Under the pieces are notes generated by a model. That model was not told the origin of the DNA. It ran no database searches and saw only the letters and a program-made list of their open reading frames with translations. Positions 1 through 64,000 of a DNA stretch of 64,000 bases are shown one piece after another. Source of the DNA: Bacillota bacterium (GTDB lineage Bacteria; Bacillota; Negativicutes; CTSoil-072); the NCBI GenBank assembly GCA_017889545.1, contig JAGFZV010000001.1:186001-250000 (forward strand), in the 5' to 3' direction. The translations under genes and the position numbers were made by a program. Positions within the stretch are counted from its first letter, which is position 1. Every line of letters begins with the position of its first letter.

Positions 1-786
1 CTCTACCGAGGGACGGCGCTGCGCGGGCTGAGGATAGAGGTCCATCAGTTCATAGATTGTTTCCGGCAGGGCGGTGCTGATCGGCAGCTCCATGGCCCGC
101 AGCTTGTCGCAGGTGATCGGGTAGTCGTGCGTCCATTTCCCTTCCGAAAATGTACGCGCCAATTCTCTGGCTTTTTCGGGCGACATTTTGTCAGCTAAGA
201 CTTCTGCCAGGAAATCTTCCACTTGACGAATTGCTTTCTCTGCCATATCGGCCATAATCAGTGTGGCGTCATCCACCTCATCAATGCTTTTGCGGCTGAC
301 CGCCTTTAAAATCGAAGCCGCCGGATATTGTCCAAGCTGAGGATCCACAGGCCCCAGCACTGCATTGCAGTCCATAATGATCTCGTCGGCCGCCAGAGCA
401 ACCATCGTTCCGCCGCTCATTGCATAGTGAGGGACCATCACGGTCACTTTGGCCGGATGCCGCATCAGCGCATGGGCAATTTGTTCCGATGCCAATACCA
501 GTCCGCCAGGAGTGTGCAAAACTAGATCAATCGGCATGTCATCCGGAGTCATGCGGATCGCACGCAAGACTTTTTCCGAATCCTCAATCGTGATATAACG
601 ACTAATGGGCAACCCAAGAATACTAAGCGCTTCCTGGCGATGAATCATCGTAATCATCCGGGAATTTCTGCTTTGTTCAATGCTCTGAAGCAAACGGAGC
701 CGGGAGCGTTCTATGCCTTGCTGACGCAGCAGCGGCCATACGCTGAACATGATAAAAAGCATCCATAATATTGCCGTATAATCCAC
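1..786 (-). CDS. SDH-type Clp-fold serine protease, membrane-anchored (3' end outside window)
   Basis: The reading frame stays open for 262 codons to the window edge, so the C-terminus is missing. It begins at a GTG behind a GGGAGG ribosome site. Residues 2-20 form one hydrophobic membrane anchor. A ClpP/SppA-like fold follows, with HTPGG near residue 91 and the nucleophile motif AMSGGT, in which Ser124 is the likely catalytic serine, then a conserved DPQLGQYP segment. This matches the SDH_protease family (PF01972), membrane-bound serine proteases thought to act on membrane proteins. It lies downstream of the tct transporter genes but behind a strong terminator, so it is probably transcribed separately. 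Substrate unknown. Confidence 0.85.
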   Translation of the reverse strand, partial: MDYTAILWMLFIMFSVWPLLRQQGIERSRLRLLQSIEQSRNSRMITMIHRQEALSILGLPISRYITIEDSEKVLRAIRMTPDDMPIDLVLHTPGGLVLASEQIAHALMRHPAKVTVMVPHYAMSGGTMVALAADEIIMDCNAVLGPVDPQLGQYPAASILKAVSRKSIDEVDDATLIMADMAEKAIRQVEDFLAEVLADKMSPEKARELARTFSEGKWTHDYPITCDKLRAMELPISTALPETIYELMDLYPQPAQRRPSVE

Positions 787-850
787 AACGATCGCCTCCC
801 TCATCTACTATATTTCCCTAAATTCCTCATCGATGGAAAAAAACCTTTTT

Positions 851-890
851 ATACAAAAATCTCCCGTTCGCAAACGGGAGATTTTTGTAT
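851..890 (-). terminator. Terminator after tctB
   Basis: An 18-bp perfect inverted repeat (851-868 with 873-890, 4-nt loop) includes flanking A and T runs. It ends the tctCAB transcript and could also terminate in the opposite direction. Confidence 0.9.
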
Positions 891-917
891 ATTTTTTGTT
901 ACCATTTCATCCACTGA

Positions 918-1364
918 TCAGAATAAAAGTCCTTCTGGCGTGGGGACTTGCAGAAACAGGCTGAAGGTAGCATAAATCGCGACTGTCATTACTACTCCGA
1001 ACAGAGCCGACATGCCAAATGACCGCAGCGTATAGCCATGATCGTTAAAAAACCATGACACCGCAATCAAAAAGATGCTCGTCGAAACATAAAATCCTAT
1101 TAAATCCATTCCGATCAAATACACTGCCGTTGCTCCAATCATGACCCAAGCCCGGCTGTATGTCAAATGCTCGTCGTCCGTTTTTCCACCTGCACCGGTA
1201 AAACTTCTGCCAAGAAGGTATAAGCCCATAATCAGCAAAAAGGCTTCCAAAACCATCGGAAACAAGACACTCTCCGCTGCAAGTTGCCGACCTTGCCAAT
1301 AGAAAACGATGGCCGGAACGATCGCAAAAAGGCCTGCCAACCGGTCACTCATCCGTTTATCCAT
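918..1364 (-). CDS. tctB: Tripartite tricarboxylate transporter small membrane subunit TctB
   Basis: A 148-residue protein with about four hydrophobic segments, the size and layout of TctB, the small membrane subunit of tripartite tricarboxylate transporters that works with TctA and the binding protein TctC. The ATG at 1364 is chosen because GGAGG lies 8 nt upstream; a longer frame to 1409 would overlap tctA more. The start overlaps the tctA stop by 8 bp, indicating translational coupling. Family substrates are citrate or related carboxylates; the actual substrate cannot be read from the sequence. Confidence 0.88.
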   Translation of the reverse strand: MDKRMSDRLAGLFAIVPAIVFYWQGRQLAAESVLFPMVLEAFLLIMGLYLLGRSFTGAGGKTDDEHLTYSRAWVMIGATAVYLIGMDLIGFYVSTSIFLIAVSWFFNDHGYTLRSFGMSALFGVVMTVAIYATFSLFLQVPTPEGLLF

Positions 1365-2877
1365 TCTGACCGCCTCCTTGCGCATTGGATTTGAGCCGCC
1401 ATTTTGCAATCAGCGCAGGGGCAGAGACCGAAAACACAGTGAAAATAATCAGCACAAGGGAAATTGGGTGCGTAAAGAATACGCTGAAGACAGATCCTTC
1501 CGCGCCGGCAATCGACATCGATTTGCTCAAATTCTCCTCAATAATCGGTCCAAGAATAATCCCTAACGCCATTGTACCGGTGTCTAACCCAATCCGACCG
1601 CCAAAGTGGCCGATTAAGCCAAAGATCACCATGATCGCCACATCCAGCATGCTGTTGCGAATTGCATACGAACCGATGACCGACAACGCAACAATCCCAA
1701 CACCGATATAGGCCGCCGGTACGTTCAACACGCGCGCCGTGCCTTTGATCAGGAATAAACCAATAAAAAACATCAGCACATTGACAACCAGCAGCGATAC
1801 AATAAACGTATATGCTAAATTGCCGCTGGATTCAAAGATTTTGAAACCGGGTTGAATGCCGTGCGCCAGCAAACCGCCCATGATGACCGCCGCTACGGCG
1901 CTCCCCGGAATGCCCAAGGTCAGCATGGGCGCCAGCGCTCCGCCAATAACGGCATTGTTCGCGCTCTCACTGGCGGCAACGCCTTCGATGACGCCGGTGC
2001 CAAACCGGGATGGATCTTTATCCCAACGCTTCGTTTCGTTGTACGAAATAATGGACGCGATCTCACCGCCGGCTCCCGGCAGAATTCCGACCACCGTGCC
2101 AATCAGCGACGAGCGCAGCAAATTCACTTTGCAGCTGGTCCAAAACTTTCTCAGCACGCGGCTTAACGCTCCTGGCGAAGGGTTGTAGTCAGCAATGAAT
2201 TTCTGCTTGCTGGCTACTAAATAGATAACCTGCGAGAAGGAAAACAACCCGATCATCGCCGGGATGACTTCGATCCCTCCGACTAATGGATAGTAACCAA
2301 ACGTAAACCGCGGCACCCCCAAAGCCAGATCCAGTCCGATCGTACTGACCAATAAACCTAGCGCACCCGAAACGAGCCCTTTGGCAACGTTGTTGACCGA
2401 CATCGCCGCAATTGTGCTGAGTCCGAATATGCAGAGCCAGAAGAACTCCGGCGCGCCAAATTTCAAGGCGAGTTTCGCCATCGGCGCCGCAACAAACAGT
2501 AGAAATAATGTTCCAATAAAGCCGCCGATGCACGAAGCCGTCAATGATCCAATTAACGCTTCATCCGCCTTGCCTTTCTTACACATCGGCCAACCGTCAA
2601 ACGTTGTCGCCACCGAGGACGGCGTGCCCGGCGTGTTAATCAGGATCGCCGAATTGCTGCCGCCATAAATAGCCCCGGAATAAATGGCTCCCAGCATAAT
2701 CAGGCCGCTGGTCGCATCCATTGCAAACGTTACAGGCACCATAAGCGCGACACCCATCGTCGCGGTGAGACCGGGGAGGGCGCCAATCACAATGCCCCCC
2801 ACCAGACCGGCGATCGCCAAAAATAGATTAAACGGCTGCATCGTCTCAAGAAAGCCGGCAAGAATATGTTCCCACAT
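1357..2877 (-). CDS. tctA: Tripartite tricarboxylate transporter large membrane subunit TctA
   Basis: A 506-residue polytopic membrane protein. The N-terminal half carries the TctA signatures GALPGLTATMG (about residues 32-42) and YGGSNSAILINTPGTPSS (about 71-88), with a second GILPGAGGE and GIPGSAVAA in the second half, as expected from the family's internal duplication. It forms the cation-coupled channel for carboxylates delivered by TctC. It lies 74 bp after tctC and overlaps tctB. Full family length with no sign of damage. Confidence 0.95.
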   Translation of the reverse strand: MWEHILAGFLETMQPFNLFLAIAGLVGGIVIGALPGLTATMGVALMVPVTFAMDATSGLIMLGAIYSGAIYGGSNSAILINTPGTPSSVATTFDGWPMCKKGKADEALIGSLTASCIGGFIGTLFLLFVAAPMAKLALKFGAPEFFWLCIFGLSTIAAMSVNNVAKGLVSGALGLLVSTIGLDLALGVPRFTFGYYPLVGGIEVIPAMIGLFSFSQVIYLVASKQKFIADYNPSPGALSRVLRKFWTSCKVNLLRSSLIGTVVGILPGAGGEIASIISYNETKRWDKDPSRFGTGVIEGVAASESANNAVIGGALAPMLTLGIPGSAVAAVIMGGLLAHGIQPGFKIFESSGNLAYTFIVSLLVVNVLMFFIGLFLIKGTARVLNVPAAYIGVGIVALSVIGSYAIRNSMLDVAIMVIFGLIGHFGGRIGLDTGTMALGIILGPIIEENLSKSMSIAGAEGSVFSVFFTHPISLVLIIFTVFSVSAPALIAKWRLKSNAQGGGQNG

Positions 2878-2951
2878 GTCGAATTCTCCTTATTCATCAC
2901 TATATTGTAGATTTTGCGTATCGCTTGCCCTTATTGAGGGAACACAACACC

Positions 2952-3941
2952 TTATTTCGCCAGGCCGACTTTTTTCAGTAGTGTTTGCGCATTGGCGTTA
3001 TTTTCTTTTACATATTTTTCAAAGTCTTCGCCGGACAAATATTCCGTCGGCTGACCGGCTTTTTCCATGTCTTTTATGTATTCCGGATCTTCGGCAATCT
3101 TCTTAAATGTATCCCGCAGGAATTTGACAATCTGAGGATCGGTGCCTTTTTGCACGACAAACCCGCGGCGGATATCCGAGAATACGTTCATGCCCAATTC
3201 CTTGAAAGTCGGAGTTTCCGGCAAAAACTTAATCCGTTCCTTGCTGGTAACCGCTAGAACCGTCATCATGTCAAGGCTGCGCATCACATCATTCACGTTG
3301 CCCATCATGACATCCAGTTCGCCGCCCAGCAGGGCCGCATTCTGGTCCGCTGCTCCCTTATAAACGATTTGGGCTGTCTTGATCCCGGCCTGGTCTTCCC
3401 ATTCCAGCAAGGCCATGTGCGAACCGCTGTAAGTTCCTACTATTCCTACTTTTAATTTGCCGGGATTTGCTTTGGCGAATTCGATTACTTCTTTTGCGCT
3501 CTTGAAGCGGCTGTTTTTATTCACGACCAGCGCTTGCGGATCGTTGACCACTTGGCAAATATAAATGTAGTCATCAATTGAAAATTGCGCATTTTGGCCG
3601 ATTGGCTGCAACACAATGTGCGGAACGTTTACGCCGCCGATCGTATAACCATCCGGTTTTGCCTTGGCAATTTCAGAAAAACCAATCGCGCCGCCGGCAC
3701 CGGTTTTATATTGAAATACCCACGGCTGGGGAACTAACTTATCCCAGTATTTTTGCATGATACGCGCTTGTACATCACTGGATCCCCCAGCGGTAAAGGC
3801 CATAACCATATTAATCGGCTTTGTCGGGTATTTCATTGCTTTGTCACTATCTTTCTTTCCACCGCAGCCGGCGACAACAATCAGCATTGCAAGAGTCAGA
3901 ACGGCAATCAGGTATACCAACCATTTTTTTGAACATTTCAT
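2952..3941 (-). CDS. tctC: Tripartite tricarboxylate transporter substrate-binding lipoprotein (TctC/Bug family)
   Basis: A 329-residue solute-binding protein with a lipoprotein signal: basic N-terminus, hydrophobic stretch and lipobox VAGC with Cys26 as lipid attachment site. The Bug/TctC fold is indicated by YPTKPINMVMAFTAGGSSD near the mature N-terminus, a GYT/GGVN segment and VYKGAADQNAALLGGELD. It captures a carboxylate outside the inner membrane and passes it to TctA/TctB. First gene of the tctCAB operon, preceded by a long AT-rich leader. Confidence 0.93.
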   Translation of the reverse strand: MKCSKKWLVYLIAVLTLAMLIVVAGCGGKKDSDKAMKYPTKPINMVMAFTAGGSSDVQARIMQKYWDKLVPQPWVFQYKTGAGGAIGFSEIAKAKPDGYTIGGVNVPHIVLQPIGQNAQFSIDDYIYICQVVNDPQALVVNKNSRFKSAKEVIEFAKANPGKLKVGIVGTYSGSHMALLEWEDQAGIKTAQIVYKGAADQNAALLGGELDVMMGNVNDVMRSLDMMTVLAVTSKERIKFLPETPTFKELGMNVFSDIRRGFVVQKGTDPQIVKFLRDTFKKIAEDPEYIKDMEKAGQPTEYLSGEDFEKYVKENNANAQTLLKKVGLAK

Positions 3942-4221
3942 GTGTATGCCTCCTCCAATAATATAAAAATACGATCCTTACGTTTCTATATCTTCTAATT
4001 TCTCTGCAAACGCCCCGCTCAATGACGACAAACTCCAAACAATTTCCCTTTCTTATTGATTTCTGTTCATCAAAAAACTACCATTCCCCCAATCCAATAT
4101 ACAAAAATTGCATATAGAATTTTTAATTATCATATATCCACAAATTATCAAATAACTGCGAATATAAAACTCCTGCTTGCCGTCTGATGAAAAACCAGAT
4201 GGCATTGGTAGTACCTCATAC

Positions 4222-4251
4222 ATCATACTATATTGTTATATACGTCATCAA
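4222..4251 (-). promoter_or_regulatory. Possible sigma-A promoter for tctCAB
   Basis: On the minus strand TTGATG and TATGAT are separated by 18 bp. This would give a leader of about 270 nt before tctC. The AT-rich 3.94-4.49 kb intergenic stretch has other weak -10 look-alikes, so the assignment is tentative. Confidence 0.35.
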
Positions 4252-4358
4252 GCATAAAAATCCTTTGGTAAATAGTTGAAAAATGTTGAATTTTGTCGAG
4301 AAAATGCCATGATCCCATCATGCAGGATAATGACCGGCTTCTTGATTTGAACCGGCGT

Positions 4359-4387
4359 TTGCTAAAAAGCTTTCAGCTGGGTATAAT
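4359..4387 (+). promoter_or_regulatory. Sigma-A promoter for yitT-like gene
   Basis: TTGCTA and TATAAT are spaced by 17 bp on the plus strand, about 100 nt before the yitT-like start. An operator-like palindrome follows in the leader. Confidence 0.65.
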
Positions 4388-4440
4388 ATAAGAAATCTGC
4401 AGGAATAAGCAGGTCATTGCGCAAATTATCCCGTAATATG

Positions 4441-4458
4441 ATATGATTAAAATCATAT
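4441..4458. promoter_or_regulatory. Operator-like palindrome before yitT-like gene
   Basis: Perfect dyad ATATGATT-AA-AATCATAT lies between the promoter and the ribosome site. Position and symmetry suggest a repressor operator; the cognate regulator is not identifiable. Confidence 0.45.
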
Positions 4459-4488
4459 TGAACCCATCTTACTCTGGAGGCATAACGT

Positions 4489-5322
4489 ATGCAAAATCAA
4501 CTGTTCCGTTATTTTATCGTCGGGCTGGGCAGCCTGATCGCCGGTTTGGGGATCAACGCTTTTTGGGTCCCGCACCATCTCTTGAGCGGCGGCGTCAGCG
4601 GCATTGCCATGATTTTATTCTTTATCTTTCAATGGCCGATCGGCATTATGATCATCTTGTTCAACCTGCCGTTATTCGCGCTGGCCTACCGGTTACTGGA
4701 CAAAGACTATTTCATTATTTCCCTGTACGGGATGTTCACCTTCGCGGCCGCAATCGATTTCACCAGTTTTATCTCTGACTGGAACATCATTGATGATACC
4801 ATGCTGGCTGCAATTTACGGCGGAGTCATTGCCGGCATCGGTTCCGGAATGGTCTTTCGGGTGAATGGCGGATCTGGCGGAACGGATATTGTCGGCGCTA
4901 TTTTGAAAAAATATTATGCGATCAACATTAGCACTGTCGGCTTTGCCATCAACTGCGGCGTCATGGTCGTCGCCGCCATTCTATTCGGAGTCAAACCAGC
5001 CATGTACACTCTTCTTTCCATGTTCGTCGCTGCGAACCTTACCGATAAAGTCGTCGAAGGCTTCAATCACAAAAAAACCATCATCATTATTTCGGAAGTC
5101 AGCGACGAAATTGCCAACGCTATTTTGGATGAGGTAGGCCGCGGCGTCACATTTCTCAATGGCGAAGGCGCATTTACCCATCAGGAAAAAAAAGTCATCT
5201 TTGTTGTTGTCAAACTAACGCAGATCGCTAAAATAAAGTTTATCGTCGAGCGAACCGACCGCCATGCCTTCATGATCGTGCAAGATGCTGCGGAGGTTTT
5301 GGGAAGAGGATTCACTCTATAA
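4489..5322 (+). CDS. YitT family membrane protein (DUF161 + DUF2179)
   Basis: A 277-residue protein with five to six membrane segments in the first 170 residues, a family-typical GGSGGTDIVG motif near residue 130, and a C-terminal soluble DUF2179-like domain (about 205-270). This is the YitT/YqfU/YpjC arrangement in Firmicutes. The biochemical role is unsettled. The start follows CTGGAGG. It is the only plus-strand gene in this area and ends in a terminator shared with rsmA. Confidence 0.85.
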   Translation: MQNQLFRYFIVGLGSLIAGLGINAFWVPHHLLSGGVSGIAMILFFIFQWPIGIMIILFNLPLFALAYRLLDKDYFIISLYGMFTFAAAIDFTSFISDWNIIDDTMLAAIYGGVIAGIGSGMVFRVNGGSGGTDIVGAILKKYYAINISTVGFAINCGVMVVAAILFGVKPAMYTLLSMFVAANLTDKVVEGFNHKKTIIIISEVSDEIANAILDEVGRGVTFLNGEGAFTHQEKKVIFVVVKLTQIAKIKFIVERTDRHAFMIVQDAAEVLGRGFTL

Positions 5323-5353
5323 AAAAAAGTTCGCCAAACGGCGAACTTTTTTT
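5322..5353. terminator. Bidirectional terminator between yitT-like gene and rsmA
   Basis: GTTCGCC/GGCGAAC stem with a run of A on one side and T on the other; serves both convergent genes. Confidence 0.9.
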
Positions 5354-5354
5354 G

Positions 5355-6209
5355 TTAACGGTTTACGTTACTCCAGGCATTGGCAACCGCTGCAAATTCC
5401 GATAATGACAACGTTTCCCCTCGCCGGGAACCATCGATTCCAGCTGTTTCCAATACAAGGCTTGCGGTTTCTGCAGCAAGGCCAGCGGCCTTCAGACAAT
5501 TTTGCAGCGTTTTGCGGCGTTGCGAAAACGCTGCTTTTACAACCCGGAAAAACATTTTTTCCTGTCGAACCTCCACCGGCGGCTGCTTGCGGATCACACA
5601 GCGGATTACCGCCGATTCCACCGCTGGCGACGGAATAAATGCCGTGGGCGGGACAATAAATACGATTTCCGGTTCGGTATAATATTGGACGGCCACGGAT
5701 AAAGCGCCGTATTCTTTGGTTCCCGGTCTAGCCACCATTCGTTCGGCTACTTCTTTTTGCACCATGGTCACCAAAAGTTCAACCGGCATCCGCTCTTCCA
5801 AAATTCTCATGATGATGGGTGTCGTAATATAATAGGGCAAATTGGCAATAATTTTGCAGCGTCCGGTCGGTATTTCCCGGGAAATATCCAATTTCAGAAA
5901 GTCGCCATGGATCACGCGCACATTGTCATATCCTTCTAATGTTTTGGCTAAAATATCAATCAAGTGGCGATCCAGTTCTATGGAAGTCACCGCCGCTCCT
6001 GCTTCGGCCAACCCTTGCGTGAGGGTTCCAATCCCAGGACCAATTTCCAGCACCTGTTCTCCAGGTTGAATATCGGCCGCCTCGACGATCCGCTCCACAA
6101 CATCGCTGTCGATTAAAAAATTTTGACCCAATTTTTTTTGCAGCCGGATCCCAAAGGTTTTGAGAATATGCAGGGTAACTTCCTTATTGGCAATTTGCGG
6201 TTGTATCAT
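5355..6209 (-). CDS. rsmA: 16S rRNA (adenine1518/1519-N6)-dimethyltransferase RsmA/KsgA
   Basis: A 284-residue SAM-dependent rRNA dimethyltransferase acting on the two adjacent adenines of the 16S 3' hairpin during small-subunit maturation. Visible motifs: KLGQNFL (26-32), SAM motif I LEIGPGIGTLTQG (54-66) and catalytic NLPYY (123-127). The ATG at 6209 is chosen over longer frames because GGAGG precedes it and it overlaps the rnmV stop as ATGA. The rnmV-rsmA pairing is the Bacillus order. Confidence 0.96.
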   Translation of the reverse strand: MIQPQIANKEVTLHILKTFGIRLQKKLGQNFLIDSDVVERIVEAADIQPGEQVLEIGPGIGTLTQGLAEAGAAVTSIELDRHLIDILAKTLEGYDNVRVIHGDFLKLDISREIPTGRCKIIANLPYYITTPIIMRILEERMPVELLVTMVQKEVAERMVARPGTKEYGALSVAVQYYTEPEIVFIVPPTAFIPSPAVESAVIRCVIRKQPPVEVRQEKMFFRVVKAAFSQRRKTLQNCLKAAGLAAETASLVLETAGIDGSRRGETLSLSEFAAVANAWSNVNR

Positions 6210-6748
6210 TTCTGTTCCTCCAGCCCGTCCAGCGCGGCCATAAATTCTTCCCGGCTTATGCCGTAATGGTTCAAACGGTACAAGAACGTTTTGGCATTCG
6301 CATAACCAATGCCCAATATCGCCCCCAAAGCGGCTCTGCGGGCCCCGGAACAGGCAACGCCGCTCAGCTGAAAACTCATCATATCCAGGTTGGAAAACCG
6401 GCAAATTGGTTCAAATTCATGATACCTTACCCGTTCCAGCGCCAACCGGATTGCTGCCGGCGAAGCTTGTTCAATCCCAATATCGTCAGGACTGCTTGCG
6501 TCCTTTTGCGGCACAAAAGCATGCTTGGCAGCCGGAAATCGGTCGCCGAGAAATCGTCGTATCCGTTCCCCCGCGCTGTCCGGGTCCGTTAAAATGATCA
6601 AACCACGTTTGCGGTATGCTTGTTCCAGTTTATCCAATACGTATTTTTGCAAACCGAACCCGCCGGTTTCTATACACTCCGCTTCCACCGCCCGGTGTAC
6701 GGCCTCGATATCTTTTTTCCCTTCAACCACAATGACTTCTTTTATCAT
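6206..6748 (-). CDS. rnmV: Ribonuclease M5
   Basis: A 180-residue TOPRIM-domain endonuclease that matures 5S rRNA. The N-terminal VVEGKKD (catalytic Glu9) and the DPDSAG motif (55-60) are the TOPRIM acidic residues, followed by the RnmV C-terminal region. Directly precedes rsmA with a 4-bp overlap. Full length for the family. Confidence 0.95.
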   Translation of the reverse strand: MIKEVIVVEGKKDIEAVHRAVEAECIETGGFGLQKYVLDKLEQAYRKRGLIILTDPDSAGERIRRFLGDRFPAAKHAFVPQKDASSPDDIGIEQASPAAIRLALERVRYHEFEPICRFSNLDMMSFQLSGVACSGARRAALGAILGIGYANAKTFLYRLNHYGISREEFMAALDGLEEQK

Positions 6749-6778
6749 AACTCCACCTGCCTGCCCTTTCTGTCACTT

Positions 6779-6808
6779 ATTATAGTATGCACGCCGGCAT
6801 ACTGTAAA
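6779..6808 (-). promoter_or_regulatory. Promoter of rnmV-rsmA with an embedded palindrome
   Basis: TTTACA and TATAAT are separated by 18 bp on the minus strand. The interval carries a perfect dyad AGTATGC-N6-GCATACT (6784-6103 side: 6784-6790 and 6797-6803), positioned so that a bound protein would occlude polymerase. Confidence 0.6.
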
Positions 6809-6847
6809 GAATACGAATAACCATCCATTTCCTGATATTTCGCAAAA

Positions 6848-6878
6848 AAAGTAACAGGGTTTTCATCCCCTGCTACTT
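6848..6878 (-). terminator. Hairpin after the 3D/G5 gene
   Basis: AGTA-ACAGGG pairs with CCCTG-CTACT across a short loop, with a T-rich tract on the minus side (A-run on plus). Probable terminator between the cell-wall gene and rnmV. Confidence 0.6.
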
Positions 6879-6886
6879 GTCAAAAA

Positions 6887-7891
6887 TTATTCAGCGAGAA
6901 TATATACTTTCACAGACTGGCGTCCGTATCGCCAAGCCTCACTTGAGTTTTCAATGCAGACATCGATGCGGTTGCCGACGATATCGCCGCCCGTATCGGC
7001 AGCCAGCGCCAATCCATATCCGGAGACATACAATCTGCTTCCCAAAGGAATGACACGCGGATCAACCGCTACGATACCGCGCCGCGCCGGTATTCCGGAG
7101 GCAGTAATGCCGTGCCAGGAACCGTCTGTCGGCGTATATGCCGTAGCTTCCATATATTCAATCCGTTTAAACCGCATATCGCCACGGGAAGTTTCTACCG
7201 TATCCCGTGTTCCTACCCGCACAATTTGCGGAGCAGGCGAAACGGTCGTACGTTCTGCAATAATCGTAGCCATGGTTTGGATCCCATCCTCCAAATGCAG
7301 CAGCCGCGTGACCATCTTCACGCCATCCTGCCCCCAGGCTTCGACTTCTTCTTCACCCAATTCCATATAAGGATCCGGGCGGCGGACAATGGGGAATGGA
7401 GCCGGTTCTTGCTGTTCCACCTGTTGCTCAGTAATCGTAACCGCCACAATATTCATGTTTGCGGCTACCGGTGTTGCAGGGTCCGGATTAAGCCGGACAT
7501 TGTCTTGTGGTATTCCTCTTGATTCCGCCACTTCCCCGACTGTCGGTTTGGCGGTCAATACTTCCTGGATTTGACCTTGGTAAGCTATCGTTACCGGCAC
7601 AGCCCGGTACACTTGGATCATCGTCCCGCTGACCAATTCCGCAGTAGATAAACGGTATTCGTCCTGTTCCCCCAGAGTGATCCCCGCTTTTGCCAATGCG
7701 GCCGCAGGGTCTTTATATAATGTAGTTACACTGGTCTGTACGCCATCGGCATAGATGTACACGGTTTTATTCGCCCACAAGAACCCGACTGATAGTACTA
7801 CGATGAACAACGTCAAAAGCAAAGGCATTGCCATTCGTCTGTGTAAAAACGCTGCTATTTTTTCATCTCTCGTAGTCTTTGTTTCGTGCAT
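6887..7891 (-). CDS. YabE-like cell-wall protein: DUF348, G5 and 3D domains
   Basis: A 334-residue exported protein. An N-terminal hydrophobic anchor (about 19-40) is followed by ubiquitin-like DUF348 segments (about 42-145), a G5 region (about 150-235) and a C-terminal 3D domain (about 245-332). The 3D domain has ATAYTPTDG, TASGIPARRG, VDPRVIPLG and AADTGG with the conserved aspartates. The fold is shared with lytic transglycosylases such as MltA and resuscitation-promoting-type proteins, so peptidoglycan remodelling is the likely role. It occupies the yabE position between tatD and rnmV. Confidence 0.88.
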   Translation of the reverse strand: MHETKTTRDEKIAAFLHRRMAMPLLLTLFIVVLSVGFLWANKTVYIYADGVQTSVTTLYKDPAAALAKAGITLGEQDEYRLSTAELVSGTMIQVYRAVPVTIAYQGQIQEVLTAKPTVGEVAESRGIPQDNVRLNPDPATPVAANMNIVAVTITEQQVEQQEPAPFPIVRRPDPYMELGEEEVEAWGQDGVKMVTRLLHLEDGIQTMATIIAERTTVSPAPQIVRVGTRDTVETSRGDMRFKRIEYMEATAYTPTDGSWHGITASGIPARRGIVAVDPRVIPLGSRLYVSGYGLALAADTGGDIVGNRIDVCIENSSEAWRYGRQSVKVYILAE

Positions 7892-7919
7892 ATAACCCCC
7901 CCTTTACTAATGGATCATC

Positions 7920-7949
7920 ATTTTACCATGAAAAGTCCGTTCTTGTCAA
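7920..7949 (-). promoter_or_regulatory. Sigma-A promoter for the YabE-like gene
   Basis: TTGACA and TAAAAT spaced by 18 bp on the minus strand, about 30 nt before the ATG at 7891. Confidence 0.7.
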
Positions 7950-8051
7950 CCGAACAGGCGTTGCCGTCAACAGCGATGAGCCCATCGCGTCGATATTTCG
8001 ATGTTCATCATCGGCACAAAAGGATTCAAAGACATCGCAAAAATCATTGAA

Positions 8052-8074
8052 AAAGACCTGACTGCTGTCAGGCC
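8052..8074 (-). terminator. Terminator after tatD
   Basis: CCTGAC-TGCT-GTCAGG stem; on the minus strand it is followed by TCTTTTTC. Confidence 0.8.
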
Positions 8075-8084
8075 TCTCATCAAT

Positions 8085-8855
8085 TCATTCTATTTTAAAC
8101 AATTGTTTTGCATTGAATGTCGTTGCTGCAGCCAATTCTTCCAGGCTGATATTCCTGATCCTGGCAATCTCTTCCGCCACCAGACGGACATAGGCCGGTT
8201 CATTGCGGTGGCCGCGATGCGGATGCGGCGTAAGATAAGGACAGTCGGTTTCAATCAGCAGCCGATCCAGGGGAATCTGTGCCGCCACACGCTGCACCTT
8301 AGCCGCATTTTTGAAAGTGACCGGTCCGCCGATCGCAAGATAGTAACCCAGCTTAAGCAGTTCTTTGGCCATTTCCCAACTTCCGGAGAAGCAGTGAAAA
8401 ACTCCTGACAGCCCTTGCGCCTGCTTTCGGACGATATCAAGGATATCCCCATGCGCATCCCGGTCATGAATGATGAACGGTTTGCCCACCTGCCGCGCTA
8501 AGTCCAATTGCCGGCCAAACACCGTCTTTTGCACATCGCGCGGCGATAAATCATAATAATAATCCAGGCCGATTTCCCCGATCGCCGCCACTTTCGGCAG
8601 CGTTGCCCACTGCGCCAATTGCAGATAATCTTCTTCGTTCACAGTCCCTGCATCATGAGGGTGGACACCTACCGCTGCATAAACGTCAGGATGAGACTCC
8701 GCCAGAGCTACTGCCCGGGCGGATGATTCCATGCTGGCTCCGGCGCATAAAATATACTTTACGCCTTTCTCTGCCGCGCGGATAATGACATCCTCCCTGT
8801 CAGCGTCGAATTGCTCATCATCAATATGCGCGTGGGTATCAAACAACTCGATCAT
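8085..8855 (-). CDS. tatD: TatD family metal-dependent hydrolase (DNase)
   Basis: A 256-residue TIM-barrel amidohydrolase. Metal-binding DTHAHID sits at residues 5-11, with further conserved GEIGLDYYY, HDRDAH, FHCFSGS and ETDCPYLTPHP motifs. TatD proteins act as metal-dependent nucleases; their cellular role is still discussed. The start overlaps the metG stop as ATGA, so the pair is translationally coupled, as in Bacillus metS-yabD. Confidence 0.94.
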   Translation of the reverse strand: MIELFDTHAHIDDEQFDADREDVIIRAAEKGVKYILCAGASMESSARAVALAESHPDVYAAVGVHPHDAGTVNEEDYLQLAQWATLPKVAAIGEIGLDYYYDLSPRDVQKTVFGRQLDLARQVGKPFIIHDRDAHGDILDIVRKQAQGLSGVFHCFSGSWEMAKELLKLGYYLAIGGPVTFKNAAKVQRVAAQIPLDRLLIETDCPYLTPHPHRGHRNEPAYVRLVAEEIARIRNISLEELAAATTFNAKQLFKIE

Positions 8856-10792
8856 TTTACTTTGCTCCCCGGCAACATGCCAGACGCTGTCACCAAGGCC
8901 AGTTTTTCGTCATTCGAGGCCGCCAGAACCATGCCGCGGGATTCAATCCCCCGGATCTTAGCCGGCTTGAGATTGACAATCATGACGACGGTCTGGCCGA
9001 CCAATTCTTCCGGCGTATAATGTTTGGCAATTCCGGAAACGATCGTTCGCTGTTCGCTGCCCAAGTCAACCGTCAGAGTCAGCAGTTTGTCCGCACCCTT
9101 CACTTTCTCCGCCGCAAGCACTTTCGCAACGCGAAAATCCATTTTTGCAAATTCATCAATCGTTACTTCCGGACCAACAGGCGCGGGGGAAGCTTCCACC
9201 TTCGGCTGTTTCTTGGCCGGAAGCGCGCTCGCTTCAATTTCATCGGATTTTTCTTCGATACGGGGGAAAATCGGTACCGGTTTGCTTACAACCGTCCCAG
9301 CCGGTATCCCACCCCATTGCTGAGCATCCTGCAGAGTTGTGGAAGCGAAGGGAAGGCCGAGTCCCAATTGCTCCCATATTTTCGGCCCGGTTAACGGCAC
9401 AAACGGCGAAATCAAGATTGCCACAATTCGCAGCGTTTCCACCAGATTATATAAAACAGTATTTAACCGTTCTTTTTTTGCCGGATCTTTCGCCAGCGCC
9501 CACGGTCCCGTTTCATCGATATATTTGTTAGCGCGGCTGATCAAAACCCACACGGACTTAATCGCGCCGTTAAGGTCCATTTTCTCCATTAATTTTTCAT
9601 ATTCCATCGCCGTATTATTTGCCAGAGAAATCAACGTCTCATCAATTGGATCCACCGGTTGACAAGCATCCGGCGATTCGATCACGCCGCCATTGAAACG
9701 TCCGATCATATTCAGCGTCCGGTGCAGCAAATTACCCAAATCGTTCGCTAAATCGGCATTAATCCGGTTGATCAGCGCATCGCGCGAGAAATTCCCATCC
9801 ATACCAAGAGTAATCTCCCGCAATAAGAAATAACGGATCGCATCAGCGCCGAATTCGTCAATCAATGCCACCGGATCAATCACATTGCCCTTCGATTTCG
9901 ACATCTTATCGCCTTCGACAACCAACCAACCGTGCCCGTATACCATCTTCGGCAACTCCAGGCCAAGCGCCATCAAAATAATCGGCCAAATGATGGAGTG
10001 GAACCGAACGATTTCTTTGCCTACCAAGTGAATATCCGCCGGCCAGTAACGGGAGAATTTTTCCTTGTCGTCAAGGTACCCTGCTGCCGTGATGTAGTTA
10101 GTTAACGCATCAAACCACACATATACAACATGCTTCGGGTCAAAGGGTACCGGAATACCCCAGTCAAAGGTTGTGCGTGATACGCATAAATCATCCAACC
10201 CGCCTTTGATAAAATTAACCATTTCATTGCGACGGGAAACCGGCTGAATAAACTCCGGGTTATCCTCAATATATTGCAGGAGCCGGTCCTGATATTTTGA
10301 CAGCCGGAAAAAATAACTTTCCTCCTGAACTTTTTCTACCGGGCGCCCGCAATCCGGACAGGTTCCGTCGTTCAACTGCCGTTCGACCCAAAATGTTTCA
10401 CAGGGGGTACAATACCAGCCTTCATAAGCTGATTTGTAGATATCTCCCTTATCATAAATTTTTTGAAAGATATCCTGGACTACTGCATGATGCCGAGCCG
10501 ATGTCGTGCGAATGAAATCGTCGTTCGAGATGTTTAGTTTTTGCCAGAGATTTTGAAACGATGCAACAATTTTATCCACATATTCCAGCGGAGTGACGCC
10601 ATTTTCCTGCGCTTTGCGCTCGATTTTTTGTCCATGCTCATCCGAGCCGGTCAAAAAAAACACATCATATCCAGCCAAACGTTTATAACGGGCAATGGTA
10701 TCCGCCAACGTCGTGCAGTAAGCATGACCAATATGCAGACTGTCACTGGGATAGTAAATCGGGGTGCTAATAAAAAAAGGTTTTTTTTCCAT
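8852..10792 (-). CDS. metG: Methionine-tRNA ligase with C-terminal tRNA-binding domain
   Basis: A 646-residue class I aminoacyl-tRNA synthetase charging tRNA-Met. It has HIGH (20-23), a zinc knuckle with CTPC and CPDC, KMSKS near residue 297, and a C-terminal EMAP/Trbp111-like domain (about the last 110 residues, beginning around TIDEFAKMDFR). The ATG at 10792 follows GAGGAGGATTTTC; the open frame extends 31 codons upstream but lacks a ribosome site. No T-box or SAM riboswitch signature was found upstream. Confidence 0.96.
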   Translation of the reverse strand: MEKKPFFISTPIYYPSDSLHIGHAYCTTLADTIARYKRLAGYDVFFLTGSDEHGQKIERKAQENGVTPLEYVDKIVASFQNLWQKLNISNDDFIRTTSARHHAVVQDIFQKIYDKGDIYKSAYEGWYCTPCETFWVERQLNDGTCPDCGRPVEKVQEESYFFRLSKYQDRLLQYIEDNPEFIQPVSRRNEMVNFIKGGLDDLCVSRTTFDWGIPVPFDPKHVVYVWFDALTNYITAAGYLDDKEKFSRYWPADIHLVGKEIVRFHSIIWPIILMALGLELPKMVYGHGWLVVEGDKMSKSKGNVIDPVALIDEFGADAIRYFLLREITLGMDGNFSRDALINRINADLANDLGNLLHRTLNMIGRFNGGVIESPDACQPVDPIDETLISLANNTAMEYEKLMEKMDLNGAIKSVWVLISRANKYIDETGPWALAKDPAKKERLNTVLYNLVETLRIVAILISPFVPLTGPKIWEQLGLGLPFASTTLQDAQQWGGIPAGTVVSKPVPIFPRIEEKSDEIEASALPAKKQPKVEASPAPVGPEVTIDEFAKMDFRVAKVLAAEKVKGADKLLTLTVDLGSEQRTIVSGIAKHYTPEELVGQTVVMIVNLKPAKIRGIESRGMVLAASNDEKLALVTASGMLPGSKVK

Positions 10793-10857
10793 GAAAATCC
10801 TCCTCGTAATGCGCAATATTTTTTCTAAATTTATTTTTAATTTATCAAAATTTTCAA

Positions 10858-10885
10858 TTAATATTTTTAGCCGCTGCAATGTCAA
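10858..10885 (-). promoter_or_regulatory. Sigma-A promoter for metG-tatD
   Basis: TTGACA and TATTAA with a 16-bp spacer on the minus strand, about 70 nt before metG. Confidence 0.5.
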
Positions 10886-10965
10886 AAGCGGAAAAAGTCA
10901 ATGTTTTCAAGCACTTATGCTGGTTTTTTAAAAAAAGAATAGCCCCTATCATCTAGAAATAATTG

Positions 10966-10994
10966 TTGACAAGGCTTGTAATAATTGGTAGTAT
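10966..10994 (+). promoter_or_regulatory. Sigma-A promoter for abrB-like gene
   Basis: TTGACA-N17-TAGTAT on the plus strand, about 55 nt before the abrB-like start. Confidence 0.75.
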
Positions 10995-11047
10995 TTAGTT
11001 AGACATATAATGTCTAATTCTGTTGACGAAAGGAGAATTTGACAACT

Positions 11048-11302
11048 ATGAAATCTACAGGAATCGTACGCAAGGTTGATGAGCTAGGAAGAGTCGTTAT
11101 CCCCATTGAACTACGGCGTACACTTGATATCGCAGAAAAAGACGCATTGGAAATCTATGTCGACAACGACCGAATCATTCTTCGGAAATACGAACCGGCC
11201 TGTTCGTGTGTATTCTGCGGGAATGCAGATGAGGTCATCAATTTCAAGGGAAAAAACATTTGCAAAGAATGCTTAACTGCTATGACACAGAAAACCGTAT
11301 AA
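11048..11302 (+). CDS. abrB: AbrB/SpoVT-type transition-state regulator
   Basis: An 84-residue DNA-binding protein. The N-terminal swapped-hairpin AbrB fold is evident from KSTGIVRKVDELGRVVIP, with ELRRTLDI following. The C-terminal part has CSCVFC and CKEC, two cysteine pairs resembling a small zinc ribbon, as in clostridial AbrB proteins. Proteins of this family repress stationary-phase and sporulation genes. The ATG at 11048 is preferred to a TTG at 11039, which sits too close to the GGAG site. Its divergent position from metG matches Bacillus. Not related to the AbrB-family membrane protein at 32 kb. Confidence 0.9.
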   Translation: MKSTGIVRKVDELGRVVIPIELRRTLDIAEKDALEIYVDNDRIILRKYEPACSCVFCGNADEVINFKGKNICKECLTAMTQKTV

Positions 11303-11321
11303 TATACGTTGCTTTGACTTC

Positions 11322-11360
11322 AAAAAAGACTAATGCGCTTTCGGCAGTTAGTCTTTTTTT
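11322..11360. terminator. Bidirectional terminator between abrB and rsmI
   Basis: AAAAAAGACTAA...TTAGTCTTTTTTTT hairpin between convergent genes. Confidence 0.9.
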
Positions 11361-11364
11361 TTGA

Positions 11365-12228
11365 CTATTTACCGGCATCAAGCACCGCCTGATATACGAC
11401 CCGTTTGGGAAGGCTCCGCTGTTCGGCTATGATCCGAATGGCATTTTTTTTGTCTGTTCCTTGCGCGACTAAAGCAAATACCGCATCTTGCAAAGACACT
11501 TCATCCATGTCCATTGCGGTTTCCGCCGCTGCGGCTGCCGGGCAGCCGGCTATCACCAGGGTAAACTCGCCCCGCGGCAGATGCGCTGCAAAGTGGTCCT
11601 GCAACGTGCCGATTGTTCCCCGGACAAATTGTTCAAACCGTTTGGTCAATTCACGAGCGGCAACAGCTGGCCGGTCGCCTAAGATCTCATGCAATTCGTT
11701 CAACGTCTGACGGAGGCGATGAGGCGCTTCGTACATAAGTAAAGTATACGGATTTTTTGCCAAATTTTCAAGGAATTCCCGGCGTTTTTTCTTTGTTTTA
11801 GGTAAAAAGCCGACAAAAGTGAACATCGTGCTGTCCAACCCCGAGCAAATCAACGCCGACAAAGCCGCATTGCAGCCCGGCAAGGGTACCGCTGCGATTC
11901 CTTCAGGCAAGGCTAACCGGACCAAATCAGCTCCCGGATCGGAGATGCCCGGCAACCCTGCGTCACTGACAACCGCAATGTCTTCACCCGCCGCCAGGCG
12001 GGCAATCAGTTCCGGGCCCCGGCTGGCTTTGTTGTGTTCGTGATAGCTGATTAAGGGCGTATGAATATCAAAATGGGTCAGCAGGCGGCGCGTGTAGCGA
12101 GTGTCCTCGGCCGCAATGACGCTTACCTCTTTCAGGATTCGTATTGCCCGCAGCGTCATATCCTCCAGATTGCCGATTGGCGTTGCGCATAAATATAACG
12201 TTCCCGGCTTTTCGGCCAAATGGATCAC
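11365..12228 (-). CDS. rsmI: 16S rRNA (cytidine1402-2'-O)-methyltransferase
   Basis: A 287-residue tetrapyrrole-methylase-fold rRNA methyltransferase that 2'-O-methylates C1402 in the ribosomal P site. Motifs: TPIGNLEDMTLRA, AEDTRYTRRLL, SDAGLPGISDPG, PGCNAALSALICSGL and EAPHR. It follows trmN6 within 4 bp in the yabB-yabC arrangement; the small GIY-YIG gene (yazA) that lies between them in Bacillus is absent. Confidence 0.95.
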   Translation of the reverse strand: MIHLAEKPGTLYLCATPIGNLEDMTLRAIRILKEVSVIAAEDTRYTRRLLTHFDIHTPLISYHEHNKASRGPELIARLAAGEDIAVVSDAGLPGISDPGADLVRLALPEGIAAVPLPGCNAALSALICSGLDSTMFTFVGFLPKTKKKRREFLENLAKNPYTLLMYEAPHRLRQTLNELHEILGDRPAVAARELTKRFEQFVRGTIGTLQDHFAAHLPRGEFTLVIAGCPAAAAAETAMDMDEVSLQDAVFALVAQGTDKKNAIRIIAEQRSLPKRVVYQAVLDAGK

Positions 12229-12232
12229 ATCC

Positions 12233-12979
12233 TTACGTTATTTCCTGCCGGTAGTAACCGCAGATCTCCTCCGTATAGGTCCCGTCGCTATTATAGACAA
12301 TGAATGGCGGCAAAACGTCCAGTCCCGGTTTCGCGCCGCGAATGCTTTCCACCAAAAAAATAGTTGGCTTCCTGTCCGGTGCAGAGTGAACCATCCTGAG
12401 CCTCTTCGGTTCGAGCCCCGCCAAGCGCAGCGCAGTAATGACTTCCGCCATACGCTCGGGTAAATGAACCATGGCAAAACGGCCCCGGTAGCGTACGAGA
12501 TAACGGGCGGCAGCCACTACATCGGCTAGGGTTGCTGTTATTTCATGGCGGGCTTGGGCAATCCGGCTGTTCGGATTGATGCGTCCATGGCCTTGGGGAC
12601 GATACGGCGGATTGGAAACAACCAGTTCACACTCTCCACCCGGCAGTATGCCTTTTATATTGCGAAAATCGGCTTGTAAGACGGAAAAACGATCGGATAT
12701 CCCATTTAATGCAGCGCTGCGTCTGGCCATATCAGCCAGCACAGGGCTGATTTCTACTCCGTCAACACGATCTGCACCCCGCGCCAACAATAACAAACTG
12801 ACGGCGCCGGTCCCACAGCCTAGATCGATTGCGGCCGCCCCTGATTTGATAAACGCGAAGTGAGCCAGCAGCACCGCGTCCAGCGTAAAACAGAATTCCT
12901 TCTCATGTTGAACAATTTTCAGCCCTTGAATTAATAAGTCATCGATCCTCTCGCCCGGCTGCAAACATTTTTCTTCCAT
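12233..12979 (-). CDS. tRNA1(Val) (adenine37-N6)-methyltransferase family protein
   Basis: A 248-residue class I SAM methyltransferase of the TrmN6/YabB type. SAM motif IDLGCGTGAVSLLL lies at 51-64 and catalytic NPPY at 123-126, the signature of N6-adenine methylation. The start is one base away from the ricT stop. The exact RNA target is inferred from family membership and the yabB position. Confidence 0.88.
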   Translation of the reverse strand: MEEKCLQPGERIDDLLIQGLKIVQHEKEFCFTLDAVLLAHFAFIKSGAAAIDLGCGTGAVSLLLLARGADRVDGVEISPVLADMARRSAALNGISDRFSVLQADFRNIKGILPGGECELVVSNPPYRPQGHGRINPNSRIAQARHEITATLADVVAAARYLVRYRGRFAMVHLPERMAEVITALRLAGLEPKRLRMVHSAPDRKPTIFLVESIRGAKPGLDVLPPFIVYNSDGTYTEEICGYYRQEIT

Positions 12980-12980
12980 A

Positions 12981-13799
12981 TTACTCTTTTTCCACTACTT
13001 CTTCCCAAGGGATTTCAATTGTCTTTCCTGTTGACAGTTGAACCGTTGCCGTTCTCTTCTGTGGATTGACAATCGATACTTTTCCTTCTCCATCAATCGT
13101 TACCACGTCCCTGCCAATTACCGGCGGGGTTATTTTTTTACAATGGGCTGCGGAACTATATGCATCATTTTCATATTTCAAACAGCACATCAATCGGCCG
13201 CAAATTCCTGATATTTTCGTTGGATTGAGAGATAAATGCTGTTCTTTTGCCATTCGAATAGAAACCGGCTCAAAATCGCCCAGAAAAGTGGAGCAGCAAA
13301 GCGACCGGCCGCAACAGCCGATCCCGCCCATCATCTTGGCTTCATCGCGAACACCGATCTGGCGTAATTCGATCCGCGTCCGAAACACAGAGGCCAAATC
13401 CTTTACAAGTTCACGAAAATCAATTCGTCCTTCGGCAGTGAAATAAAAAATAATTTTGTTTACATCAAACGTATACTCAACATCTACCAAGTTCATTGGC
13501 AATTTATGAAAACGGATTTTCTGCCCGCAAATCCGGAGCGCTTCTTCTTCTTTGGCGGCATTCTCACGAACCTTCTGTTCGTCCTGTGCAGTCGCCATAC
13601 GCTGAACCGCTTTTAGGGGCGCGACAATCGCAGTTTCCGGCACCTCTCTTGGTCCGATTACTACTTCGCCGAATTCCTGCCCGCGAGCAGTTTCTACAAT
13701 GACATGATCCTCCGCCTTAATCACAAGATCCCCTGGATCAAAATAATATATTTTACCGGCTTTTTTAAATCGAATGCCCACTACAGTTTTCATTTGCAT
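12981..13799 (-). CDS. ricT: PSP1 domain protein RicT/YaaT
   Basis: A 272-residue PSP1-domain protein. The conserved cysteines appear as GCCGRSLCC and ICGRLMCC in the middle of the protein. In Bacillus, RicT with RicA and RicF forms an Fe-S complex that supports RNase Y-dependent mRNA processing and the sporulation phosphorelay. The start at 13799 has GGGGGGAAGAAT just upstream; a frame to 13832 has no ribosome site. Sits between holB and trmN6; yabA, which follows yaaT in Bacillus, is missing. Confidence 0.92.
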   Translation of the reverse strand: MQMKTVVGIRFKKAGKIYYFDPGDLVIKAEDHVIVETARGQEFGEVVIGPREVPETAIVAPLKAVQRMATAQDEQKVRENAAKEEEALRICGQKIRFHKLPMNLVDVEYTFDVNKIIFYFTAEGRIDFRELVKDLASVFRTRIELRQIGVRDEAKMMGGIGCCGRSLCCSTFLGDFEPVSIRMAKEQHLSLNPTKISGICGRLMCCLKYENDAYSSAAHCKKITPPVIGRDVVTIDGEGKVSIVNPQKRTATVQLSTGKTIEIPWEEVVEKE

Positions 13800-13830
13800 A
13801 TTCTTCCCCCCTGTCTTAGTACATTTACTC

Positions 13831-13853
13831 ATTCTATTCTATTCTATTCTATT
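13831..13853. repeat. Pentanucleotide tandem repeat (ATTCT)4 at the holB 3' end
   Basis: Four and a half copies of ATTCT. The holB stop codon lies in the repeat, and the rest is in the 45-bp gap before ricT. Copy-number change would alter spacing but not the holB product, because the first copy already contains the stop. Confidence 0.85.
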
Positions 13854-14803
13854 AAAATTTTAGAATTACGCTGGGCTAGCTCTCTCAATTGTATCAATAA
13901 CGCTTCATAAGTAAGCCGGCTGTTGGCATTGGCAGCCAATGCCCGCTCCGCTTTGCACACTGCGATCAGTGCCGCCTGCAATTTTTCAGCATCCCATTTC
14001 CCGGCCGCCACGTCCAAGCGCGCTGCTTGATCAATATTCAATAATAAATGGTTCTGGCTGCGGCTCACGCAACAAACCAGAAGATCACGGAAAACAAACA
14101 ATAAAAATCGCCGCCACGCTTCCGCTTCGCCGGCTTCCAGTTTCGTTAAGTCAACCGCCACATCCCACAGGGTCTGCATATCAACAGTCGGCAAGGCTTC
14201 TACCAACGTGATCACTTGATCCCGCCGGGCCAAACCTCCAGCCTGCAAAAACGCTATTGCCCGCTGCAGGCGTCCTTCTCCCAACCGGGCGCATAAATCA
14301 GCTTGTTCACGGACAAAACCTTTAGCCGCCAACGCATCGGCCAGAACGCCATGAGGCAAGGGCAGGAATCGAAACAGCCGGCAGCGTGAAACAATCGTCG
14401 GCAGCAAAGGAGCATTGGTGGAAGCCACTAGGATAAAAACCATATAGGCAGGCGGTTCTTCCAATAATTTCAGAAAACTATTCGCCGCTTCCCTGGTCAT
14501 CCGTTCCGCGTTTTCCAGAATACAGACCTGCCATGCCGCCCCATGAGGCGCGTGAGAAGATTGACGCTGTAAATTTCGTATCTGATCAATCTTAATGCTA
14601 TTTCCTTCAAGAGCAACCAGTGTAAAATCAGGATGGCTATCAATCGGCGACTTCAACAAATTAGTTGCAACAGCCCTGGCAACTGTCATTTTGCCGATGC
14701 CTTGCGGCCCCGAAAACAGCATGGCATGCGGAATTTTCCCTGATAACAGTACGGTCCGCAGCATCGCAATCGTTTGGGTGTGCCCAATAATTTCACTCCA
14801 CAT
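13844..14803 (-). CDS. holB: DNA polymerase III subunit delta' (clamp loader)
   Basis: A 319-residue AAA+ clamp-loader subunit. It keeps a P-loop-like GPQGIGKMT (about 32-40), an SRC motif in TIVSRCRLFRF and a C-terminal collar region. The zinc module normally placed between the P-loop helix and the HPDF segment (CxnCxxCxxC) is missing: LLKSPIDSHPDF follows directly. Position between yaaR and ricT matches Bacillus. The assignment is supported by synteny as well as motifs. Confidence 0.9.
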   Translation of the reverse strand: MWSEIIGHTQTIAMLRTVLLSGKIPHAMLFSGPQGIGKMTVARAVATNLLKSPIDSHPDFTLVALEGNSIKIDQIRNLQRQSSHAPHGAAWQVCILENAERMTREAANSFLKLLEEPPAYMVFILVASTNAPLLPTIVSRCRLFRFLPLPHGVLADALAAKGFVREQADLCARLGEGRLQRAIAFLQAGGLARRDQVITLVEALPTVDMQTLWDVAVDLTKLEAGEAEAWRRFLLFVFRDLLVCCVSRSQNHLLLNIDQAARLDVAAGKWDAEKLQAALIAVCKAERALAANANSRLTYEALLIQLRELAQRNSKILIE

Positions 14804-14824
14804 AAAAAACTCCCGCCAACATTT

Positions 14825-15283
14825 TCATATGTATAGGTCTAGCAGCATTCCGCGAATGGCATCTTGTTTCGCCAGAATATCCAATTCCCGTTCCTGTCCG
14901 GAACGAACCGCTTCCGTAAGATCGGCCAGCGCCGAATCAATTTGTTTGACAATCGTATAAATTTTCTGCCGTCCTTGCCGGTCCCAGCCAGTTTGGGATT
15001 GCAACTGGTACATATTGCCCACCGCTTCGCCAACGAATCTGCGGACGAGTTCTTTATAGGCTTTCAGTTCGGAAAAAGTGGGAACCTGCGCCAGGTTCTT
15101 TCCTTGGACAGTAATTTGCTCCAATAATGTATTCAGACGCTCTTTCGCCTGCTTATCCTGAGAATTTAACAAGTCAGTGGCAAAGCGGCCAACCGTTTTT
15201 TCGGCCTTGCAACCGCCTTCATGTTCACTGACCGGAGACTGCCCACTTACACCCAGCTTGCCAATTTTCACGAAAACCTCCAT
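14825..15283 (-). CDS. YaaR family protein (DUF327)
   Basis: A 152-residue, mostly helical soluble protein matching YaaR in length, composition and position before holB. The central FSELKAYKELVRRFVGEAV and the KIYTIVKQIDSALADLTEAV segment are typical. Function unknown. The neighbouring yaaQ gene (cyclic-di-AMP receptor DarA) found in Bacillus between tmk and yaaR is not present here. Confidence 0.85.
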   Translation of the reverse strand: MEVFVKIGKLGVSGQSPVSEHEGGCKAEKTVGRFATDLLNSQDKQAKERLNTLLEQITVQGKNLAQVPTFSELKAYKELVRRFVGEAVGNMYQLQSQTGWDRQGRQKIYTIVKQIDSALADLTEAVRSGQERELDILAKQDAIRGMLLDLYI

Positions 15284-15380
15284 ACCGGTTGCAGCTCACC
15301 ATAATAACCGGTCGCTTTTCATTATAAAGGGAATAAAGAAAATACGCAATCTAAGAGACCGCTATAAAAGTCCAGCTGCT

Positions 15381-16067
15381 TCAACTCGTCTCCTGACAGA
15401 TGACAGAACGCACGATACGGAAAATATCTTCGTGGATGGAAGCAACATCGCGAAGCACGTTTTTTCTGACACAAGGAATCATATGCCAGCCATATTTGAC
15501 GGCAACAGACCGGGCATTATGGTAGCATCTCGTTAAGTATTCCTGGTCGCGTTCATGGATATCTTGTGAAACCTCCTGCGACTTATTGGGACGCCCCTGC
15601 AGCAGCTGCCGGCTATAAGCAGGCGGCATGTCAAGAAAAAAAACGCAATCAGGAACAGGGAGTCCAAATTTTACAAACTCCAAGTCCCATAACCAGTCGA
15701 GATAATTTTCCCGTTCCGTCTCATCGACGATCTTCACTGCCTGGTGGACCATATTTGAAGTAGTATAGCGGTCCGCGATCACAATTCCGCCCTCATTATA
15801 AAACGCTTCCCATTCCTTTTTGAAGGAAGCGTACCGGTCAACCGCATAGAAAGCGGAAGCTGCAAAAGGATTGACCGAATCGGGGTCACTGCCGAATTCA
15901 CCGCCAAGATACATTTTGATCAACGCCGAGGACGCGCTTTGGTAGTTCGGGTACTCGACTTTGCGCACGTGGCGTCCTTCGGCTTCAAGTCTTTCATAAA
16001 GACGTCCGGCTTGTGTAGCTTTACCGCTTCCGTCGCCGGCCTCAATAATAATTAATTTTCCTCTCAC
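15381..16067 (-). CDS. tmk: Thymidylate kinase-like nucleotide kinase with divergent P-loop
   Basis: A 228-residue P-loop kinase at the tmk locus, predicted to convert dTMP to dTDP. A DR(Y) motif is present (ADRYTTSNMVHQ) and an FLDMPP segment resembles the family's DxxP. The P-loop reads AGDGSGKATQ: the first Gly and the usual Ser/Thr after GK are replaced by Ala. The GTG at 16067 is chosen because GGGAGGG precedes it; an ATG at 16082 overlaps that ribosome site. Another deoxynucleotide kinase is possible. Confidence 0.75.
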   Translation of the reverse strand: MRGKLIIIEAGDGSGKATQAGRLYERLEAEGRHVRKVEYPNYQSASSALIKMYLGGEFGSDPDSVNPFAASAFYAVDRYASFKKEWEAFYNEGGIVIADRYTTSNMVHQAVKIVDETERENYLDWLWDLEFVKFGLPVPDCVFFLDMPPAYSRQLLQGRPNKSQEVSQDIHERDQEYLTRCYHNARSVAVKYGWHMIPCVRKNVLRDVASIHEDIFRIVRSVICQETS

Positions 16068-16086
16068 TGCAATCCCTCCCATCTAA

Positions 16087-17553
16087 TCAGCATACTACTT
16101 TAATTGTTGTCAAAGTAGTGTCATCCGGACCGGAAACAATCAGCCCGATCGTTTGCAATTGCCGGCAGTATCCGATCATTTCTGCAGAAATACGTTCCCC
16201 GGGGCATAAGAGCGGAATGCCCGGCGGATAAAAGGTGACAATCTCTGCACAAATCAATCCTACCGACTGTTCGAATAATACGCTTTTGGCATCACCAAGC
16301 AAAGCCTGCCGTGGTAAGACAACCCCTTCCGGGATCGGCAAAACGCAAGTTTCCGTTATCTTACGGATGGCAGAGAAGTCTTTTTTTTCGCCATGATTGG
16401 CGGCCAGACCGCGCAGCGCGGCCAGCAAGGCTCGCGCCTCGGCTTCACCGTCGCCAATGGTAATGAGAAAAAGCACATTGTACATGTCTGATAATTCGGC
16501 TTGTATTTTATATTGATAACGGAGGATCTGTTCCGCTTGTGTTCCTGTCAAGCCTAATGCGGTTACAGTCACGGTAATTTTTGTCGGATCAAGATAAACC
16601 ATCCCCGGATTTCCAAGCTTTTCTTCGCCAAAACAATATAATCCCGGGATGGTATTAATTTGGCTTCTGACCCAGTCCGCCAATGCAATTGCCTGGTCAA
16701 GCAATTTTTTGCCTTCCGTGGCCATCTGCATGCGGGCAATGTCCAGAGATGCCAGAAGCAAATAATTCGGACTGGTGGATTGCACCAGGCTCAGCATCGC
16801 TTCCAGTTTGGAAATATCGATCCGCCCTTCGCGACAGTGAACCATCGAACATTGCGTCATAGCGCCGATCAGTTTGTGAGTGCTTTGGGCCACTATGTCA
16901 GCGCCCGCATCCAATGCCTGAAGCGGCAAACGTTCATGAAAACGCAGATGGGGTCCGTGCGCTTCGTCAACAATCACTGCCATACCGTATGAATGTACAA
17001 GTTCGATCATTTTGCCTATATCGACAGCAACTCCGTAATAAGTCGGGTTAATGAACAATACCGCTTTTGCATCAGCATTCCGCCGAATTGCATCTTCTAA
17101 CGTTTCCGGCGTTATCCCCACTGCCAGTCCCAGTTCATGATCCGTCGCCGGCTGCATAAAAACCGGCTGAGCACCACTCAGGATCATTCCGCCAATCACC
17201 GATCGATGAACATTACGAGGAACTATGATCTTATCGCCCGGGCCGGCGACAGTCAATATCATGGCGTGGATCCCGCCTGTCGTCCCATTCACAACAAAGT
17301 AGCTATGATCGGCTCCATACAATGCAGCCGCCAAATCCTGCGCTTCTTTAATACAGGAATGTGGTCCATGAAGGTCATCGAGTTCTGACATCAGCGACAC
17401 GTCCATTGCCAATGCTTGCCGGCCAAGAACCTGCTCCAGCAAAGGATGAATCCCCCTGCCCTGTTTATGGCCCGGTGTATGAAAAGGAATCGCCCCCGCT
17501 TCAACATAGCGCTGCATTGCCGACAGCAGCGGCGTTTCTTTTTGGCTATTCAA
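16087..17553 (-). CDS. Orn/Lys/Arg decarboxylase-family PLP enzyme (YaaO/SpeA type)
   Basis: A 488-residue fold-I PLP decarboxylase of the major domain type: HTPGHKQG near the N-terminus, NGTTGGIHAM, DEAHGPHLRFH (Asp/His contacting PLP) and STHKLIGAMTQ with the Schiff-base lysine. The C-terminal domain ends in FYPPGIPLLCPGE. It likely decarboxylates arginine, lysine or ornithine; specificity cannot be read. The start is a TTG behind GGGAGG; an earlier TTG at 17574 lies upstream of that site. It is in the yaaO position next to tmk. Confidence 0.88.
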   Translation of the reverse strand: MNSQKETPLLSAMQRYVEAGAIPFHTPGHKQGRGIHPLLEQVLGRQALAMDVSLMSELDDLHGPHSCIKEAQDLAAALYGADHSYFVVNGTTGGIHAMILTVAGPGDKIIVPRNVHRSVIGGMILSGAQPVFMQPATDHELGLAVGITPETLEDAIRRNADAKAVLFINPTYYGVAVDIGKMIELVHSYGMAVIVDEAHGPHLRFHERLPLQALDAGADIVAQSTHKLIGAMTQCSMVHCREGRIDISKLEAMLSLVQSTSPNYLLLASLDIARMQMATEGKKLLDQAIALADWVRSQINTIPGLYCFGEEKLGNPGMVYLDPTKITVTVTALGLTGTQAEQILRYQYKIQAELSDMYNVLFLITIGDGEAEARALLAALRGLAANHGEKKDFSAIRKITETCVLPIPEGVVLPRQALLGDAKSVLFEQSVGLICAEIVTFYPPGIPLLCPGERISAEMIGYCRQLQTIGLIVSGPDDTTLTTIKVVC

Positions 17554-17624
17554 AGGTTCTTTCCTCCCTTGCAAATTCAGTCCTCAGTCATTAACTTGAA
17601 CTGTATTGTAAATCCATTATAAAA

Positions 17625-17650
17625 TAAGACTTGGCTTGTGCCAAGTCTTA
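17625..17650 (-). terminator. Terminator after the GGDEF/EAL gene
   Basis: An 11-bp perfect stem TAAGACTTGGC/GCCAAGTCTTA with a TTGT loop, followed on the minus strand by TTTTAT. Confidence 0.75.
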
Positions 17651-17698
17651 CGGTTTATCGCCAATTTTCCCTCAATATATTGCCCGGTTTCATCTGAA

Positions 17699-20554
17699 TT
17701 ACTGTACAAACGCCACGCCATTCGATAGATACCGGATCGCTTCTTCTTCCGGCAATGGGCAACAGGAATAAAAGCCCTGGATGCAATCACAGTCACAGCC
17801 CAACAAGCGTTCAAATTGTTCTCTCGTCTCAACCCCTTCGGCAATGACCGTCATGTTCAGACTATGCGCCATTTCAACAATAGCACCGATAATTACCGGC
17901 TGTGCCTGATCTTTAACGATTAAATCAATAAAGGTCTTGTCAATTTTAAGAGTAGATACCGGCAGACGTTGAAGATAGGTCAAAGAAGAATATCCGGTAC
18001 CAAAATCGTCCAAGGCGGAATTTACCCCCACAGCCCTTAATGCCATCAGTTTCTGAATCGTTTCCTCGACGGAAGTCAACAGCACCGTTTCCGTAATTTC
18101 CATTTCAATTTGCCGCGGATTTACACCGACTTCAGCAAAAACATTCCGGGCAAATTCGACAAAATTACTTGTTGCCAACTGCCGCGGAGAAATATTCACC
18201 GCAACATGAATATCTCCTCGACCCATATCCGCAAGACGCTTGGCAAAGCGGCAAGCTTCCCGCAAAACCCATTCCCCGATCGGCTGAATCAGATTGCTTT
18301 CTTCGGCCATGGCAATGAATTGCAGTGGCGATATGGCCCCCATTTCAGGGCTCTGCCAGCGAAGCAACGCCTCAAAGCCAAAGATGGACCCTTCCATCGT
18401 GAACTGCGGCTGATAGCACATGTAAAGCTCATTTTTTTCCACTGCTGCACGCAGGTGCTTGAGGAAAAGCATCCTCTGATACGCTTTTTCCTGCATCGAA
18501 ATATTATAAGCCGCCCAACCGCATTTGCCGGCGCGTTTCGCCTCGTAAAGGGCCGTATCCGCATTTTTGATAATTTCCTGAACCGTATTGCCATCTTCCG
18601 GATAAACAGCAATGCCCAAGCTTGCCGACATATAAAAGCACGTCTCGCCAATATCATATTCCCGGGCCAGCGACTGAACAACTTCGTCCGCAATGGCGCT
18701 GATCTTCTCACGATTGCTCTCCCCGGGCAGCAGCACGATAAATTCATCGCCGCCAAGCCTGGATACAAATCCGGAAGGTCCTGCCGCATCCACAATATAA
18801 CGGGCAGCAGTAATAATCACATCATCGCCATAGCCGTGTCCAAATACGTCATTGACCATCTTTAAATCATCCAAATCAATGAACATTACGCTCCCGGAAA
18901 CAGAGCCTTGATTTGCCTTATCCATTTCTTCCGCAAGCCGCCTGTATAAATTGCCCCGGTTCGGCAAACCGGTTAATGCATCATAGTAGGCCATGCGTTG
19001 AATTTCCTGTGTCTTCTGCAGAAGTTCCTCTTCGGTCCGTTTGCGTTCCCGCAGTTCTCTTTCCACTGTTTCATACAACAGCGCATTGTCGATCGCAATC
19101 GCGGCAATATCCGCCAGCCGATCCAGCAAACTTTCTTCAGCCGGCGACGGACTGTGTTTTTCATCCGTATACCCAATGCCGAGCACACCGACAACTTTGC
19201 CCCGCACCTGCAGCGGCGAACAGCCCATCGAGAGAATGGCGGAAAAAGGAGATGTGCAAACCGCCTCTGGCAAATTAGCATAATCCTCAACCCACATGGG
19301 CCGTCCGTCCAGCCAAACACGACCGCTTAACGCTTCGCCCGGCTTCAGCCGGAAACCCACAGCCTCGCCATAAATCCCTACGCCAATCGTCAGCTCTATT
19401 TCATTGCCGTCCACCGTCACCAGATGAAGAAAGCCATGCGGAGTATTTGTCAAAAAGCAGGCCCTTTCCACGATGGCCCAAAGAAGAGCGTCCAGATCGT
19501 GGCGCTGCATCAAGGCCAATGCCGTTTCATGGAGTGCGACTAAATATTCATTCTGTTGACTGATACTCGCCTCGGCTTTTAACTGTTCATCATTTCTTCT
19601 TTTAATCTGGCCTGCCACGGTCCAGCAGCCAAAACCAACAAACAGTGTAAAAAGGAAGGCGGCGCCAAGATAGATGTTCCGGCGTTGATAATACGCCGCC
19701 AGCGCAGTCTGCTTATCCACGCCAACGCTGATAATCAAAGGATACTCTTTCATCGTTTTATAGCTTTGGATCACGGATTTTCCGTCCGCAGCAGGCTGAT
19801 CGAGATAGGATCCCGAAGTGGCTTCTGCAACTCGCCACAACAGAGAGCTACCCGTAACATTTTCTCCCGCCGTTGCCTGGTTTCCTGACAGGCTCGCCCT
19901 TACCACCCCGTCCAAGCCAGTGATAGAGGCAAATTTTCCGTTGCCCATTTCCATTTGCTGGTAAAAAAAGTTAAAATATTCCGGCGTCATAGCGGCAACG
20001 ATGATTCCGCCAAACTTTCCGTCGGATCGGTCAACACGCCGGCTAAAGCGGATCAGCCATTGATCTGTTTTTTCTTCAAAAACCGGATTGTCAATATACA
20101 GCGTTCCGGTCGATCGGTCCTTCTGCCTGCTAAACGCACTACTGGCGAAAATCGTTTTTCCTGTCACTCCGGGGGAGCCGTTAATCATCTCGCCTTTTTC
20201 ATTCACCAAACACAGCTGTTTGATGGCCGGGTCTTTCAACGCCCGGGTGAACTGATCCTTTATATCGGCGTTGATCCTGCGTTCCCGTTCATAATCCAGC
20301 TTAATTCCCAGTAATTTATCATCAATATTTTTGATTGTTGCTTGTACATATCCATCAAGCGACTTCGTTAAATTCTCATTTTCGCGGATAATACTCTTGA
20401 CTTCTGCAGAGTATTCTCTATCAATCTGAAGAGAAACGAATATCCAGGCGCCGGCAATAAGAAGTAAGCCCACGACAAAGACAAGTTGACGAAGGCTAAA
20501 AAATTTTTTTGACTTACCGCTATTTTCTTTTCCGTAAGCAGTAAATTTCTCCAA
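17699..20554 (-). CDS. Membrane sensor diguanylate cyclase/phosphodiesterase (Cache-GAF-GGDEF-EAL)
   Basis: A 951-residue c-di-GMP enzyme. Membrane segments at about 21-43 and 297-318 enclose an extracytoplasmic sensor of about 250 residues (Cache-like). A GAF domain (about 345-500) follows, then GGDEF with intact RLGGDEF, then EAL with FEALLRW and LDDFGTGYSS. Both catalytic signatures look intact, so either synthesis or breakdown of c-di-GMP is possible. It lies 120 bp after the DUF192 gene with no clear terminator between, so it may belong to the secretin operon. Confidence 0.92.
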   Translation of the reverse strand: MEKFTAYGKENSGKSKKFFSLRQLVFVVGLLLIAGAWIFVSLQIDREYSAEVKSIIRENENLTKSLDGYVQATIKNIDDKLLGIKLDYERERRINADIKDQFTRALKDPAIKQLCLVNEKGEMINGSPGVTGKTIFASSAFSRQKDRSTGTLYIDNPVFEEKTDQWLIRFSRRVDRSDGKFGGIIVAAMTPEYFNFFYQQMEMGNGKFASITGLDGVVRASLSGNQATAGENVTGSSLLWRVAEATSGSYLDQPAADGKSVIQSYKTMKEYPLIISVGVDKQTALAAYYQRRNIYLGAAFLFTLFVGFGCWTVAGQIKRRNDEQLKAEASISQQNEYLVALHETALALMQRHDLDALLWAIVERACFLTNTPHGFLHLVTVDGNEIELTIGVGIYGEAVGFRLKPGEALSGRVWLDGRPMWVEDYANLPEAVCTSPFSAILSMGCSPLQVRGKVVGVLGIGYTDEKHSPSPAEESLLDRLADIAAIAIDNALLYETVERELRERKRTEEELLQKTQEIQRMAYYDALTGLPNRGNLYRRLAEEMDKANQGSVSGSVMFIDLDDLKMVNDVFGHGYGDDVIITAARYIVDAAGPSGFVSRLGGDEFIVLLPGESNREKISAIADEVVQSLAREYDIGETCFYMSASLGIAVYPEDGNTVQEIIKNADTALYEAKRAGKCGWAAYNISMQEKAYQRMLFLKHLRAAVEKNELYMCYQPQFTMEGSIFGFEALLRWQSPEMGAISPLQFIAMAEESNLIQPIGEWVLREACRFAKRLADMGRGDIHVAVNISPRQLATSNFVEFARNVFAEVGVNPRQIEMEITETVLLTSVEETIQKLMALRAVGVNSALDDFGTGYSSLTYLQRLPVSTLKIDKTFIDLIVKDQAQPVIIGAIVEMAHSLNMTVIAEGVETREQFERLLGCDCDCIQGFYSCCPLPEEEAIRYLSNGVAFVQ

Positions 20555-20674
20555 CCCCTAAACCTCCCGAAAAATCCCTTGAACAGTGGAAGAAGCTGGT
20601 TTATATTACCTTATAGAACATTCTTTCCGCATCGTTTTAACTCCTGCTTTTCCCCGTCGCCCGCGAATAAAACT

Positions 20675-21016
20675 TTACTCCCGTATCGATAGCTGGTCCC
20701 CGACAGCGGTCCCTGTCTTGAGCGCCGCTCCAGCCGGCAATTCCAGCACATAAGAACTTCCACGCATTGCGGCGCTTCGTCCTGGCGGCACAGACGCTGC
20801 AATTTTTAAAACCCGGTCATCGGAGGTCATGAATAACACATCAATCGGATATTTCATGCCGATTGTATGAATGCTCCAGCATGGGCGGATCAGCAGCGCC
20901 TCTCCTTCCGGCAGGCATTTTGTTCCTAGGAGCCCTTTCAGACGCCGAAAAAATGTGACAGCAAGACGAAGCCGGCTTGCTACCTGGATTTGCCGCGTTG
21001 CATTCCAAAGCTCCAT
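20675..21016 (-). CDS. DUF192 family protein
   Basis: A 113-residue protein of the DUF192 family. Recognisable elements are RLKGLLGTKCLPEGEALLIRP, the SIHTIGMKYPIDVLF core and PPGRSAAMRGSSYVLELPAG. No signal peptide is visible, unlike many family members. The ATG at 21016 has AGGAGG eight bases upstream. Function unknown. It starts 2 bp after the DUF4392 gene and probably belongs to the CpaC/CpaE/DegS transcript. Confidence 0.85.
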   Translation of the reverse strand: MELWNATRQIQVASRLRLAVTFFRRLKGLLGTKCLPEGEALLIRPCWSIHTIGMKYPIDVLFMTSDDRVLKIAASVPPGRSAAMRGSSYVLELPAGAALKTGTAVGDQLSIRE

Positions 21017-21018
21017 TA

Positions 21019-22059
21019 TTATTTCCTCCTGCACGCCGAATTCGCTTTCAACCCTTTTTCAACGACTTCATGCATCAGATTGACAATGGCAATATGAGTT
21101 TGTGCGGAACAGCCGTCGGCACCGGGCGTAACCGACCCGCTGATTGTGTCGTGGAAGCCGGCTTCGGCGGTCACAGCCAGCGTCCTGGCTTCCTGCTCGC
21201 CGGTATTCGCAGCGTGAATATCTCCGGTAACCAGCGCTAACAGCGACGCAACCGCGTAGGCGCCCCAATTGGACACCGTTGCCGTGAGCAGCACATCAAC
21301 CGGCGTTGCCGGGACCAGACCGGCGCCGCAAGGGCAATTGCACACTTCGCCATACGGGACATGCGCTCTCACCGCTGCCGCAATATTTGCCATGCCTATT
21401 TCATTCCCGCCGTCACCAATAGCCAACAGCGCAATACCCCTTTTGCGGGCGTTAAGAAAAATGTAATCAAGTTTCGCTTGCGAACTGCCGGTGTCACAGC
21501 CTTGCATATTGTGAATGACGCCGGCGCGATTCATTCCTCCGCGTTCAATTGCAATGCAAACCGTTGGCTGAAGTTCATCCAAAACAGCTGCAGCGGCCGC
21601 TTGACTACCCCGCTCTCCCGCCGGGAAAGGCAAAACAGCCATTGTCAGCAATTTATCCTGTTCAATCGAATGCACCAGATGATCTGGCGGCACGCATTGA
21701 AATCCCGCCGATCTCGCAACTTGTTTGATCCCGGAAACAAGACATTCGTCCGTTAAAATAACCGGCGACGCTTTCAACCCTATCCGCAGGGCTCTGGCCA
21801 ATGCCACAGCTCCAGGCGGACCATCTGATTCGCCGCAATCCGGAGCAATAACGGGCTGATCGACCCAGCCGGTCGCAATGATCACTTTGTCACCCGGTTT
21901 AATCGATTTTATCAGTAAATCAACAGCAGCAACTGTCAACGCCCGTCCTTCTTTAGCGCGCGCGGCTTTGTACAAAGGTCCGATCACGCCGCGAGCGGAA
22001 ATATCCAGCTGCATCAATTGATCCAGTATCTCTCCTGCCTTGCAGATCCTTGTATCCAT
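21019..22059 (-). CDS. DUF4392 / D-glutamate cyclase-like protein
   Basis: A 346-residue protein resembling the DUF4392 domain of mammalian D-glutamate cyclase, which turns D-glutamate into 5-oxo-proline. Family-like stretches include IATGWVDQPVIAPDCGESDGPPGA, AIERGGMNRAGVIHNMQG and GDGGNEIGMANI. The start directly abuts the DegS stop. The activity is inferred from the family. Why it sits in a secretin/kinase operon is unclear; D-glutamate is a peptidoglycan precursor. Confidence 0.75.
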   Translation of the reverse strand: MDTRICKAGEILDQLMQLDISARGVIGPLYKAARAKEGRALTVAAVDLLIKSIKPGDKVIIATGWVDQPVIAPDCGESDGPPGAVALARALRIGLKASPVILTDECLVSGIKQVARSAGFQCVPPDHLVHSIEQDKLLTMAVLPFPAGERGSQAAAAAVLDELQPTVCIAIERGGMNRAGVIHNMQGCDTGSSQAKLDYIFLNARKRGIALLAIGDGGNEIGMANIAAAVRAHVPYGEVCNCPCGAGLVPATPVDVLLTATVSNWGAYAVASLLALVTGDIHAANTGEQEARTLAVTAEAGFHDTISGSVTPGADGCSAQTHIAIVNLMHEVVEKGLKANSACRRK

Positions 22060-23193
22060 TTACTCTTTAAGCGGCACCTTAACCATTACTTTGGCGCCTT
22101 TCCCCTTTTCTGAACGTACGATGACTTCGCCATTTAATAATTCAACGCGTTCCCGCATACCCATCAGGCCAAAACTTTCCGTACTGTGCGCCGCCTGTGC
22201 ATCAAAACCAATGCCGTCGTCCTCAATAATCGCGACAATCATTGCCGGACGGAAATCCATCCGAACCCAGATGCAGCGGGCTTTGGAATGTTTTTCCACA
22301 TTGTTAAGAGCTTCTTGAATGATACGGAATAGACCAATTTCCAAATGGGTGGCATACCGTTTTTCTTCACCGGTAATGTGCAGTTCAGTGATGAACCCTT
22401 TGCGTTCCTTCAAAGTATCCAATACTCTCCGGACGGTAGGCGTTAAGCCAAGATCGTCGAGCGTCATCGGCCGAAGGGCAAAAATAATCTTGCGGGTTTC
22501 CTGCAGACAGCCCCGTACCTGTTCCTGCAAATCACGCATTTCTCCTCTTGCCCGTTTCAAATCAATATCAATCAACCGTTCGCACACTTCGGTCCGAAAA
22601 ACGATGTTCGCCATGGCTTGAGCGGGACCATCGTGGATCTCTCTGGCAACCCTCCGCCGCTCTTCTTCTTGCGCTTTGATGATGCGAGTTCCAAATGCCT
22701 GCCGTTGCTGCACTGTTTCAATCTGGTCAACAACCGTTTCCATTTGATTGTTCAGATAGCCGAGGGCGGCTCCGACCTGCGTAACAAGCGTCTCGGCCTT
22801 TTTCATCGTTTGCTGCATAGAACGCAGTGTTAGTTCCATTGCATCCCGCTCCCGCCGCAAATTTTGCTCTTGCTCCCGGGCTACAGCAAGTTCCACCTTC
22901 AGAGCGCTCGTTTCTTCATAAGCGCGCTTGATATCTTCCTCTTTATAGACCTGAAAGTTGCGGCTGACTTCCATCAACCGCAGTCGGGATCGCCGTTCCC
23001 GCTGCTCTAAATCGTCGACTTTGGCAATAATTTCTGCTGTTTTCTGTTTAATCATTTCAAAATCGCGTTTAATTTTATTCAGTTCCTTGCCAGACGCCTC
23101 ATAAATATCATAAATCTGCGTTTTTCCTTTTTCGACCGCAGAAATCGTTTGTTTGACAATAGTATCCAACGTTTTTACATCTACGTTTGCCAT
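22060..23193 (-). CDS. DegS-type cytosolic sensor histidine kinase
   Basis: A 377-residue kinase with no membrane segment. Residues 1-165 are almost entirely coiled coil, as in the DegS sensor domain. The HisKA_3 box EEERRRVAREIHDGPAQ has phosphoacceptor His187, and the HATPase domain has FRIIQEALNNVEKHSKA and DDGIGFD. DegS normally pairs with the DegU response regulator, but the adjacent gene 18 bp upstream encodes a receiver fused to a CpaE-like ATPase, a likely partner here. Part of the operon with cpaC. Confidence 0.92.
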   Translation of the reverse strand: MANVDVKTLDTIVKQTISAVEKGKTQIYDIYEASGKELNKIKRDFEMIKQKTAEIIAKVDDLEQRERRSRLRLMEVSRNFQVYKEEDIKRAYEETSALKVELAVAREQEQNLRRERDAMELTLRSMQQTMKKAETLVTQVGAALGYLNNQMETVVDQIETVQQRQAFGTRIIKAQEEERRRVAREIHDGPAQAMANIVFRTEVCERLIDIDLKRARGEMRDLQEQVRGCLQETRKIIFALRPMTLDDLGLTPTVRRVLDTLKERKGFITELHITGEEKRYATHLEIGLFRIIQEALNNVEKHSKARCIWVRMDFRPAMIVAIIEDDGIGFDAQAAHSTESFGLMGMRERVELLNGEVIVRSEKGKGAKVMVKVPLKE

Positions 23194-23211
23194 ATTGCCG
23201 CTTTACACCTC

Positions 23212-24423
23212 TTAACCAAACAACCGTTTAAACTTGCTCATGACACTGCGTTCTGCTGCCGGTTTCTTTTCATCCACGCCGGCGATGATTGCCGCTAAAG
23301 CAAAAATCCCTTTGGTTACGCCAGTCTCTGGATTGCTGATGACAAACGGAACTCCGCGATTAACTGAATGCACAACCGTCTTCCCATCACTGGGCAAGGT
23401 GGATGCAAACGGATAACGGAGACTTTCCTGGACCTCTCTCGGTTCCATTCCGCCGAGAGAATCCGCTCTGTTCAGAACCACCTTGATTTTATCACGGTTG
23501 TATTCCAACGATTCCATGATTTCAAGACATAATTTTACATTTTTTATTGTCGGCAAATCCATGGATGAGATCACCAGGATTTGGTCGGCCGCATCCAATA
23601 CCGATAACATTGCATCCGTAAAGGAAGGCGCCGTATCCACAATGATATAATCAAACATTGTTCGCATCATTCCCAAAATTGCCGTCAGATGTGCGCCATT
23701 GATCAATTCCGCATGTTCAGGGCGAAGCGGCGCCGCCAAAACGCCGACAGAATCGTTGAAACCAGAAAGATGATTTTCTATTAATGCCGCATCCATATGA
23801 TCCACTTCACGCACTAAATCCGCAATGGTGGAGCGCGGCGCAATATTCAGAAACAATGCAACATCGCCGAACTGCAAATCTGCATCAACGATCCCGACCT
23901 TTGCGCCGGTTTGCGCGGCCAGCGCAACTGCCAAATTGCTGGTAATCGTCGTTTTGCCGACACCGCCTTTTGTGCTGAACACCGCAACTACTTTCCCCTG
24001 CTTGAGCGGGTTTGAAGCCGTTTGGGCAATCGTAATGCGTTTCTGTGCGAGCCCGTAGACTTGTTTGATTGCCTGCAGCAATTCATCGCCGGTAAATGGT
24101 TTCACCAGATAATTCTTCGCGCCGGCTATCATCGCACGCCGCAAATATTCCTGTTCCCCTTGTACGCTCATGATGATAATGCTCGACTGCGGCGCTTCTA
24201 CCGCCAGAATTTCTGTAGCGGAAATCCCATCCATGACCGGCATATTAATATCCATCAGGATTACGTCCGGCTGCAGTTCTTTCGTTTTTGCAATCGCCTC
24301 GGCCGCACTGCCGGCTTGACCGATAATTTGGACTTCCGAATGAAATTCCATCAGTTTGCTAATATTCTCCCGAATATCGGCCACATCATCAACGATTAGA
24401 ACTTTTATCGCGTCGTTCTTCAT
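23212..24423 (-). CDS. Receiver-ATPase of the CpaE/TadZ type
   Basis: A 403-residue protein. The N-terminal receiver (about 5-120) has an intact phosphorylation site, Asp58 in LMDINMP, plus the conserved Thr/Ser and Lys positions (IMS, KPF). The C-terminal MinD/ParA-type ATPase has a deviant Walker A KGGVGKT at 152-158. CpaE/TadZ proteins position pilus machines at the pole, and many have degenerate receivers; this one looks phosphorylatable. The start follows GGGGAGAAAA and overlaps the secretin gene by 35 bp. Confidence 0.92.
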   Translation of the reverse strand: MKNDAIKVLIVDDVADIRENISKLMEFHSEVQIIGQAGSAAEAIAKTKELQPDVILMDINMPVMDGISATEILAVEAPQSSIIIMSVQGEQEYLRRAMIAGAKNYLVKPFTGDELLQAIKQVYGLAQKRITIAQTASNPLKQGKVVAVFSTKGGVGKTTITSNLAVALAAQTGAKVGIVDADLQFGDVALFLNIAPRSTIADLVREVDHMDAALIENHLSGFNDSVGVLAAPLRPEHAELINGAHLTAILGMMRTMFDYIIVDTAPSFTDAMLSVLDAADQILVISSMDLPTIKNVKLCLEIMESLEYNRDKIKVVLNRADSLGGMEPREVQESLRYPFASTLPSDGKTVVHSVNRGVPFVISNPETGVTKGIFALAAIIAGVDEKKPAAERSVMSKFKRLFG

Positions 24424-25669
24424 TTTTCTCCCCTTCCTGCCAAGGATTTTCTTTAAACAATTCCTGCATGCCGCCCGTTATCAAGGGCTGGTATTCCACT
24501 GGGTCAATAACGGTTGGAGTAAGCAAAATAATCAGTTCCGTTCTGCTGTGCGTGATCGATTTGCTGCGAAACATCGGGCCCAGCAACGGCAGATCACCCA
24601 GCAACGGGATTTTATAAACGTCATTATTGACCTGCTCGGAAATCAGGCCGCCAACCACCAACGTTTGACCGGACTTTAATACAATCGTTGTTTCCGCTTT
24701 CCGCATTGTTAACGGCGGGATCGACAAGCCTGAACCGATGAAAATTCGATGCGTGGAATTCCAATCCACCGAACTGACTTCCGTCTGAACTTTACTTTGG
24801 ATGAATTGTTCCGAATTCACTTCTGGCTCAATGAGCAGCTTAACACCATAACTTTTCCACTCAATGGCAATTTGCCCATTACTGACGCTAACCGGAACCG
24901 GGATCTCGCCACCAACAAGAACACTCGCTTTCTCACCGCTCAATGCAATCAAATGAGGGCTTGCAAGAACCCTGGCTTCTCCGGTTTGCACCAAGGCATC
25001 AATTTGCGCATTCAGGTCCGCGTAGGAACCAAACCAGCCAAAGACCTGGTTTTGCCCGGCTATCGAGTTTGCCGCAGTATAACTTTGCCCTAATGCAAAA
25101 ACGCCGGGGGCGGAAGGCGCGTTCCCCCACCGGATTCCTAATTTATCTGTTTTATCTTTGTTGATCTCAAGAATTTTCGCCTCAATCTTTACCTGTTTGG
25201 GATTTCGCAGTTCCAACAGGTTGACCACTTTTTCACCATAAGCGCCAGCGGCCTTTTCAGCGCGGCTGCGCTGATATTGATCACTTACTGTTCCTTCCAG
25301 CACAATGGTTTGATTGATTTTCCCCACCTGAAGATCGGAATAGCCAAGCAACCTTTGGATCTCACCGGCAATCTGCCGGTCTTGGGCCGCGACGTTTACC
25401 TGAAAACTGCGCTTTCCTTCCGAACTCCATACATGCAAAGTCGTGCCGCCTGGCGCTTTACCAAGCAGCAATACTTCCGATCCGGAGACAACCACCACAT
25501 CGGCAATCTCCGGATTGGCTATCGCTATGCGCTGTATTCCGTTAAAAGTTAACACTTGTGACTGGTTAACAGCCACAATATAATCATCTGCCGCTGCTGC
25601 GAGGGATAATGGCGTCAACACAAAAAACAGCATTGCCAAAGCAGTGATTATTGCGCAGTTTTTTTTCAT
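24389..25669 (-). CDS. CpaC/RcpA-like secretin
   Basis: A 426-residue exported protein with a signal peptide (MKKNCAII to about residue 27). A pilus-assembly N-terminal domain (about 28-105), a BON-like region (about 110-165) and a C-terminal secretin domain follow. The latter has VLASPHLIALSGEKASVLVGGEIPVP-like and VVGGLISEQ sequences. It would form the outer-membrane pore of a Tad-type machine. The ATG at 25669 is chosen for the signal peptide; a GTG 19 codons upstream has no ribosome site. No CpaF, TadB/C or pilin gene is adjacent. Confidence 0.92.
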   Translation of the reverse strand: MKKNCAIITALAMLFFVLTPLSLAAAADDYIVAVNQSQVLTFNGIQRIAIANPEIADVVVVSGSEVLLLGKAPGGTTLHVWSSEGKRSFQVNVAAQDRQIAGEIQRLLGYSDLQVGKINQTIVLEGTVSDQYQRSRAEKAAGAYGEKVVNLLELRNPKQVKIEAKILEINKDKTDKLGIRWGNAPSAPGVFALGQSYTAANSIAGQNQVFGWFGSYADLNAQIDALVQTGEARVLASPHLIALSGEKASVLVGGEIPVPVSVSNGQIAIEWKSYGVKLLIEPEVNSEQFIQSKVQTEVSSVDWNSTHRIFIGSGLSIPPLTMRKAETTIVLKSGQTLVVGGLISEQVNNDVYKIPLLGDLPLLGPMFRSKSITHSRTELIILLTPTVIDPVEYQPLITGGMQELFKENPWQEGEKNEERRDKSSNR

Positions 25670-25732
25670 TCCCTCTTGTCCACCTTCCGTGGCATTTTTA
25701 AGCGCCCGAACATCAGGGATTTTCACTACCGG

Positions 25733-27454
25733 TTAGAAGCCTCCGGTTTCCAATTGCAAAATGCTTACTTCCGCTTCCCGGCTTTCATTAAAGGTAATCG
25801 CAATGGTATCATTCGGCCGGACGAGCGACAGTTTCGGCGAATTGTTGATCGTTCCCACAAAAATCCGGGGATCGCCTTCCAAGGTAAAGTAGAAATAAGA
25901 CTCGCCGCCTTTCACAACCTGTGAAAAACGGGTAACTTTTGCCTGCAGGCGGACTGGTTTAATTTCATGGCCGGGAATAAACGCATTCCCTTTATTGATC
26001 AAATTCAGTTGATACGCGCGTAGAGCGCTGTCAATGTCAGCACCGACGCCAACAAGGTTATAATTTTCCACGGAAATAAACGACACTAGTTTTAACAAGC
26101 CTTCCTTATCCTTCAATGGAGCAATGTAGGTGGGTACGCCATGAATGTTATACAGGATCGGATACCCGGCCCGGTAACCTTTCTCCTGTACCTGGCCCTC
26201 TGCCGATTTCCGGGCGGCCGATTCGGTCGCTCCAGCTACTTTGTACCACTTCGCATCTTTTGTGCGGGAATTGACCAACAGAAAGCCTACTGAACTTTCA
26301 TCTCTTCCGGAAGAAGTGATTCCGGTGTACCAATATACCCTGTCATCATTGCCGTAAATCAAGTGCAGCCGGTCGCCGGTCGGTTTTAACGTGCCGGTCT
26401 TCGCCAGCAGAGAATTCCAATAGCCATTGACGTAGTCTCCCCAACTGGCAATCTGCCGATAAACAAAGTTCTCCGGTTGAATACGGTCTACCCAGGCAGG
26501 AACATCGTTCGTAGAATATTTTTTGATTTCACCGGTTTGGGCATTCACAAGGACTACGCCAACCGCATCCGGTCCGCTGTACCCAACTTTATTTTTGTAT
26601 AAGGTAACAACCCAATAGGGATTGAGGTCATCATCGATCTCAAACGAATAATCCGCCATCCCGGCAGTAATAATTCCATGAAAATACAGGAAGCGCGGCA
26701 AATAGTCCATGACAAAACCATTTGTCTGCACTTTGAGATAGACCGGATTGCCGTTCACATGCTGGACCAATCTCACATCCTGCGGGTTAGTGGCGGAAAC
26801 CATAACATAGCCTTTGCTGCCCTGTGAAAAATTAGTCATCCATTGGAAAATCCCCCGATGTTCCAGCGGCGCAACATAGTACAGCCGATTTTGCACTTTC
26901 TGTAAAACCAGGTCGCCAAGCCGGGTCTCACTGCCTAGCGCCGGTACTTCGCCAACCTTCTTTTCCGCAAGTTTGATCGCTGTTTCTTCATCGATGATAC
27001 GGATCTGAGACAGATTAATCGGTTCCACATCTGCCGTGAACGAACTCTCTTCCACCGTTCCCAACAAATTCCGGTACGACTGGCTGAAAAAGAAAGGGTG
27101 ACTGAGCATTACGGGAAGAACAATCAAATTCAAAATACCAATAGCCATCAACGCTGCACCGGCCATGGCAACTTTTTTTATGCGGGGCGAAATATGATGA
27201 CCGCTGATATCTACGACTTTGCCTGATTCAGCCGGACCGCCAAGAAACAATTTTTCCAGCAGACGCCCCCAAGGCGAATTGGACAATGCAGCCCGGCCCT
27301 TTTGCAGCAAGGGACGCGCCAGATAAAAAAGCAGTATCCAGCCCCAAAAAAGCATTGGCAATGACCAATCTGTAAAGCCAAAAGCAAAGACCGGCCTTTC
27401 AAAGTACAAGTAAATAAAATTTACGAACAGAAAAAAACCAATAACCCACGTCAT
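25733..27454 (-). CDS. Large membrane-anchored protein of unknown function
   Basis: A 573-residue protein that I do not recognise. The N-terminus has two hydrophobic segments (about 2-22 and 30-47), and a third lies at about 93-118. The remaining 450 residues are predicted extracytoplasmic. They contain repeated PepSY-like stretches such as DEETAIKLAEKKVGEVP, GVVLVNAQTGEIKKYS and GFLLVNSRTKDAKWYK, each a strand-turn-strand around a V-N-x-x-T/R-G/K motif. The C-terminal 90 residues resemble a beta-rich OB-like fold. It starts the secretin operon, 63 bp before cpaC, and may be a scaffold or sensor for that system. Confidence 0.6.
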   Translation of the reverse strand: MTWVIGFFLFVNFIYLYFERPVFAFGFTDWSLPMLFWGWILLFYLARPLLQKGRAALSNSPWGRLLEKLFLGGPAESGKVVDISGHHISPRIKKVAMAGAALMAIGILNLIVLPVMLSHPFFFSQSYRNLLGTVEESSFTADVEPINLSQIRIIDEETAIKLAEKKVGEVPALGSETRLGDLVLQKVQNRLYYVAPLEHRGIFQWMTNFSQGSKGYVMVSATNPQDVRLVQHVNGNPVYLKVQTNGFVMDYLPRFLYFHGIITAGMADYSFEIDDDLNPYWVVTLYKNKVGYSGPDAVGVVLVNAQTGEIKKYSTNDVPAWVDRIQPENFVYRQIASWGDYVNGYWNSLLAKTGTLKPTGDRLHLIYGNDDRVYWYTGITSSGRDESSVGFLLVNSRTKDAKWYKVAGATESAARKSAEGQVQEKGYRAGYPILYNIHGVPTYIAPLKDKEGLLKLVSFISVENYNLVGVGADIDSALRAYQLNLINKGNAFIPGHEIKPVRLQAKVTRFSQVVKGGESYFYFTLEGDPRIFVGTINNSPKLSLVRPNDTIAITFNESREAEVSILQLETGGF

Positions 27455-27535
27455 AAACGCACCTCATCCATAAAAAATACTATACTTCTTAATCATACCA
27501 CGTTTTACCACTTTCAAGCCACAGTCAAAAAAAGA

Positions 27536-27569
27536 AAAAGATGCCTGACAATACCCGTCCAGACATCTT
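27536..27569 (-). terminator. Terminator after lysine decarboxylase
   Basis: AAGATG-CCTG / CAG-CATCTT stem with a T-rich tail (TTTTTCTTTTTTT) on the minus strand. Confidence 0.8.
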
Positions 27570-27592
27570 ATCTTGATTGTTAACCGATTTTT

Positions 27593-28759
27593 TCAGCCCG
27601 CATTCGGCAAACTTTTATAATCGATCATCTCTTCACATATTTTTTCCCAGACAACAATCTTCGCTTTGGCAAACCCATTGAAGGTCGTTGCCGAGGCCGA
27701 ACTGTATGCGCCGCAATTGCGCACCAAAATCAAGTCATCCATTTCCAGGGGAACCGTTAACTTGTCCCGATACAACACATCCAAAGAGTCGCAGCTGGGA
27801 CCGGCAAAGGTCGCCATAATTTCCGCTCCGTTTTTAAATGTTTCCATATCGTAGATCCAATGGTCGAAAATAATTCCGGAAAACGTGCCATACAAGCCTT
27901 CATCCAAAAAATACCATTGCTGATTATTTCGCCTTTGCGTCCCAATCACCCGGGTAATCAAGCTCATCGCCGTACCGCAGATAAATCGCCCCGGTTCAGC
28001 CCATATTTCGATTCCAGGAAAATTGGCTTTCAACGACGCATAAATCTCATCTGTCATGGCGGCCACATCAATTTTCTGCGTTCCAGTCGGAATGGGAAAC
28101 CCGCCGCCAATATCCAGCAAGCGGAACTGGAAGCCATCTGCCGCCGCCTGATCAAACAGTCCCCGGCAAATTTGCAGCGCAGCTAAATAGGCTTCCGAAC
28201 TGGTAGATTGACTGCCAACATGGAAACACAAACCTGCTGCATCGAGGCCTTTGGCACGAGCTTTCCGCAAAAGATCCAGCGCCTCATCCGGCGCTGCGCC
28301 AAACTTTTTGTTCAAGTCAACGAGCGCTCTGGGGTTGTCCACTTTAATGCGCAGCAAGACAGTAGCGCCCGGCAATACGTTGGCGATTTTTCCGATCTCG
28401 CTTTCACTGTCGAATGTAAAGCTATGAATACCTTTTTGACGGGCGATTTCCAGTCCGCCGGATGTTTTGATCGGGTTGGCGTAAACAATCCGTTCCGGTT
28501 CAATGCCCATATCGGAAAGCATCAGGATTTCACCATCGGAGGCAACATCAAAACATGATCCCAATCCGGCCAGCGTCCTGACAATCCGTTCATCCGGGTT
28601 CGATTTCACTGCATAATACAATTTTACACCAGGCATGTGTTCCGTCAAAAAAGAGTAATTACGGGCAATTTGTTCCAGCGACAGCACCAATGTAGGTGTG
28701 CCGTATGTTTTGGCAATTTGCTGCACTGCAGCTTGTGATAAATTAAAATACTGTTTCAT
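27593..28759 (-). CDS. Lysine/ornithine decarboxylase, fold-III PLP (Selenomonas type)
   Basis: A 388-residue alanine-racemase-fold decarboxylase. Lys52 in YYAVKSNPD is the PLP lysine. HVGSQ, DIGGGFP, AEPGRF and the active-site Cys in GPSCDSLDV are all present. Length and motifs match the Selenomonas ruminantium lysine/ornithine decarboxylase, which supplies cadaverine for covalent attachment to peptidoglycan in Negativicutes. Lysine versus ornithine preference cannot be decided here. The ATG at 28759 has AGGAG at 6 nt; the ATG two codons earlier abuts that site. A promoter and a small leader hairpin lie upstream. Confidence 0.85.
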   Translation of the reverse strand: MKQYFNLSQAAVQQIAKTYGTPTLVLSLEQIARNYSFLTEHMPGVKLYYAVKSNPDERIVRTLAGLGSCFDVASDGEILMLSDMGIEPERIVYANPIKTSGGLEIARQKGIHSFTFDSESEIGKIANVLPGATVLLRIKVDNPRALVDLNKKFGAAPDEALDLLRKARAKGLDAAGLCFHVGSQSTSSEAYLAALQICRGLFDQAAADGFQFRLLDIGGGFPIPTGTQKIDVAAMTDEIYASLKANFPGIEIWAEPGRFICGTAMSLITRVIGTQRRNNQQWYFLDEGLYGTFSGIIFDHWIYDMETFKNGAEIMATFAGPSCDSLDVLYRDKLTVPLEMDDLILVRNCGAYSSASATTFNGFAKAKIVVWEKICEEMIDYKSLPNAG

Positions 28760-28781
28760 ATCCATCTCCTATCTTTCGGGA

Positions 28782-28812
28782 AGTATCCGGAAGGCCTCCT
28801 GCCTTCCGCCAG
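28782..28812 (-). other. Leader hairpin before lysine decarboxylase
   Basis: GGAAGGC pairs with GCCTTCC around an AGGAG loop in the 5' untranslated region. It lacks a T-run, so it is not a terminator; it may stabilise the mRNA or affect translation. Confidence 0.4.
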
Positions 28813-28832
28813 ACGGGAAAAATTACGATATG

Positions 28833-28860
28833 ATTTTATCACAAATGACCAAAAGTGCAA
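28833..28860 (-). promoter_or_regulatory. Sigma-A promoter for lysine decarboxylase
   Basis: TTGCAC-N16-TAAAAT on the minus strand, about 70 nt before the start codon. Confidence 0.6.
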
Positions 28861-28932
28861 TAGAAAATTGTAAAAAAATCAAGATAAATAGCGCAAGTGA
28901 AAAATAGTCGCAGAAAAACTTGCGAAAAAAAT

Positions 28933-28960
28933 AAAATCCGGACAAAAATGTCCGGATTTT
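28933..28960 (-). terminator. Terminator after cyclophilin gene
   Basis: AAAATCCGGACA-AAAA-TGTCCGGATTTT, a 12-bp perfect stem adjacent to the stop codon. Confidence 0.9.
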
Positions 28961-28962
28961 GC

Positions 28963-29394
28963 CTATTCTTCCACGATTGTAACTTTTTTCATGACGTCTC
29001 CGACAGCAATCGCATCAACGACATCAAGTCCGGAAACAACCTGACCAAAGACAGTATGCACACCGTCTAAGTGCGGTTGGGGCTCATACACGATAAAAAA
29101 CTGGCTGCCGCCGGTGTTCGGCCCAGCATGCGCCATGGAAAGAGCACCACGAATATGCTTGCGCGGATTGCCTTTCGTTTCACAAGGAATCTTATAGCCC
29201 GGCCCGCCGGTGCCATTGCCTTTTGGGCAGCCGCCCTGCGCAACGAAACCTTTGATAACCCGGTGGAAAGTAAGGCCGTCGTAAAAACCTTCCTTAATTA
29301 ATTTCTCAAAGTTGGCAACCGTCTTCGGCGCATCTTCAGAAAACAGCTCAATGGTAATCGTTCCTTTGTCCATTTCAATAATTGCTTTTTTCAT
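28963..29394 (-). CDS. Peptidyl-prolyl cis-trans isomerase, cyclophilin type
   Basis: A 143-residue cytosolic cyclophilin that speeds proline isomerisation. Motifs: [41 protein letters not shown] and [11 protein letters not shown], covering the active-site Arg, Phe and Gln and the TGGSQFF loop. The ATG at 29394 follows GGAGGATGTTC; the open frame runs 71 codons further upstream without a ribosome site and into the iclR gene. Transcribed on its own or after iclR. Confidence 0.95.
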
Positions 29395-29456
29395 GAACAT
29401 CCTCCATTCATCTCTATTCGGTGATATTATATCATGAATTTGCCGCAAAGTCTGCA

Positions 29457-30227
29457 CTATAATAACGCAGATATCGCCGTTGCTGTTTTTCGTACTTGCT
29501 GAATGATCTCTTGACAACGATCCCCCTGCAGACGTGATGTAGGTCCGGACAAGCTCAAAGCTGCCACCACGGCATGATCGCGACCCACAATTGGAGCAGC
29601 GATACAAGTCAACCCTAACTCCAATTCCTCATCGTCCAGTGCATAGCCTTTTTCCCTAATCGCCGCCAGCTCACGCAGCAGAGCCGGCCAATCGATGATC
29701 GTCTTCCCTGTAAAAACGGGCAACGGACAACCTTGAAATTTCACAAGATACTCCGGTTCGCTAAACGCCAGTAAACATTTCCCCACTGCCGATCCATGGC
29801 AAGCAGAAGCCGAACCAATGCCCGGGGTAAAACTCAAGACCTGTTGACTCTCAAATTTATCAATAATGATCTGTTTCGGGAAATTTTCCGCATGAGGATC
29901 CAATACTGCGATATGAACCACTTCATTAAACTTTTCCGATAATGCACGGGCTAGCGGTGCGGCAATATTTTGCAACGGCATTTTTCTGCGCATTTGCATA
30001 CCCAGTGAATAAAGCTTCAGTCCCATCCAATATTTACCGGTTTCTGTGTTCTGCTGTACAAATCCTTTATTCTCCAAAGTCGCCAGCGTCCGGCAGACCG
30101 TACTCTTATACATGCCTAATGCAGAGCTAATCTGCGTTACACCCATTTCTTTGTCTTCCTGATGCAGCAAAAGCAAAATGTCTAATGCTCTGGCGATTGA
30201 TTGGATCGAATCTTTGTCATTGCTCAT
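29457..30227 (-). CDS. IclR family transcriptional regulator
   Basis: A 256-residue regulator. A winged HTH (about 10-70, [13 protein letters not shown] then [19 protein letters not shown]) precedes an IclR effector domain with [15 protein letters not shown] and [13 protein letters not shown]. IclR proteins control catabolic and transport genes in response to small acids. It lies directly downstream of the dicarboxylate symporter gene, which is its most likely target. The ATG at 30227 is chosen for the canonical HTH start; its ribosome site (GCAGGG) is modest. Confidence 0.9.
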
Positions 30228-30316
30228 GATAACCCTGCTCTCTTTTTGCTTTTTCGTTCCACCGTAAGGAACCATGTTCCATTGGCAGTTTTTGCAATAC
30301 ATTTTCATTATTACAG

Positions 30317-30354
30317 GAAGGCCCCCGGCGCCATTCTTGGAACCGGAGGCCTTC
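30317..30354 (-). other. Intergenic hairpin between dctA and iclR
   Basis: GAAGGCC-CCGG pairs with CCGG-GGCCTTC across a loop of about 14 nt. There is no T-run on the minus side, so an attenuating or processing hairpin is as likely as a terminator. Confidence 0.45.
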
Positions 30355-30410
30355 TTTATGATTTCGTTTCAGATGGAGTCACCGCCCCACCCAAACCAAG
30401 TGGTCCCTTA

Positions 30411-31706
30411 TCATCCGGCTTTTTCGTTTGACTGCTTCTCTTCTATACTGTGCGGTCCGTTGTTTAAAACTTTGTGCAACTGGTTCATATCCAATTCTTT
30501 TTCCCATTTGGAAACTACGACTGTCGCTACCCCATTGCCCACTAAATTCGTCAATGCTCTGCCTGTGGACATGAAACGGTCAATTCCGAAAATAACCGCA
30601 AGCGCTGCCACCGGTATGCCCGGGATGACGGACAATGTCGCCGCCAGCACAATGAAGCCACTCCCGGTCACACCCGAGGCTCCCTTGGAAGTCAGCAGCA
30701 AGACCGCAATGATCGTCAGTTCTTGCACCAAAGTCAGTTCAATATTCGTCGCCTGCGCTAAAAAGATGGCCGACATGGTCAGGTAAATGGAGGTTCCATC
30801 CAGATTAAACGAATAGCCCGTTGGAATAACAAGACCAACCACAGGCTTTGAACAGCCCAGGCGCTCCAATTTATCCATCATGCGCGGCAAAACGCTTTCC
30901 GAAGAAGAGGTCCCCAGCACAATCAACAATTCTTCTTTAATATACGCAATGAACTTCAGCAAGCTGAAACCCGCCCACTTGGCAATCGGGCCCATCACAA
31001 TAAAAATAAAGACAATGCAGGTTAAGTAAAATACGCCCAGCAGCTTGCCCAATGGTCCCAGCGAAGCAATGCCATACTTGCCGATCGTGAAGGCCATCGC
31101 CCCAAAGACGCCAATGGGCGCAACTTTCATAATGATGTCAACAATGACAAAGAGCGCGTGGGATATTTCGCCAATAATGGAATATACATTTTTGCCTTTC
31201 TTGCCCATCAGAGATAATGCTGCGCCAAAGAGCAGCGAGAACAAGAGAACCTGCAGGATGTCGCCTTTTGCAAACGCATCCACTACCGTCGACGGAATGA
31301 TATTCATGAAGAAATCAAGCGTACTTTGCGCTTTCGCAGCAGTCGCATAAGCCGAGATTGCTTTCGTATCCAGCGTGGATACGTCGACATTCATTCCGAC
31401 GCCCGGCTGAAGGATTTTTACAACCACCAATCCCATGATCAGTGCCAACGTTGTAATGACTTCGAAATACAATAAAGCCTTGGCGCCGACACGGCCAACT
31501 TTTTTCATGTCATCCATGCCGGCAATTCCGGTGACAATCGTACAGAAAATAATCGGCCCGATGATCATCTTGATCAATTTAATGAATGCGTCACCCAGTG
31601 GTTTCATGCTTTCGCCGACGGATGGATAAAAATGTCCTAATGCCACACCGGCGATGATCGCGACAAATACCTGGAAATGGAGAGTTGTAAAAAAGGATTT
31701 TTTCAT
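30411..31706 (-). CDS. Dicarboxylate/amino acid:cation symporter (DctA/GltP family)
   Basis: A 431-residue DAACS transporter with about eight membrane helices and two re-entrant loops. The substrate-site motifs are [14 protein letters not shown] (serine-rich hairpin 1), [16 protein letters not shown] and [22 protein letters not shown]. The profile resembles C4-dicarboxylate (succinate/fumarate/malate) carriers more than glutamate carriers, but specificity is inferred. The ATG at 31706 has only a distant GAGAGG. Followed by iclR. Confidence 0.9.
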
Positions 31707-31972
31707 AAATGCAATTCTCGTTCCTCTCTGTTGCACGATTTTTATCATGAGTAATTGATATCGTTCATGCATTATTCATAGAAATAAAATATCATAAACA
31801 GAGCGAAAAGAAAAGCTTTTTCTTTGTGCAAAAGTCCGCCTGGAAGAGACTCTGCAAAGTTTTATTGGCAAAAAGACATAAACGTGATACATTTATTGTA
31901 TTCTCAGCAGCAACGAACTGCAGCTGCGGTTGCAAACCAATGCAATTTCTAATGAGCGAAAGGATCCTCTTC

Positions 31973-33001
31973 GTGCGAATCATCACTACTTTTTTCATCG
32001 CTTTGCCAGCCGGCTGGCTATTTTCTTATATTCAAATCCCGCTGCCTTGGATGCTTGGCCCGTTAACTGCCATTATGCTGTTTAATTCGCTAAGCGGCAA
32101 TTGGGCTCGCTGGCCCAACTTCTTGCGAGATCTTGGCATGATTATTCTCGGCTACTCTATGGGCCGGGCGGTTACCCCGGACGCTGTCCATACGATTACT
32201 GCCTCCTTGCCCATCATGATGGCAATCACTTTGCTGACTATCTTGTTTTGTACCGTCTCCGGCTACGTAACGCACCGCCAAACGGGCATCAGCCTATCCA
32301 GCAGTCTTTTAGGCAGCATGCCCGGCGGACTGTCACAAATGGTTTTGCTCTGCGATGAAATCAAAAGCAGCGACATGACTGTCGTTACCTTTATGCAGAC
32401 AACCCGTCTACTGACAGTCGTATTTCTCGTGCCTTTCATAGCCGCTCATGGCTTGGCGAATATAGCAGAAACGCCGTTTGTGTTAGGGCCCGAAACAATA
32501 GAATACCATTGGCGCACATTTTGGCCGTCCATTGCTCTTGCTCCCGTCGGTGCCGCATTGGCGTATTATTTTAAATTGCCGACACCTTGTCTGCTCGGTC
32601 CGATTTTCGGGGTAGCGATTGGTGTTCTAAGCGGGTTTCCCGCTCCTCCTGCGAACCCGATCCTGCTGATTGCAGCCCAAGTTTTTGTCGGCATCCATAT
32701 GGGAAACAGCATTAGTCTGACCAGCTTGCGACAGCTTGGAAAAGTATTCCCTTATGCCATTGGCGGGGCAATCGCACTGATCGCCTTCACCTTTACTTTG
32801 GCCTACGGTCTCACCCTCATTAGTCCTGCTTCTTTGTTAACCGGCTTTCTCAGCACAGCCCCCGGCGGCATGGCAGAAATGGGCATTACCGCTGTTGTGC
32901 TGCAGGCTGACGTTTCAACAGTCGTTTCTTATCAACTTTTTCGTTTGTTTTTGGTTTTGCTTTCCATACCCCCCGTGCTAAAATGGCGATTGAAAGAATA
33001 G
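31973..33001 (+). CDS. AbrB-family membrane protein (PF05145, putative transporter)
   Basis: A 342-residue membrane protein with about ten helices in two similar halves. Each half repeats a P-W-M-L-G-P/LLGP element (PLPWMLGPLTAI and PTPCLLGPIFGV) and a GSMPGGLSQM / TAPGGMAEMG motif. The family is often mislabelled as an AbrB regulator or ammonia monooxygenase; it has no DNA-binding domain. The likely role is transport of an unknown small molecule. The GTG at 31973 with GAAAGGATC upstream is preferred; ATGs at 31940 and 31952 lack ribosome sites. Confidence 0.8.
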   Translation: MRIITTFFIALPAGWLFSYIQIPLPWMLGPLTAIMLFNSLSGNWARWPNFLRDLGMIILGYSMGRAVTPDAVHTITASLPIMMAITLLTILFCTVSGYVTHRQTGISLSSSLLGSMPGGLSQMVLLCDEIKSSDMTVVTFMQTTRLLTVVFLVPFIAAHGLANIAETPFVLGPETIEYHWRTFWPSIALAPVGAALAYYFKLPTPCLLGPIFGVAIGVLSGFPAPPANPILLIAAQVFVGIHMGNSISLTSLRQLGKVFPYAIGGAIALIAFTFTLAYGLTLISPASLLTGFLSTAPGGMAEMGITAVVLQADVSTVVSYQLFRLFLVLLSIPPVLKWRLKE

Positions 33002-33020
33002 CGTTATCGCCGCAAGCAGC

Positions 33021-33060
33021 AAAAGGACCGGCATTCCCTTTCGGGAATGCCGGTCCTTTT
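33021..33060. terminator. Bidirectional terminator between AbrB-family gene and hbd
   Basis: An 18-bp stem (33021-33038 with 33043-33060) and TTTC loop, A-run on one side and T-run on the other. Confidence 0.95.
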
Positions 33061-33076
33061 TTATTAGAGCAATACA

Positions 33077-33931
33077 TTAATTGTAATCGTAAAAACCTTT
33101 GCCGGTTTTGCGCCCTAAATAGCCGGCTTGGACCATTTTGCGAAGCAACGGACAAGGACGATATTTGGGATCGCCGAAGCCATTATGGAGAACTTCCATG
33201 ATATACAAAATCGTATCATTGCCGATCAAATCCGATAATGCCAACGGGCCCATCGGATGGCCGAAGCCCAGCTTAGCCACATTGTCTATATCTTCCGCAC
33301 TCGCAACGCCTTCCGCCAGAGTGAAAATTGCTTCATTGATCATTGGGATCATGATCCGGTTGCCAACGAAACCAGGAGCATCGGACACTTCGACCGGGCT
33401 CTTGCCCAGTGCTTCCGCCAAAGCCTTGATGGTAGTGAACGTTTCTTCACTCGTTGCCAATCCTTTAATGACCTCAACCAGTTTCATTACCGGAGCAGGG
33501 TTAAAGAAATGCATCCCGATTACTTTCGCAGGCCGTTTCGTAATGGAGCCTAATACCGTAATAGGCAGGGATGATGTGTTGCTGGCTAAAATTGTTTCTG
33601 CCGGACAAAGAGTATCGAGAGTTTCAAAGATGCCCCGTTTCAACTCAAGATTTTCTACCGCGGCCTCGATTGCCAGATCTACTTTACAGGCTTTTTCATC
33701 CAGTTCAACAACGCCGGAAATCCGTTTCATGATCTCATCTCTGGATTCTTGCGTCATTTTGCCTTTTTCAACAGCCTTGTTTAAATTTTTTGCAATTCCT
33801 GTAATTCCCCGTTGCACAAATTCCTCTTTGATGTCGCGCAATACAACTTCCAAACCGCCTTGTGCCATCACTTGAGCGATCCCGCTGCCCATTTGCCCCG
33901 CACCAATTACCAATACCCGTTGAATAGCCAT
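33077..33931 (-). CDS. hbd: 3-Hydroxybutyryl-CoA dehydrogenase
   Basis: A 284-residue NAD(P)-dependent dehydrogenase interconverting acetoacetyl-CoA and 3-hydroxybutyryl-CoA. Nucleotide-binding [13 protein letters not shown] lies at 8-20. The catalytic [17 protein letters not shown] is the classic acyl-CoA form. SNTSSLPIT and GFVGNRIM follow. Last gene of the CoA-transferase/thiolase/hbd operon. Full length for the clostridial enzyme. Confidence 0.95.
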
Positions 33932-33967
33932 TCTAAAAAACCTCCCCCTCGCTTTTCTATCTTCGCA

Positions 33968-34000
33968 CGGCTTGTGTCACCCAAAGGGTGACACAAGCCG
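33968..34000 (-). other. Intercistronic hairpin between thiolase and hbd
   Basis: A 15-bp perfect stem CGGCTTGTGTCACCC with its complement and an AAA loop. No T-run follows on either strand, so an mRNA-stabilising or processing element is more likely than a terminator. Confidence 0.6.
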
Positions 34001-34045
34001 TAGTTCGAAGTTAATTCAACCAAATTTCAGGTGGATTTATTATCT

Positions 34046-35227
34046 TTAGATACGTTCAACAACCATGGCAATCCCTTGCCCGCCGCCTATGCACAGAGTC
34101 GCCAGACCGCGTTTCAGGCTTCTGGCTTCCAGCGCATGCAGCAAAGTAACCAAAATTCGGGCGCCGCTGGCGCCAATTGGATGACCGATCGCAGTCGCTC
34201 CGCCATTCACATTTACTTTTTCCATTGGGAAGCTAAGCTCTTTGCCTACCGCTAAAAACTGGGCCATAAACGCTTCATTGGCTTCAATCAGATCAAGATC
34301 TCCTACGGTCAGGCCCGCTTTTGCCAAAGCTTTTTGGGTGGCAGGAATAGGCCCGGTACCCATCACGCTGGGATCAACGCCTGCCGATGCATAGGAAACA
34401 ATCTTTGCAATCGGTTTGAGGCCCAAAGCGCTCGCTTTTGCCGCCGACATGAGGACAAAAGCAGCTGCACCATCGTTAATTCCGGATGCATTGCCGGCTG
34501 TGATCGTTCCGTCTTTTTTAAAGGCCGGCTTGAGGCAACTCAAGGTTTCCGGCGTAGTACCACGCCGCGGATACTCATCGGTTTCAAAGACAACATCGCC
34601 TTTTTTCCCTTTGATCACTACAGGAACAATTTCTTTCTTAAAAGAGCCGTTGTCGATCGCTGCAATTGCTTTATTTTGCGACTGAGCCGCTGCTTCGTCT
34701 TGCTGCTCGCGGGTGATCCCATACTTCGCGGCGACATTTTCCGCCGTGATCCCCATATGATAATCATTAAACGCGCACCAGAGACCATCTTGTATCATCA
34801 CATCGATGACTTTGGAATTACCCATGCGCAAACCCCAGCGGGCTTTACTCTCTAAAACATACGGGGCGTTCGTCATGCTCTCCATTCCACCGGCAATAAC
34901 AACCTCTGCGTCACCTGCGGCAATCGCTTGAGCCGCCATAGCAACCGCTTTCAGCCCTGATCCGCAAACCTTATTGATTGTTAACGAAGGAATTTCAACC
35001 GGCAGACCGGCTTTCACCGCTGCCTGACGCGCCGGATTTTGTCCTAATCCCGCCTGCAGAACATTGCCCAGAATGACCTCCTCGACGATATCATTGGAAA
35101 TCCCTGCGCGCTTTATCGCTTCCTGTACAACGATACTGCCCATTTCCGGCGCCGACAACGCACTCAAACCCCCATTGAAGCTGCCTACTGCAGTACGAAC
35201 TGCGCTAACAATAACCACTTCACTCAT
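34046..35227 (-). CDS. thlA: Acetyl-CoA C-acetyltransferase (thiolase)
   Basis: A 393-residue biosynthetic-type thiolase interconverting two acetyl-CoA with acetoacetyl-CoA. Cys88 in [11 protein letters not shown] is the nucleophile. [29 protein letters not shown] and the terminal CIGGGQGIA supply the remaining active-site His and Cys. The ATG at 35227 follows GAGGGTGG. Second gene of the sigma-54-preceded CoA-transferase operon. Confidence 0.95.
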
Positions 35228-35350
35228 ATATACACCACCCTCGTTCATATTAAGAAAAAGCGATGTTTTTCACCATCACTGTTTCCAACAAAAAATTGTT
35301 TCCCATATTTTGCATTATCTGATTTTGTTTGTCAGATTTTATATGAAAAC

Positions 35351-36904
35351 TTATTGAAGCTTCAAGCCCATCGGCTCATCACGGAACAGTCTGGCATCCA
35401 TCAATTTCAGATCCGGGGCAACGATCACCGGGAACTCAATCAATGCCAATACATCTTTTTCCAAATCAACGCCAGGAGCAATTTCCGTCAGTACCATTCC
35501 TTCCTGCGTCAGTTTGAAGACAGCGCGTTCCGTAATGTACATCACCGGTTGATGCACTTTGCGGGCATAATCGCCGCTAAACGTAATTTGTTCTACGTGA
35601 TTCAAGAATTTTTTCGCTCTACCTTCCGCCAAGATAGCCAATTTTCCGTCTTCCACTTTCACTTTCAAGCCGCCGGCGGTAAATGTCCCGCAAAAAACCA
35701 CTCTTTTTGCGTTTTGGGTAATATTGATAAATCCACCGCAACCGGCAACACGGCCTTTGAATTTGCTGACATTGATATTGCCTGCCCGATCTGTTTCGGC
35801 TAATCCTAAGTAGGCCAGATCCAATCCGCCGCCATCATAAAAATCAAACTGGTATTGGTGATCCAATATCGCCTCCGCGTTGGTCGCAGCGCCAAAACTC
35901 GCTCCCCCTGCCGGAATCCCGCCAATCGGACCGGCCTCAACCGTCAGAGTCATCAGATGGCCAACACCTTCTTCATTTGCAACCATTGCAACCCCTTCCG
36001 GCACGCCAATTCCCAAATTCACCTTCGCATTCGGTATCAGTTCCATCGCAGCGCGGCGGGCGATTACTTTCCGTTCATCCAGCTGCATCGGCGCAAGCCC
36101 GTCAACCGGAACACGAATTTCACCGGAGTATGCAGGATTGTACTGCTCCCCGAATGTCTGCATATGTTTTTCAGGTGAATCTGCTACTACAATATAATCA
36201 ACAACAATTCCTGGCAGCTTCACTTCCATCGGCTTCATTGATCCTTTGGCAACAACGCGCTCTACTTGTGCAATAACTATTCCGCCAGAGTTTTTGGCCG
36301 CTTGGGCCATCGATAAAATTTCCAGCGATACTGCTTCACGCTCAATCGTAATATTGCCGTTTTCATCTGCACTGGTTCCCCGAACAAGCGCTACATTGAC
36401 TGGAAACCCTTTATACCAAAGCCACTCTTCCCCACCCAGTTCAATTACCTCAATCAAATCTTCTTTCGTGACTTCGTTGATTTTTCCCCCTTCAACCCGC
36501 GGATCAACAAAGGTATTTAATCCTACTTTGGTAATTACGCCCGGCTTATGCCCCGCGACTGCCCGAAACCAGTGAGTCAGAGTCCCCTGCGGAAAGTTAT
36601 ACGCCTCAATTTTATTTTCGATTGCCAACTTACCCAATTTGGGCGCCAAGTTCCAGTGTCCGCCAATTACCCGCTTCACCAGACCTTCACAGCCAAGATG
36701 GTTCAGCCCACGGTCCTTGCCGTCCCCTTGGCCCGCACAATACATTAATGTTAGATTGCGGGGAGCCGCTTCATTTTGAAAGCGTTCCTCAATTGCCGAA
36801 GTTAACGCTTCCGGATGTCCATTGCCAACAAACCCGCTTGTTGCAATTGTGTCCCCATCCTTGATCAATTTGACTGCCTCGGCTGCGCTGATAAACTTTG
36901 CCAT
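35351..36904 (-). CDS. Acyl-CoA:acetate/3-ketoacid CoA-transferase (fused alpha-beta)
   Basis: A 517-residue class I CoA-transferase with both subunits in one chain, as in propionate CoA-transferase and YdiF. The N-terminal half carries [12 protein letters not shown] and an oxyanion-type segment. The C-terminal half has GIGVPEGVA and the catalytic glutamate, Glu323, in [13 protein letters not shown]. It could activate acetoacetate or other short acids with acetyl-CoA, feeding thiolase and hbd downstream. A sigma-54 promoter and phased upstream repeats precede it. Confidence 0.92.
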
Positions 36905-36990
36905 CTGTTGTTCCTCCTCAAAAAAATATCTTCGTTTCTACACAGTTGCCGATTACGTACTTTTCTACATACTATTCCATTCATAGTTAT

Positions 36991-37008
36991 ATGCATGTTT
37001 GATGCCAA
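36991..37008 (-). promoter_or_regulatory. Sigma-54 promoter of CoA-transferase-thlA-hbd operon
   Basis: Minus-strand TTGGCATCAAACATGCAT has the invariant GG and GC dinucleotides with exactly 10 bp between them. Expected start near 36982, giving a leader of about 78 nt. Confidence 0.8.
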
Positions 37009-37067
37009 TTGAAAAAAAGCTGTATTTGTTGATGTTTTGAGAATTTTACGTCGATAAAACATGTTGA

Positions 37068-37118
37068 TTCCGACACGCAGTATACTGTTTCCGACACTTT
37101 TTATTTGCAATCCGACAT
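37068..37118 (-). promoter_or_regulatory. Three phased CGACA repeats, likely enhancer-binding sites
   Basis: CGACA begins at 37071, 37092 and 37113, a regular 21-bp period, two of the copies as TTCCGACAC. They lie about 60-110 bp upstream of the -24 element, on one face of the helix, as expected for sigma-54 activator sites. Confidence 0.55.
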
Positions 37119-37286
37119 TTTTATTTTTTCAAGCCTTTCTGATTGTCTATTTTTTCACAATCAGAACAGTGTTTTTCTGCCATTACGAAAAAACAGTCCG
37201 GATTTCCTCTTGTTTCGCTTTCGACAAGCACAAAATAAATCCTGCATATTCTGTATTTTTTGAAAATACAATTATTTTAAATTCTA

Positions 37287-37325
37287 ATATAGACGGTCCT
37301 CCTGCTACTCGAGAACCGTCTATAT
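37287..37325 (-). terminator. Probable terminator after the lambda-crystallin-like dehydrogenase
   Basis: ATATAGACGGT pairs with ACCGTCTATAT around a 17-nt loop just after the stop codon. The T-run is weak. Confidence 0.55.
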
Positions 37326-37335
37326 CATCCGTTCA

Positions 37336-38289
37336 TCAAAAAGTCATTTTTTTATCTTTTTGCAGCCATTCCAGAAGAATATCTTCCCGTGTCCGTTTGA
37401 TTTTTGCCAACTGTTCCGGCTGCCAGTCGTACATCCCTGTTCCGGTTTTGGCGCCAAGGTTCCCCTTCGCCACCGGATCTTTCAATATTGGCGACACACC
37501 ATGGCTATCGCACAAATCCTTGTTCAAATAAGAAGAGATATTGCAGAAAATATCCAGGCCGCCCAAATCAGCGCTTTCTATCGGGCCGCTCGTCGACAGT
37601 CGGCGTCCAAGGCTGTATTTCATTGTCGTGTCAACCGCTTCCTGCGTAGCAATACCGTTCTCTACTATGTACAGCGCTTCACGCAGCAAGGCAAATTGAA
37701 GCCGGTTGCCGATAAAGCCAAGCGCTTCTTTCTTTAACGCTACTGGTTTTTTGCCAATTTTTTCCATTAACTTCCAAGTGGTGTCAACCGTTTCCTGCGC
37801 GGTGTGTTTCCCCGGAACGACTTCAACCAAAGGAACCAAATGAGGCGGATTCCAAAAATGGGCCACAACAAAGCGTTCTTTCCCAGTCAGTTTTTCCGCA
37901 ACGGCAGTTGGACTCAAACCAGAGGTGTTTGTGGCAAAAATTGTGTTTGGCGAGCAAAGTTTTTCCATCTCAGCAAAGATATCCTGCTTTACAGATAAAT
38001 CTTCCGCAACCGATTCGATGACAAAGTCAGCATCCACTGCCGCCTCTTTCAACGTCGTAACGCCTTTAATCCTTGCCAGGATTGCAGTAATATCTTTGGG
38101 ATCGACCAAGCCATGCTGCTGGTAAGTTTCCAGTCCGGCTTTAATCCCCTTGAACCCCCGTTCAATACTGGCTTCAGAACGGCCAAACATCCGGACATTG
38201 TACCCGGCCATTGCAAACATTAAGGCAGTTCCAAAACCCATCGTACCTGTGCCTAAATTACAGATATTCTTGATTTCTTCCACTTGCAT
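37336..38289 (-). CDS. 3-Hydroxyacyl-CoA dehydrogenase-family protein, lambda-crystallin/carnitine-dehydrogenase-like
   Basis: A 317-residue NAD-binding dehydrogenase. Nucleotide motif LGTGTMGFGTALMFAMAG lies near residues 11-28 and the catalytic His-Asn pair is in HFWNPPHLVPLVEVVPG. NPPxLVPLVE is typical of lambda-crystallin (gulonate dehydrogenase) and carnitine dehydrogenase rather than acyl-CoA enzymes, which read NPxxxMKLVE. The substrate may therefore be a free 3-hydroxy acid. The ATG at 38289 follows AAAGGAG. It lies 175 bp after atoE and probably shares its sigma-54 promoter. Confidence 0.8.
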   Translation of the reverse strand: MQVEEIKNICNLGTGTMGFGTALMFAMAGYNVRMFGRSEASIERGFKGIKAGLETYQQHGLVDPKDITAILARIKGVTTLKEAAVDADFVIESVAEDLSVKQDIFAEMEKLCSPNTIFATNTSGLSPTAVAEKLTGKERFVVAHFWNPPHLVPLVEVVPGKHTAQETVDTTWKLMEKIGKKPVALKKEALGFIGNRLQFALLREALYIVENGIATQEAVDTTMKYSLGRRLSTSGPIESADLGGLDIFCNISSYLNKDLCDSHGVSPILKDPVAKGNLGAKTGTGMYDWQPEQLAKIKRTREDILLEWLQKDKKMTF

Positions 38290-38366
38290 CAGCAAATCAC
38301 TCCTTTTCTTTTTCTCACAGTATATTTGTTTATCCGTCATCTATTATTATATACGTTAGGCGAAAG

Positions 38367-38388
38367 GCCTGCAAAGCTGCCCGCAGGC
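38367..38388 (-). other. Small hairpin between atoE and the dehydrogenase gene
   Basis: GCCTGC...GCAGGC stem without a T-run; possibly an intercistronic processing element. Confidence 0.35.
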
Positions 38389-38463
38389 AACATTACAAGC
38401 CTCTCGCAGAACAACCCGGTCCAGTTTTCCGCGCAGTCCTGTGTTATTTGTTTTTTCAACCAG

Positions 38464-39873
38464 TTACGAGATCATCGGAGCAACGTACGGCATCGTCTTG
38501 GCCAACAAATAAAGTAATATTAATACGGTCGGGGTAAGGAATATTAATTGCAGCACGGAAAAACCAGCCAAATCTCTTGCTTTCATTCCCGAAAGGCCGA
38601 GAAGCGGCAGCATCCAGAATGGATTAATGAAGTTTGGCAGTGCTTCAGCCGCATTGTATACCTGAACGATCCAGGCCAGATTTACTTTTAATTGGTTAGC
38701 TGCTTCCAATACATACGGAGCTTCTACAACCCATTTGCCGCCGCCGGACGGCAGGAAAAGACCCATGATCGCCGAGTATGCGCCAACGACAACCGGCAAA
38801 GTACCTTGCGTTGAAACCGAAACAAAGAATTTAGCCAATAAATCGTTTAAGCCGGATCCCATTAATACGCCAAAAATCCCGGCATACAAGGGGAACTGGA
38901 GAAGAACGCCGCCCGTCATAGGAACAGACTTGCCTGCAGCTTTCAAGAAGCCTTTTGGCGTCCAGTGCAGCAGCATCCCAAAAATAAGAAACATAAAGTT
39001 ATACGTATTCAGGTCAAGCATGGACATAGCGCCTTTCGTGGCGAGCAGAAAACCCAGGTACCCAAAACCCAATAAGCAAATAATAATCGTAAGGATCGGA
39101 CTGTATTCCAAATATTCGCCAGGAACTTTTGGTTTTCCCAAATCTTCTGGGACGTCCGCAAATTGAATTCCAGCCATTTCCGCTGTTTTTGCCTTATCGG
39201 CATTCGGTGTTGATGCATAACAAATCCAAATGGCGACAAAAGAAACAACAATAATCATAACCAAGTTTTGCCAGGTGAAGAGAGTTAAGCTCAATGGTAT
39301 TTCACCGCTAATTTTGTAAAGAGACGCCGGGATGGAAGCTTTTGTCGCCATCAACAGTGCAGCCGATGAGGAAAGACCCAGAGCCCAGACACTGCCAAGT
39401 CCCAAATAAGCGGCAGCGCCGATCGCACGATAGTCGACGCCCGGAACACGCTTCATAACCTCTTTCATTAAGGATCCGGCAAAAATAAGGCCAAACCCCC
39501 AGCTAATCAGCGAAGCGGCGATCGATACAAAACCAATATACGCCACTGCCACTTTCGGGGTTTTGGGAAAAGCAGCCATTGCAACAATCAATCGTTTTAC
39601 CGGCGGGGCGACCGCCACGACATAACCGCCGATCACGATAAAGGCCATTTGCATGGTAAAAGGAATTAAGCCCCAAAATCCTTTACCGAAATCAATCGCA
39701 ACTTGGTTGGGAGTTCGGCCCAGTGCCAAAGCGGCAGCGCATACGATTGCCACTGCAAGTAATGCAAAAACATAAGCATCGGGAAACCAGCGTTCACTCC
39801 AGTCCGCTAGCGTCATTCCGAACTTCGCCATTACGCCGGCTTCTTCTTGCTTTGCTTGACGTTGATCTGCCAT
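38464..39873 (-). CDS. atoE: Short-chain fatty acid transporter, AtoE family
   Basis: A 469-residue membrane protein with about 11 helices matching the SCFA_trans family (PF02667). Recognisable elements: NQVAIDFGKGFWGLIPFTMQM, ASLISWGFGLIFAGSLMKEV, FLPSGGGKWVVEAPYV and a C-terminal NAAEALPNFINPFWMLPLLG. It likely imports acetoacetate, butyrate or similar acids. The start at 39873 has AAGGAG 14 nt upstream; a GTG four codons earlier abuts that site. Preceded by a sigma-54 promoter. Confidence 0.92.
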   Translation of the reverse strand: MADQRQAKQEEAGVMAKFGMTLADWSERWFPDAYVFALLAVAIVCAAALALGRTPNQVAIDFGKGFWGLIPFTMQMAFIVIGGYVVAVAPPVKRLIVAMAAFPKTPKVAVAYIGFVSIAASLISWGFGLIFAGSLMKEVMKRVPGVDYRAIGAAAYLGLGSVWALGLSSSAALLMATKASIPASLYKISGEIPLSLTLFTWQNLVMIIVVSFVAIWICYASTPNADKAKTAEMAGIQFADVPEDLGKPKVPGEYLEYSPILTIIICLLGFGYLGFLLATKGAMSMLDLNTYNFMFLIFGMLLHWTPKGFLKAAGKSVPMTGGVLLQFPLYAGIFGVLMGSGLNDLLAKFFVSVSTQGTLPVVVGAYSAIMGLFLPSGGGKWVVEAPYVLEAANQLKVNLAWIVQVYNAAEALPNFINPFWMLPLLGLSGMKARDLAGFSVLQLIFLTPTVLILLYLLAKTMPYVAPMIS

Positions 39874-39982
39874 AAAAAAATTCACGCTCCTTTAATATAC
39901 TATTATTTCAACAAATTGCTTCTTTTGCAGCCGGCACCCCCCTTGAATATATTTTCCGAAATAATATCGCACTAAAATAAAT

Positions 39983-40000
39983 ATGCAATTACCATGCCAA
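39983..40000 (-). promoter_or_regulatory. Sigma-54 promoter of atoE operon
   Basis: Minus-strand TTGGCATGGTAATTGCAT, GG-N10-GC. Expected start near 39974, about 100 nt before atoE. The -24 element directly abuts the T-run of the nfnB terminator. Confidence 0.85.
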
Positions 40001-40003
40001 AAA

Positions 40004-40057
40004 AAAGAGATCGTGAGTTGCACCAACAAAGGATAGCGGTGCAGCTCATGATCTCTT
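40004..40057 (-). terminator. Terminator after nfnB
   Basis: AAAGAGATC-TGAG-TGCACC pairs with GGTGCA-CTCA-GATCTCTTT (19-bp imperfect stem), followed on the minus strand by eight T. Confidence 0.9.
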
Positions 40058-40113
40058 TAAGAAATCTGTCCTGTTTGGGAATAATTTCACACGATCATTT
40101 CATGGTTTGCATA

Positions 40114-40126
40114 AAACAGCCTGTTT
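40114..40126. promoter_or_regulatory. Palindrome upstream of atoE promoter
   Basis: Perfect dyad AAACAG-C-CTGTTT lies about 115-130 bp upstream of the atoE -24 element, an enhancer-like position. It does not resemble the CGACA repeats before the CoA-transferase gene. Confidence 0.35.
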
Positions 40127-40259
40127 CAATCATTCATTTTTTTGGATTTAACAACAATTCGCTGTAAAGTTTGTGAAAAATAGTTACATGATCACATGAA
40201 CATGCGCTGAATACTGTGCATTCTTTTGCAAAAATGACTACTTTTTACACATTGATTCG

Positions 40260-41639
40260 TTAACGATTGCTCAGATATTCATGGATTGCTTTGGCAGCCC
40301 GTTTCCCGGCTCCCATTGCACTAATGACCGTAGCGGCTCCAGTCACAATATCGCCGCCGGCATAGACGCCCTCACGGGCCGTCTTGCCTTCATCGTCGAC
40401 ATTGATCGTTCCTTTGCGGCTAATTTCCAGCCCTGGCGTCGTCTGCGGAATTAACGGGTTCGGCGTGTTGCCGATGGCAATAACTACCGTTTCCACCGGC
40501 AGGACAAAATTCGACCCCGGGATCTCTACCGGCGACCGGCGACCGGAAGCATCCGGAGCGCCAAGTTCCATTTTTACACACTCCAGACCGGTAACCCAGC
40601 CTTCTGCATTACCGATTACCTTGACCGGATTGGTCAGCATATTGAAATCAATGCCTTCTTCTTTTGCATGTTCCACTTCTTCATGACGGGCCGGCATTTC
40701 TTTTTCTGAACGCCGGTATACCAGCGACACCTTTTCGGCGCCCAAACGCAGAGCGGTTCGCGCCGAATCCATCGCAACGTTGCCGCCGCCAACGACCGCC
40801 ACCCTTTTGCCCAGACCGATCGGCGTTTGCTGGTTGGGGAAATCGTACGCTTTCATCAGATTGGTGCGGGTCAAAAATTCATTGGCAGAATACACGCCAT
40901 TCAGATTTTCGCCCGGGATGCGCAGGAATTGAGGGCTTCCAGCGCCGGAACCGACAAATACAGCCTTGTATCCTTGTTCAAACAGTTCATCGACCGTGAT
41001 GGTCTTGCCTACTACCACGTTGGTCAAGAGCTCCACACCCAGGTTTTTAATATACTCAACTTCCGCTGCCACAATGCTTTTCGGCAGACGAAACTCTGGA
41101 ATTCCATATACCAGAACGCCGGCCGGTTTGTGCAGCGCTTCAAACACAGTAACCTGATAACCGGCCAAGGCCAAATCGCCGGCGGCGGTCAGGCCGGCAG
41201 GGCCGGATCCGACAATTGCGACTTTATCGCCAGTCCGTTTTACCGGAGCGGGCGCGGTTTTGGTTTGTTCTCTTTCATAATCGGCGCAGAAACGCTCTAA
41301 TCGGCCAATGGCTACCGGGCTGCCTTTCTTGCCAAGCACGCAGAGGCTTTCACACTGGACTTCCTGCGGGCAAACCCGGCCGCAGACTGCCGGCAGGCTG
41401 TTCTTCTCTTTAATCTTAAGGGCGGCTTCAGCAAATTTACCCTCGCGAACCAGTTTGATAAACGCCGGAATATCGACCTCTACCGGGCAGCCATTGCGGC
41501 AGGGCGCTGTTTTGCATTGCAAGCACCGGCTTGCTTCTACTTTTGCTGTTTCTTCGCTGTAACCCAAAGCCACTTCATGAAAGTTTTTAATGCGTTCCGA
41601 TGCCGGCTGCTCCGGCATAGCCTGTCTTAATGCTGGCAT
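40260..41639 (-). CDS. nfnB: NADH-dependent reduced ferredoxin:NADP+ oxidoreductase subunit B (GltD-like)
   Basis: A 459-residue flavoprotein. The N-terminal Fe-S domain has CLQCKTAPCRNGCP and CGRVCPQEVQCESLC for two [4Fe-4S] clusters. FAD (IVGSGPAGLTAA) and pyridine-nucleotide (VVGGGNVAMDSARTA) Rossmann motifs follow. Such proteins are often labelled small subunit of glutamate synthase, but pairing with the preceding NfnA-type gene indicates electron-bifurcating transhydrogenase. It overlaps nfnA by 13 bp, with AAAGGAGG upstream of the ATG. Confidence 0.9.
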   Translation of the reverse strand: MPALRQAMPEQPASERIKNFHEVALGYSEETAKVEASRCLQCKTAPCRNGCPVEVDIPAFIKLVREGKFAEAALKIKEKNSLPAVCGRVCPQEVQCESLCVLGKKGSPVAIGRLERFCADYEREQTKTAPAPVKRTGDKVAIVGSGPAGLTAAGDLALAGYQVTVFEALHKPAGVLVYGIPEFRLPKSIVAAEVEYIKNLGVELLTNVVVGKTITVDELFEQGYKAVFVGSGAGSPQFLRIPGENLNGVYSANEFLTRTNLMKAYDFPNQQTPIGLGKRVAVVGGGNVAMDSARTALRLGAEKVSLVYRRSEKEMPARHEEVEHAKEEGIDFNMLTNPVKVIGNAEGWVTGLECVKMELGAPDASGRRSPVEIPGSNFVLPVETVVIAIGNTPNPLIPQTTPGLEISRKGTINVDDEGKTAREGVYAGGDIVTGAATVISAMGAGKRAAKAIHEYLSNR

Positions 41640-42475
41640 GTGCAAGTGCCTCCTTTGCAATGGGTATGTTCTTCCGCTTGTTTTTCCTGAGTTTTATACA
41701 TTTTTTGGCGACTCATCAATCCGGCAAAATCAACCTGATGGCCGTCAAATTCAGGGCCATCGACACAGGCGAACTTTGTGGCATCGCCAACGCTAACCCG
41801 GCAGCCGCCGCACATCCCCGTTCCATCAACCATGATCGGATTTAAGCTGACAACGGTTTTTATTCCATGCGGACGTGTTGTTTCGGCAACCGCACGCATC
41901 ATGACAACCGGACCGATGGCAATCACTTCGGCAATCGGCTGTCCCTTCTCAATAAGTTCCTGCAGCACTTGAGTGACAAAGCCTTTTCGGCCGTATGTCC
42001 CATCATCGGTCGTAATAATCAGCGTGCTGCTTGCCGCTTTCATTTCCTCTTCGAGGATTAAAAGGTCCTTTGTACGCGATCCGACAATGCTGATCACTTC
42101 ATTGCCGGCTTCTTTCAGTGCTCTGGCAATCGGATAAATCGGCGCAACCCCAATTCCGCCGCCAACGCATACCACGGTACCCATCTTCTCAATATGGGTC
42201 GGCCGGCCCAATGGTCCGACAAAATCGACCAAGAACTCTCCTGGCTCCAATTGGCCCAAATCACGGGTCGTTACGCCAACTTCCTGAAAAATAATCGAAA
42301 TCGTGCCTTTTTCGCGGTCAAAATCCTGGATTGTCAAAGGAATTCGTTCGCCATCCTCTGTAACCCGCAGGATAATAAACTCGCCTGGCTGCGCTTTACG
42401 GGCGACCATCGGCGCTTCGATAACCATCTGATTGACTCCCGGTGACAAAACTTTTTTTTCCAACACCTTATACAC
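41627..42475 (-). CDS. nfnA: NADH-dependent reduced ferredoxin:NADP+ oxidoreductase subunit A
   Basis: A 282-residue ferredoxin-NADP reductase-like subunit with FAD-binding RIPLTI, NAD-binding GGGIGVAPIYPIARAL and a [2Fe-2S] site in GTGMCGGCRVSVG plus FACVDGPEFDGH. With NfnB it couples NADH and reduced ferredoxin to NADP reduction. The final 15 residues are unusually rich in Cys and His (HTHCKGGTCTCQH). The GTG at 42475 follows GGGGG; a sigma-54 promoter and a palindrome lie in the leader. Confidence 0.9.
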   Translation of the reverse strand: MYKVLEKKVLSPGVNQMVIEAPMVARKAQPGEFIILRVTEDGERIPLTIQDFDREKGTISIIFQEVGVTTRDLGQLEPGEFLVDFVGPLGRPTHIEKMGTVVCVGGGIGVAPIYPIARALKEAGNEVISIVGSRTKDLLILEEEMKAASSTLIITTDDGTYGRKGFVTQVLQELIEKGQPIAEVIAIGPVVMMRAVAETTRPHGIKTVVSLNPIMVDGTGMCGGCRVSVGDATKFACVDGPEFDGHQVDFAGLMSRQKMYKTQEKQAEEHTHCKGGTCTCQH

Positions 42476-42502
42476 GGGACATCCCCCATTCATAAAATAT
42501 TT

Positions 42503-42523
42503 GTGTTATGTTACAAATAACAC
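42503..42523. promoter_or_regulatory. Palindrome in the nfnA leader
   Basis: GTGTTAT-N7-ATAACAC, perfect 7-bp arms, between the predicted start site and the nfnA ribosome site. Could be a repressor operator (a redox regulator would make sense) or an RNA hairpin; it does not fit the 18-bp Rex consensus. Confidence 0.45.
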
Positions 42524-42544
42524 GTCGTTTCCTGATTGTATCAC

Positions 42545-42562
42545 ATGCAAAATCCATGCCAA
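42545..42562 (-). promoter_or_regulatory. Sigma-54 promoter of nfnAB
   Basis: Minus-strand TTGGCATGGATTTTGCAT with GG-N10-GC, beginning just after the stop codon of the sigma-54 activator gene. Expected start near 42536. Confidence 0.85.
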
Positions 42563-42566
42563 CCGG

Positions 42567-43961
42567 CTATTCCAATTTTAACACATCCACCTTCTCGTCC
42601 ACCACCTTGCTCAATCCATACTCTTCAATTTTATATATCAGGGCGCGTCGGCTCATATCCAAGGCTTGGGCTGTTTTCACCCTGTTTCCTTTGTTGGCCA
42701 GCAGCGCGTTAGCGATCACTTGTTTTTCCACCTGGTGCAGAATTTCCTTGAGCGTTCCTTCTTCCCGAACCAGCAAAGGCGGTTCTTCAGAAGCAGGCGA
42801 AAGGCTTGGCAAATCGTGCGCACTGATTACCCCATCCGACATAATAATCGCCCGTTCCATCACATTCGCCAGCTCTCTCACATTTCCCGGCCAATGATAC
42901 TCCAGCAGCACTTTCATCGCATCAGGAGTAATACAGGGGACTTCCCTATGCGCTTCAACGGAAAAGCGCCGGACATAATAGTCAATAAAGAGCGGAATAT
43001 CTTCTTTTCGCTCCCGCAGAAGCGGAACTTTAATCGGCACAACTTTTAAACGGTAATACAGGTCTTCGCGGAAGGCGCCCTGTGCAACCATGGCTTCAAG
43101 ATCGCGATTGGTAGCGGCAATAATCCGGACATCGACAGCAATCGTCGCTGTGCCGCCAACCCGTTCAAATTCATGCTCCTGCAGCACCCGAAGCAATTTA
43201 ACCTGGAGAGACAGCGGAAGTTCGCCCACTTCATCAAGAAAGATGGTCCCCTTATGGGCTAATTCGAACCGCCCCGGTTTTCTCGCAACAGCACCTGTAA
43301 ATGCGCCGCGTTCGTAACCAAATAATTCACTTTCCATGAGTCCTTCCGGTAATGCGCCGCAATTGATTTTGATAAAAGGTCCATCCCGGTGCAAGCTATT
43401 ATTGTGAATTGTTTTGGCTACAAGTTCCTTGCCGCAGCCGCTTGCACCGGTGATCAAGACCGTCGCATTTGTTGGGGCAACCCGGCCTATTGTCTTGCAA
43501 ACGGTTTGCATTACAGCACTCTTGCCGATAATATTATTCAGTTGATATTTTTCCTGCACTTCGTTTCGCAGATGAGCCACTTCAGCTCGCAGGCGACGCA
43601 TCTGAAAAGCCCGTTCCAGCAAAATCCGGACTTCGCCGATGTCAGAAGGCTTTACAAAGTAGTCAAACGCCCCCTGTCCCATCGCTTCAACGACGGTATT
43701 CAGCGTTCCATAGGCCGTCATAAAGATGACGGCGATTTGCGGATATTCTTGATGGATGATCTCAAAAGCTTCCATGCCACCCATCACAGGCATCTTTATA
43801 TCCATCAGCACCACGGCCGGCACTAGTGCGCGAACCGTTTCAATCGCTTCTACGCCATTTTCCGCCGTATGCGGCTCATAGCCCGCTTTGCGCACTATTT
43901 CGAATAAAAGATGTCTGACGCTGAGTTCATCATCGACAATTAATACCTTTTTATTATGCAC
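42567..43961 (-). CDS. Sigma-54-dependent response regulator (AtoC/NtrC type)
   Basis: A 464-residue activator. The receiver (about 3-118) has Asp54 in LMDIKMP. The AAA+ domain has Walker A TGASGCGKE (171-179) and an intact sigma-54 contact loop GAFTGA (219-224). The C-terminal Fis-type HTH reads RVKTAQALDMSRRALIYKIEEYGL. It starts with GTG 6 bp after the kinase stop. Likely targets are the nearby -24/-12 promoters of nfnAB, atoE and the CoA-transferase operon; AtoC is the E. coli parallel for acetoacetate. Confidence 0.92.
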   Translation of the reverse strand: MHNKKVLIVDDELSVRHLLFEIVRKAGYEPHTAENGVEAIETVRALVPAVVLMDIKMPVMGGMEAFEIIHQEYPQIAVIFMTAYGTLNTVVEAMGQGAFDYFVKPSDIGEVRILLERAFQMRRLRAEVAHLRNEVQEKYQLNNIIGKSAVMQTVCKTIGRVAPTNATVLITGASGCGKELVAKTIHNNSLHRDGPFIKINCGALPEGLMESELFGYERGAFTGAVARKPGRFELAHKGTIFLDEVGELPLSLQVKLLRVLQEHEFERVGGTATIAVDVRIIAATNRDLEAMVAQGAFREDLYYRLKVVPIKVPLLRERKEDIPLFIDYYVRRFSVEAHREVPCITPDAMKVLLEYHWPGNVRELANVMERAIIMSDGVISAHDLPSLSPASEEPPLLVREEGTLKEILHQVEKQVIANALLANKGNRVKTAQALDMSRRALIYKIEEYGLSKVVDEKVDVLKLE

Positions 43962-43967
43962 GGCCGT

Positions 43968-45467
43968 TCACCCCTTTGCCGCCGGAAATACCAAGGTAAA
44001 TTTACTTCCTTGTCCAAGAACGGATTCCACTAAAATTTTTCCGTCCCAATTTTCCATTAGTCGTTGAGCCACAGATAGGCCTAAACCGGTTCCATCATCT
44101 TTCGTTGTGAAAAACGGATCAAATAATTTTGCAATGTCTGACGGATCAATTCCTTTACCTGTGTCGCCAATTGCGACATGAACCGCATCCTTGCCGACGT
44201 CATAATGGCTGTCAATCGTAATTTGCCCCGGTCCATCCATGGCCTGCAGCGCATTAATAATCAGATTCAAAATAACTTGCTTCATCTGTTCTGCATTCAC
44301 CCGTACTTTGGGTATGCTCATATCAAGGGCCAGCGATATGCCGATATGCCTGCGGATGGTTTGTGTTTCTATCAGTAACAATGTGCTTTCCAGCACTGCA
44401 TTCACATCAACAAGCGTGACGGCAGTGTCCTGAGGACGGGCCAAATATAGCAATTGTTCAATCAGCCGGTTCATCCGGTCGACCTCCTGAGTGATAATGG
44501 CGAGATATTCGGTTTTTTTCTTCGTATCATTTTCCTCGCCCACCAACTGGGCAAAACCGCGTATCGCCATTAAAGGGTTGCGTATTTCGTGCGCCAGACC
44601 GGCAGCAACCTCCCCTACGCCGGCCAGACGCTCCGCCCGCTGAACCTGCGCCTCCAGTTTCTTTTGCGTCATTAACCCGTGCGCCATCTCATTAATTGCC
44701 AGTGAAATAGCGCCCATTTCGCCATTCAGCATCGGCATTTCATAATTTAAATCACTTTTTAACGTCAACAGGCCTTCCCGGATTTTGTCAATATCAGCCA
44801 TAAAGCGGTTGATCAAAAAAACCACTCCGGCTATCCCCAGTAAAAGGCCAACGATAATATTCGAATATGCATGCCACTTCATGCCGGCAATTTGGTCCTG
44901 TATATCGGAAGTAAATTCATTCGCCCAGATATAGCCGATCACCTTGCCTTCCCGGACAATCGGATGCATTGCATTCATAATCGCACCCCGGACCAAGTCG
45001 CCTTCCTGCACGCGCGGAACGCCGGTATCCATAACAACCCTGCCTTCATGGCCTGTGCTAATCGGCAGGCCCACTTTATCCGCATAAATATGGCTCGGCC
45101 CATAGGTAATAATGGCATCCAGCTCTTTATTATAATAACCAACGCCGCTTCCCGGATACGCTTTGGCGACCTCATCCGTGTATTCTTGAAGTTCGCGGTT
45201 CAAAATCGTTATTTTTTCTTCCCGGCTTGCATTCCGGGCTTCATGCCGCGTCAAAATATCTTCGTAAGCGCCATTCAAATTCTGGTCCAAAACCCGCGCC
45301 ATGCCGAATAGCTTATTTTGTTTTTCAGCTACCAGCGCGTCCTCTGCTTGGACAATCATCAGATGTCCGGCAACAAGAGTCGGCACAGCAACAGCAAGAA
45401 TAATAAACAACTGTAATTTGGCATGCAAACTTTTTGGCAGGATATTGATGTCTGTCACGCTCCCCAC
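43968..45467 (-). CDS. Membrane sensor histidine kinase (AtoS-like)
   Basis: A 499-residue kinase. Membrane helices at about 17-39 and 202-220 flank a periplasmic sensor of about 160 residues. A HAMP-like linker follows, then HisKA with His293 in GLAHEIRNPL and HATPase with NLIINALQA, DTGKGI and GTGLGL. Partner of the adjacent sigma-54 response regulator. The sensed ligand is unknown; short-chain 3-oxo acids are suggested by the regulated neighbourhood. The start (GTG at 45467) is uncertain: GGGGAG lies just inside the frame. Confidence 0.9.
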   Translation of the reverse strand: MGSVTDINILPKSLHAKLQLFIILAVAVPTLVAGHLMIVQAEDALVAEKQNKLFGMARVLDQNLNGAYEDILTRHEARNASREEKITILNRELQEYTDEVAKAYPGSGVGYYNKELDAIITYGPSHIYADKVGLPISTGHEGRVVMDTGVPRVQEGDLVRGAIMNAMHPIVREGKVIGYIWANEFTSDIQDQIAGMKWHAYSNIIVGLLLGIAGVVFLINRFMADIDKIREGLLTLKSDLNYEMPMLNGEMGAISLAINEMAHGLMTQKKLEAQVQRAERLAGVGEVAAGLAHEIRNPLMAIRGFAQLVGEENDTKKKTEYLAIITQEVDRMNRLIEQLLYLARPQDTAVTLVDVNAVLESTLLLIETQTIRRHIGISLALDMSIPKVRVNAEQMKQVILNLIINALQAMDGPGQITIDSHYDVGKDAVHVAIGDTGKGIDPSDIAKLFDPFFTTKDDGTGLGLSVAQRLMENWDGKILVESVLGQGSKFTLVFPAAKG

Positions 45468-45665
45468 GCTCTGCTTTTCAGCGGGAGTTTAAAATTCCCT
45501 CAACTTATAGCCCGGGATAGAAAAAATTGGATAGAAAAAAACGTCTTTTTTTAACCTATAAAAAATTCAGCAGAAACAAAATTATTCCTGCTACGGCAAA
45601 AAAATTTTTCATTATTACTAAACTACTGGATGCAGACAAAATCGTTTCGCAAAAACAACCTGCCG

Positions 45666-46667
45666 CTACATCGCGGCCATGATCTTTCGTACCGATACCA
45701 TGAGATTCCCAAATTTCTCCGGTTTCAGCGACTGATCGCCATCACAGAGCGCTTTTTCCGGCTGCGGGTGGACTTCGATCATCAGGCCGTCTGCACCAAC
45801 CGCCATCGCCGCCTTCGCCAACGGCTCCACCATCGACCATTTGCCGCAGGCATGACTGGGATCCACGATGATCGGCAAGTGACAGACCTCCTTTACTGCC
45901 GGTATAATACTGATGTCAAGCGTATTTCGCGTATAATTGTCAAACGTCCGGATTCCCCGTTCGCATAAAATAATATTGGAATTTCCTCCGGCGAGAATAT
46001 ATTCGGCCGCCATGAGAAATTCTTCCAACGTGGCGCTCATTCCCCGTTTCAGCAAAATCGGCTTCCTGCTCTTACCCGCTCGTTTCAGGAGAGAAAAGTT
46101 CTGCATGTTGCGCGTACCAATTTGAATGAGATCGGCGTATTCTTCAATCAGGTCAAAGGTTTCTTCATCCATCACTTCGGTCACAAACGGCAGGCCGCTC
46201 ACCTCTCTGGCTTGCGCCAGCATCTTCAAGCCCTCTTCGCCCGACCCTTGAAAACTGTACGGCGATGACCGCGGTTTATACGCTCCGCCCCGCAGCATTG
46301 TGGCGCCATGCTGCTTAACAAGCTTTGCCGTATCAACCATCTGTTGTTCACTTTCCACCGAACACGGTCCGGCGATAATCAACTTATGCCCGCCGCCGAT
46401 TTGGCAGTTGCCGATCGTAATCACCGTATCTGCCGGTTGAAAGGTTCGGCTGGCCATTTTGTAAGGCTGTCTGACCCGCATCACTTTTTCAATCCCCGGA
46501 TGGGTTGCGATGCTTTCAAGCTCAGCATCGCCCATCCCACCGGTTATCGCAAAAACAATTTGCCTTTCCCCGCTGACAGGGATAACTTCGACTTTTATTT
46601 CAGCCAATTTCCTGTGTACTGTTTCTATTTCTTCGCCAAAAGCGTCCGGCCTCATCATAATCAGCAT
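45666..46667 (-). CDS. aroF: 3-Deoxy-7-phosphoheptulonate synthase (DAHP synthase)
   Basis: A 333-residue type I-beta DAHP synthase with an N-terminal regulatory domain (about 1-70), condensing phosphoenolpyruvate and erythrose-4-phosphate for aromatic biosynthesis. Catalytic motifs: [34 protein letters not shown] and [10 protein letters not shown]. Last gene of the trp cluster, 60 bp after trpA, so it should fall under the same T-box. The ATG at 46667 follows GGGGGAAC. No strong terminator is visible after it. Confidence 0.94.
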
Positions 46668-46727
46668 TGGCAGTTCCCCCTTCCGCCTTTTTTCACCGGT
46701 AATTGGTACACGCTGCAAACAGCAAAA

Positions 46728-47543
46728 TCACATCCGGCTCGCCATGTTGGCTTTCAAGCTTCCGACAAATTCGCCTACTCTGTCAGGCAAATCAAGCTTT
46801 CCCAAGTGCCGTTCCACTGCTTTAATCACTGCGCTGCCCACAATAACCCCGTCAGCCAATTGCGAAGCTTGACCGGCCTGCTCCGGCGTAGAAATCCCAA
46901 ACCCTACTGCCAACGGAAGTTCGGTCTGGCTGCGCACCAGGCCCAAAAATCCTGCGAGGCCGCTGTCCAGCTTATCCTGAGTTCCGGTTACTCCGGTAAC
47001 TGATACACAATAGAGGAACCCACGCGAGGCACTGGCAATACGGGCAATCCGTTCCGGCGGTGTTGTCGGTGCAACCAGCATGATTACATCTACACCGCAA
47101 CGCTCGGCTGCTAAACGCAATTCCTCACTTTCTTCCAGCGGCAAATCAGGTATAATCAGACCATCGACCCCTGTTCGACGGCACTGATCAAGAAAATGCG
47201 GTTCCCCATACTGCAATATCGAATTATAATACACCATCAAAATCAAAGGAATGCCTGTAGATTGGCGCAAAGAAGCTGTTAAGCCAAAAACGGCTTCAAT
47301 CGTGATGCCATTGTGCAGAGCCCGCAGAGAGGCTCGCTGGATAACCGGTCCATCCGCTACCGGATCCGAATACGGAATACCGAGTTCAATCATATCCGCT
47401 CCGTTTTTTTCCATGGAAAGCACTAATTCCTTCGTCGTGTTCAAATCCGGATCGCCGGCGGAAATATAAGTTATCAGTGCTTTGCCGCCGGATTGCCTGC
47501 ACTTTTGAAATTGCCTGCCAATTGCATTTTCCCGTTGTTCCAT
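46728..47543 (-). CDS. trpA: Tryptophan synthase alpha chain
   Basis: A 271-residue TIM barrel that cleaves indole-3-glycerol phosphate to indole. Catalytic Glu and Asp lie in MIELGIPYSDPVADGPVIQ and GLIIPDLPLEES. SVTGVTGTQ and GFGISTPEQA form the phosphate site. It starts one base after trpB. Confidence 0.96.
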   Translation of the reverse strand: MEQRENAIGRQFQKCRQSGGKALITYISAGDPDLNTTKELVLSMEKNGADMIELGIPYSDPVADGPVIQRASLRALHNGITIEAVFGLTASLRQSTGIPLILMVYYNSILQYGEPHFLDQCRRTGVDGLIIPDLPLEESEELRLAAERCGVDVIMLVAPTTPPERIARIASASRGFLYCVSVTGVTGTQDKLDSGLAGFLGLVRSQTELPLAVGFGISTPEQAGQASQLADGVIVGSAVIKAVERHLGKLDLPDRVGEFVGSLKANMASRM

Positions 47544-47544
47544 A

Positions 47545-48729
47545 TCATTTCGCCTCCTGATAAGCAGCTACCTGTTCCACATCTTTGTCGCCCCGGCCGG
47601 ACAAGCAAACCGCCATAATATGCTCCGCAGGCAATTGCTTCGCCTGCTTTACCGCATAAGCCACAGCATGGGCGCTTTCCAGCGCCGGGATAATTCCCTC
47701 CGTGCGGGCCAGCAGATAAAAAGCGTCCAATGCCTCCTGGTCGGTTACAGCTGCATATTCCACCCGGCCTGCGTCTTTTAAATAGGAATGTTCCGGACCG
47801 ACGCCTGGATAATCCAGTCCGGCCGAGATGGAATGCGCCGGCAGGATTTGGCCGTCATTGTCCTGCAGCAGATAGCTCATAGCGCCATGCAGCACGCCTT
47901 TTGAGCCAAGCGATAACGTGGCTGCATGCTCACTGGTATCCAATCCTTTGCCTGCTGCTTCTACACCGCAGATCTTAACCGTGCTGTCTTCCAGAAAAGG
48001 GTAGAACATTCCCATTGAATTGCTCCCGCCGCCGACGCAAGCCACCAGACTGTCCGGCAAACGCCCCTCGATTTCCAGCATTTGTTTGCGGGTTTCATCG
48101 CCGATCACCCGTTGGAAATCCCGGACCATCGCCGGGTACGGATGCGGTCCGACAACCGACCCGATCACGTAAAATGTGTCCCGCACATGAGCAACCCAAT
48201 GCCGGAGCGCTTCATTCGTCGCATCCTTGAGTGTGCGGCTGCCGCTGGTCACCGAGACAACCTCGGCCCCCAGCATCTTCATGCGAAAGACATTGAGGGC
48301 CTGCCTGGCGACATCCTCTTCACCCATAAACACTTTGCACTCCATGCCGAATAAGGCCGCTACCGTTGCCGTGGCGACACCGTGCTGTCCTGCGCCTGTT
48401 TCGGCGATAATACTTTTCTTCCCCATCCGCCGGGCCAGCAAAGCCTGGCCAATCGTATTGTTGATTTTATGAGCCCCGGTATGGTTTAAATCTTCCCGTT
48501 TCAGGTATATTTTCGCACCGCCGGCGTGTTTGGTTAATTTCTCCGCAAAATAGAGCAACGATGGTCTGCCGATATATTGCGTAAAATAAAAGGCCAATTC
48601 TTTCTGAAAATCCGGATCCTGCTTTGCCTGATGATAACAAGCCTCTAATTCATCTAACGCTGGAATCAGCGTTTCCGGAACATACCGTCCGCCAAATTCC
48701 CCATAACGTCCTTTTTTGCTACTGACCAT
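47545..48729 (-). CDS. trpB: Tryptophan synthase beta chain
   Basis: A 394-residue PLP enzyme joining indole and serine to make tryptophan. The PLP lysine is in [13 protein letters not shown], catalytic Glu in [10 protein letters not shown], and the phosphate loop in [10 protein letters not shown]. TrpB1 type, starting [15 protein letters not shown]. The ATG at 48729 follows GGAGGTGG and overlaps the trpF end by 11 bp. Confidence 0.97.
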
Positions 48730-49339
48730 AGTATTCCCACCTCCGAATCGTTGTAATAAATGTTCGTATCTTATCCTGATCTTTATTCCCACCGGTTTCT
48801 ACGCCGCTGCTCACATCAACGCCAAACGGGCACACCGCTTTTATCGCTGCCAAAACATTGTCCGTCTTCAACCCGCCGGCCAAGATGATCCGCTGCCCGC
48901 GTCCCGCTCTGACAGCCAAATCCCAGGGGAAAGCATGCCCGGTTCCACCTTTTTCTTTCGGATGGTAGCTGTCCAGCAACAACGTATGCTGTCGGTAATC
49001 CGACAGCCCCTCAAGCGACTGTTCATCCCGCATCTGAACTCCTTTGATTACTTTGCGCGCAAACCGGGAACAATACTCCGGTGTTTCTTGTCCGTGAAAC
49101 TGCAGCGTGTCAATACCGCAAAATCCGGCTATTTCCTTGACTTCTTGTTCATCCGCATCGACAAAAACGCCGACTTTGCTGATAAACGGCGGCAGCGCCC
49201 GGCATATTTCCCGGGCAATATCCGGACTGATCTGTCTTTTGCCGGCAGCAAAAACCATCCCAACGGCATCCGCTCCAGCCTCCGCCGCAGCCATCGCTGA
49301 CTCAACATCCTGCAAACCGCATATCTTTATTCTGATCAA
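48719..49339 (-). CDS. trpF: Phosphoribosylanthranilate isomerase
   Basis: A 206-residue TIM barrel performing the Amadori rearrangement in tryptophan synthesis. Motifs: KICGLQD (catalytic Cys), [19 protein letters not shown] and [10 protein letters not shown] with GVDVSSGVE. Begins with TTG overlapping the trpC stop by 4 bp. Confidence 0.95.
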
Positions 49340-50118
49340 GCTCGCTCACCCGCCAGTTCCCGGACCTTTTGCCCCGGATCCGGACTGCGCATCAGCATTT
49401 CGCCCACCAGAACCGCATTGACCCCATAAGCCGCCAACCTGTCGATATCTTCCCTTGTACTGATGCCGCTTTCGCTGACCAGGATCCGGCCCGGAGGAAC
49501 ATATTGCGCCAATTCACATGTGTTTGCCAAATTGGTTTCAAACGTATATAGGTTTCGGTTATTAATGCCAATCACTTGCGCACCGCTTTCCAGTGCAATC
49601 TCGAGTTCGACTCTCGTATGCGCTTCGACCAAACAATCCAGTTGAAGCTCGGCCGCTTGTTTCAAAAACCATTCCAGCTTTTGCCGGGGCAGCGCCGCCA
49701 CGATCAGCAACACCGCGTCCGCTCCCAACGCACGGGTTTCAACCAGTTGGTATGTATCGATGATAAAATCTTTGCGCAGCAATGGTTTATCCGTCACTGC
49801 CCGCGCGATCGGCAAAAATTCCGGTTTTCCTTTGAAAAACCGCTGCTCGGTCAGCACCGATATCGCGGTCGCCCCATTTTTTGCATAGCTGTCAATGACC
49901 TGTTTGGCTGACAAGTCTGCTCGGATCACCCCCTTAGATGGCGATGCCTGCTTAAACTCGGCAATCAAGCGGACGGCCCCCTTGCCGGACAACGCCTTTG
50001 CAAAGCCGCGCGTGCCGTCAAGCTTCTCAACTTGATCATACAATTCTTCTATCGGCCTCTCTTGCTTCTTCAATTCTAACTCCCGGCAGGTATGGGCGAT
50101 AATTTCGTCCAAAATCAT
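49336..50118 (-). CDS. trpC: Indole-3-glycerol phosphate synthase
   Basis: A 260-residue TIM barrel converting CdRP to indole-3-glycerol phosphate. Active-site motifs: IAEFKQASPSKG, PLLRKDFIID, LVEAHTRVE, GINNRNLYTFE and VSESGI. The ATG at 50118 sits right after the trpD stop, with AAGGGGG upstream. Confidence 0.96.
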   Translation of the reverse strand: MILDEIIAHTCRELELKKQERPIEELYDQVEKLDGTRGFAKALSGKGAVRLIAEFKQASPSKGVIRADLSAKQVIDSYAKNGATAISVLTEQRFFKGKPEFLPIARAVTDKPLLRKDFIIDTYQLVETRALGADAVLLIVAALPRQKLEWFLKQAAELQLDCLVEAHTRVELEIALESGAQVIGINNRNLYTFETNLANTCELAQYVPPGRILVSESGISTREDIDRLAAYGVNAVLVGEMLMRSPDPGQKVRELAGERA

Positions 50119-50119
50119 C

Positions 50120-51136
50120 TTACTGCAGCCCCCTTGCCGCAAACGTTTGCAAAGCCCGCAATTTGGCCAATGCCCGGCCGCTGTCGATGCTGTCCGCCGC
50201 CAGCACTACGCCGCCTTTGAGGTCTGCAGCTTTGTTCCCGGCTACCAATGCGGCTGCCGAATTTAAAAGCACCACATCCCGCCGGGGCCCTTTTTCTCCC
50301 TGCAAAACCGCCAGCACAATTTTACTGTTGTCCGCAGCCATGCCGCCGGCAATGGATGATGCCGCCGCCCGCTGCAGGCCGAAATCTTCCGGTTCAATAT
50401 AATACGTATCCATCCTGCCCTTTTTCACTTCCGTAATTTTGGTGGAGCTGCAAATTGAAATTTCATCCAATCCGTCCATCCCATGAACCACCAATGCATG
50501 TTCCGTACCCAGTCGCAACAAAACTCCTGCCAGCATTTCCGTCAGTTCAGCTTGAAACACTCCCAGCACCTGTCCCTGCGCTCCTGCCGGGTTGGTTAAC
50601 GGCCCGAGGATATTGAATATTGTCCGAATACCGATCTCCCGGCGCGGGCCTACCACATTCTTCATTGCCTGATGAAAAACCGGAGCAAACAAGAAACCAA
50701 TCCCGATCTGCCGCAAACTTTCTTCTACTGCCTGTGCATTCAGGTTGATATTAATCCCCAGGGCTTCCAATACATCCGCACTGCCGCATTTGCTGGAAAC
50801 CGACCGGTTGCCGTGCTTGGCAACCGCAAGTCCTGCACCGGCAGCTACAAACGCCGCTGTAGTCGAAATGTTGAACGTATCCTTCTTATCGCCACCGGTA
50901 CCGCAGGTATCAACTACCTGCGACAAAGAGTTTACCTGAGTCGATTTTCGACGCATGACCCGGGCGCAGCCCGCAATCTCATCTACGGTTTCACCCTTCA
51001 TGCTCAGCGCCGTCAACATGCCGCCAATTTGCGCCGGCGTGGCGCGGCCGCCCATGATCGCTTCCATCATCACTTCCGCTTCCTGTTCACTTAGGTTTCT
51101 TCCCCGGACAATCTTTTCAAAAATCGGCTGTAACAT
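50120..51136 (-). CDS. trpD: Anthranilate phosphoribosyltransferase
   Basis: A 338-residue enzyme adding PRPP to anthranilate. Motifs: VDTCGTGGDKKDTFNIST (PRPP loop), KHGNRSVSSKCGSADVLEALG and GPRREIGIRTIFNILGPLTNPA. Shares one base with the trpG stop (TAATG). Confidence 0.97.
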   Translation of the reverse strand: MLQPIFEKIVRGRNLSEQEAEVMMEAIMGGRATPAQIGGMLTALSMKGETVDEIAGCARVMRRKSTQVNSLSQVVDTCGTGGDKKDTFNISTTAAFVAAGAGLAVAKHGNRSVSSKCGSADVLEALGININLNAQAVEESLRQIGIGFLFAPVFHQAMKNVVGPRREIGIRTIFNILGPLTNPAGAQGQVLGVFQAELTEMLAGVLLRLGTEHALVVHGMDGLDEISICSSTKITEVKKGRMDTYYIEPEDFGLQRAAASSIAGGMAADNSKIVLAVLQGEKGPRRDVVLLNSAAALVAGNKAADLKGGVVLAADSIDSGRALAKLRALQTFAARGLQ

Positions 51137-51708
51137 TAGCTGCGGCCTCCCTGTAAAAAATTTTTTAATAACTGCTTGCCTGGACCGGTAAGAATGGATT
51201 CAGGATGAAATTGAACCCCTTCAACCGGATATTTCTTATGACGCAGACCCATTACTATCCCATCCTCTGTATAAGCTGTAATGGCTAAGCACTCAGGTAT
51301 TGTTTTCCTATCGACAATCAACGAGTGATAACGGGCAGCGGAAAACGGTCCGCCGATGCCTTGATAAATCGTCTGCCCGTCATGGTAAACTGTCGATACC
51401 TTGCCATGCATCGGTACTTCGGCTCGCCGCACTACTGCGCCAAATACTTCGCCGATCGCCTGATGCCCCAGGCAAACACCCAAAATTGGCAGGTGCGGCC
51501 CACACAGCTTGATGACTTCGCCGGAAATACCGGCTTGCTGCGGTGTTCCCGGGCCGGGAGAAATCAAAATATGGGAAGGCTTCCGCTCTTTTAACGCTTC
51601 AACAGTGATGCAGTCATTCCGATAAACGGAAAGCTCGGCTCCTAATTCTCCTAAATATTGCACCAGATTATACGTAAACGAGTCGTAATTATCAATCACC
51701 GCGATCAT
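51136..51708 (-). CDS. trpG: Anthranilate synthase glutamine amidotransferase component
   Basis: A 190-residue class I amidotransferase supplying ammonia to TrpE. Cys in ILGVCLGHQAIGE and the His-Glu pair in GVQFHPESILT form the triad; ISPGPGTP is present. It may also serve 4-aminobenzoate synthesis, since no separate pabA is seen. Overlaps trpE by 4 bp. Confidence 0.95.
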   Translation of the reverse strand: MIAVIDNYDSFTYNLVQYLGELGAELSVYRNDCITVEALKERKPSHILISPGPGTPQQAGISGEVIKLCGPHLPILGVCLGHQAIGEVFGAVVRRAEVPMHGKVSTVYHDGQTIYQGIGGPFSAARYHSLIVDRKTIPECLAITAYTEDGIVMGLRHKKYPVEGVQFHPESILTGPGKQLLKNFLQGGRS

Positions 51709-53165
51709 CGCGTTCCCTCCTCCGTAATGACCAAAGCCTGCAACAGCGCCTTGGCCTTATTCAACGATTCTTCATACTCCGCTTCCGGCGACGAGTCGGC
51801 AACCACTCCGCCTCCCGCCTGGACATGCATCCGGCCATCAGCAATGACAAACGTGCGAATGGTGATGCAAGTATCCATATTGCCGGAGAAACCGAGATAA
51901 CCGACCGCACCGGCATAAGGTCCGCGTTTTGTTTTTTCCAGTTCACGGATAATCTCCATGGCTCTGACTTTTGGCGCGCCCGATACGGTTCCGGCCGGAA
52001 AACAGGCCGTCAGTGCGTCGATCGCATCTTTGCCTGGCTGCAGCTGCCCTTTCACCGAAGAAACAATATGCATCACGTGGGAATATTTTTCGACCGCCAT
52101 CAAGGTCGGCGTCTGGACGGTTCCATAGACCGATACTTTGCCGATATCGTTTCGTCCCAGGTCAACTAGCATGATGTGCTCCGCCCGTTCTTTTTCGTCA
52201 TCGAGAAGTTCTTTAGCCAGGAGCTCGTCTTCAGAAGAATTCTTGCCCCGGCGCCGCGTTCCGGCAATCGGCCGGGTTTCCACCATTCCATCATCCAGCC
52301 GGACAAGCAGTTCAGGGGAAGAACCGACGATCTGGATGTCGCCAAAGTTCAGATAGTACAAGTAAGGGGATGGATTGAGCGACCGTAGCGTCCGGTAGAC
52401 TTCAAACGGCGGTACCTGCAGCGCAGCCGACAGACGCTGCGATGGCACGACCTGAAAAACATCGCCTGCAGCAATGTATTCCTTGGCGCGCAGTACCATA
52501 TCCATATATTCTTCCTTGGTGCGATTGGAAACAATTTTGGCTGGTTCACAAGGAGCGTACGTTTGCAGCCGCACCGGCTCCGCCAGTTTTTTCTTAACAT
52601 CCTGCAGCGTTTGCACGCCCCGCCGATAGCAAGCGTTTATATCTCCTTCGATCCGGACGCAGGCAATCATTTGCATCGAATGTTTCAAGTGGTCGAATAC
52701 AATGACTACTTCCGGAAACAGGAATGCACCATCCGGTAAATTCAATTCATCTTTCTCGGCCGCAGGAACTCTTTCCAAGTTTTCCACCATATCAAAACCA
52801 AAATAGCCAACCACTCCGCCATAAAATCGCGGCAAGCCTGGTATTTCTGCCGGCAAAAATTCTTGCAGCAGCGACCGCAGCAGGACAAATGGATTTCCGT
52901 TTAATTGTTTTACCGGTCCGCCATCCGTTACCACCGTTTCCTTGCCACGCACAACTACCGTCTGAAACGGACGCAGCCCGATGAACGAAAATCGTCCGAG
53001 ATGTTCTCCGCCATCCACGCTTTCCAGAATAAAGCCGCTATTTTCGCCAACCAGTTTGCTGTAGACAGAGATTGGTGTTTCCGTATCCGCTTTAATAACC
53101 TCATAAATTGGAACCAAATTATTTTGTACGGCTAATTTGCTAAATTCTTCTTGTGAAGGAATCAC
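51705..53165 (-). CDS. trpE: Anthranilate synthase component I
   Basis: A 486-residue chorismate-using enzyme. ESVDGGEHLGRFSFIGLRP near the N-terminus forms the tryptophan-feedback site. The C-terminal domain has PSQRLSAALQVPPFEVYRTLRSLNPSPYLYYL-type sequence, PIAGTRRRG, DLGRNDIGKVS and GTVSGAPKVRAME. Starts with GTG behind AAGGAGG, directly after the T-box terminators. First gene of trpEGDCFBA-aroF. Confidence 0.96.
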   Translation of the reverse strand: MIPSQEEFSKLAVQNNLVPIYEVIKADTETPISVYSKLVGENSGFILESVDGGEHLGRFSFIGLRPFQTVVVRGKETVVTDGGPVKQLNGNPFVLLRSLLQEFLPAEIPGLPRFYGGVVGYFGFDMVENLERVPAAEKDELNLPDGAFLFPEVVIVFDHLKHSMQMIACVRIEGDINACYRRGVQTLQDVKKKLAEPVRLQTYAPCEPAKIVSNRTKEEYMDMVLRAKEYIAAGDVFQVVPSQRLSAALQVPPFEVYRTLRSLNPSPYLYYLNFGDIQIVGSSPELLVRLDDGMVETRPIAGTRRRGKNSSEDELLAKELLDDEKERAEHIMLVDLGRNDIGKVSVYGTVQTPTLMAVEKYSHVMHIVSSVKGQLQPGKDAIDALTACFPAGTVSGAPKVRAMEIIRELEKTKRGPYAGAVGYLGFSGNMDTCITIRTFVIADGRMHVQAGGGVVADSSPEAEYEESLNKAKALLQALVITEEGTR

Positions 53166-53210
53166 GGTATTGGTCCTCCTTTATAATGAAAAATTATGAT
53201 TAGAAAAAAA

Positions 53211-53335
53211 ATAAACCTTCCATCCTTCAAAAAAGGACGAAAGGTTCAACTTCCGCGGTACCACCCTTGTTAGGCCTAAAGGCCCCACTTTACAGTACGG
53301 GATTCAAAACACACCTGTCAATCGAGCTATCGTTC
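53211..53335 (-). ncRNA. Second, truncated T-box module (stem III-like + antiterminator + terminator, no stem I)
   Basis: The T-box sequence AACAAGGGTGGTACCGCGG (53254-53272 region) and a terminator at 53214-53246 with a T-run repeat the downstream half of the first element. Only about 80 nt separate it from the first terminator. The upstream part (CCCGTACTGTAAAG-GGGCC) aligns with the segment before the first T-box sequence, and there is no specifier stem. It could add a second read of tRNA charging. Confidence 0.75.
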
Positions 53336-53348
53336 CCTCCGAAAAAAC

Positions 53349-53610
53349 AAAAAATCTTCCGTCCTGATAAGGACGAAAGATTACTCTTCCGTGGTACCAC
53401 CTTGTTAGGCATGATAGCCTCGCTTTGAGGTACGGGATGACTCCGATACCTTGTCTCTTACGTAACGGTGAGACATTCCGGCTAAGCCTACTATGACTTC
53501 GGTTAGCAGCTCCGGGGCCCATTCACCGAAAAGATACCTACGGAGCTTACACTACCCCCCGTTCGCTGAAAAGCTCGTTTTTCGCCTACTCTTCCCCATC
53601 AACGCTTTTG
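53349..53610 (-). ncRNA. T-box riboswitch, tryptophan-specific, upstream of trpE
   Basis: A full T-box leader. AGAGTA (S-turn motif, 53587-53592) and GTGTAAGCTC (terminal-loop type) mark stem I. TGG in GTGAATGGGCC at 53519-53521 is the likely Trp specifier. The antiterminator sequence AACAAGGTGGTACCACGG (about 53389-53406) and a competing terminator (53353-53382, then a T-run) complete it. Uncharged tRNA-Trp would favour readthrough into trpEGDCFBA-aroF. Confidence 0.9.
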
Positions 53611-53633
53611 TGGTTCGATATGAAATTATCTAC

Positions 53634-53662
53634 AGAATAACATTGAATACAGTATTTTGCAA
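53634..53662 (-). promoter_or_regulatory. Sigma-A promoter of the trp operon
   Basis: TTGCAA-N17-TATTCT on the minus strand, just upstream of the T-box leader. Confidence 0.55.
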
Positions 53663-53668
53663 GAATTT

Positions 53669-54352
53669 TTACAACCGTTTCGCCAGAGAAATCTTTTCTT
53701 TTGATTTGGTCCAAAGATTCAACCAAAAAATGAGCGAAAATGTAATCAAACTAATGATTAGCACATAGATGCCAGCCAACGTCAAATCATTCGATTCCGC
53801 CGCGAAATAAATCGCCAGCGGCAAGGTTTGCGTTTTTCCCGGAATATTTCCGGCAACCATAATCGTCGCCCCAAACTCGCCAAGCGCCCGGGAAAAAGAT
53901 AAAATCAAGCCTGCCAATAAGCCTTGCCAGGCAAGCGGCAGCGTAATAGTCAAAAAAACCCGCCATTCACTGGATCCCAGCGTTCGCGCCGCTTCTTCCA
54001 ACGTATGGTCCACATTTGCAAAGGCCGCTTTGGTGCTTTGGTACATCAGCGGAAAAGCGACCACTGTTCCGGCCAGGATCGCTGCATAGGGAGAAAAGAT
54101 GATCTGCACCCCGAAATATTCGCCTAATAATTTCCCCACAGGCCCCTGTTTGCCGATTAAAAGCAACAGCAAAAAACCAGTCACAACCGGAGGAAGAACC
54201 AATGGCAGAACAAATAATGCCTCCACCGCCGCCTTGCCGGTAAATTCCTTTTTCTGCATGATGTATGCCGCAGCGACGCCAAAGAGAAATACGAATACCA
54301 GCGATATGGTTGCTACCTGAACGGACAACAGTACCGGATGCAGATCGATCAA
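53669..54352 (-). CDS. modB: Molybdate ABC transporter permease
   Basis: A 227-residue inner-membrane permease with about five helices and the ATPase-contact EAA loop LEEAARTLGSSEWRVFLTITLPLA. LSFSRALGEFGATIMVAGNIPGKTQTLP is characteristic of ModB. Starts with TTG. It follows modA by 40 bp. No modC ATPase gene is in the window; the trp promoter lies directly behind. Confidence 0.93.
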   Translation of the reverse strand: MIDLHPVLLSVQVATISLVFVFLFGVAAAYIMQKKEFTGKAAVEALFVLPLVLPPVVTGFLLLLLIGKQGPVGKLLGEYFGVQIIFSPYAAILAGTVVAFPLMYQSTKAAFANVDHTLEEAARTLGSSEWRVFLTITLPLAWQGLLAGLILSFSRALGEFGATIMVAGNIPGKTQTLPLAIYFAAESNDLTLAGIYVLIISLITFSLIFWLNLWTKSKEKISLAKRL

Positions 54353-54392
54353 ACAAACTCACCCTTCGTAATTGTTTTTTAGAAGCAGCAGA

Positions 54393-55193
54393 TCATTTGC
54401 TCATAACAAAGCCGTATTTTTCAAAAACCGCTTTGCTCTCTTCACTGTGTAAATACGCTAAAAATTCTTCTGCCGCCTTATGATTTTTGGTTCCTGCCAA
54501 AATGGCAGCCGGATAAACGATCGGCTGGTGCGATCCGTCGGGAGCGCTGGCGGCAACTTTCACTTTGGAACTGGCTACCGCATCCGTCTTATACACAAAT
54601 CCCGCTTCTGTGTTGGCTGTTTCCACATAAGAAAGAACCGTTCGAACGTCCTTGGCAAAGACCGCCTTATCTTTTAAGGTTTCCCACAGACCAAGTTTTT
54701 GCAAAGCTTGTTGTGTGTATTGCCCGGCGGGGACAGTCGCTGTCTCTCCAACGGCAATTTTCTGTACAGCGGTTGTCGCCAGATCTTCAAATTTCGTTAT
54801 TCCGAGGCCGGAATCCTTCGGCACAATTAAAACAAGTTTATTTTCCACCAAATTTTTTCTCGTACCCTTGTCAACTAAATTTTTGGCCTCTAAATCATTC
54901 ATTTGCTTCGGCGCCGCGGAAATAAAAATATCAGCCGGGGCGCCCTGTTCGATTTGCCGCTGCAGGGACCCGGAAGCTCCCAAATTGTAGACAAGTTTCA
55001 CATTCGGCGCTTTGGCCTGATATTTCGCTTGAATTTCCATCAGCGCATCCTTTAAGCTGACGGCTGCCGATATATTCAGTTCAACCGACTGAGCGGCCGG
55101 TTTGGGCTGTTCCGGTTTCGTTCCTCCACAGCCTGCCATAACCAATGAAATCATAACCATACCCGCGATCAACAACATCCTGATTTTTTGCAC
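54393..55193 (-). CDS. modA: Molybdate ABC transporter substrate-binding lipoprotein
   Basis: A 266-residue binding protein with a lipobox (VMAGC, Cys22). Oxyanion-binding features are SAAVSLKDALMEIQ, YNLGASGSLQRQIEQGAPADIFISAA and VGETATVPAGQY, typical of ModA (molybdate or tungstate). First gene of modAB, divergent from the DNA-binding/PBP-like regulator. Confidence 0.94.
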   Translation of the reverse strand: MQKIRMLLIAGMVMISLVMAGCGGTKPEQPKPAAQSVELNISAAVSLKDALMEIQAKYQAKAPNVKLVYNLGASGSLQRQIEQGAPADIFISAAPKQMNDLEAKNLVDKGTRKNLVENKLVLIVPKDSGLGITKFEDLATTAVQKIAVGETATVPAGQYTQQALQKLGLWETLKDKAVFAKDVRTVLSYVETANTEAGFVYKTDAVASSKVKVAASAPDGSHQPIVYPAAILAGTKNHKAAEEFLAYLHSEESKAVFEKYGFVMSK

Positions 55194-55239
55194 ACAACAT
55201 CTCCCCTTCCAAACAGTTTCAAAAAAATTATATTTCCCT

Positions 55240-55275
55240 CAAAAACAACTAAACTAAACTAAAACTAATAAAACA
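55240..55275. repeat. ACTAA-rich direct repeats between modA and its divergent regulator
   Basis: Four to five close repeats of (A)ACTAA within about 35 bp in the 190-bp divergent intergenic region. They may be the binding site of the adjacent HTH regulator. Confidence 0.4.
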
Positions 55276-55383
55276 CAACATAATGCCAATGGTGTAATTA
55301 TAGTATTTATTGTAATATGAATGCAAGAGGTTTGTGCAATTTATCTTTGAAAATTTCCCTAAAATCAGAATCGAGGTGTCTAC

Positions 55384-56316
55384 ATGACAACTGTTACTTC
55401 CTACACACCGGAAGAAGTCGCAACTATTTTAAAAATATCACGCTTTACGGTTTATGAAATGATCAAACGCGGAGATTTGACAGCGTACCGGATCGGACGA
55501 AAAATGCGCATCGAGGCGCCCGACCTGGAGGCCTATATCAAAAAGTCCAAAGGACAGTTTCCTTCCCAGCAGCACTCCCAACCGGCAGCAATCACACCGC
55601 CGGCAAGCCAGGAAGCTCTTATCATCTGCGGCCAGGATATTATTTTGGATATATTAACACGTCACTTGGAGAAAGAAATGCCGCAAATCCGTTTCTTACG
55701 CAATTATATCGGCAGCATCGATGGCCTGCTGGCATTATACCGGGGTGCAGCGAATGTGGTGACAACGCATCTTTGGGACAGCGATACGGATACCTACAAT
55801 GTTCCTTATGTACGCCGATTGCTGCCCGGTCATAAGACGCTGATCATCAATCTTGTTTATCGGATCGAGGGATTCTATGTCGCCAAAGGAAACCCCAAAA
55901 ACATCGCAGCCTGGCAGGATCTGGCCCGGCAAGATGTCCGTTTTGTAAACCGCGAGCGAGGTTCCGGCGCCAGGGTTTTGGTTGATGAACAGTTGCGAAT
56001 TCAGCATATCGATCACGCCGAAGTCAATGGCTACAATCATGAAGAAGCCAGCCATCTTGCCGTCGCCAGCTGCGTGGCCAGGGGCGACGCGGATGTTGGC
56101 GTGGGAATTGAAAAAGCCGCTTTGCAGGTAAGCGCAATTGATTTCATTCCCTTAAAAAAAGAGCGCTATGATTTAGTCATCCGAAAAGAAGATGCGGAAC
56201 GGCCGCAATTCAAGGCCATGCTGTCGATTTTGCAATCGCAGGCCTTCCGCAATGAAATTGCCGGCATGGGCGGATATGATTTGTCCCAGACCGGAAAAAT
56301 CATGGCGGAAACTTGA
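55384..56316 (+). CDS. HTH (excisionase/MerR-like) + periplasmic-binding-like one-component regulator
   Basis: A 310-residue cytosolic protein. Residues 5-55 form a short excisionase-type HTH (YTPEEVATILKISRFTVYEMIKRG and YRIGRKMRI). After a Gln/Pro linker, residues 75-305 form a PBP-like ligand domain with HLWDSDTDTYNVPYV, NRERGSGARVLVDE and HLAVASCVARGDADVGVG. Such proteins occur next to molybdate/tungstate transporter genes and are thought to sense the oxyanion or molybdenum cofactor. Divergent from modA; likely regulates modAB. Confidence 0.9.
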   Translation: MTTVTSYTPEEVATILKISRFTVYEMIKRGDLTAYRIGRKMRIEAPDLEAYIKKSKGQFPSQQHSQPAAITPPASQEALIICGQDIILDILTRHLEKEMPQIRFLRNYIGSIDGLLALYRGAANVVTTHLWDSDTDTYNVPYVRRLLPGHKTLIINLVYRIEGFYVAKGNPKNIAAWQDLARQDVRFVNRERGSGARVLVDEQLRIQHIDHAEVNGYNHEEASHLAVASCVARGDADVGVGIEKAALQVSAIDFIPLKKERYDLVIRKEDAERPQFKAMLSILQSQAFRNEIAGMGGYDLSQTGKIMAET

Positions 56317-56322
56317 AGCATG

Positions 56323-56334
56323 TGATCTAAATCA
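56323..56334 (+). promoter_or_regulatory. FNR/CRP-type half-site dyad
   Basis: TGAT-CTAA-ATCA resembles the core of the FNR box (TTGAT-N4-ATCAA). Tandem TATGCT sequences (56353-56363) can act as the -10; with the second, the dyad centre falls at about -41.5, the position of a class II activator site. Confidence 0.45.
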
Positions 56335-56399
56335 TAGGTTCTCCGAAGCGATTATGCTATGCTGAAATCAGCACTGCAACAGATACGGAGGAGATGGCT

Positions 56400-56618
56400 A
56401 TGAAGTTATGGACATGGTTTTGCCAACTAGGAGCAGATTCAGACAATGCGTCTTTACAGTTTTTCCCGATTAACCGATCGGCGCATGCACTGCCGCCGGT
56501 TACTGACAGTTCCACAACGGAAACAGCATGCACCCGCCTGTGCGGTCAGAACGGATGCCGCTGCGGAGGCACTATTCGCGGTTTGCACTGCGTTTGGTCA
56601 CATTATAGAATGCAATAA
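56400..56618 (+). CDS. Possible small Cys-rich protein (unrecognised)
   Basis: A 72-residue frame that I do not recognise. It has a strong ribosome site (GGAGGAG, 7 nt), an FNR-like box and -10 upstream, and a terminator 11 bp after its stop, a complete gene architecture. Six cysteines occur at 8, 44, 48, 53, 55 and 64, clustered as C-x3-C-x4-C-x-C, which could bind a metal or Fe-S cluster. The rest has low complexity and unremarkable codon use, so the locus could instead be a small RNA. Confidence 0.4.
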   Translation: MKLWTWFCQLGADSDNASLQFFPINRSAHALPPVTDSSTTETACTRLCGQNGCRCGGTIRGLHCVWSHYRMQ

Positions 56619-56628
56619 ACCGATTAAA

Positions 56629-56657
56629 AAAAAGCTGGTCGCAAAGACCAGCTTTTT
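56629..56657. terminator. Bidirectional terminator between small ORF and korC
   Basis: AAAAAGCTGGTC-GCAAA-GACCAGCTTTTT, a 12-bp perfect stem including its A and T flanks. Confidence 0.9.
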
Positions 56658-56665
56658 CCGTTCCT

Positions 56666-57187
56666 CTATTGCACGCTTTCGTAGCCGATGCGCAAGGCTT
56701 CCATATTCTTGGCCACCGTAGCCGGCGGTACCCGTTTGGCGACTGCTTTTTGAATGGTTTCAAACGATACTGCGCCGGTCACTTTGACCAGCAATCCCAA
56801 GGCGATAATATTGGCAAACAGATCCCGACCCAAATGCTCCACGGATAAACGGGTAATCGGAACCTTGATCATATGCTGTGAGCCGTGCGGCCTCGGCACC
56901 AAATCTTCATCCACAATGACGATGCTGTCCGGTGTCAGGTCATGGCTATATTTATCCATTGCCTGCTGCGTCATGGCGAGAAAAATTTGCGGATTGACGA
57001 CTTTGGGGTGATAAATGAATTTGTCGTCGATCAATACTTCCGCTTTGGATGAGCCCCCACGGGCTTCCGGCCCGTAGGACTGGGACTGGATGGCCTGTTT
57101 TCCCTCCATGATGGCCGCTTCCGCCAAAATAATCCCGGCGGTGATCAAGCCTTGTCCGCCTGATCCGGATAGTCGAATTTCTTTCAT
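56666..57187 (-). CDS. korC: 2-Oxoacid:ferredoxin oxidoreductase gamma subunit
   Basis: A 173-residue gamma subunit. SGSGGQGLITAGIILAEAA is the family signature and QSYGPEARGGSSKAEVLID lies in the CoA-interacting region. With KorA, KorB and KorD it interconverts a 2-oxoacid plus CoA with acyl-CoA, CO2 and reduced ferredoxin. 2-Oxoglutarate is the usual substrate of this layout, but other oxoacids are possible. Overlaps korB by 4 bp. Confidence 0.93.
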   Translation of the reverse strand: MKEIRLSGSGGQGLITAGIILAEAAIMEGKQAIQSQSYGPEARGGSSKAEVLIDDKFIYHPKVVNPQIFLAMTQQAMDKYSHDLTPDSIVIVDEDLVPRPHGSQHMIKVPITRLSVEHLGRDLFANIIALGLLVKVTGAVSFETIQKAVAKRVPPATVAKNMEALRIGYESVQ

Positions 57188-58002
57188 GCCTTGTCCCCTC
57201 CCGCCCGTGTAATGATTTTGGCATATTCGGCAGCGTATTCGGGGAAGATATCGGTATGAAGAACACCGCCCGGCAGCTTGCCGTTTCGCTCTTCCGGCGA
57301 TAGCTTGTTATAGGCTGCCAGCGGAATGACCGTTTCACTCATGTCTTTCAGCATGGCGGCCGCACTCCCCATTTTGTTGCGTCTGCCGTAGGAAGTCGGG
57401 CATTGCACCAAGGTTTCGACGAAGGAGAATCCTTTATTTTGGATTCCTTGGGCAATGAGGTCTACGAGCGGCGCGGCATGGAAAGCCGTTCCCCGGGCAA
57501 TATAGGTGGCGCCGGCAGTTTTCGCAACCTCGCAGGGGTTGAACGGCCGGTCAAAGGTTCCGTAGGGAGCCGTGGTCGCCTTTTTGTCTACGGGCGTCAG
57601 CGGCGAGGCTTGTCCGCCGGTCATTCCATAAATATTGTTGTTGAACAGGAGGACGGTTAAATCGATATTGCGTCTGGCTGCGTGGATGAAGTGATTGCCG
57701 CCGATCGCCATACAGTCGCCATCGCCAGTGATGACGATGACATTGAGTTCCGGGTTAGCCAGTTTAATGCCGGTCGCGAAAGGCAGGGCCCGCCCGTGAG
57801 CGGTATGGAGAGTATCAAAGTCCATGTAGCCGGACGCCCGCGAAGAGCAGCCGATGCCGGAAACAATGACGGTTTTGTCCTGATCGAGATCCAGTTTGGC
57901 AATGGCTTTGGCAAGGGCTTTCATCGCAATGCCATGGCCGCAGCCGGGGCACCAGATATGCGGCAGCCGGTTAGTTCGAAATAAGCTTTCGTAGTCTTTC
58001 AT
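57184..58002 (-). CDS. korB: 2-Oxoacid:ferredoxin oxidoreductase beta subunit (TPP-binding)
   Basis: A 272-residue thiamine-pyrophosphate subunit. WCPGCGHG supplies Fe-S cluster cysteines, GIGCSSRASGYMDFDTLHTAHGRA the substrate region, and GDGDCMAIGGNHFIHAARRN with LLFNNNIYGMTGGQASP the TPP/Mg site. Overlaps korA by 4 bp. Confidence 0.95.
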   Translation of the reverse strand: MKDYESLFRTNRLPHIWCPGCGHGIAMKALAKAIAKLDLDQDKTVIVSGIGCSSRASGYMDFDTLHTAHGRALPFATGIKLANPELNVIVITGDGDCMAIGGNHFIHAARRNIDLTVLLFNNNIYGMTGGQASPLTPVDKKATTAPYGTFDRPFNPCEVAKTAGATYIARGTAFHAAPLVDLIAQGIQNKGFSFVETLVQCPTSYGRRNKMGSAAAMLKDMSETVIPLAAYNKLSPEERNGKLPGGVLHTDIFPEYAAEYAKIITRAGGDKA

Positions 58003-59147
58003 TCTGCCACCTCCGCAGCCAGTTCTTCAATCGCTTGCCCGATTTCGTCCGGCGTGAATACTTCAGAATTGTATTTGGGCAGGGAAACCACTTTGGCCTG
58101 CCCTGCGGCAGCGCGTTCGACTTCATAAACGTATTGGCCATAGTTCATTTCCGGCACGAGAATGCCTTTGACCCGTTTGGCAAGATTGCGCATCACGCTG
58201 TCGGCGAACGGCCAGATGGTCATGATCCGGATCATGCCGACTTTTCGGCCGGCGCTGCGAGCTGCTTCAACGGCCGCATAAGCGGTACGGGCCGTCCCGC
58301 CGAACGCAACAACGGCAATTTCGGCGTCGTCCATGAAGAATTCATCATAATGGGTGATTTCCTCTTGCACCCGTGCGATTTTTTCATGCAGCCGTTCAAT
58401 GGTTTGTTCCGTAATGCTCGGGCTGCCGCTCGGGAAGCCGGTTTCATCGTGGACCAGCCCGGTGCAGTGGATCCGATACCCGGTACCGAAGTCGGCCGGA
58501 TTAGGAACAAGGTCTTCCATCGGCGTATACGGCTTGTACCCTTGCGCTTTCGTTTTATCCGGGACGCGGCGCGGATAGATTTCGATTTCATGGGCTTGCG
58601 GCAATTCCACCCGTTCGCGCATGTGGCCGACGACTTCGTCGAGCAGAATGATCACCGGCGTGCGGAAACGTTCTGCATAGTTCACGGCTTTGATGGCGAC
58701 ATCGAAGGATTCCCGCACGGTCCAGGGCGACAGGGCGATCATGGGATGGTCGCCGTGCGTTCCCCAGCGGGCTTGCATGATATCCGCCTGGGCCGGCGAG
58801 GTCGGTTGTCCGGTAGAAGGACCCATCCGTTGTACATTGACAATCACAACGGGAATTTCTGCAATGGCAGCGTAGCCAATGAGTTCTTGCTTGAGGGAAA
58901 ACCCAGGGCCGGAGGTCGCAGTGAGCGCTTTCTTGCCGGCCAGAGAAGCTCCCAGGACAACGCCGATTCCGGCGATTTCATCTTCCATCTGGATAAATGT
59001 GCCGCCAACTTTCGGCAGATTCACAGCCATGTATTCGGCAATTTCGGTCGACGGGGTAATCGGGTATCCGCCAAAAAATCGTACGCCGGCGGCTACCGCG
59101 CCTTCTGCACAGGCTTCATTCCCTTGCATGAGTCTTGCTTCACTCAT
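57999..59147 (-). CDS. korA: 2-Oxoacid:ferredoxin oxidoreductase alpha subunit
   Basis: A 382-residue alpha subunit with the pyrimidine-binding domain. GGYPITPSTEIAEY, MEDEIAGIGVVLGASLAGKKALTATSGPGFSLKQE and RMGPSTGQPTSPAQADIMQARWGTHGD are typical of KorA. Overlaps korD by 4 bp. Base composition is richer in G and C here than in the flanks, which also creates a long antisense frame that is not a gene. Confidence 0.95.
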   Translation of the reverse strand: MSEARLMQGNEACAEGAVAAGVRFFGGYPITPSTEIAEYMAVNLPKVGGTFIQMEDEIAGIGVVLGASLAGKKALTATSGPGFSLKQELIGYAAIAEIPVVIVNVQRMGPSTGQPTSPAQADIMQARWGTHGDHPMIALSPWTVRESFDVAIKAVNYAERFRTPVIILLDEVVGHMRERVELPQAHEIEIYPRRVPDKTKAQGYKPYTPMEDLVPNPADFGTGYRIHCTGLVHDETGFPSGSPSITEQTIERLHEKIARVQEEITHYDEFFMDDAEIAVVAFGGTARTAYAAVEAARSAGRKVGMIRIMTIWPFADSVMRNLAKRVKGILVPEMNYGQYVYEVERAAAGQAKVVSLPKYNSEVFTPDEIGQAIEELAAEVAE

Positions 59148-59344
59148 TTCGCCGCCTCCTTTCTAATGCGAATCGCAAAATCCGGGCACCGCAGCTCACA
59201 TAGTCCGCAACCGATGCACGCGCTTTCATCAACAACATACACTTTGCCCATGCTGTCCAACGCCAGCACCTTTTTGGGACAAAACGCAACACAAATGTTA
59301 CAGCCTTTGCAGCGTTCTTTTCGAATTTCTATTTTGGTTTGCAA
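59144..59344 (-). CDS. korD: 4Fe-4S ferredoxin subunit of 2-oxoacid oxidoreductase
   Basis: A 66-residue ferredoxin with two cluster motifs, CKGCNICVAFCPKK and CIGCGLCELRCP. Probably the delta subunit that carries electrons from KorAB to free ferredoxin. Starts with TTG behind GGGGGAGC. First gene of korDABC. Confidence 0.92.
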   Translation of the reverse strand: MQTKIEIRKERCKGCNICVAFCPKKVLALDSMGKVYVVDESACIGCGLCELRCPDFAIRIRKEAAK

Positions 59345-59393
59345 TCTAGCTCCCCCTTACACAATGTCATATTCGGTTTTGGGCACTAGGTTT

Positions 59394-59399
59394 ATCATA
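59394..59399 (-). promoter_or_regulatory. Possible -10 element for korDABC
   Basis: Minus-strand TATGAT about 50 nt before korD; no good -35 is present at 16-18 bp, so an activator may be needed. No sigma-54 element was found here. Confidence 0.3.
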
Positions 59400-59444
59400 T
59401 CACAAATTACAACAATAAAAAACCGCTTCTTTTCTTCTTTCCAC

Positions 59445-59491
59445 ACAGAAAGCTGCTGCTTGAAAGGGGAAATCAAGCAGCAGCTTTCTGT
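59445..59491 (-). other. Large inverted repeat between kce and korD
   Basis: A 19-bp perfect stem with a 9-nt loop, rich in GCAGCAG/CTGCTGC. Neither side ends in a clean T-run. Probably ends or protects the kce transcript. Confidence 0.6.
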
Positions 59492-59512
59492 TCAAACCGA
59501 GGGGCTGAAATA

Positions 59513-60436
59513 TCAGTAATTTACTTTATCAATGCCTTTTAATTTCAGGATTGCGCGCGCCTCATCCGGGGTCGCCGGCTCCTGGCCAAGTTCCTTGGCG
59601 ATGCGGACAATTTTGCTTACTTGTTCCGCACTGCTCTTCGCCATAACACCTTTTTCAATATACAAGTTATCTTCCAGCCCGACCCGTACTCCGCCGCCCA
59701 TCAGCAAAGCCGCTGTACACATCGCCATCTGACTCCGCCCGGCAGCGCAAACCGACCAGGAAAAATCACCGATTTGTTCTTTGGCCGTCCGGACCAAATG
59801 CATCAAGTTGTCTACCGTCGCCGGCGCACCGCCCAAAATACCAAGGACGAACTGCAGGTATACCGGTTTTTTCAAATAACCGCGTTCAATCATAAATGCG
59901 ACGTTATTGATCATGCCGAGATCATATATTTCCAATTCCGGTTTGGTCTCATTTTCATTAAAGATGCCGCAAAATTCCCGCATCGTTTTAAATGTATTCG
60001 GGAAAATAAAATCTTCGGTCATGCCCAAATAGGCCGGTTCCCATTCATGCTGGAAATCTTTCTTGCCCGCCAGTACCTGAAACAACGCAAAGTTGATCGA
60101 ACCAAAATTAAACGATCCTAATTCCGGTTTAAAGGTCCGTACTGTGGCCACCCGCTGTTCCGCCGTTTGTCCAAGACCACCGCCGGTCGTCAGACACAAA
60201 ATCATATTGCAGCGTTTTTTCACGCTGGTCACTACTTCCCGAAACAATTCCATGTCAGCCGAAGGAGCGCCATTTTCCGGATTTCGCACGTGAATGTGCG
60301 CCACTGCCGCACCGGCTTCATAAGCGCGCACCGCCTCATCCGCAATCTGCTGCGGAGTGATTGGAAGATATGGACTCATTGACGGAGTGTGTATCCCCCC
60401 CGTAATTGCCGCTGTCACAATTACCTTGTTCTTCAT
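59513..60436 (-). CDS. Beta-keto acid cleavage enzyme (BKACE/Kce family), 307 residues
   Basis: A 307-residue TIM-barrel Zn enzyme. His47 and His49 in VAHIHVR and the late GLEDNLY glutamate are the expected metal ligands; TTGGG and FVLGILGG complete the core. BKACE enzymes convert a beta-keto acid plus acetyl-CoA to an acyl-CoA and acetoacetate; 3-keto-5-aminohexanoate and dehydrocarnitine are known substrates. It carries insertions relative to the second copy at 62.4 kb (about 34 residues longer), so the two may have different substrates. Preceded by a sigma-54 promoter. Confidence 0.88.
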   Translation of the reverse strand: MKNKVIVTAAITGGIHTPSMSPYLPITPQQIADEAVRAYEAGAAVAHIHVRNPENGAPSADMELFREVVTSVKKRCNMILCLTTGGGLGQTAEQRVATVRTFKPELGSFNFGSINFALFQVLAGKKDFQHEWEPAYLGMTEDFIFPNTFKTMREFCGIFNENETKPELEIYDLGMINNVAFMIERGYLKKPVYLQFVLGILGGAPATVDNLMHLVRTAKEQIGDFSWSVCAAGRSQMAMCTAALLMGGGVRVGLEDNLYIEKGVMAKSSAEQVSKIVRIAKELGQEPATPDEARAILKLKGIDKVNY

Positions 60437-60561
60437 TCAAATTCCTCCCTGTCCTCTCAATTTCAAATCCCATTTTGTTCCTTTCTTTTTTGTTTCTTGG
60501 TTGTTGTCCCGATTCCTCCCTGTTTTTGGATTTTAAATTAAGTTTCTCTTCTCTAGATACA

Positions 60562-60579
60562 ATGCATTTTTCATGCCAA
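60562..60579 (-). promoter_or_regulatory. Sigma-54 promoter of the 307-residue kce gene
   Basis: Minus-strand TTGGCATGAAAAATGCAT, GG-N10-GC. Expected start near 60553. The divergent activator gene starts about 115 bp away on the other strand. Confidence 0.85.
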
Positions 60580-60692
60580 CTGTCAGATCCACTTCCTTAA
60601 TAATCTGATTGAGTAGAAACAATTGCATTTCAAAGATGTTTCCGCTATGATGGTTTTGAGAACGATAGAATATTTTGCGGGAAGTGACTTGC

Positions 60693-62249
60693 TTGATTAA
60701 AACAGAAGATCAGTTCAGTTCTATTGCTTTTTTACTGGATTTAATCCAGCAGCTCGGTTCACCTGATTACGACTTGGTCCAACAACGATCGCAGATCCGG
60801 GAAGGCTTGCAAAAAACCCTGCACGAGATGGAACAGGCAAAAGATTTTGATTTTCGGGAAATCGGCGATCATCTTTACGATGGCATCTACATCGCGGACG
60901 GCAATGGCAAAACACTTTACGTCAATAGAGCCTATACGAGGATTACCGGCATCAAGCCGGAAGAAATTCTCAATAAATATGTAAGCGACTGCGAAAACGC
61001 CTGTTTGTATAAAAATGCGGTTACACCCGAGGTCATCAAACATAAGCAGCAAGTCAACGCCATGGGGGAAAGTCTGCGCAACGGCAGCAAAATGCTGATT
61101 TCCGGCAACCCGATTTTCGATGACGCCGGCAATGTAAAAAAAGTAGTGGTGGTTGACCGGGACATCACCGACCTTCTCACCATGAAATCGGAACTCGAAG
61201 CCTCCCAGCAAAAAATGAAAGCAGTCGAAAAAGACCAATACCGTACAAAACAAGAAATTGAACATTTGCGAAGATTTCATCTGAATAAAAACTTAATCGG
61301 CGATAGCCCGGAAATTCAAAAAATCGGTAAAATGATTGAACAAGTCGCCGCTTTGGACGTCACCGTTCTGATTACCGGCGAAACCGGTTCCGGCAAAGAA
61401 GTTGTCGCCAATGAAATTTACTTTAACAGCAAACGTCCCAACGGGCCGTTTATCAAGGTAAATTGCGCCGCCATTCCAGCCAACCTCTTGGAAGCAGAAC
61501 TATTCGGCTACGAAAAAGGCTCTTTTACCGGCGCCAGCAGCGGCGGCAAACTCGGAATGTTTGAATTGGCCGACAAAGGAACCTTGCTGTTGGATGAGAT
61601 TGGCGAAATGTCTTTGGAACTGCAATCCAAACTGCTGCGGGTCATTCAGCACAAGGAAATCACCCGCATTGGCGGTACGAAGCCAATTGCGCTCGATATC
61701 CGCATCATCTCATCCACCAACTGTGATCTTTTGGAGCTCGTAAAAAAAGGAAAATTTCGGGAAGACCTTTATTATCGCCTCAACGTATTCCCCATTCAGC
61801 TCCCGGCGCTGCGCCAAAGAGCAGACGATATCGAGCTATTGGCCCGCCATTTTTTGGATGTTTACAATACAAAGTACGGGACGATTACCGTGATTGAAAA
61901 ATCGGGGTTTGAACTCCTGAAAGAATATGACTGGCCGGGAAATATCAGGGAACTGCAGAATATCATCGAACGCCTGGTGATCGTCGCCGGTCAGGGTTCG
62001 ATCATCAGCGCCGAACAAATCGGCGCCTTGTTGAGCATTGATCCGTACTACACCGAATTGGTTCACAAAGAATTGGGTCTGAAAGAAATTGTGGAAAATG
62101 TCGAGCGAAAAACGATTGAGAAAGTCTTGTCGTTGCATAAAAGCACCCGTAAAGCGGCAAAAATTTTAAAAATCGATCAATCGACCATTGTCAAAAAAGC
62201 ACAACGCCTTGGAATCTGTTTGAGTGATGAAAAAACGCATCAGTACTGA
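60693..62249 (+). CDS. PAS-domain sigma-54-dependent transcriptional activator
   Basis: A 518-residue one-component enhancer-binding protein. An N-terminal PAS domain (about 55-160, [22 protein letters not shown]) is followed by a coiled linker and an AAA+ domain with GETGSGKE, the sigma-54 loop as GSFTGA (276-281) and LLLDEIGE. A short C-terminal HTH reads [22 protein letters not shown], TyrR-like. TTG at 60693 is the likely start; a frame to 60675 exists. It sits between two kce genes that both have -24/-12 promoters, so these are its probable targets. Confidence 0.9.
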
Positions 62250-62304
62250 TGATTTTTTTCATCGGCAATGAATCAAGCACCATTATGATAATTTTCTGCT
62301 TTTT

Positions 62305-62344
62305 AAACAGGCATCTGATGAAAAAAATCATCAGATGCCTGTTT
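62305..62344 (+). terminator. Terminator after the PAS sigma-54 activator
   Basis: A 17-bp stem (62305-62321 with 62328-62344), A6 loop and trailing T-run. Confidence 0.9.
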
Positions 62345-62365
62345 TTTGCAAATTTGATTGTGATC

Positions 62366-62387
62366 ATTGCTGACCATTTTCAGCAAT
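62366..62387. promoter_or_regulatory. Palindrome next to the second kce promoter
   Basis: ATTGCTGA-N6-TCAGCAAT, perfect 8-bp arms, ends 7 bp before the -24 element. This is closer than usual enhancer sites, so a repressor or a proximal activator site is possible. It is not repeated at the first kce promoter. Confidence 0.5.
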
Positions 62388-62392
62388 TCCTA

Positions 62393-62410
62393 TTGGCATA
62401 TAACTTGCAA
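62393..62410 (+). promoter_or_regulatory. Sigma-54 promoter of the 273-residue kce gene
   Basis: TTGGCATATAACTTGCAA, GG at 62395-62396 and GC at 62407-62408 with 10 bp between. Expected start near 62419, 29 nt before the start codon. Confidence 0.9.
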
Positions 62411-62447
62411 TAGATACAAAGCAAAATAACGATTGAGGTGATACTTT

Positions 62448-63269
62448 TTGGACAAGACAATCATTACCGTAGCAGTAACAGGCGCTTTCCCAACGAAGGA
62501 GCACAATCCGAACATTCCTTTGACGCCAAAAGAAATCGCAGCTGATGTTGTAGAATGCTGGAAAGCCGGGGCCGCGGTCGCCCATCTGCACATGCGCGAC
62601 GACGAAGGCAAAGGCACCATGAACAAAGACAAGTTTAAAGAAACGGTAGAACTCATCCGGGCCCAATGCGACATTGTATTGAACCTGACAACGTCCGGTG
62701 ATCTCTTTGCAACTGACGAAACTCGGATGGCCCATGTAATTGAACTGAAACCGGAAATGGCTTCTTACGACGCGGGTTCCATGAATTGGATGCACAGCGG
62801 CCTATTCCTTAATCCACCGCAATTCTTAGAGAAACTCGGCAAAGTCATGTTGGAAAACAACGTGAAACCGGAAATTGAAATTTTTGACGCTGGAATGGTG
62901 TACAATTCCTTCTACTACATCAAAAAAGGAGTCCTGGCAACACCGGCGCATTACCAGTTCGTATTGGGCGCCGACGGTGGAACCGCCGCAACAGTAGAAA
63001 ATCTGGTGTATTTGAAAAGCTTGATCCCGTCGGAAGCAACCTGGTCTGCATTGGGGATCGGCAAAGGCCATCTGCCAGTCCTGTTCGCCACCTTAGCCTT
63101 GGGCGGACACGTCCGGGTCGGTATGGAAGACAATGTTTATTATGCCAAAGGCCGTCTGGCAAAATCGAATGCTGAATTTGTCGCCCGGGCAGCCCGTCTG
63201 ATCGGCGAAGCAAACAAAACAGTCGCTACCCCGGATGAAGCCCGTAAAATTTTAGGTCTGAAAAAATAA
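62448..63269 (+). CDS. Beta-keto acid cleavage enzyme (BKACE/Kce family), 273 residues
   Basis: A 273-residue BKACE enzyme. His46 and His48 in VAHLHMR and Glu in GMEDNVY are the metal ligands; FDAGMVYNSFYY and FVLGADGG line the active site. It should convert a beta-keto acid plus acetyl-CoA to acetoacetate and an acyl-CoA. The start is a TTG behind GAGGTGATAC. The next gene, 21 bp downstream, is a hydroxyacid-type dehydrogenase that could supply the keto acid, as carnitine dehydrogenase does for dehydrocarnitine cleavage. Confidence 0.9.
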   Translation: MDKTIITVAVTGAFPTKEHNPNIPLTPKEIAADVVECWKAGAAVAHLHMRDDEGKGTMNKDKFKETVELIRAQCDIVLNLTTSGDLFATDETRMAHVIELKPEMASYDAGSMNWMHSGLFLNPPQFLEKLGKVMLENNVKPEIEIFDAGMVYNSFYYIKKGVLATPAHYQFVLGADGGTAATVENLVYLKSLIPSEATWSALGIGKGHLPVLFATLALGGHVRVGMEDNVYYAKGRLAKSNAEFVARAARLIGEANKTVATPDEARKILGLKK

Positions 63270-63290
63270 ACTGCAAAAGGAGTCCTCATC

Positions 63291-64000
63291 ATGATGAAGA
63301 AAATTGCCGTATTGGGTTCAGGCACTATGGGACACGGCATCGCCGAATCCTTTGCCATGTACGGTTATGAAGTGAATTTATACGATACGGATGCAAGCCG
63401 CCTGGAGTCTGCAAAAAGTGAGATTAAAGCGGAATTGGAACTGTTGGCGGAAGAAGATTTTATTACTGCGCAAGCCATTCCCGGCATCCTTGACAACGTT
63501 CATCTCTGCACCGACTTAAAAGAAACCGTCGCCGACCGCGACTTCGTCATCGAAGCTGTGCCGGAAATATTGGAATTGAAACAGAACCTATTTAAGCAAT
63601 TGGATGAATTGTGTCCGGAACATACCGTTCTGGCCAGCAATACCTCCAGTTTAAAACTGGATCTGATGATGGCGCTGGTCAGCGAAAAGCGCCGCCAGCG
63701 GATGATGGTCTGTCATTGGTATAACCCCGGTCATTTGATGCCGATTGTTGAACTTTCTTGCTTCGGCAACATGCCGGCGGAAATTTACGAGGAAGTGGCG
63801 CAAATGTTCGCCGCTATCAAAAAGCAGACGGTAAAAGTACTAAAAGACGTACCCGGCTTGGTTGCCAACCGGATTCAGCAAGGCGTTGCCCGTGAAGTAT
63901 TTTCCATTATCGAGCAAGGAATTGCTGCTCCGGAAGACGTCGACAAGGCCTTGAAATTTGGACCGGCGTTCCGTTATGCCACCACCGGACAATTGGAAGT
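63291..64000 (+). CDS. 3-Hydroxyacyl-CoA dehydrogenase-family protein (3' end outside window)
   Basis: 236 codons are visible and the frame is still open at the edge. Nucleotide motif VLGSGTMGHGIAESF lies near residues 7-21, an acidic YDTD follows for NAD preference, and the catalytic region is CHWYNPGHLMPIVELS, then VPGLVANRIQQG. It is coupled to the kce gene (21-bp gap, AAGGAG site). It probably oxidises a 3-hydroxy acid or its CoA ester to the beta-keto form used by the cleavage enzyme. Confidence 0.85.
   Translation, partial: MMKKIAVLGSGTMGHGIAESFAMYGYEVNLYDTDASRLESAKSEIKAELELLAEEDFITAQAIPGILDNVHLCTDLKETVADRDFVIEAVPEILELKQNLFKQLDELCPEHTVLASNTSSLKLDLMMALVSEKRRQRMMVCHWYNPGHLMPIVELSCFGNMPAEIYEEVAQMFAAIKKQTVKVLKDVPGLVANRIQQGVAREVFSIIEQGIAAPEDVDKALKFGPAFRYATTGQLE

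Follow-up and report, generated by a model that had tools for sequence, protein, structure and literature searches.

Vitreschak et al. (2008, RNA 14:717) reportedly describe a T-box structural class with duplicated terminator-antiterminator elements; such leaders resemble the one described here in having one stem I and a repeated gate, and their anatomy is possibly identical. Passages of a 2020 review name partially tandem T-boxes as an existing lineage-specific feature whose mode of action is called unknown (PMC7583486); our leader fits this feature, of which those passages analyse no example. A 2025 survey of contiguous riboswitches treats trp tandems as complete units (PMC12452182). Such fully tandem T-boxes before Bacillota trp operons likewise place two termination decisions ahead of the operon, but they carry a stem I and a specifier in each unit, whereas the second unit here has neither stem I nor stem II. 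We found no experiments on partially doubled T-boxes in the literature consulted. Measured against the canonical transcriptional T-box (Rfam RF00230), the leader has the stem I, II, IIA/B and III, T-box, antiterminator and terminator of that model and adds a downstream copy of the F-box, stem III, antiterminator and terminator. It belongs to the already described partly doubled class, and we claim no new kind.

The leader lies 5′ of trpE, with all of its elements on the minus strand, in a 64,000-nt stretch of DNA from a Bacillota bacterium, called the window here. Reading 5′ to 3′, stem I with a UGG specifier is followed by stem II, stem IIA/B, stem III and an antiterminator/terminator (module 1), and then by a second F-box, stem III, antiterminator and terminator (module 2):

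53634..53663, minus strand: possible promoter, TTGCAA (53658-53663), 18 nt, TATTCT (53634-53639); weak and assigned by eye, a consensus scan having called none
53510..53611, minus strand: stem I, the sole copy in the leader; RF00230 positions 1-103, 87-89% identity in two orthologous leaders
53519..53521, minus strand: specifier UGG (Trp) within GUGAAUGGG, from the RF00230 alignment
53432..53509, minus strand: stem II with S-turn (CCGAA...AGUAGG), stem IIA/B region and first F-box-like CCCGUACC, from the RF00230 alignment; 82-89% identity among orthologues
53404..53431, minus strand: first copy of stem III, from the Rfam scan of module 1; 72-93% identity among orthologues
53369..53403, minus strand: antiterminator 1, AAGG-[UGGUACC]-ACGGAAGA/UCUUUCGU-CCUU; about -9.9 kcal/mol, perfect nine-pair core
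53393-53399, minus strand: T-box 1 bulge UGGUACC, by sequence reading
53341..53382, minus strand: terminator 1, AUCUUUCGUCC/GGACGGAAGAU and U-tract, from folding and a terminator scan
53304..53340, minus strand: spacer between the gates, without stem I or II, from the Rfam scan of module 2, folding and orthologue comparison
53268..53303, minus strand: second F-box-like CCCGUAC (53296-53302) and second stem III (GGGGCC-UUUA-GGCCU), by sequence reading and Rfam; 55-65% identity
53233..53267, minus strand: antiterminator 2, AGGG-[UGGUACC]-GCGGAAG/CUUUCGU-CCUU; about -7.4 to -8.2 kcal/mol
53258-53264, minus strand: T-box 2 bulge UGGUACC, by sequence reading
53203..53246, minus strand: terminator 2, AACCUUUCGUCCUU/AAGGAUGGAAGGUU and U-tract, from folding and a terminator scan

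In both modules a UGGN bulge is fixed beside helix A1, and an antiterminator competes with a terminator. The calculated energies of terminators 1 and 2 are -15.4 and -18.4 kcal/mol, and terminator-like sites number three against 0.6 expected, both strong terminators (53382-53353 and 53248-53212) being among them. The two bulges lie 135 nt apart, and ~77 nt separate the end of the terminator 1 U-tract from T-box 2, close to the ~80 nt given in a first-pass annotation of this DNA. The leader is probably a transcription-terminating Trp T-box riboswitch with a duplicated expression platform, its two gates standing in series behind one recognition arm.

Scanning the whole leader with Rfam returned a single RF00230 match from stem I to T-box 2 (53230-53611; 111 bits, E 1.4e-24), above the Rfam gathering threshold of 93. 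In the alignment stem I, stem II and the F-box region each appear once before a jump of ~140 nt or more to T-box 2; the stretch jumped, which is taken as an insert, holds module 1's own complete T-box sequence and terminator. Scanned alone, module 1 (53340-53660) is a complete T-box that covers RF00230 positions 1-219 with 108.4 bits, and module 2 (53195-53385) matches the 3′ part of the model only, 5′-truncated and without stem I, at 34.6 bits. This covariance-model search had been proposed in the first-pass annotation, and its scans of the whole and of the halves bear out the description given there of a full T-box with a TGG specifier followed by a second copy of stem III, T-box and terminator.

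Stems I and II are both absent from module 2, as is the 5′ partner of stem IIA/B. A stem I fold in the spacer had been set beforehand as grounds for abandoning the single-stem reading, and the outcome was negative: the module 2 Rfam scan (53195-53385), which includes the spacer, found no stem I, the spacer folds no better than shuffled sequence, and its identity among three orthologous leaders is 27-41%, against 87-89% for stem I. Because the spacer is unconserved in the orthologous leaders, no stem I is concealed between the modules, and a hidden copy was rejected on these three counts. Two full tandem T-boxes do occur elsewhere, for example 5′ of a leuA-like gene in the same genome, but that the second unit here should carry a divergent, short stem I in the spacer is scarcely credible, since the stem I match is absent, the sequence is too short, and the spacer is neither conserved nor unusually foldable. 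A second antiterminator and terminator follow the first, and the second unit, which matches the 3′ half of the model only, has no stem I or specifier of its own.

The specifier loop, GUGAAUGGG, places UGG directly 5′ of a purine and the closing stem, and GAATGGGC around the specifier is kept in the orthologous leaders L110 and L111. A tRNA-Trp whose anticodon is CCA is encoded in the genome; its fully read copy has the 3′ end GCCA, for which pairing with the UGGU bulge is possible with one G-U pair. The UGG specifier, the CCA anticodon and the downstream trpE thus agree with one another, and the gene order 3′ of the leader is trpEGDCFBA followed by an aroF-like gene:

51705..53165, minus strand: trpE, first gene under predicted control; Pfam Anth_synt_I_N/Chorismate_bind on a 71%-identical orthologue, and tblastn
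45666..51708, minus strand: trpG, trpD, trpC, trpF, trpB, trpA and an aroF-like DAHP synthase, from ORF lists with names by sequence recognition

A TrpE search led to two further Negativicutes families, with TrpE of 76% and 71% identity, and in both the gene is preceded by a two-module leader; the second of these orthologous leaders equals the Lucifera butyrica leader (L094) over the stretch compared and in Rfam score. The L110 leader was retrieved via TrpE alone, without use of the second-T-box motif, and keeps T-box 2 (UGGC), antiterminator 2 and terminator 2. Among the three leaders the antiterminator/terminator is 78-92% identical in module 1 and 75-85% in module 2, and the sequence 3′ of terminator 2 is 3-43% identical. 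At the level of sequence, module 2 is a conserved island flanked by two unconserved stretches. Module 1 is more alike across species (0.78-0.91) than modules 1 and 2 are within a species (0.73-0.77), and module 2 compared across species gives 0.71-0.82. These values fit a duplication that would predate the split of the three lineages, the contrast being small for module 2.

T-box 2 of L110, ~95 nt 5′ of trpE, reads UGGCACA in place of UGGNACC; its C, in contrast to the U of T-box 1, would form a full pair with a G discriminator base. Given this UGGCACA, the constraint on module 2 may be weaker. The altered T-box, like the 55-65% conservation of the second F-box and stem III, is what one might expect if module 2 were a decaying duplicate that serves mainly as an extra, tRNA-insensitive terminator and so reduces basal expression. 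We regard such decay as unlikely: antiterminator 2 is retained in all three families and co-varies class-wide, UGGC would still be compatible with a G discriminator base, should L110's own tRNA carry one, and a constitutive second terminator would leave the operon largely silenced.

For the class-wide comparison 84,980 species genomes were scanned for pairs of T-box sequences at a spacing of 102-132 nt, which gave at least 80 stretches, the collection search demanding GGUGGUACC in both modules. Matches from the genome scan and the class search, less chance matches and near-duplicates, left at least 63 non-redundant loci (about 60 leaders of like anatomy), for the most part from Firmicutes, a few of them doubtful (e.g. 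L040). Among the matches listed, the doubles occur in Peptococcaceae/Desulfotomaculum relatives, Syntrophomonas, Negativicutes including Veillonella, Alicyclobacillus, Companilactobacillus, Acholeplasmatales and others, and the genes 3′ of them include DAHP synthase with chorismate mutase, branched-chain-type substrate-binding proteins, AMP-binding enzymes, trpE, sodium:solute symporters, aminotransferases, ketol-acid reductoisomerase and leuA. Rfam called one full T-box per double in those sampled, and in the window RF00230 takes in the complete additional antiterminator/terminator as inserted sequence and returns one match (53230-53611). Partial doubles escape simple hit counts because the model absorbs the extra gate in this way.

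Since the antiterminator's 5′ strand takes no part in the terminator, how well it matches the 3′ strand carries information, and we exchanged the 5′ strands among the 63 loci. A perfect nine-pair antiterminator core forms in module 2 at 43 of 63 loci, where swapping gives 15.6 on average and at most 23, and in module 1 at 46 of 63 (swapped mean 23.4, maximum 30), in 200 permutations that ignore kinship. A terminator-like hairpin stands behind module 1 at 61 and behind module 2 at 60 of the 63 loci, against 21-30 in shuffles (21-24 for module 2). Across 48 loci antiterminator 2 is slightly more stable than antiterminator 1 (p 0.026, uncorrected), and neither terminator energies nor T-AT gaps differ between the modules. 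By these calculated values neither gate is systematically weaker, and the predicted energies give no sign of one dead gate. A systematic stability gradient driving hand-off between the gates was rejected, terminators and gaps showing no difference and the window running opposite to the slight advantage of antiterminator 2.

In the mechanism that we propose, stems I and II would choose tRNA-Trp, the UGG specifier reading anticodon CCA, and the 3′ end of uncharged tRNA-Trp would pair with the UGGU bulge of T-box 1, allowing RNA polymerase to pass terminator 1. A second charge test of like kind would follow ~135 nt on, with trpE reached only by transcripts that pass both. With charged tRNA the leak of the operon would be the product of two leaks, and lower basal expression and a steeper response would therefore be expected. 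Series gating with tighter control appears to be the best reading of the double gate; together with the sharper response and the hand-off of a single tRNA, it is what we infer for this leader. The sequence data themselves show the anatomy, the Trp specificity elements, the retention of the two gates among orthologues and the co-variation of antiterminator 2.

As module 2 has neither stem I nor stem II, it must use either the leader's stem I or the acceptor end only. The bulge of T-box 2 and its antiterminator are intact, and a second uncharged tRNA might be bound by its acceptor end alone, without stem I. This seems improbable, however, because four pairs to a CCA end common to all tRNAs confer no specificity, and in single-molecule work on the glyQS T-box no binding was seen for a tRNA whose NCCA end was intact but whose anticodon was mismatched (PMC6197855). 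The first-pass annotation had offered both routes: its anatomy and Trp specificity stand, on the Rfam match and the UGG specifier, and its acceptor-end-only route is disfavoured by this glyQS result.

We lean tentatively, at somewhat short of an even chance, towards gate 2 being served by the tRNA already on stem I, so that one tRNA-Trp would be checked twice for charging as its 3′ end leaves T-box 1 and docks on T-box 2. Alternatively, another tRNA could replace the first on the same stem I. RNA polymerase transcribes 135 nt in only some seconds. On the glyQS T-box an anticodon-only complex lives for ~4 s and broken NCCA contacts re-form within ~0.35 s (PMC6197855); hand-off is kinetically plausible because such lifetimes would allow the tRNA to stay on stem I while its 3′ end shifts. 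Uncharged tRNA, once fully bound, can form a very stable complex with a T-box (PMC6197855), which counts against hand-off to T-box 2.

The two near-palindromic T-boxes might also pair with one another after readthrough to form a single combined switch. A 10-nt complementarity (GUGGUACCAC/GUGGUACCGC) is present in the window and in L111, and the pairing seems to form in the full-length minimum-energy fold, but the complementarity shrinks to 5 nt in L110 and the palindrome arises simply from the UGGUACC motif, making this switch very improbable. Hand-off on one stem I, if true, would make the leader a riboswitch that proofreads sequentially, with two gates served by one sensor. This compact, conserved Trp example, its orthologues from three families and ~60 relatives offer defined constructs with which to ask whether one bound tRNA is interrogated twice and whether the response is sharpened.

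Variations on the double gate were also seen. Program assignment of the specifier is ambiguous across the doubles; GAAGUUC recurs in many Peptococcia and Syntrophomonas loci and suggests a candidate Phe specificity for them. Four leaders of one Negativicutes genus (L019, L020, L021 and L099) have three T-box antiterminators ~70 nt apart before a DAHP-synthase-like gene (~1500-1700 in L019), with an obvious terminator at the last only and the module 1 terminator absent. The tandem 5′ of the leuA-like gene in the genome of the window (L011 1501-2040; G000:C38:195516-196049) consists of two complete, nearly identical units with apparent CTC/Leu specifiers.

The genes around the leader in the window were read by eye. 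Upstream of it, at 53669-56316, the genes look like an ABC permease and a binding protein of the molybdate/tungstate type and a fusion of an excisionase-like HTH to a periplasmic-binding-like domain, and the permease gene ends only ~58 nt before stem I. Further away, at 59513-63269, a sigma-54-type regulator whose N-terminus is PAS-like sits between two ORFs that are similar to each other and resemble beta-keto-acid cleavage enzymes.
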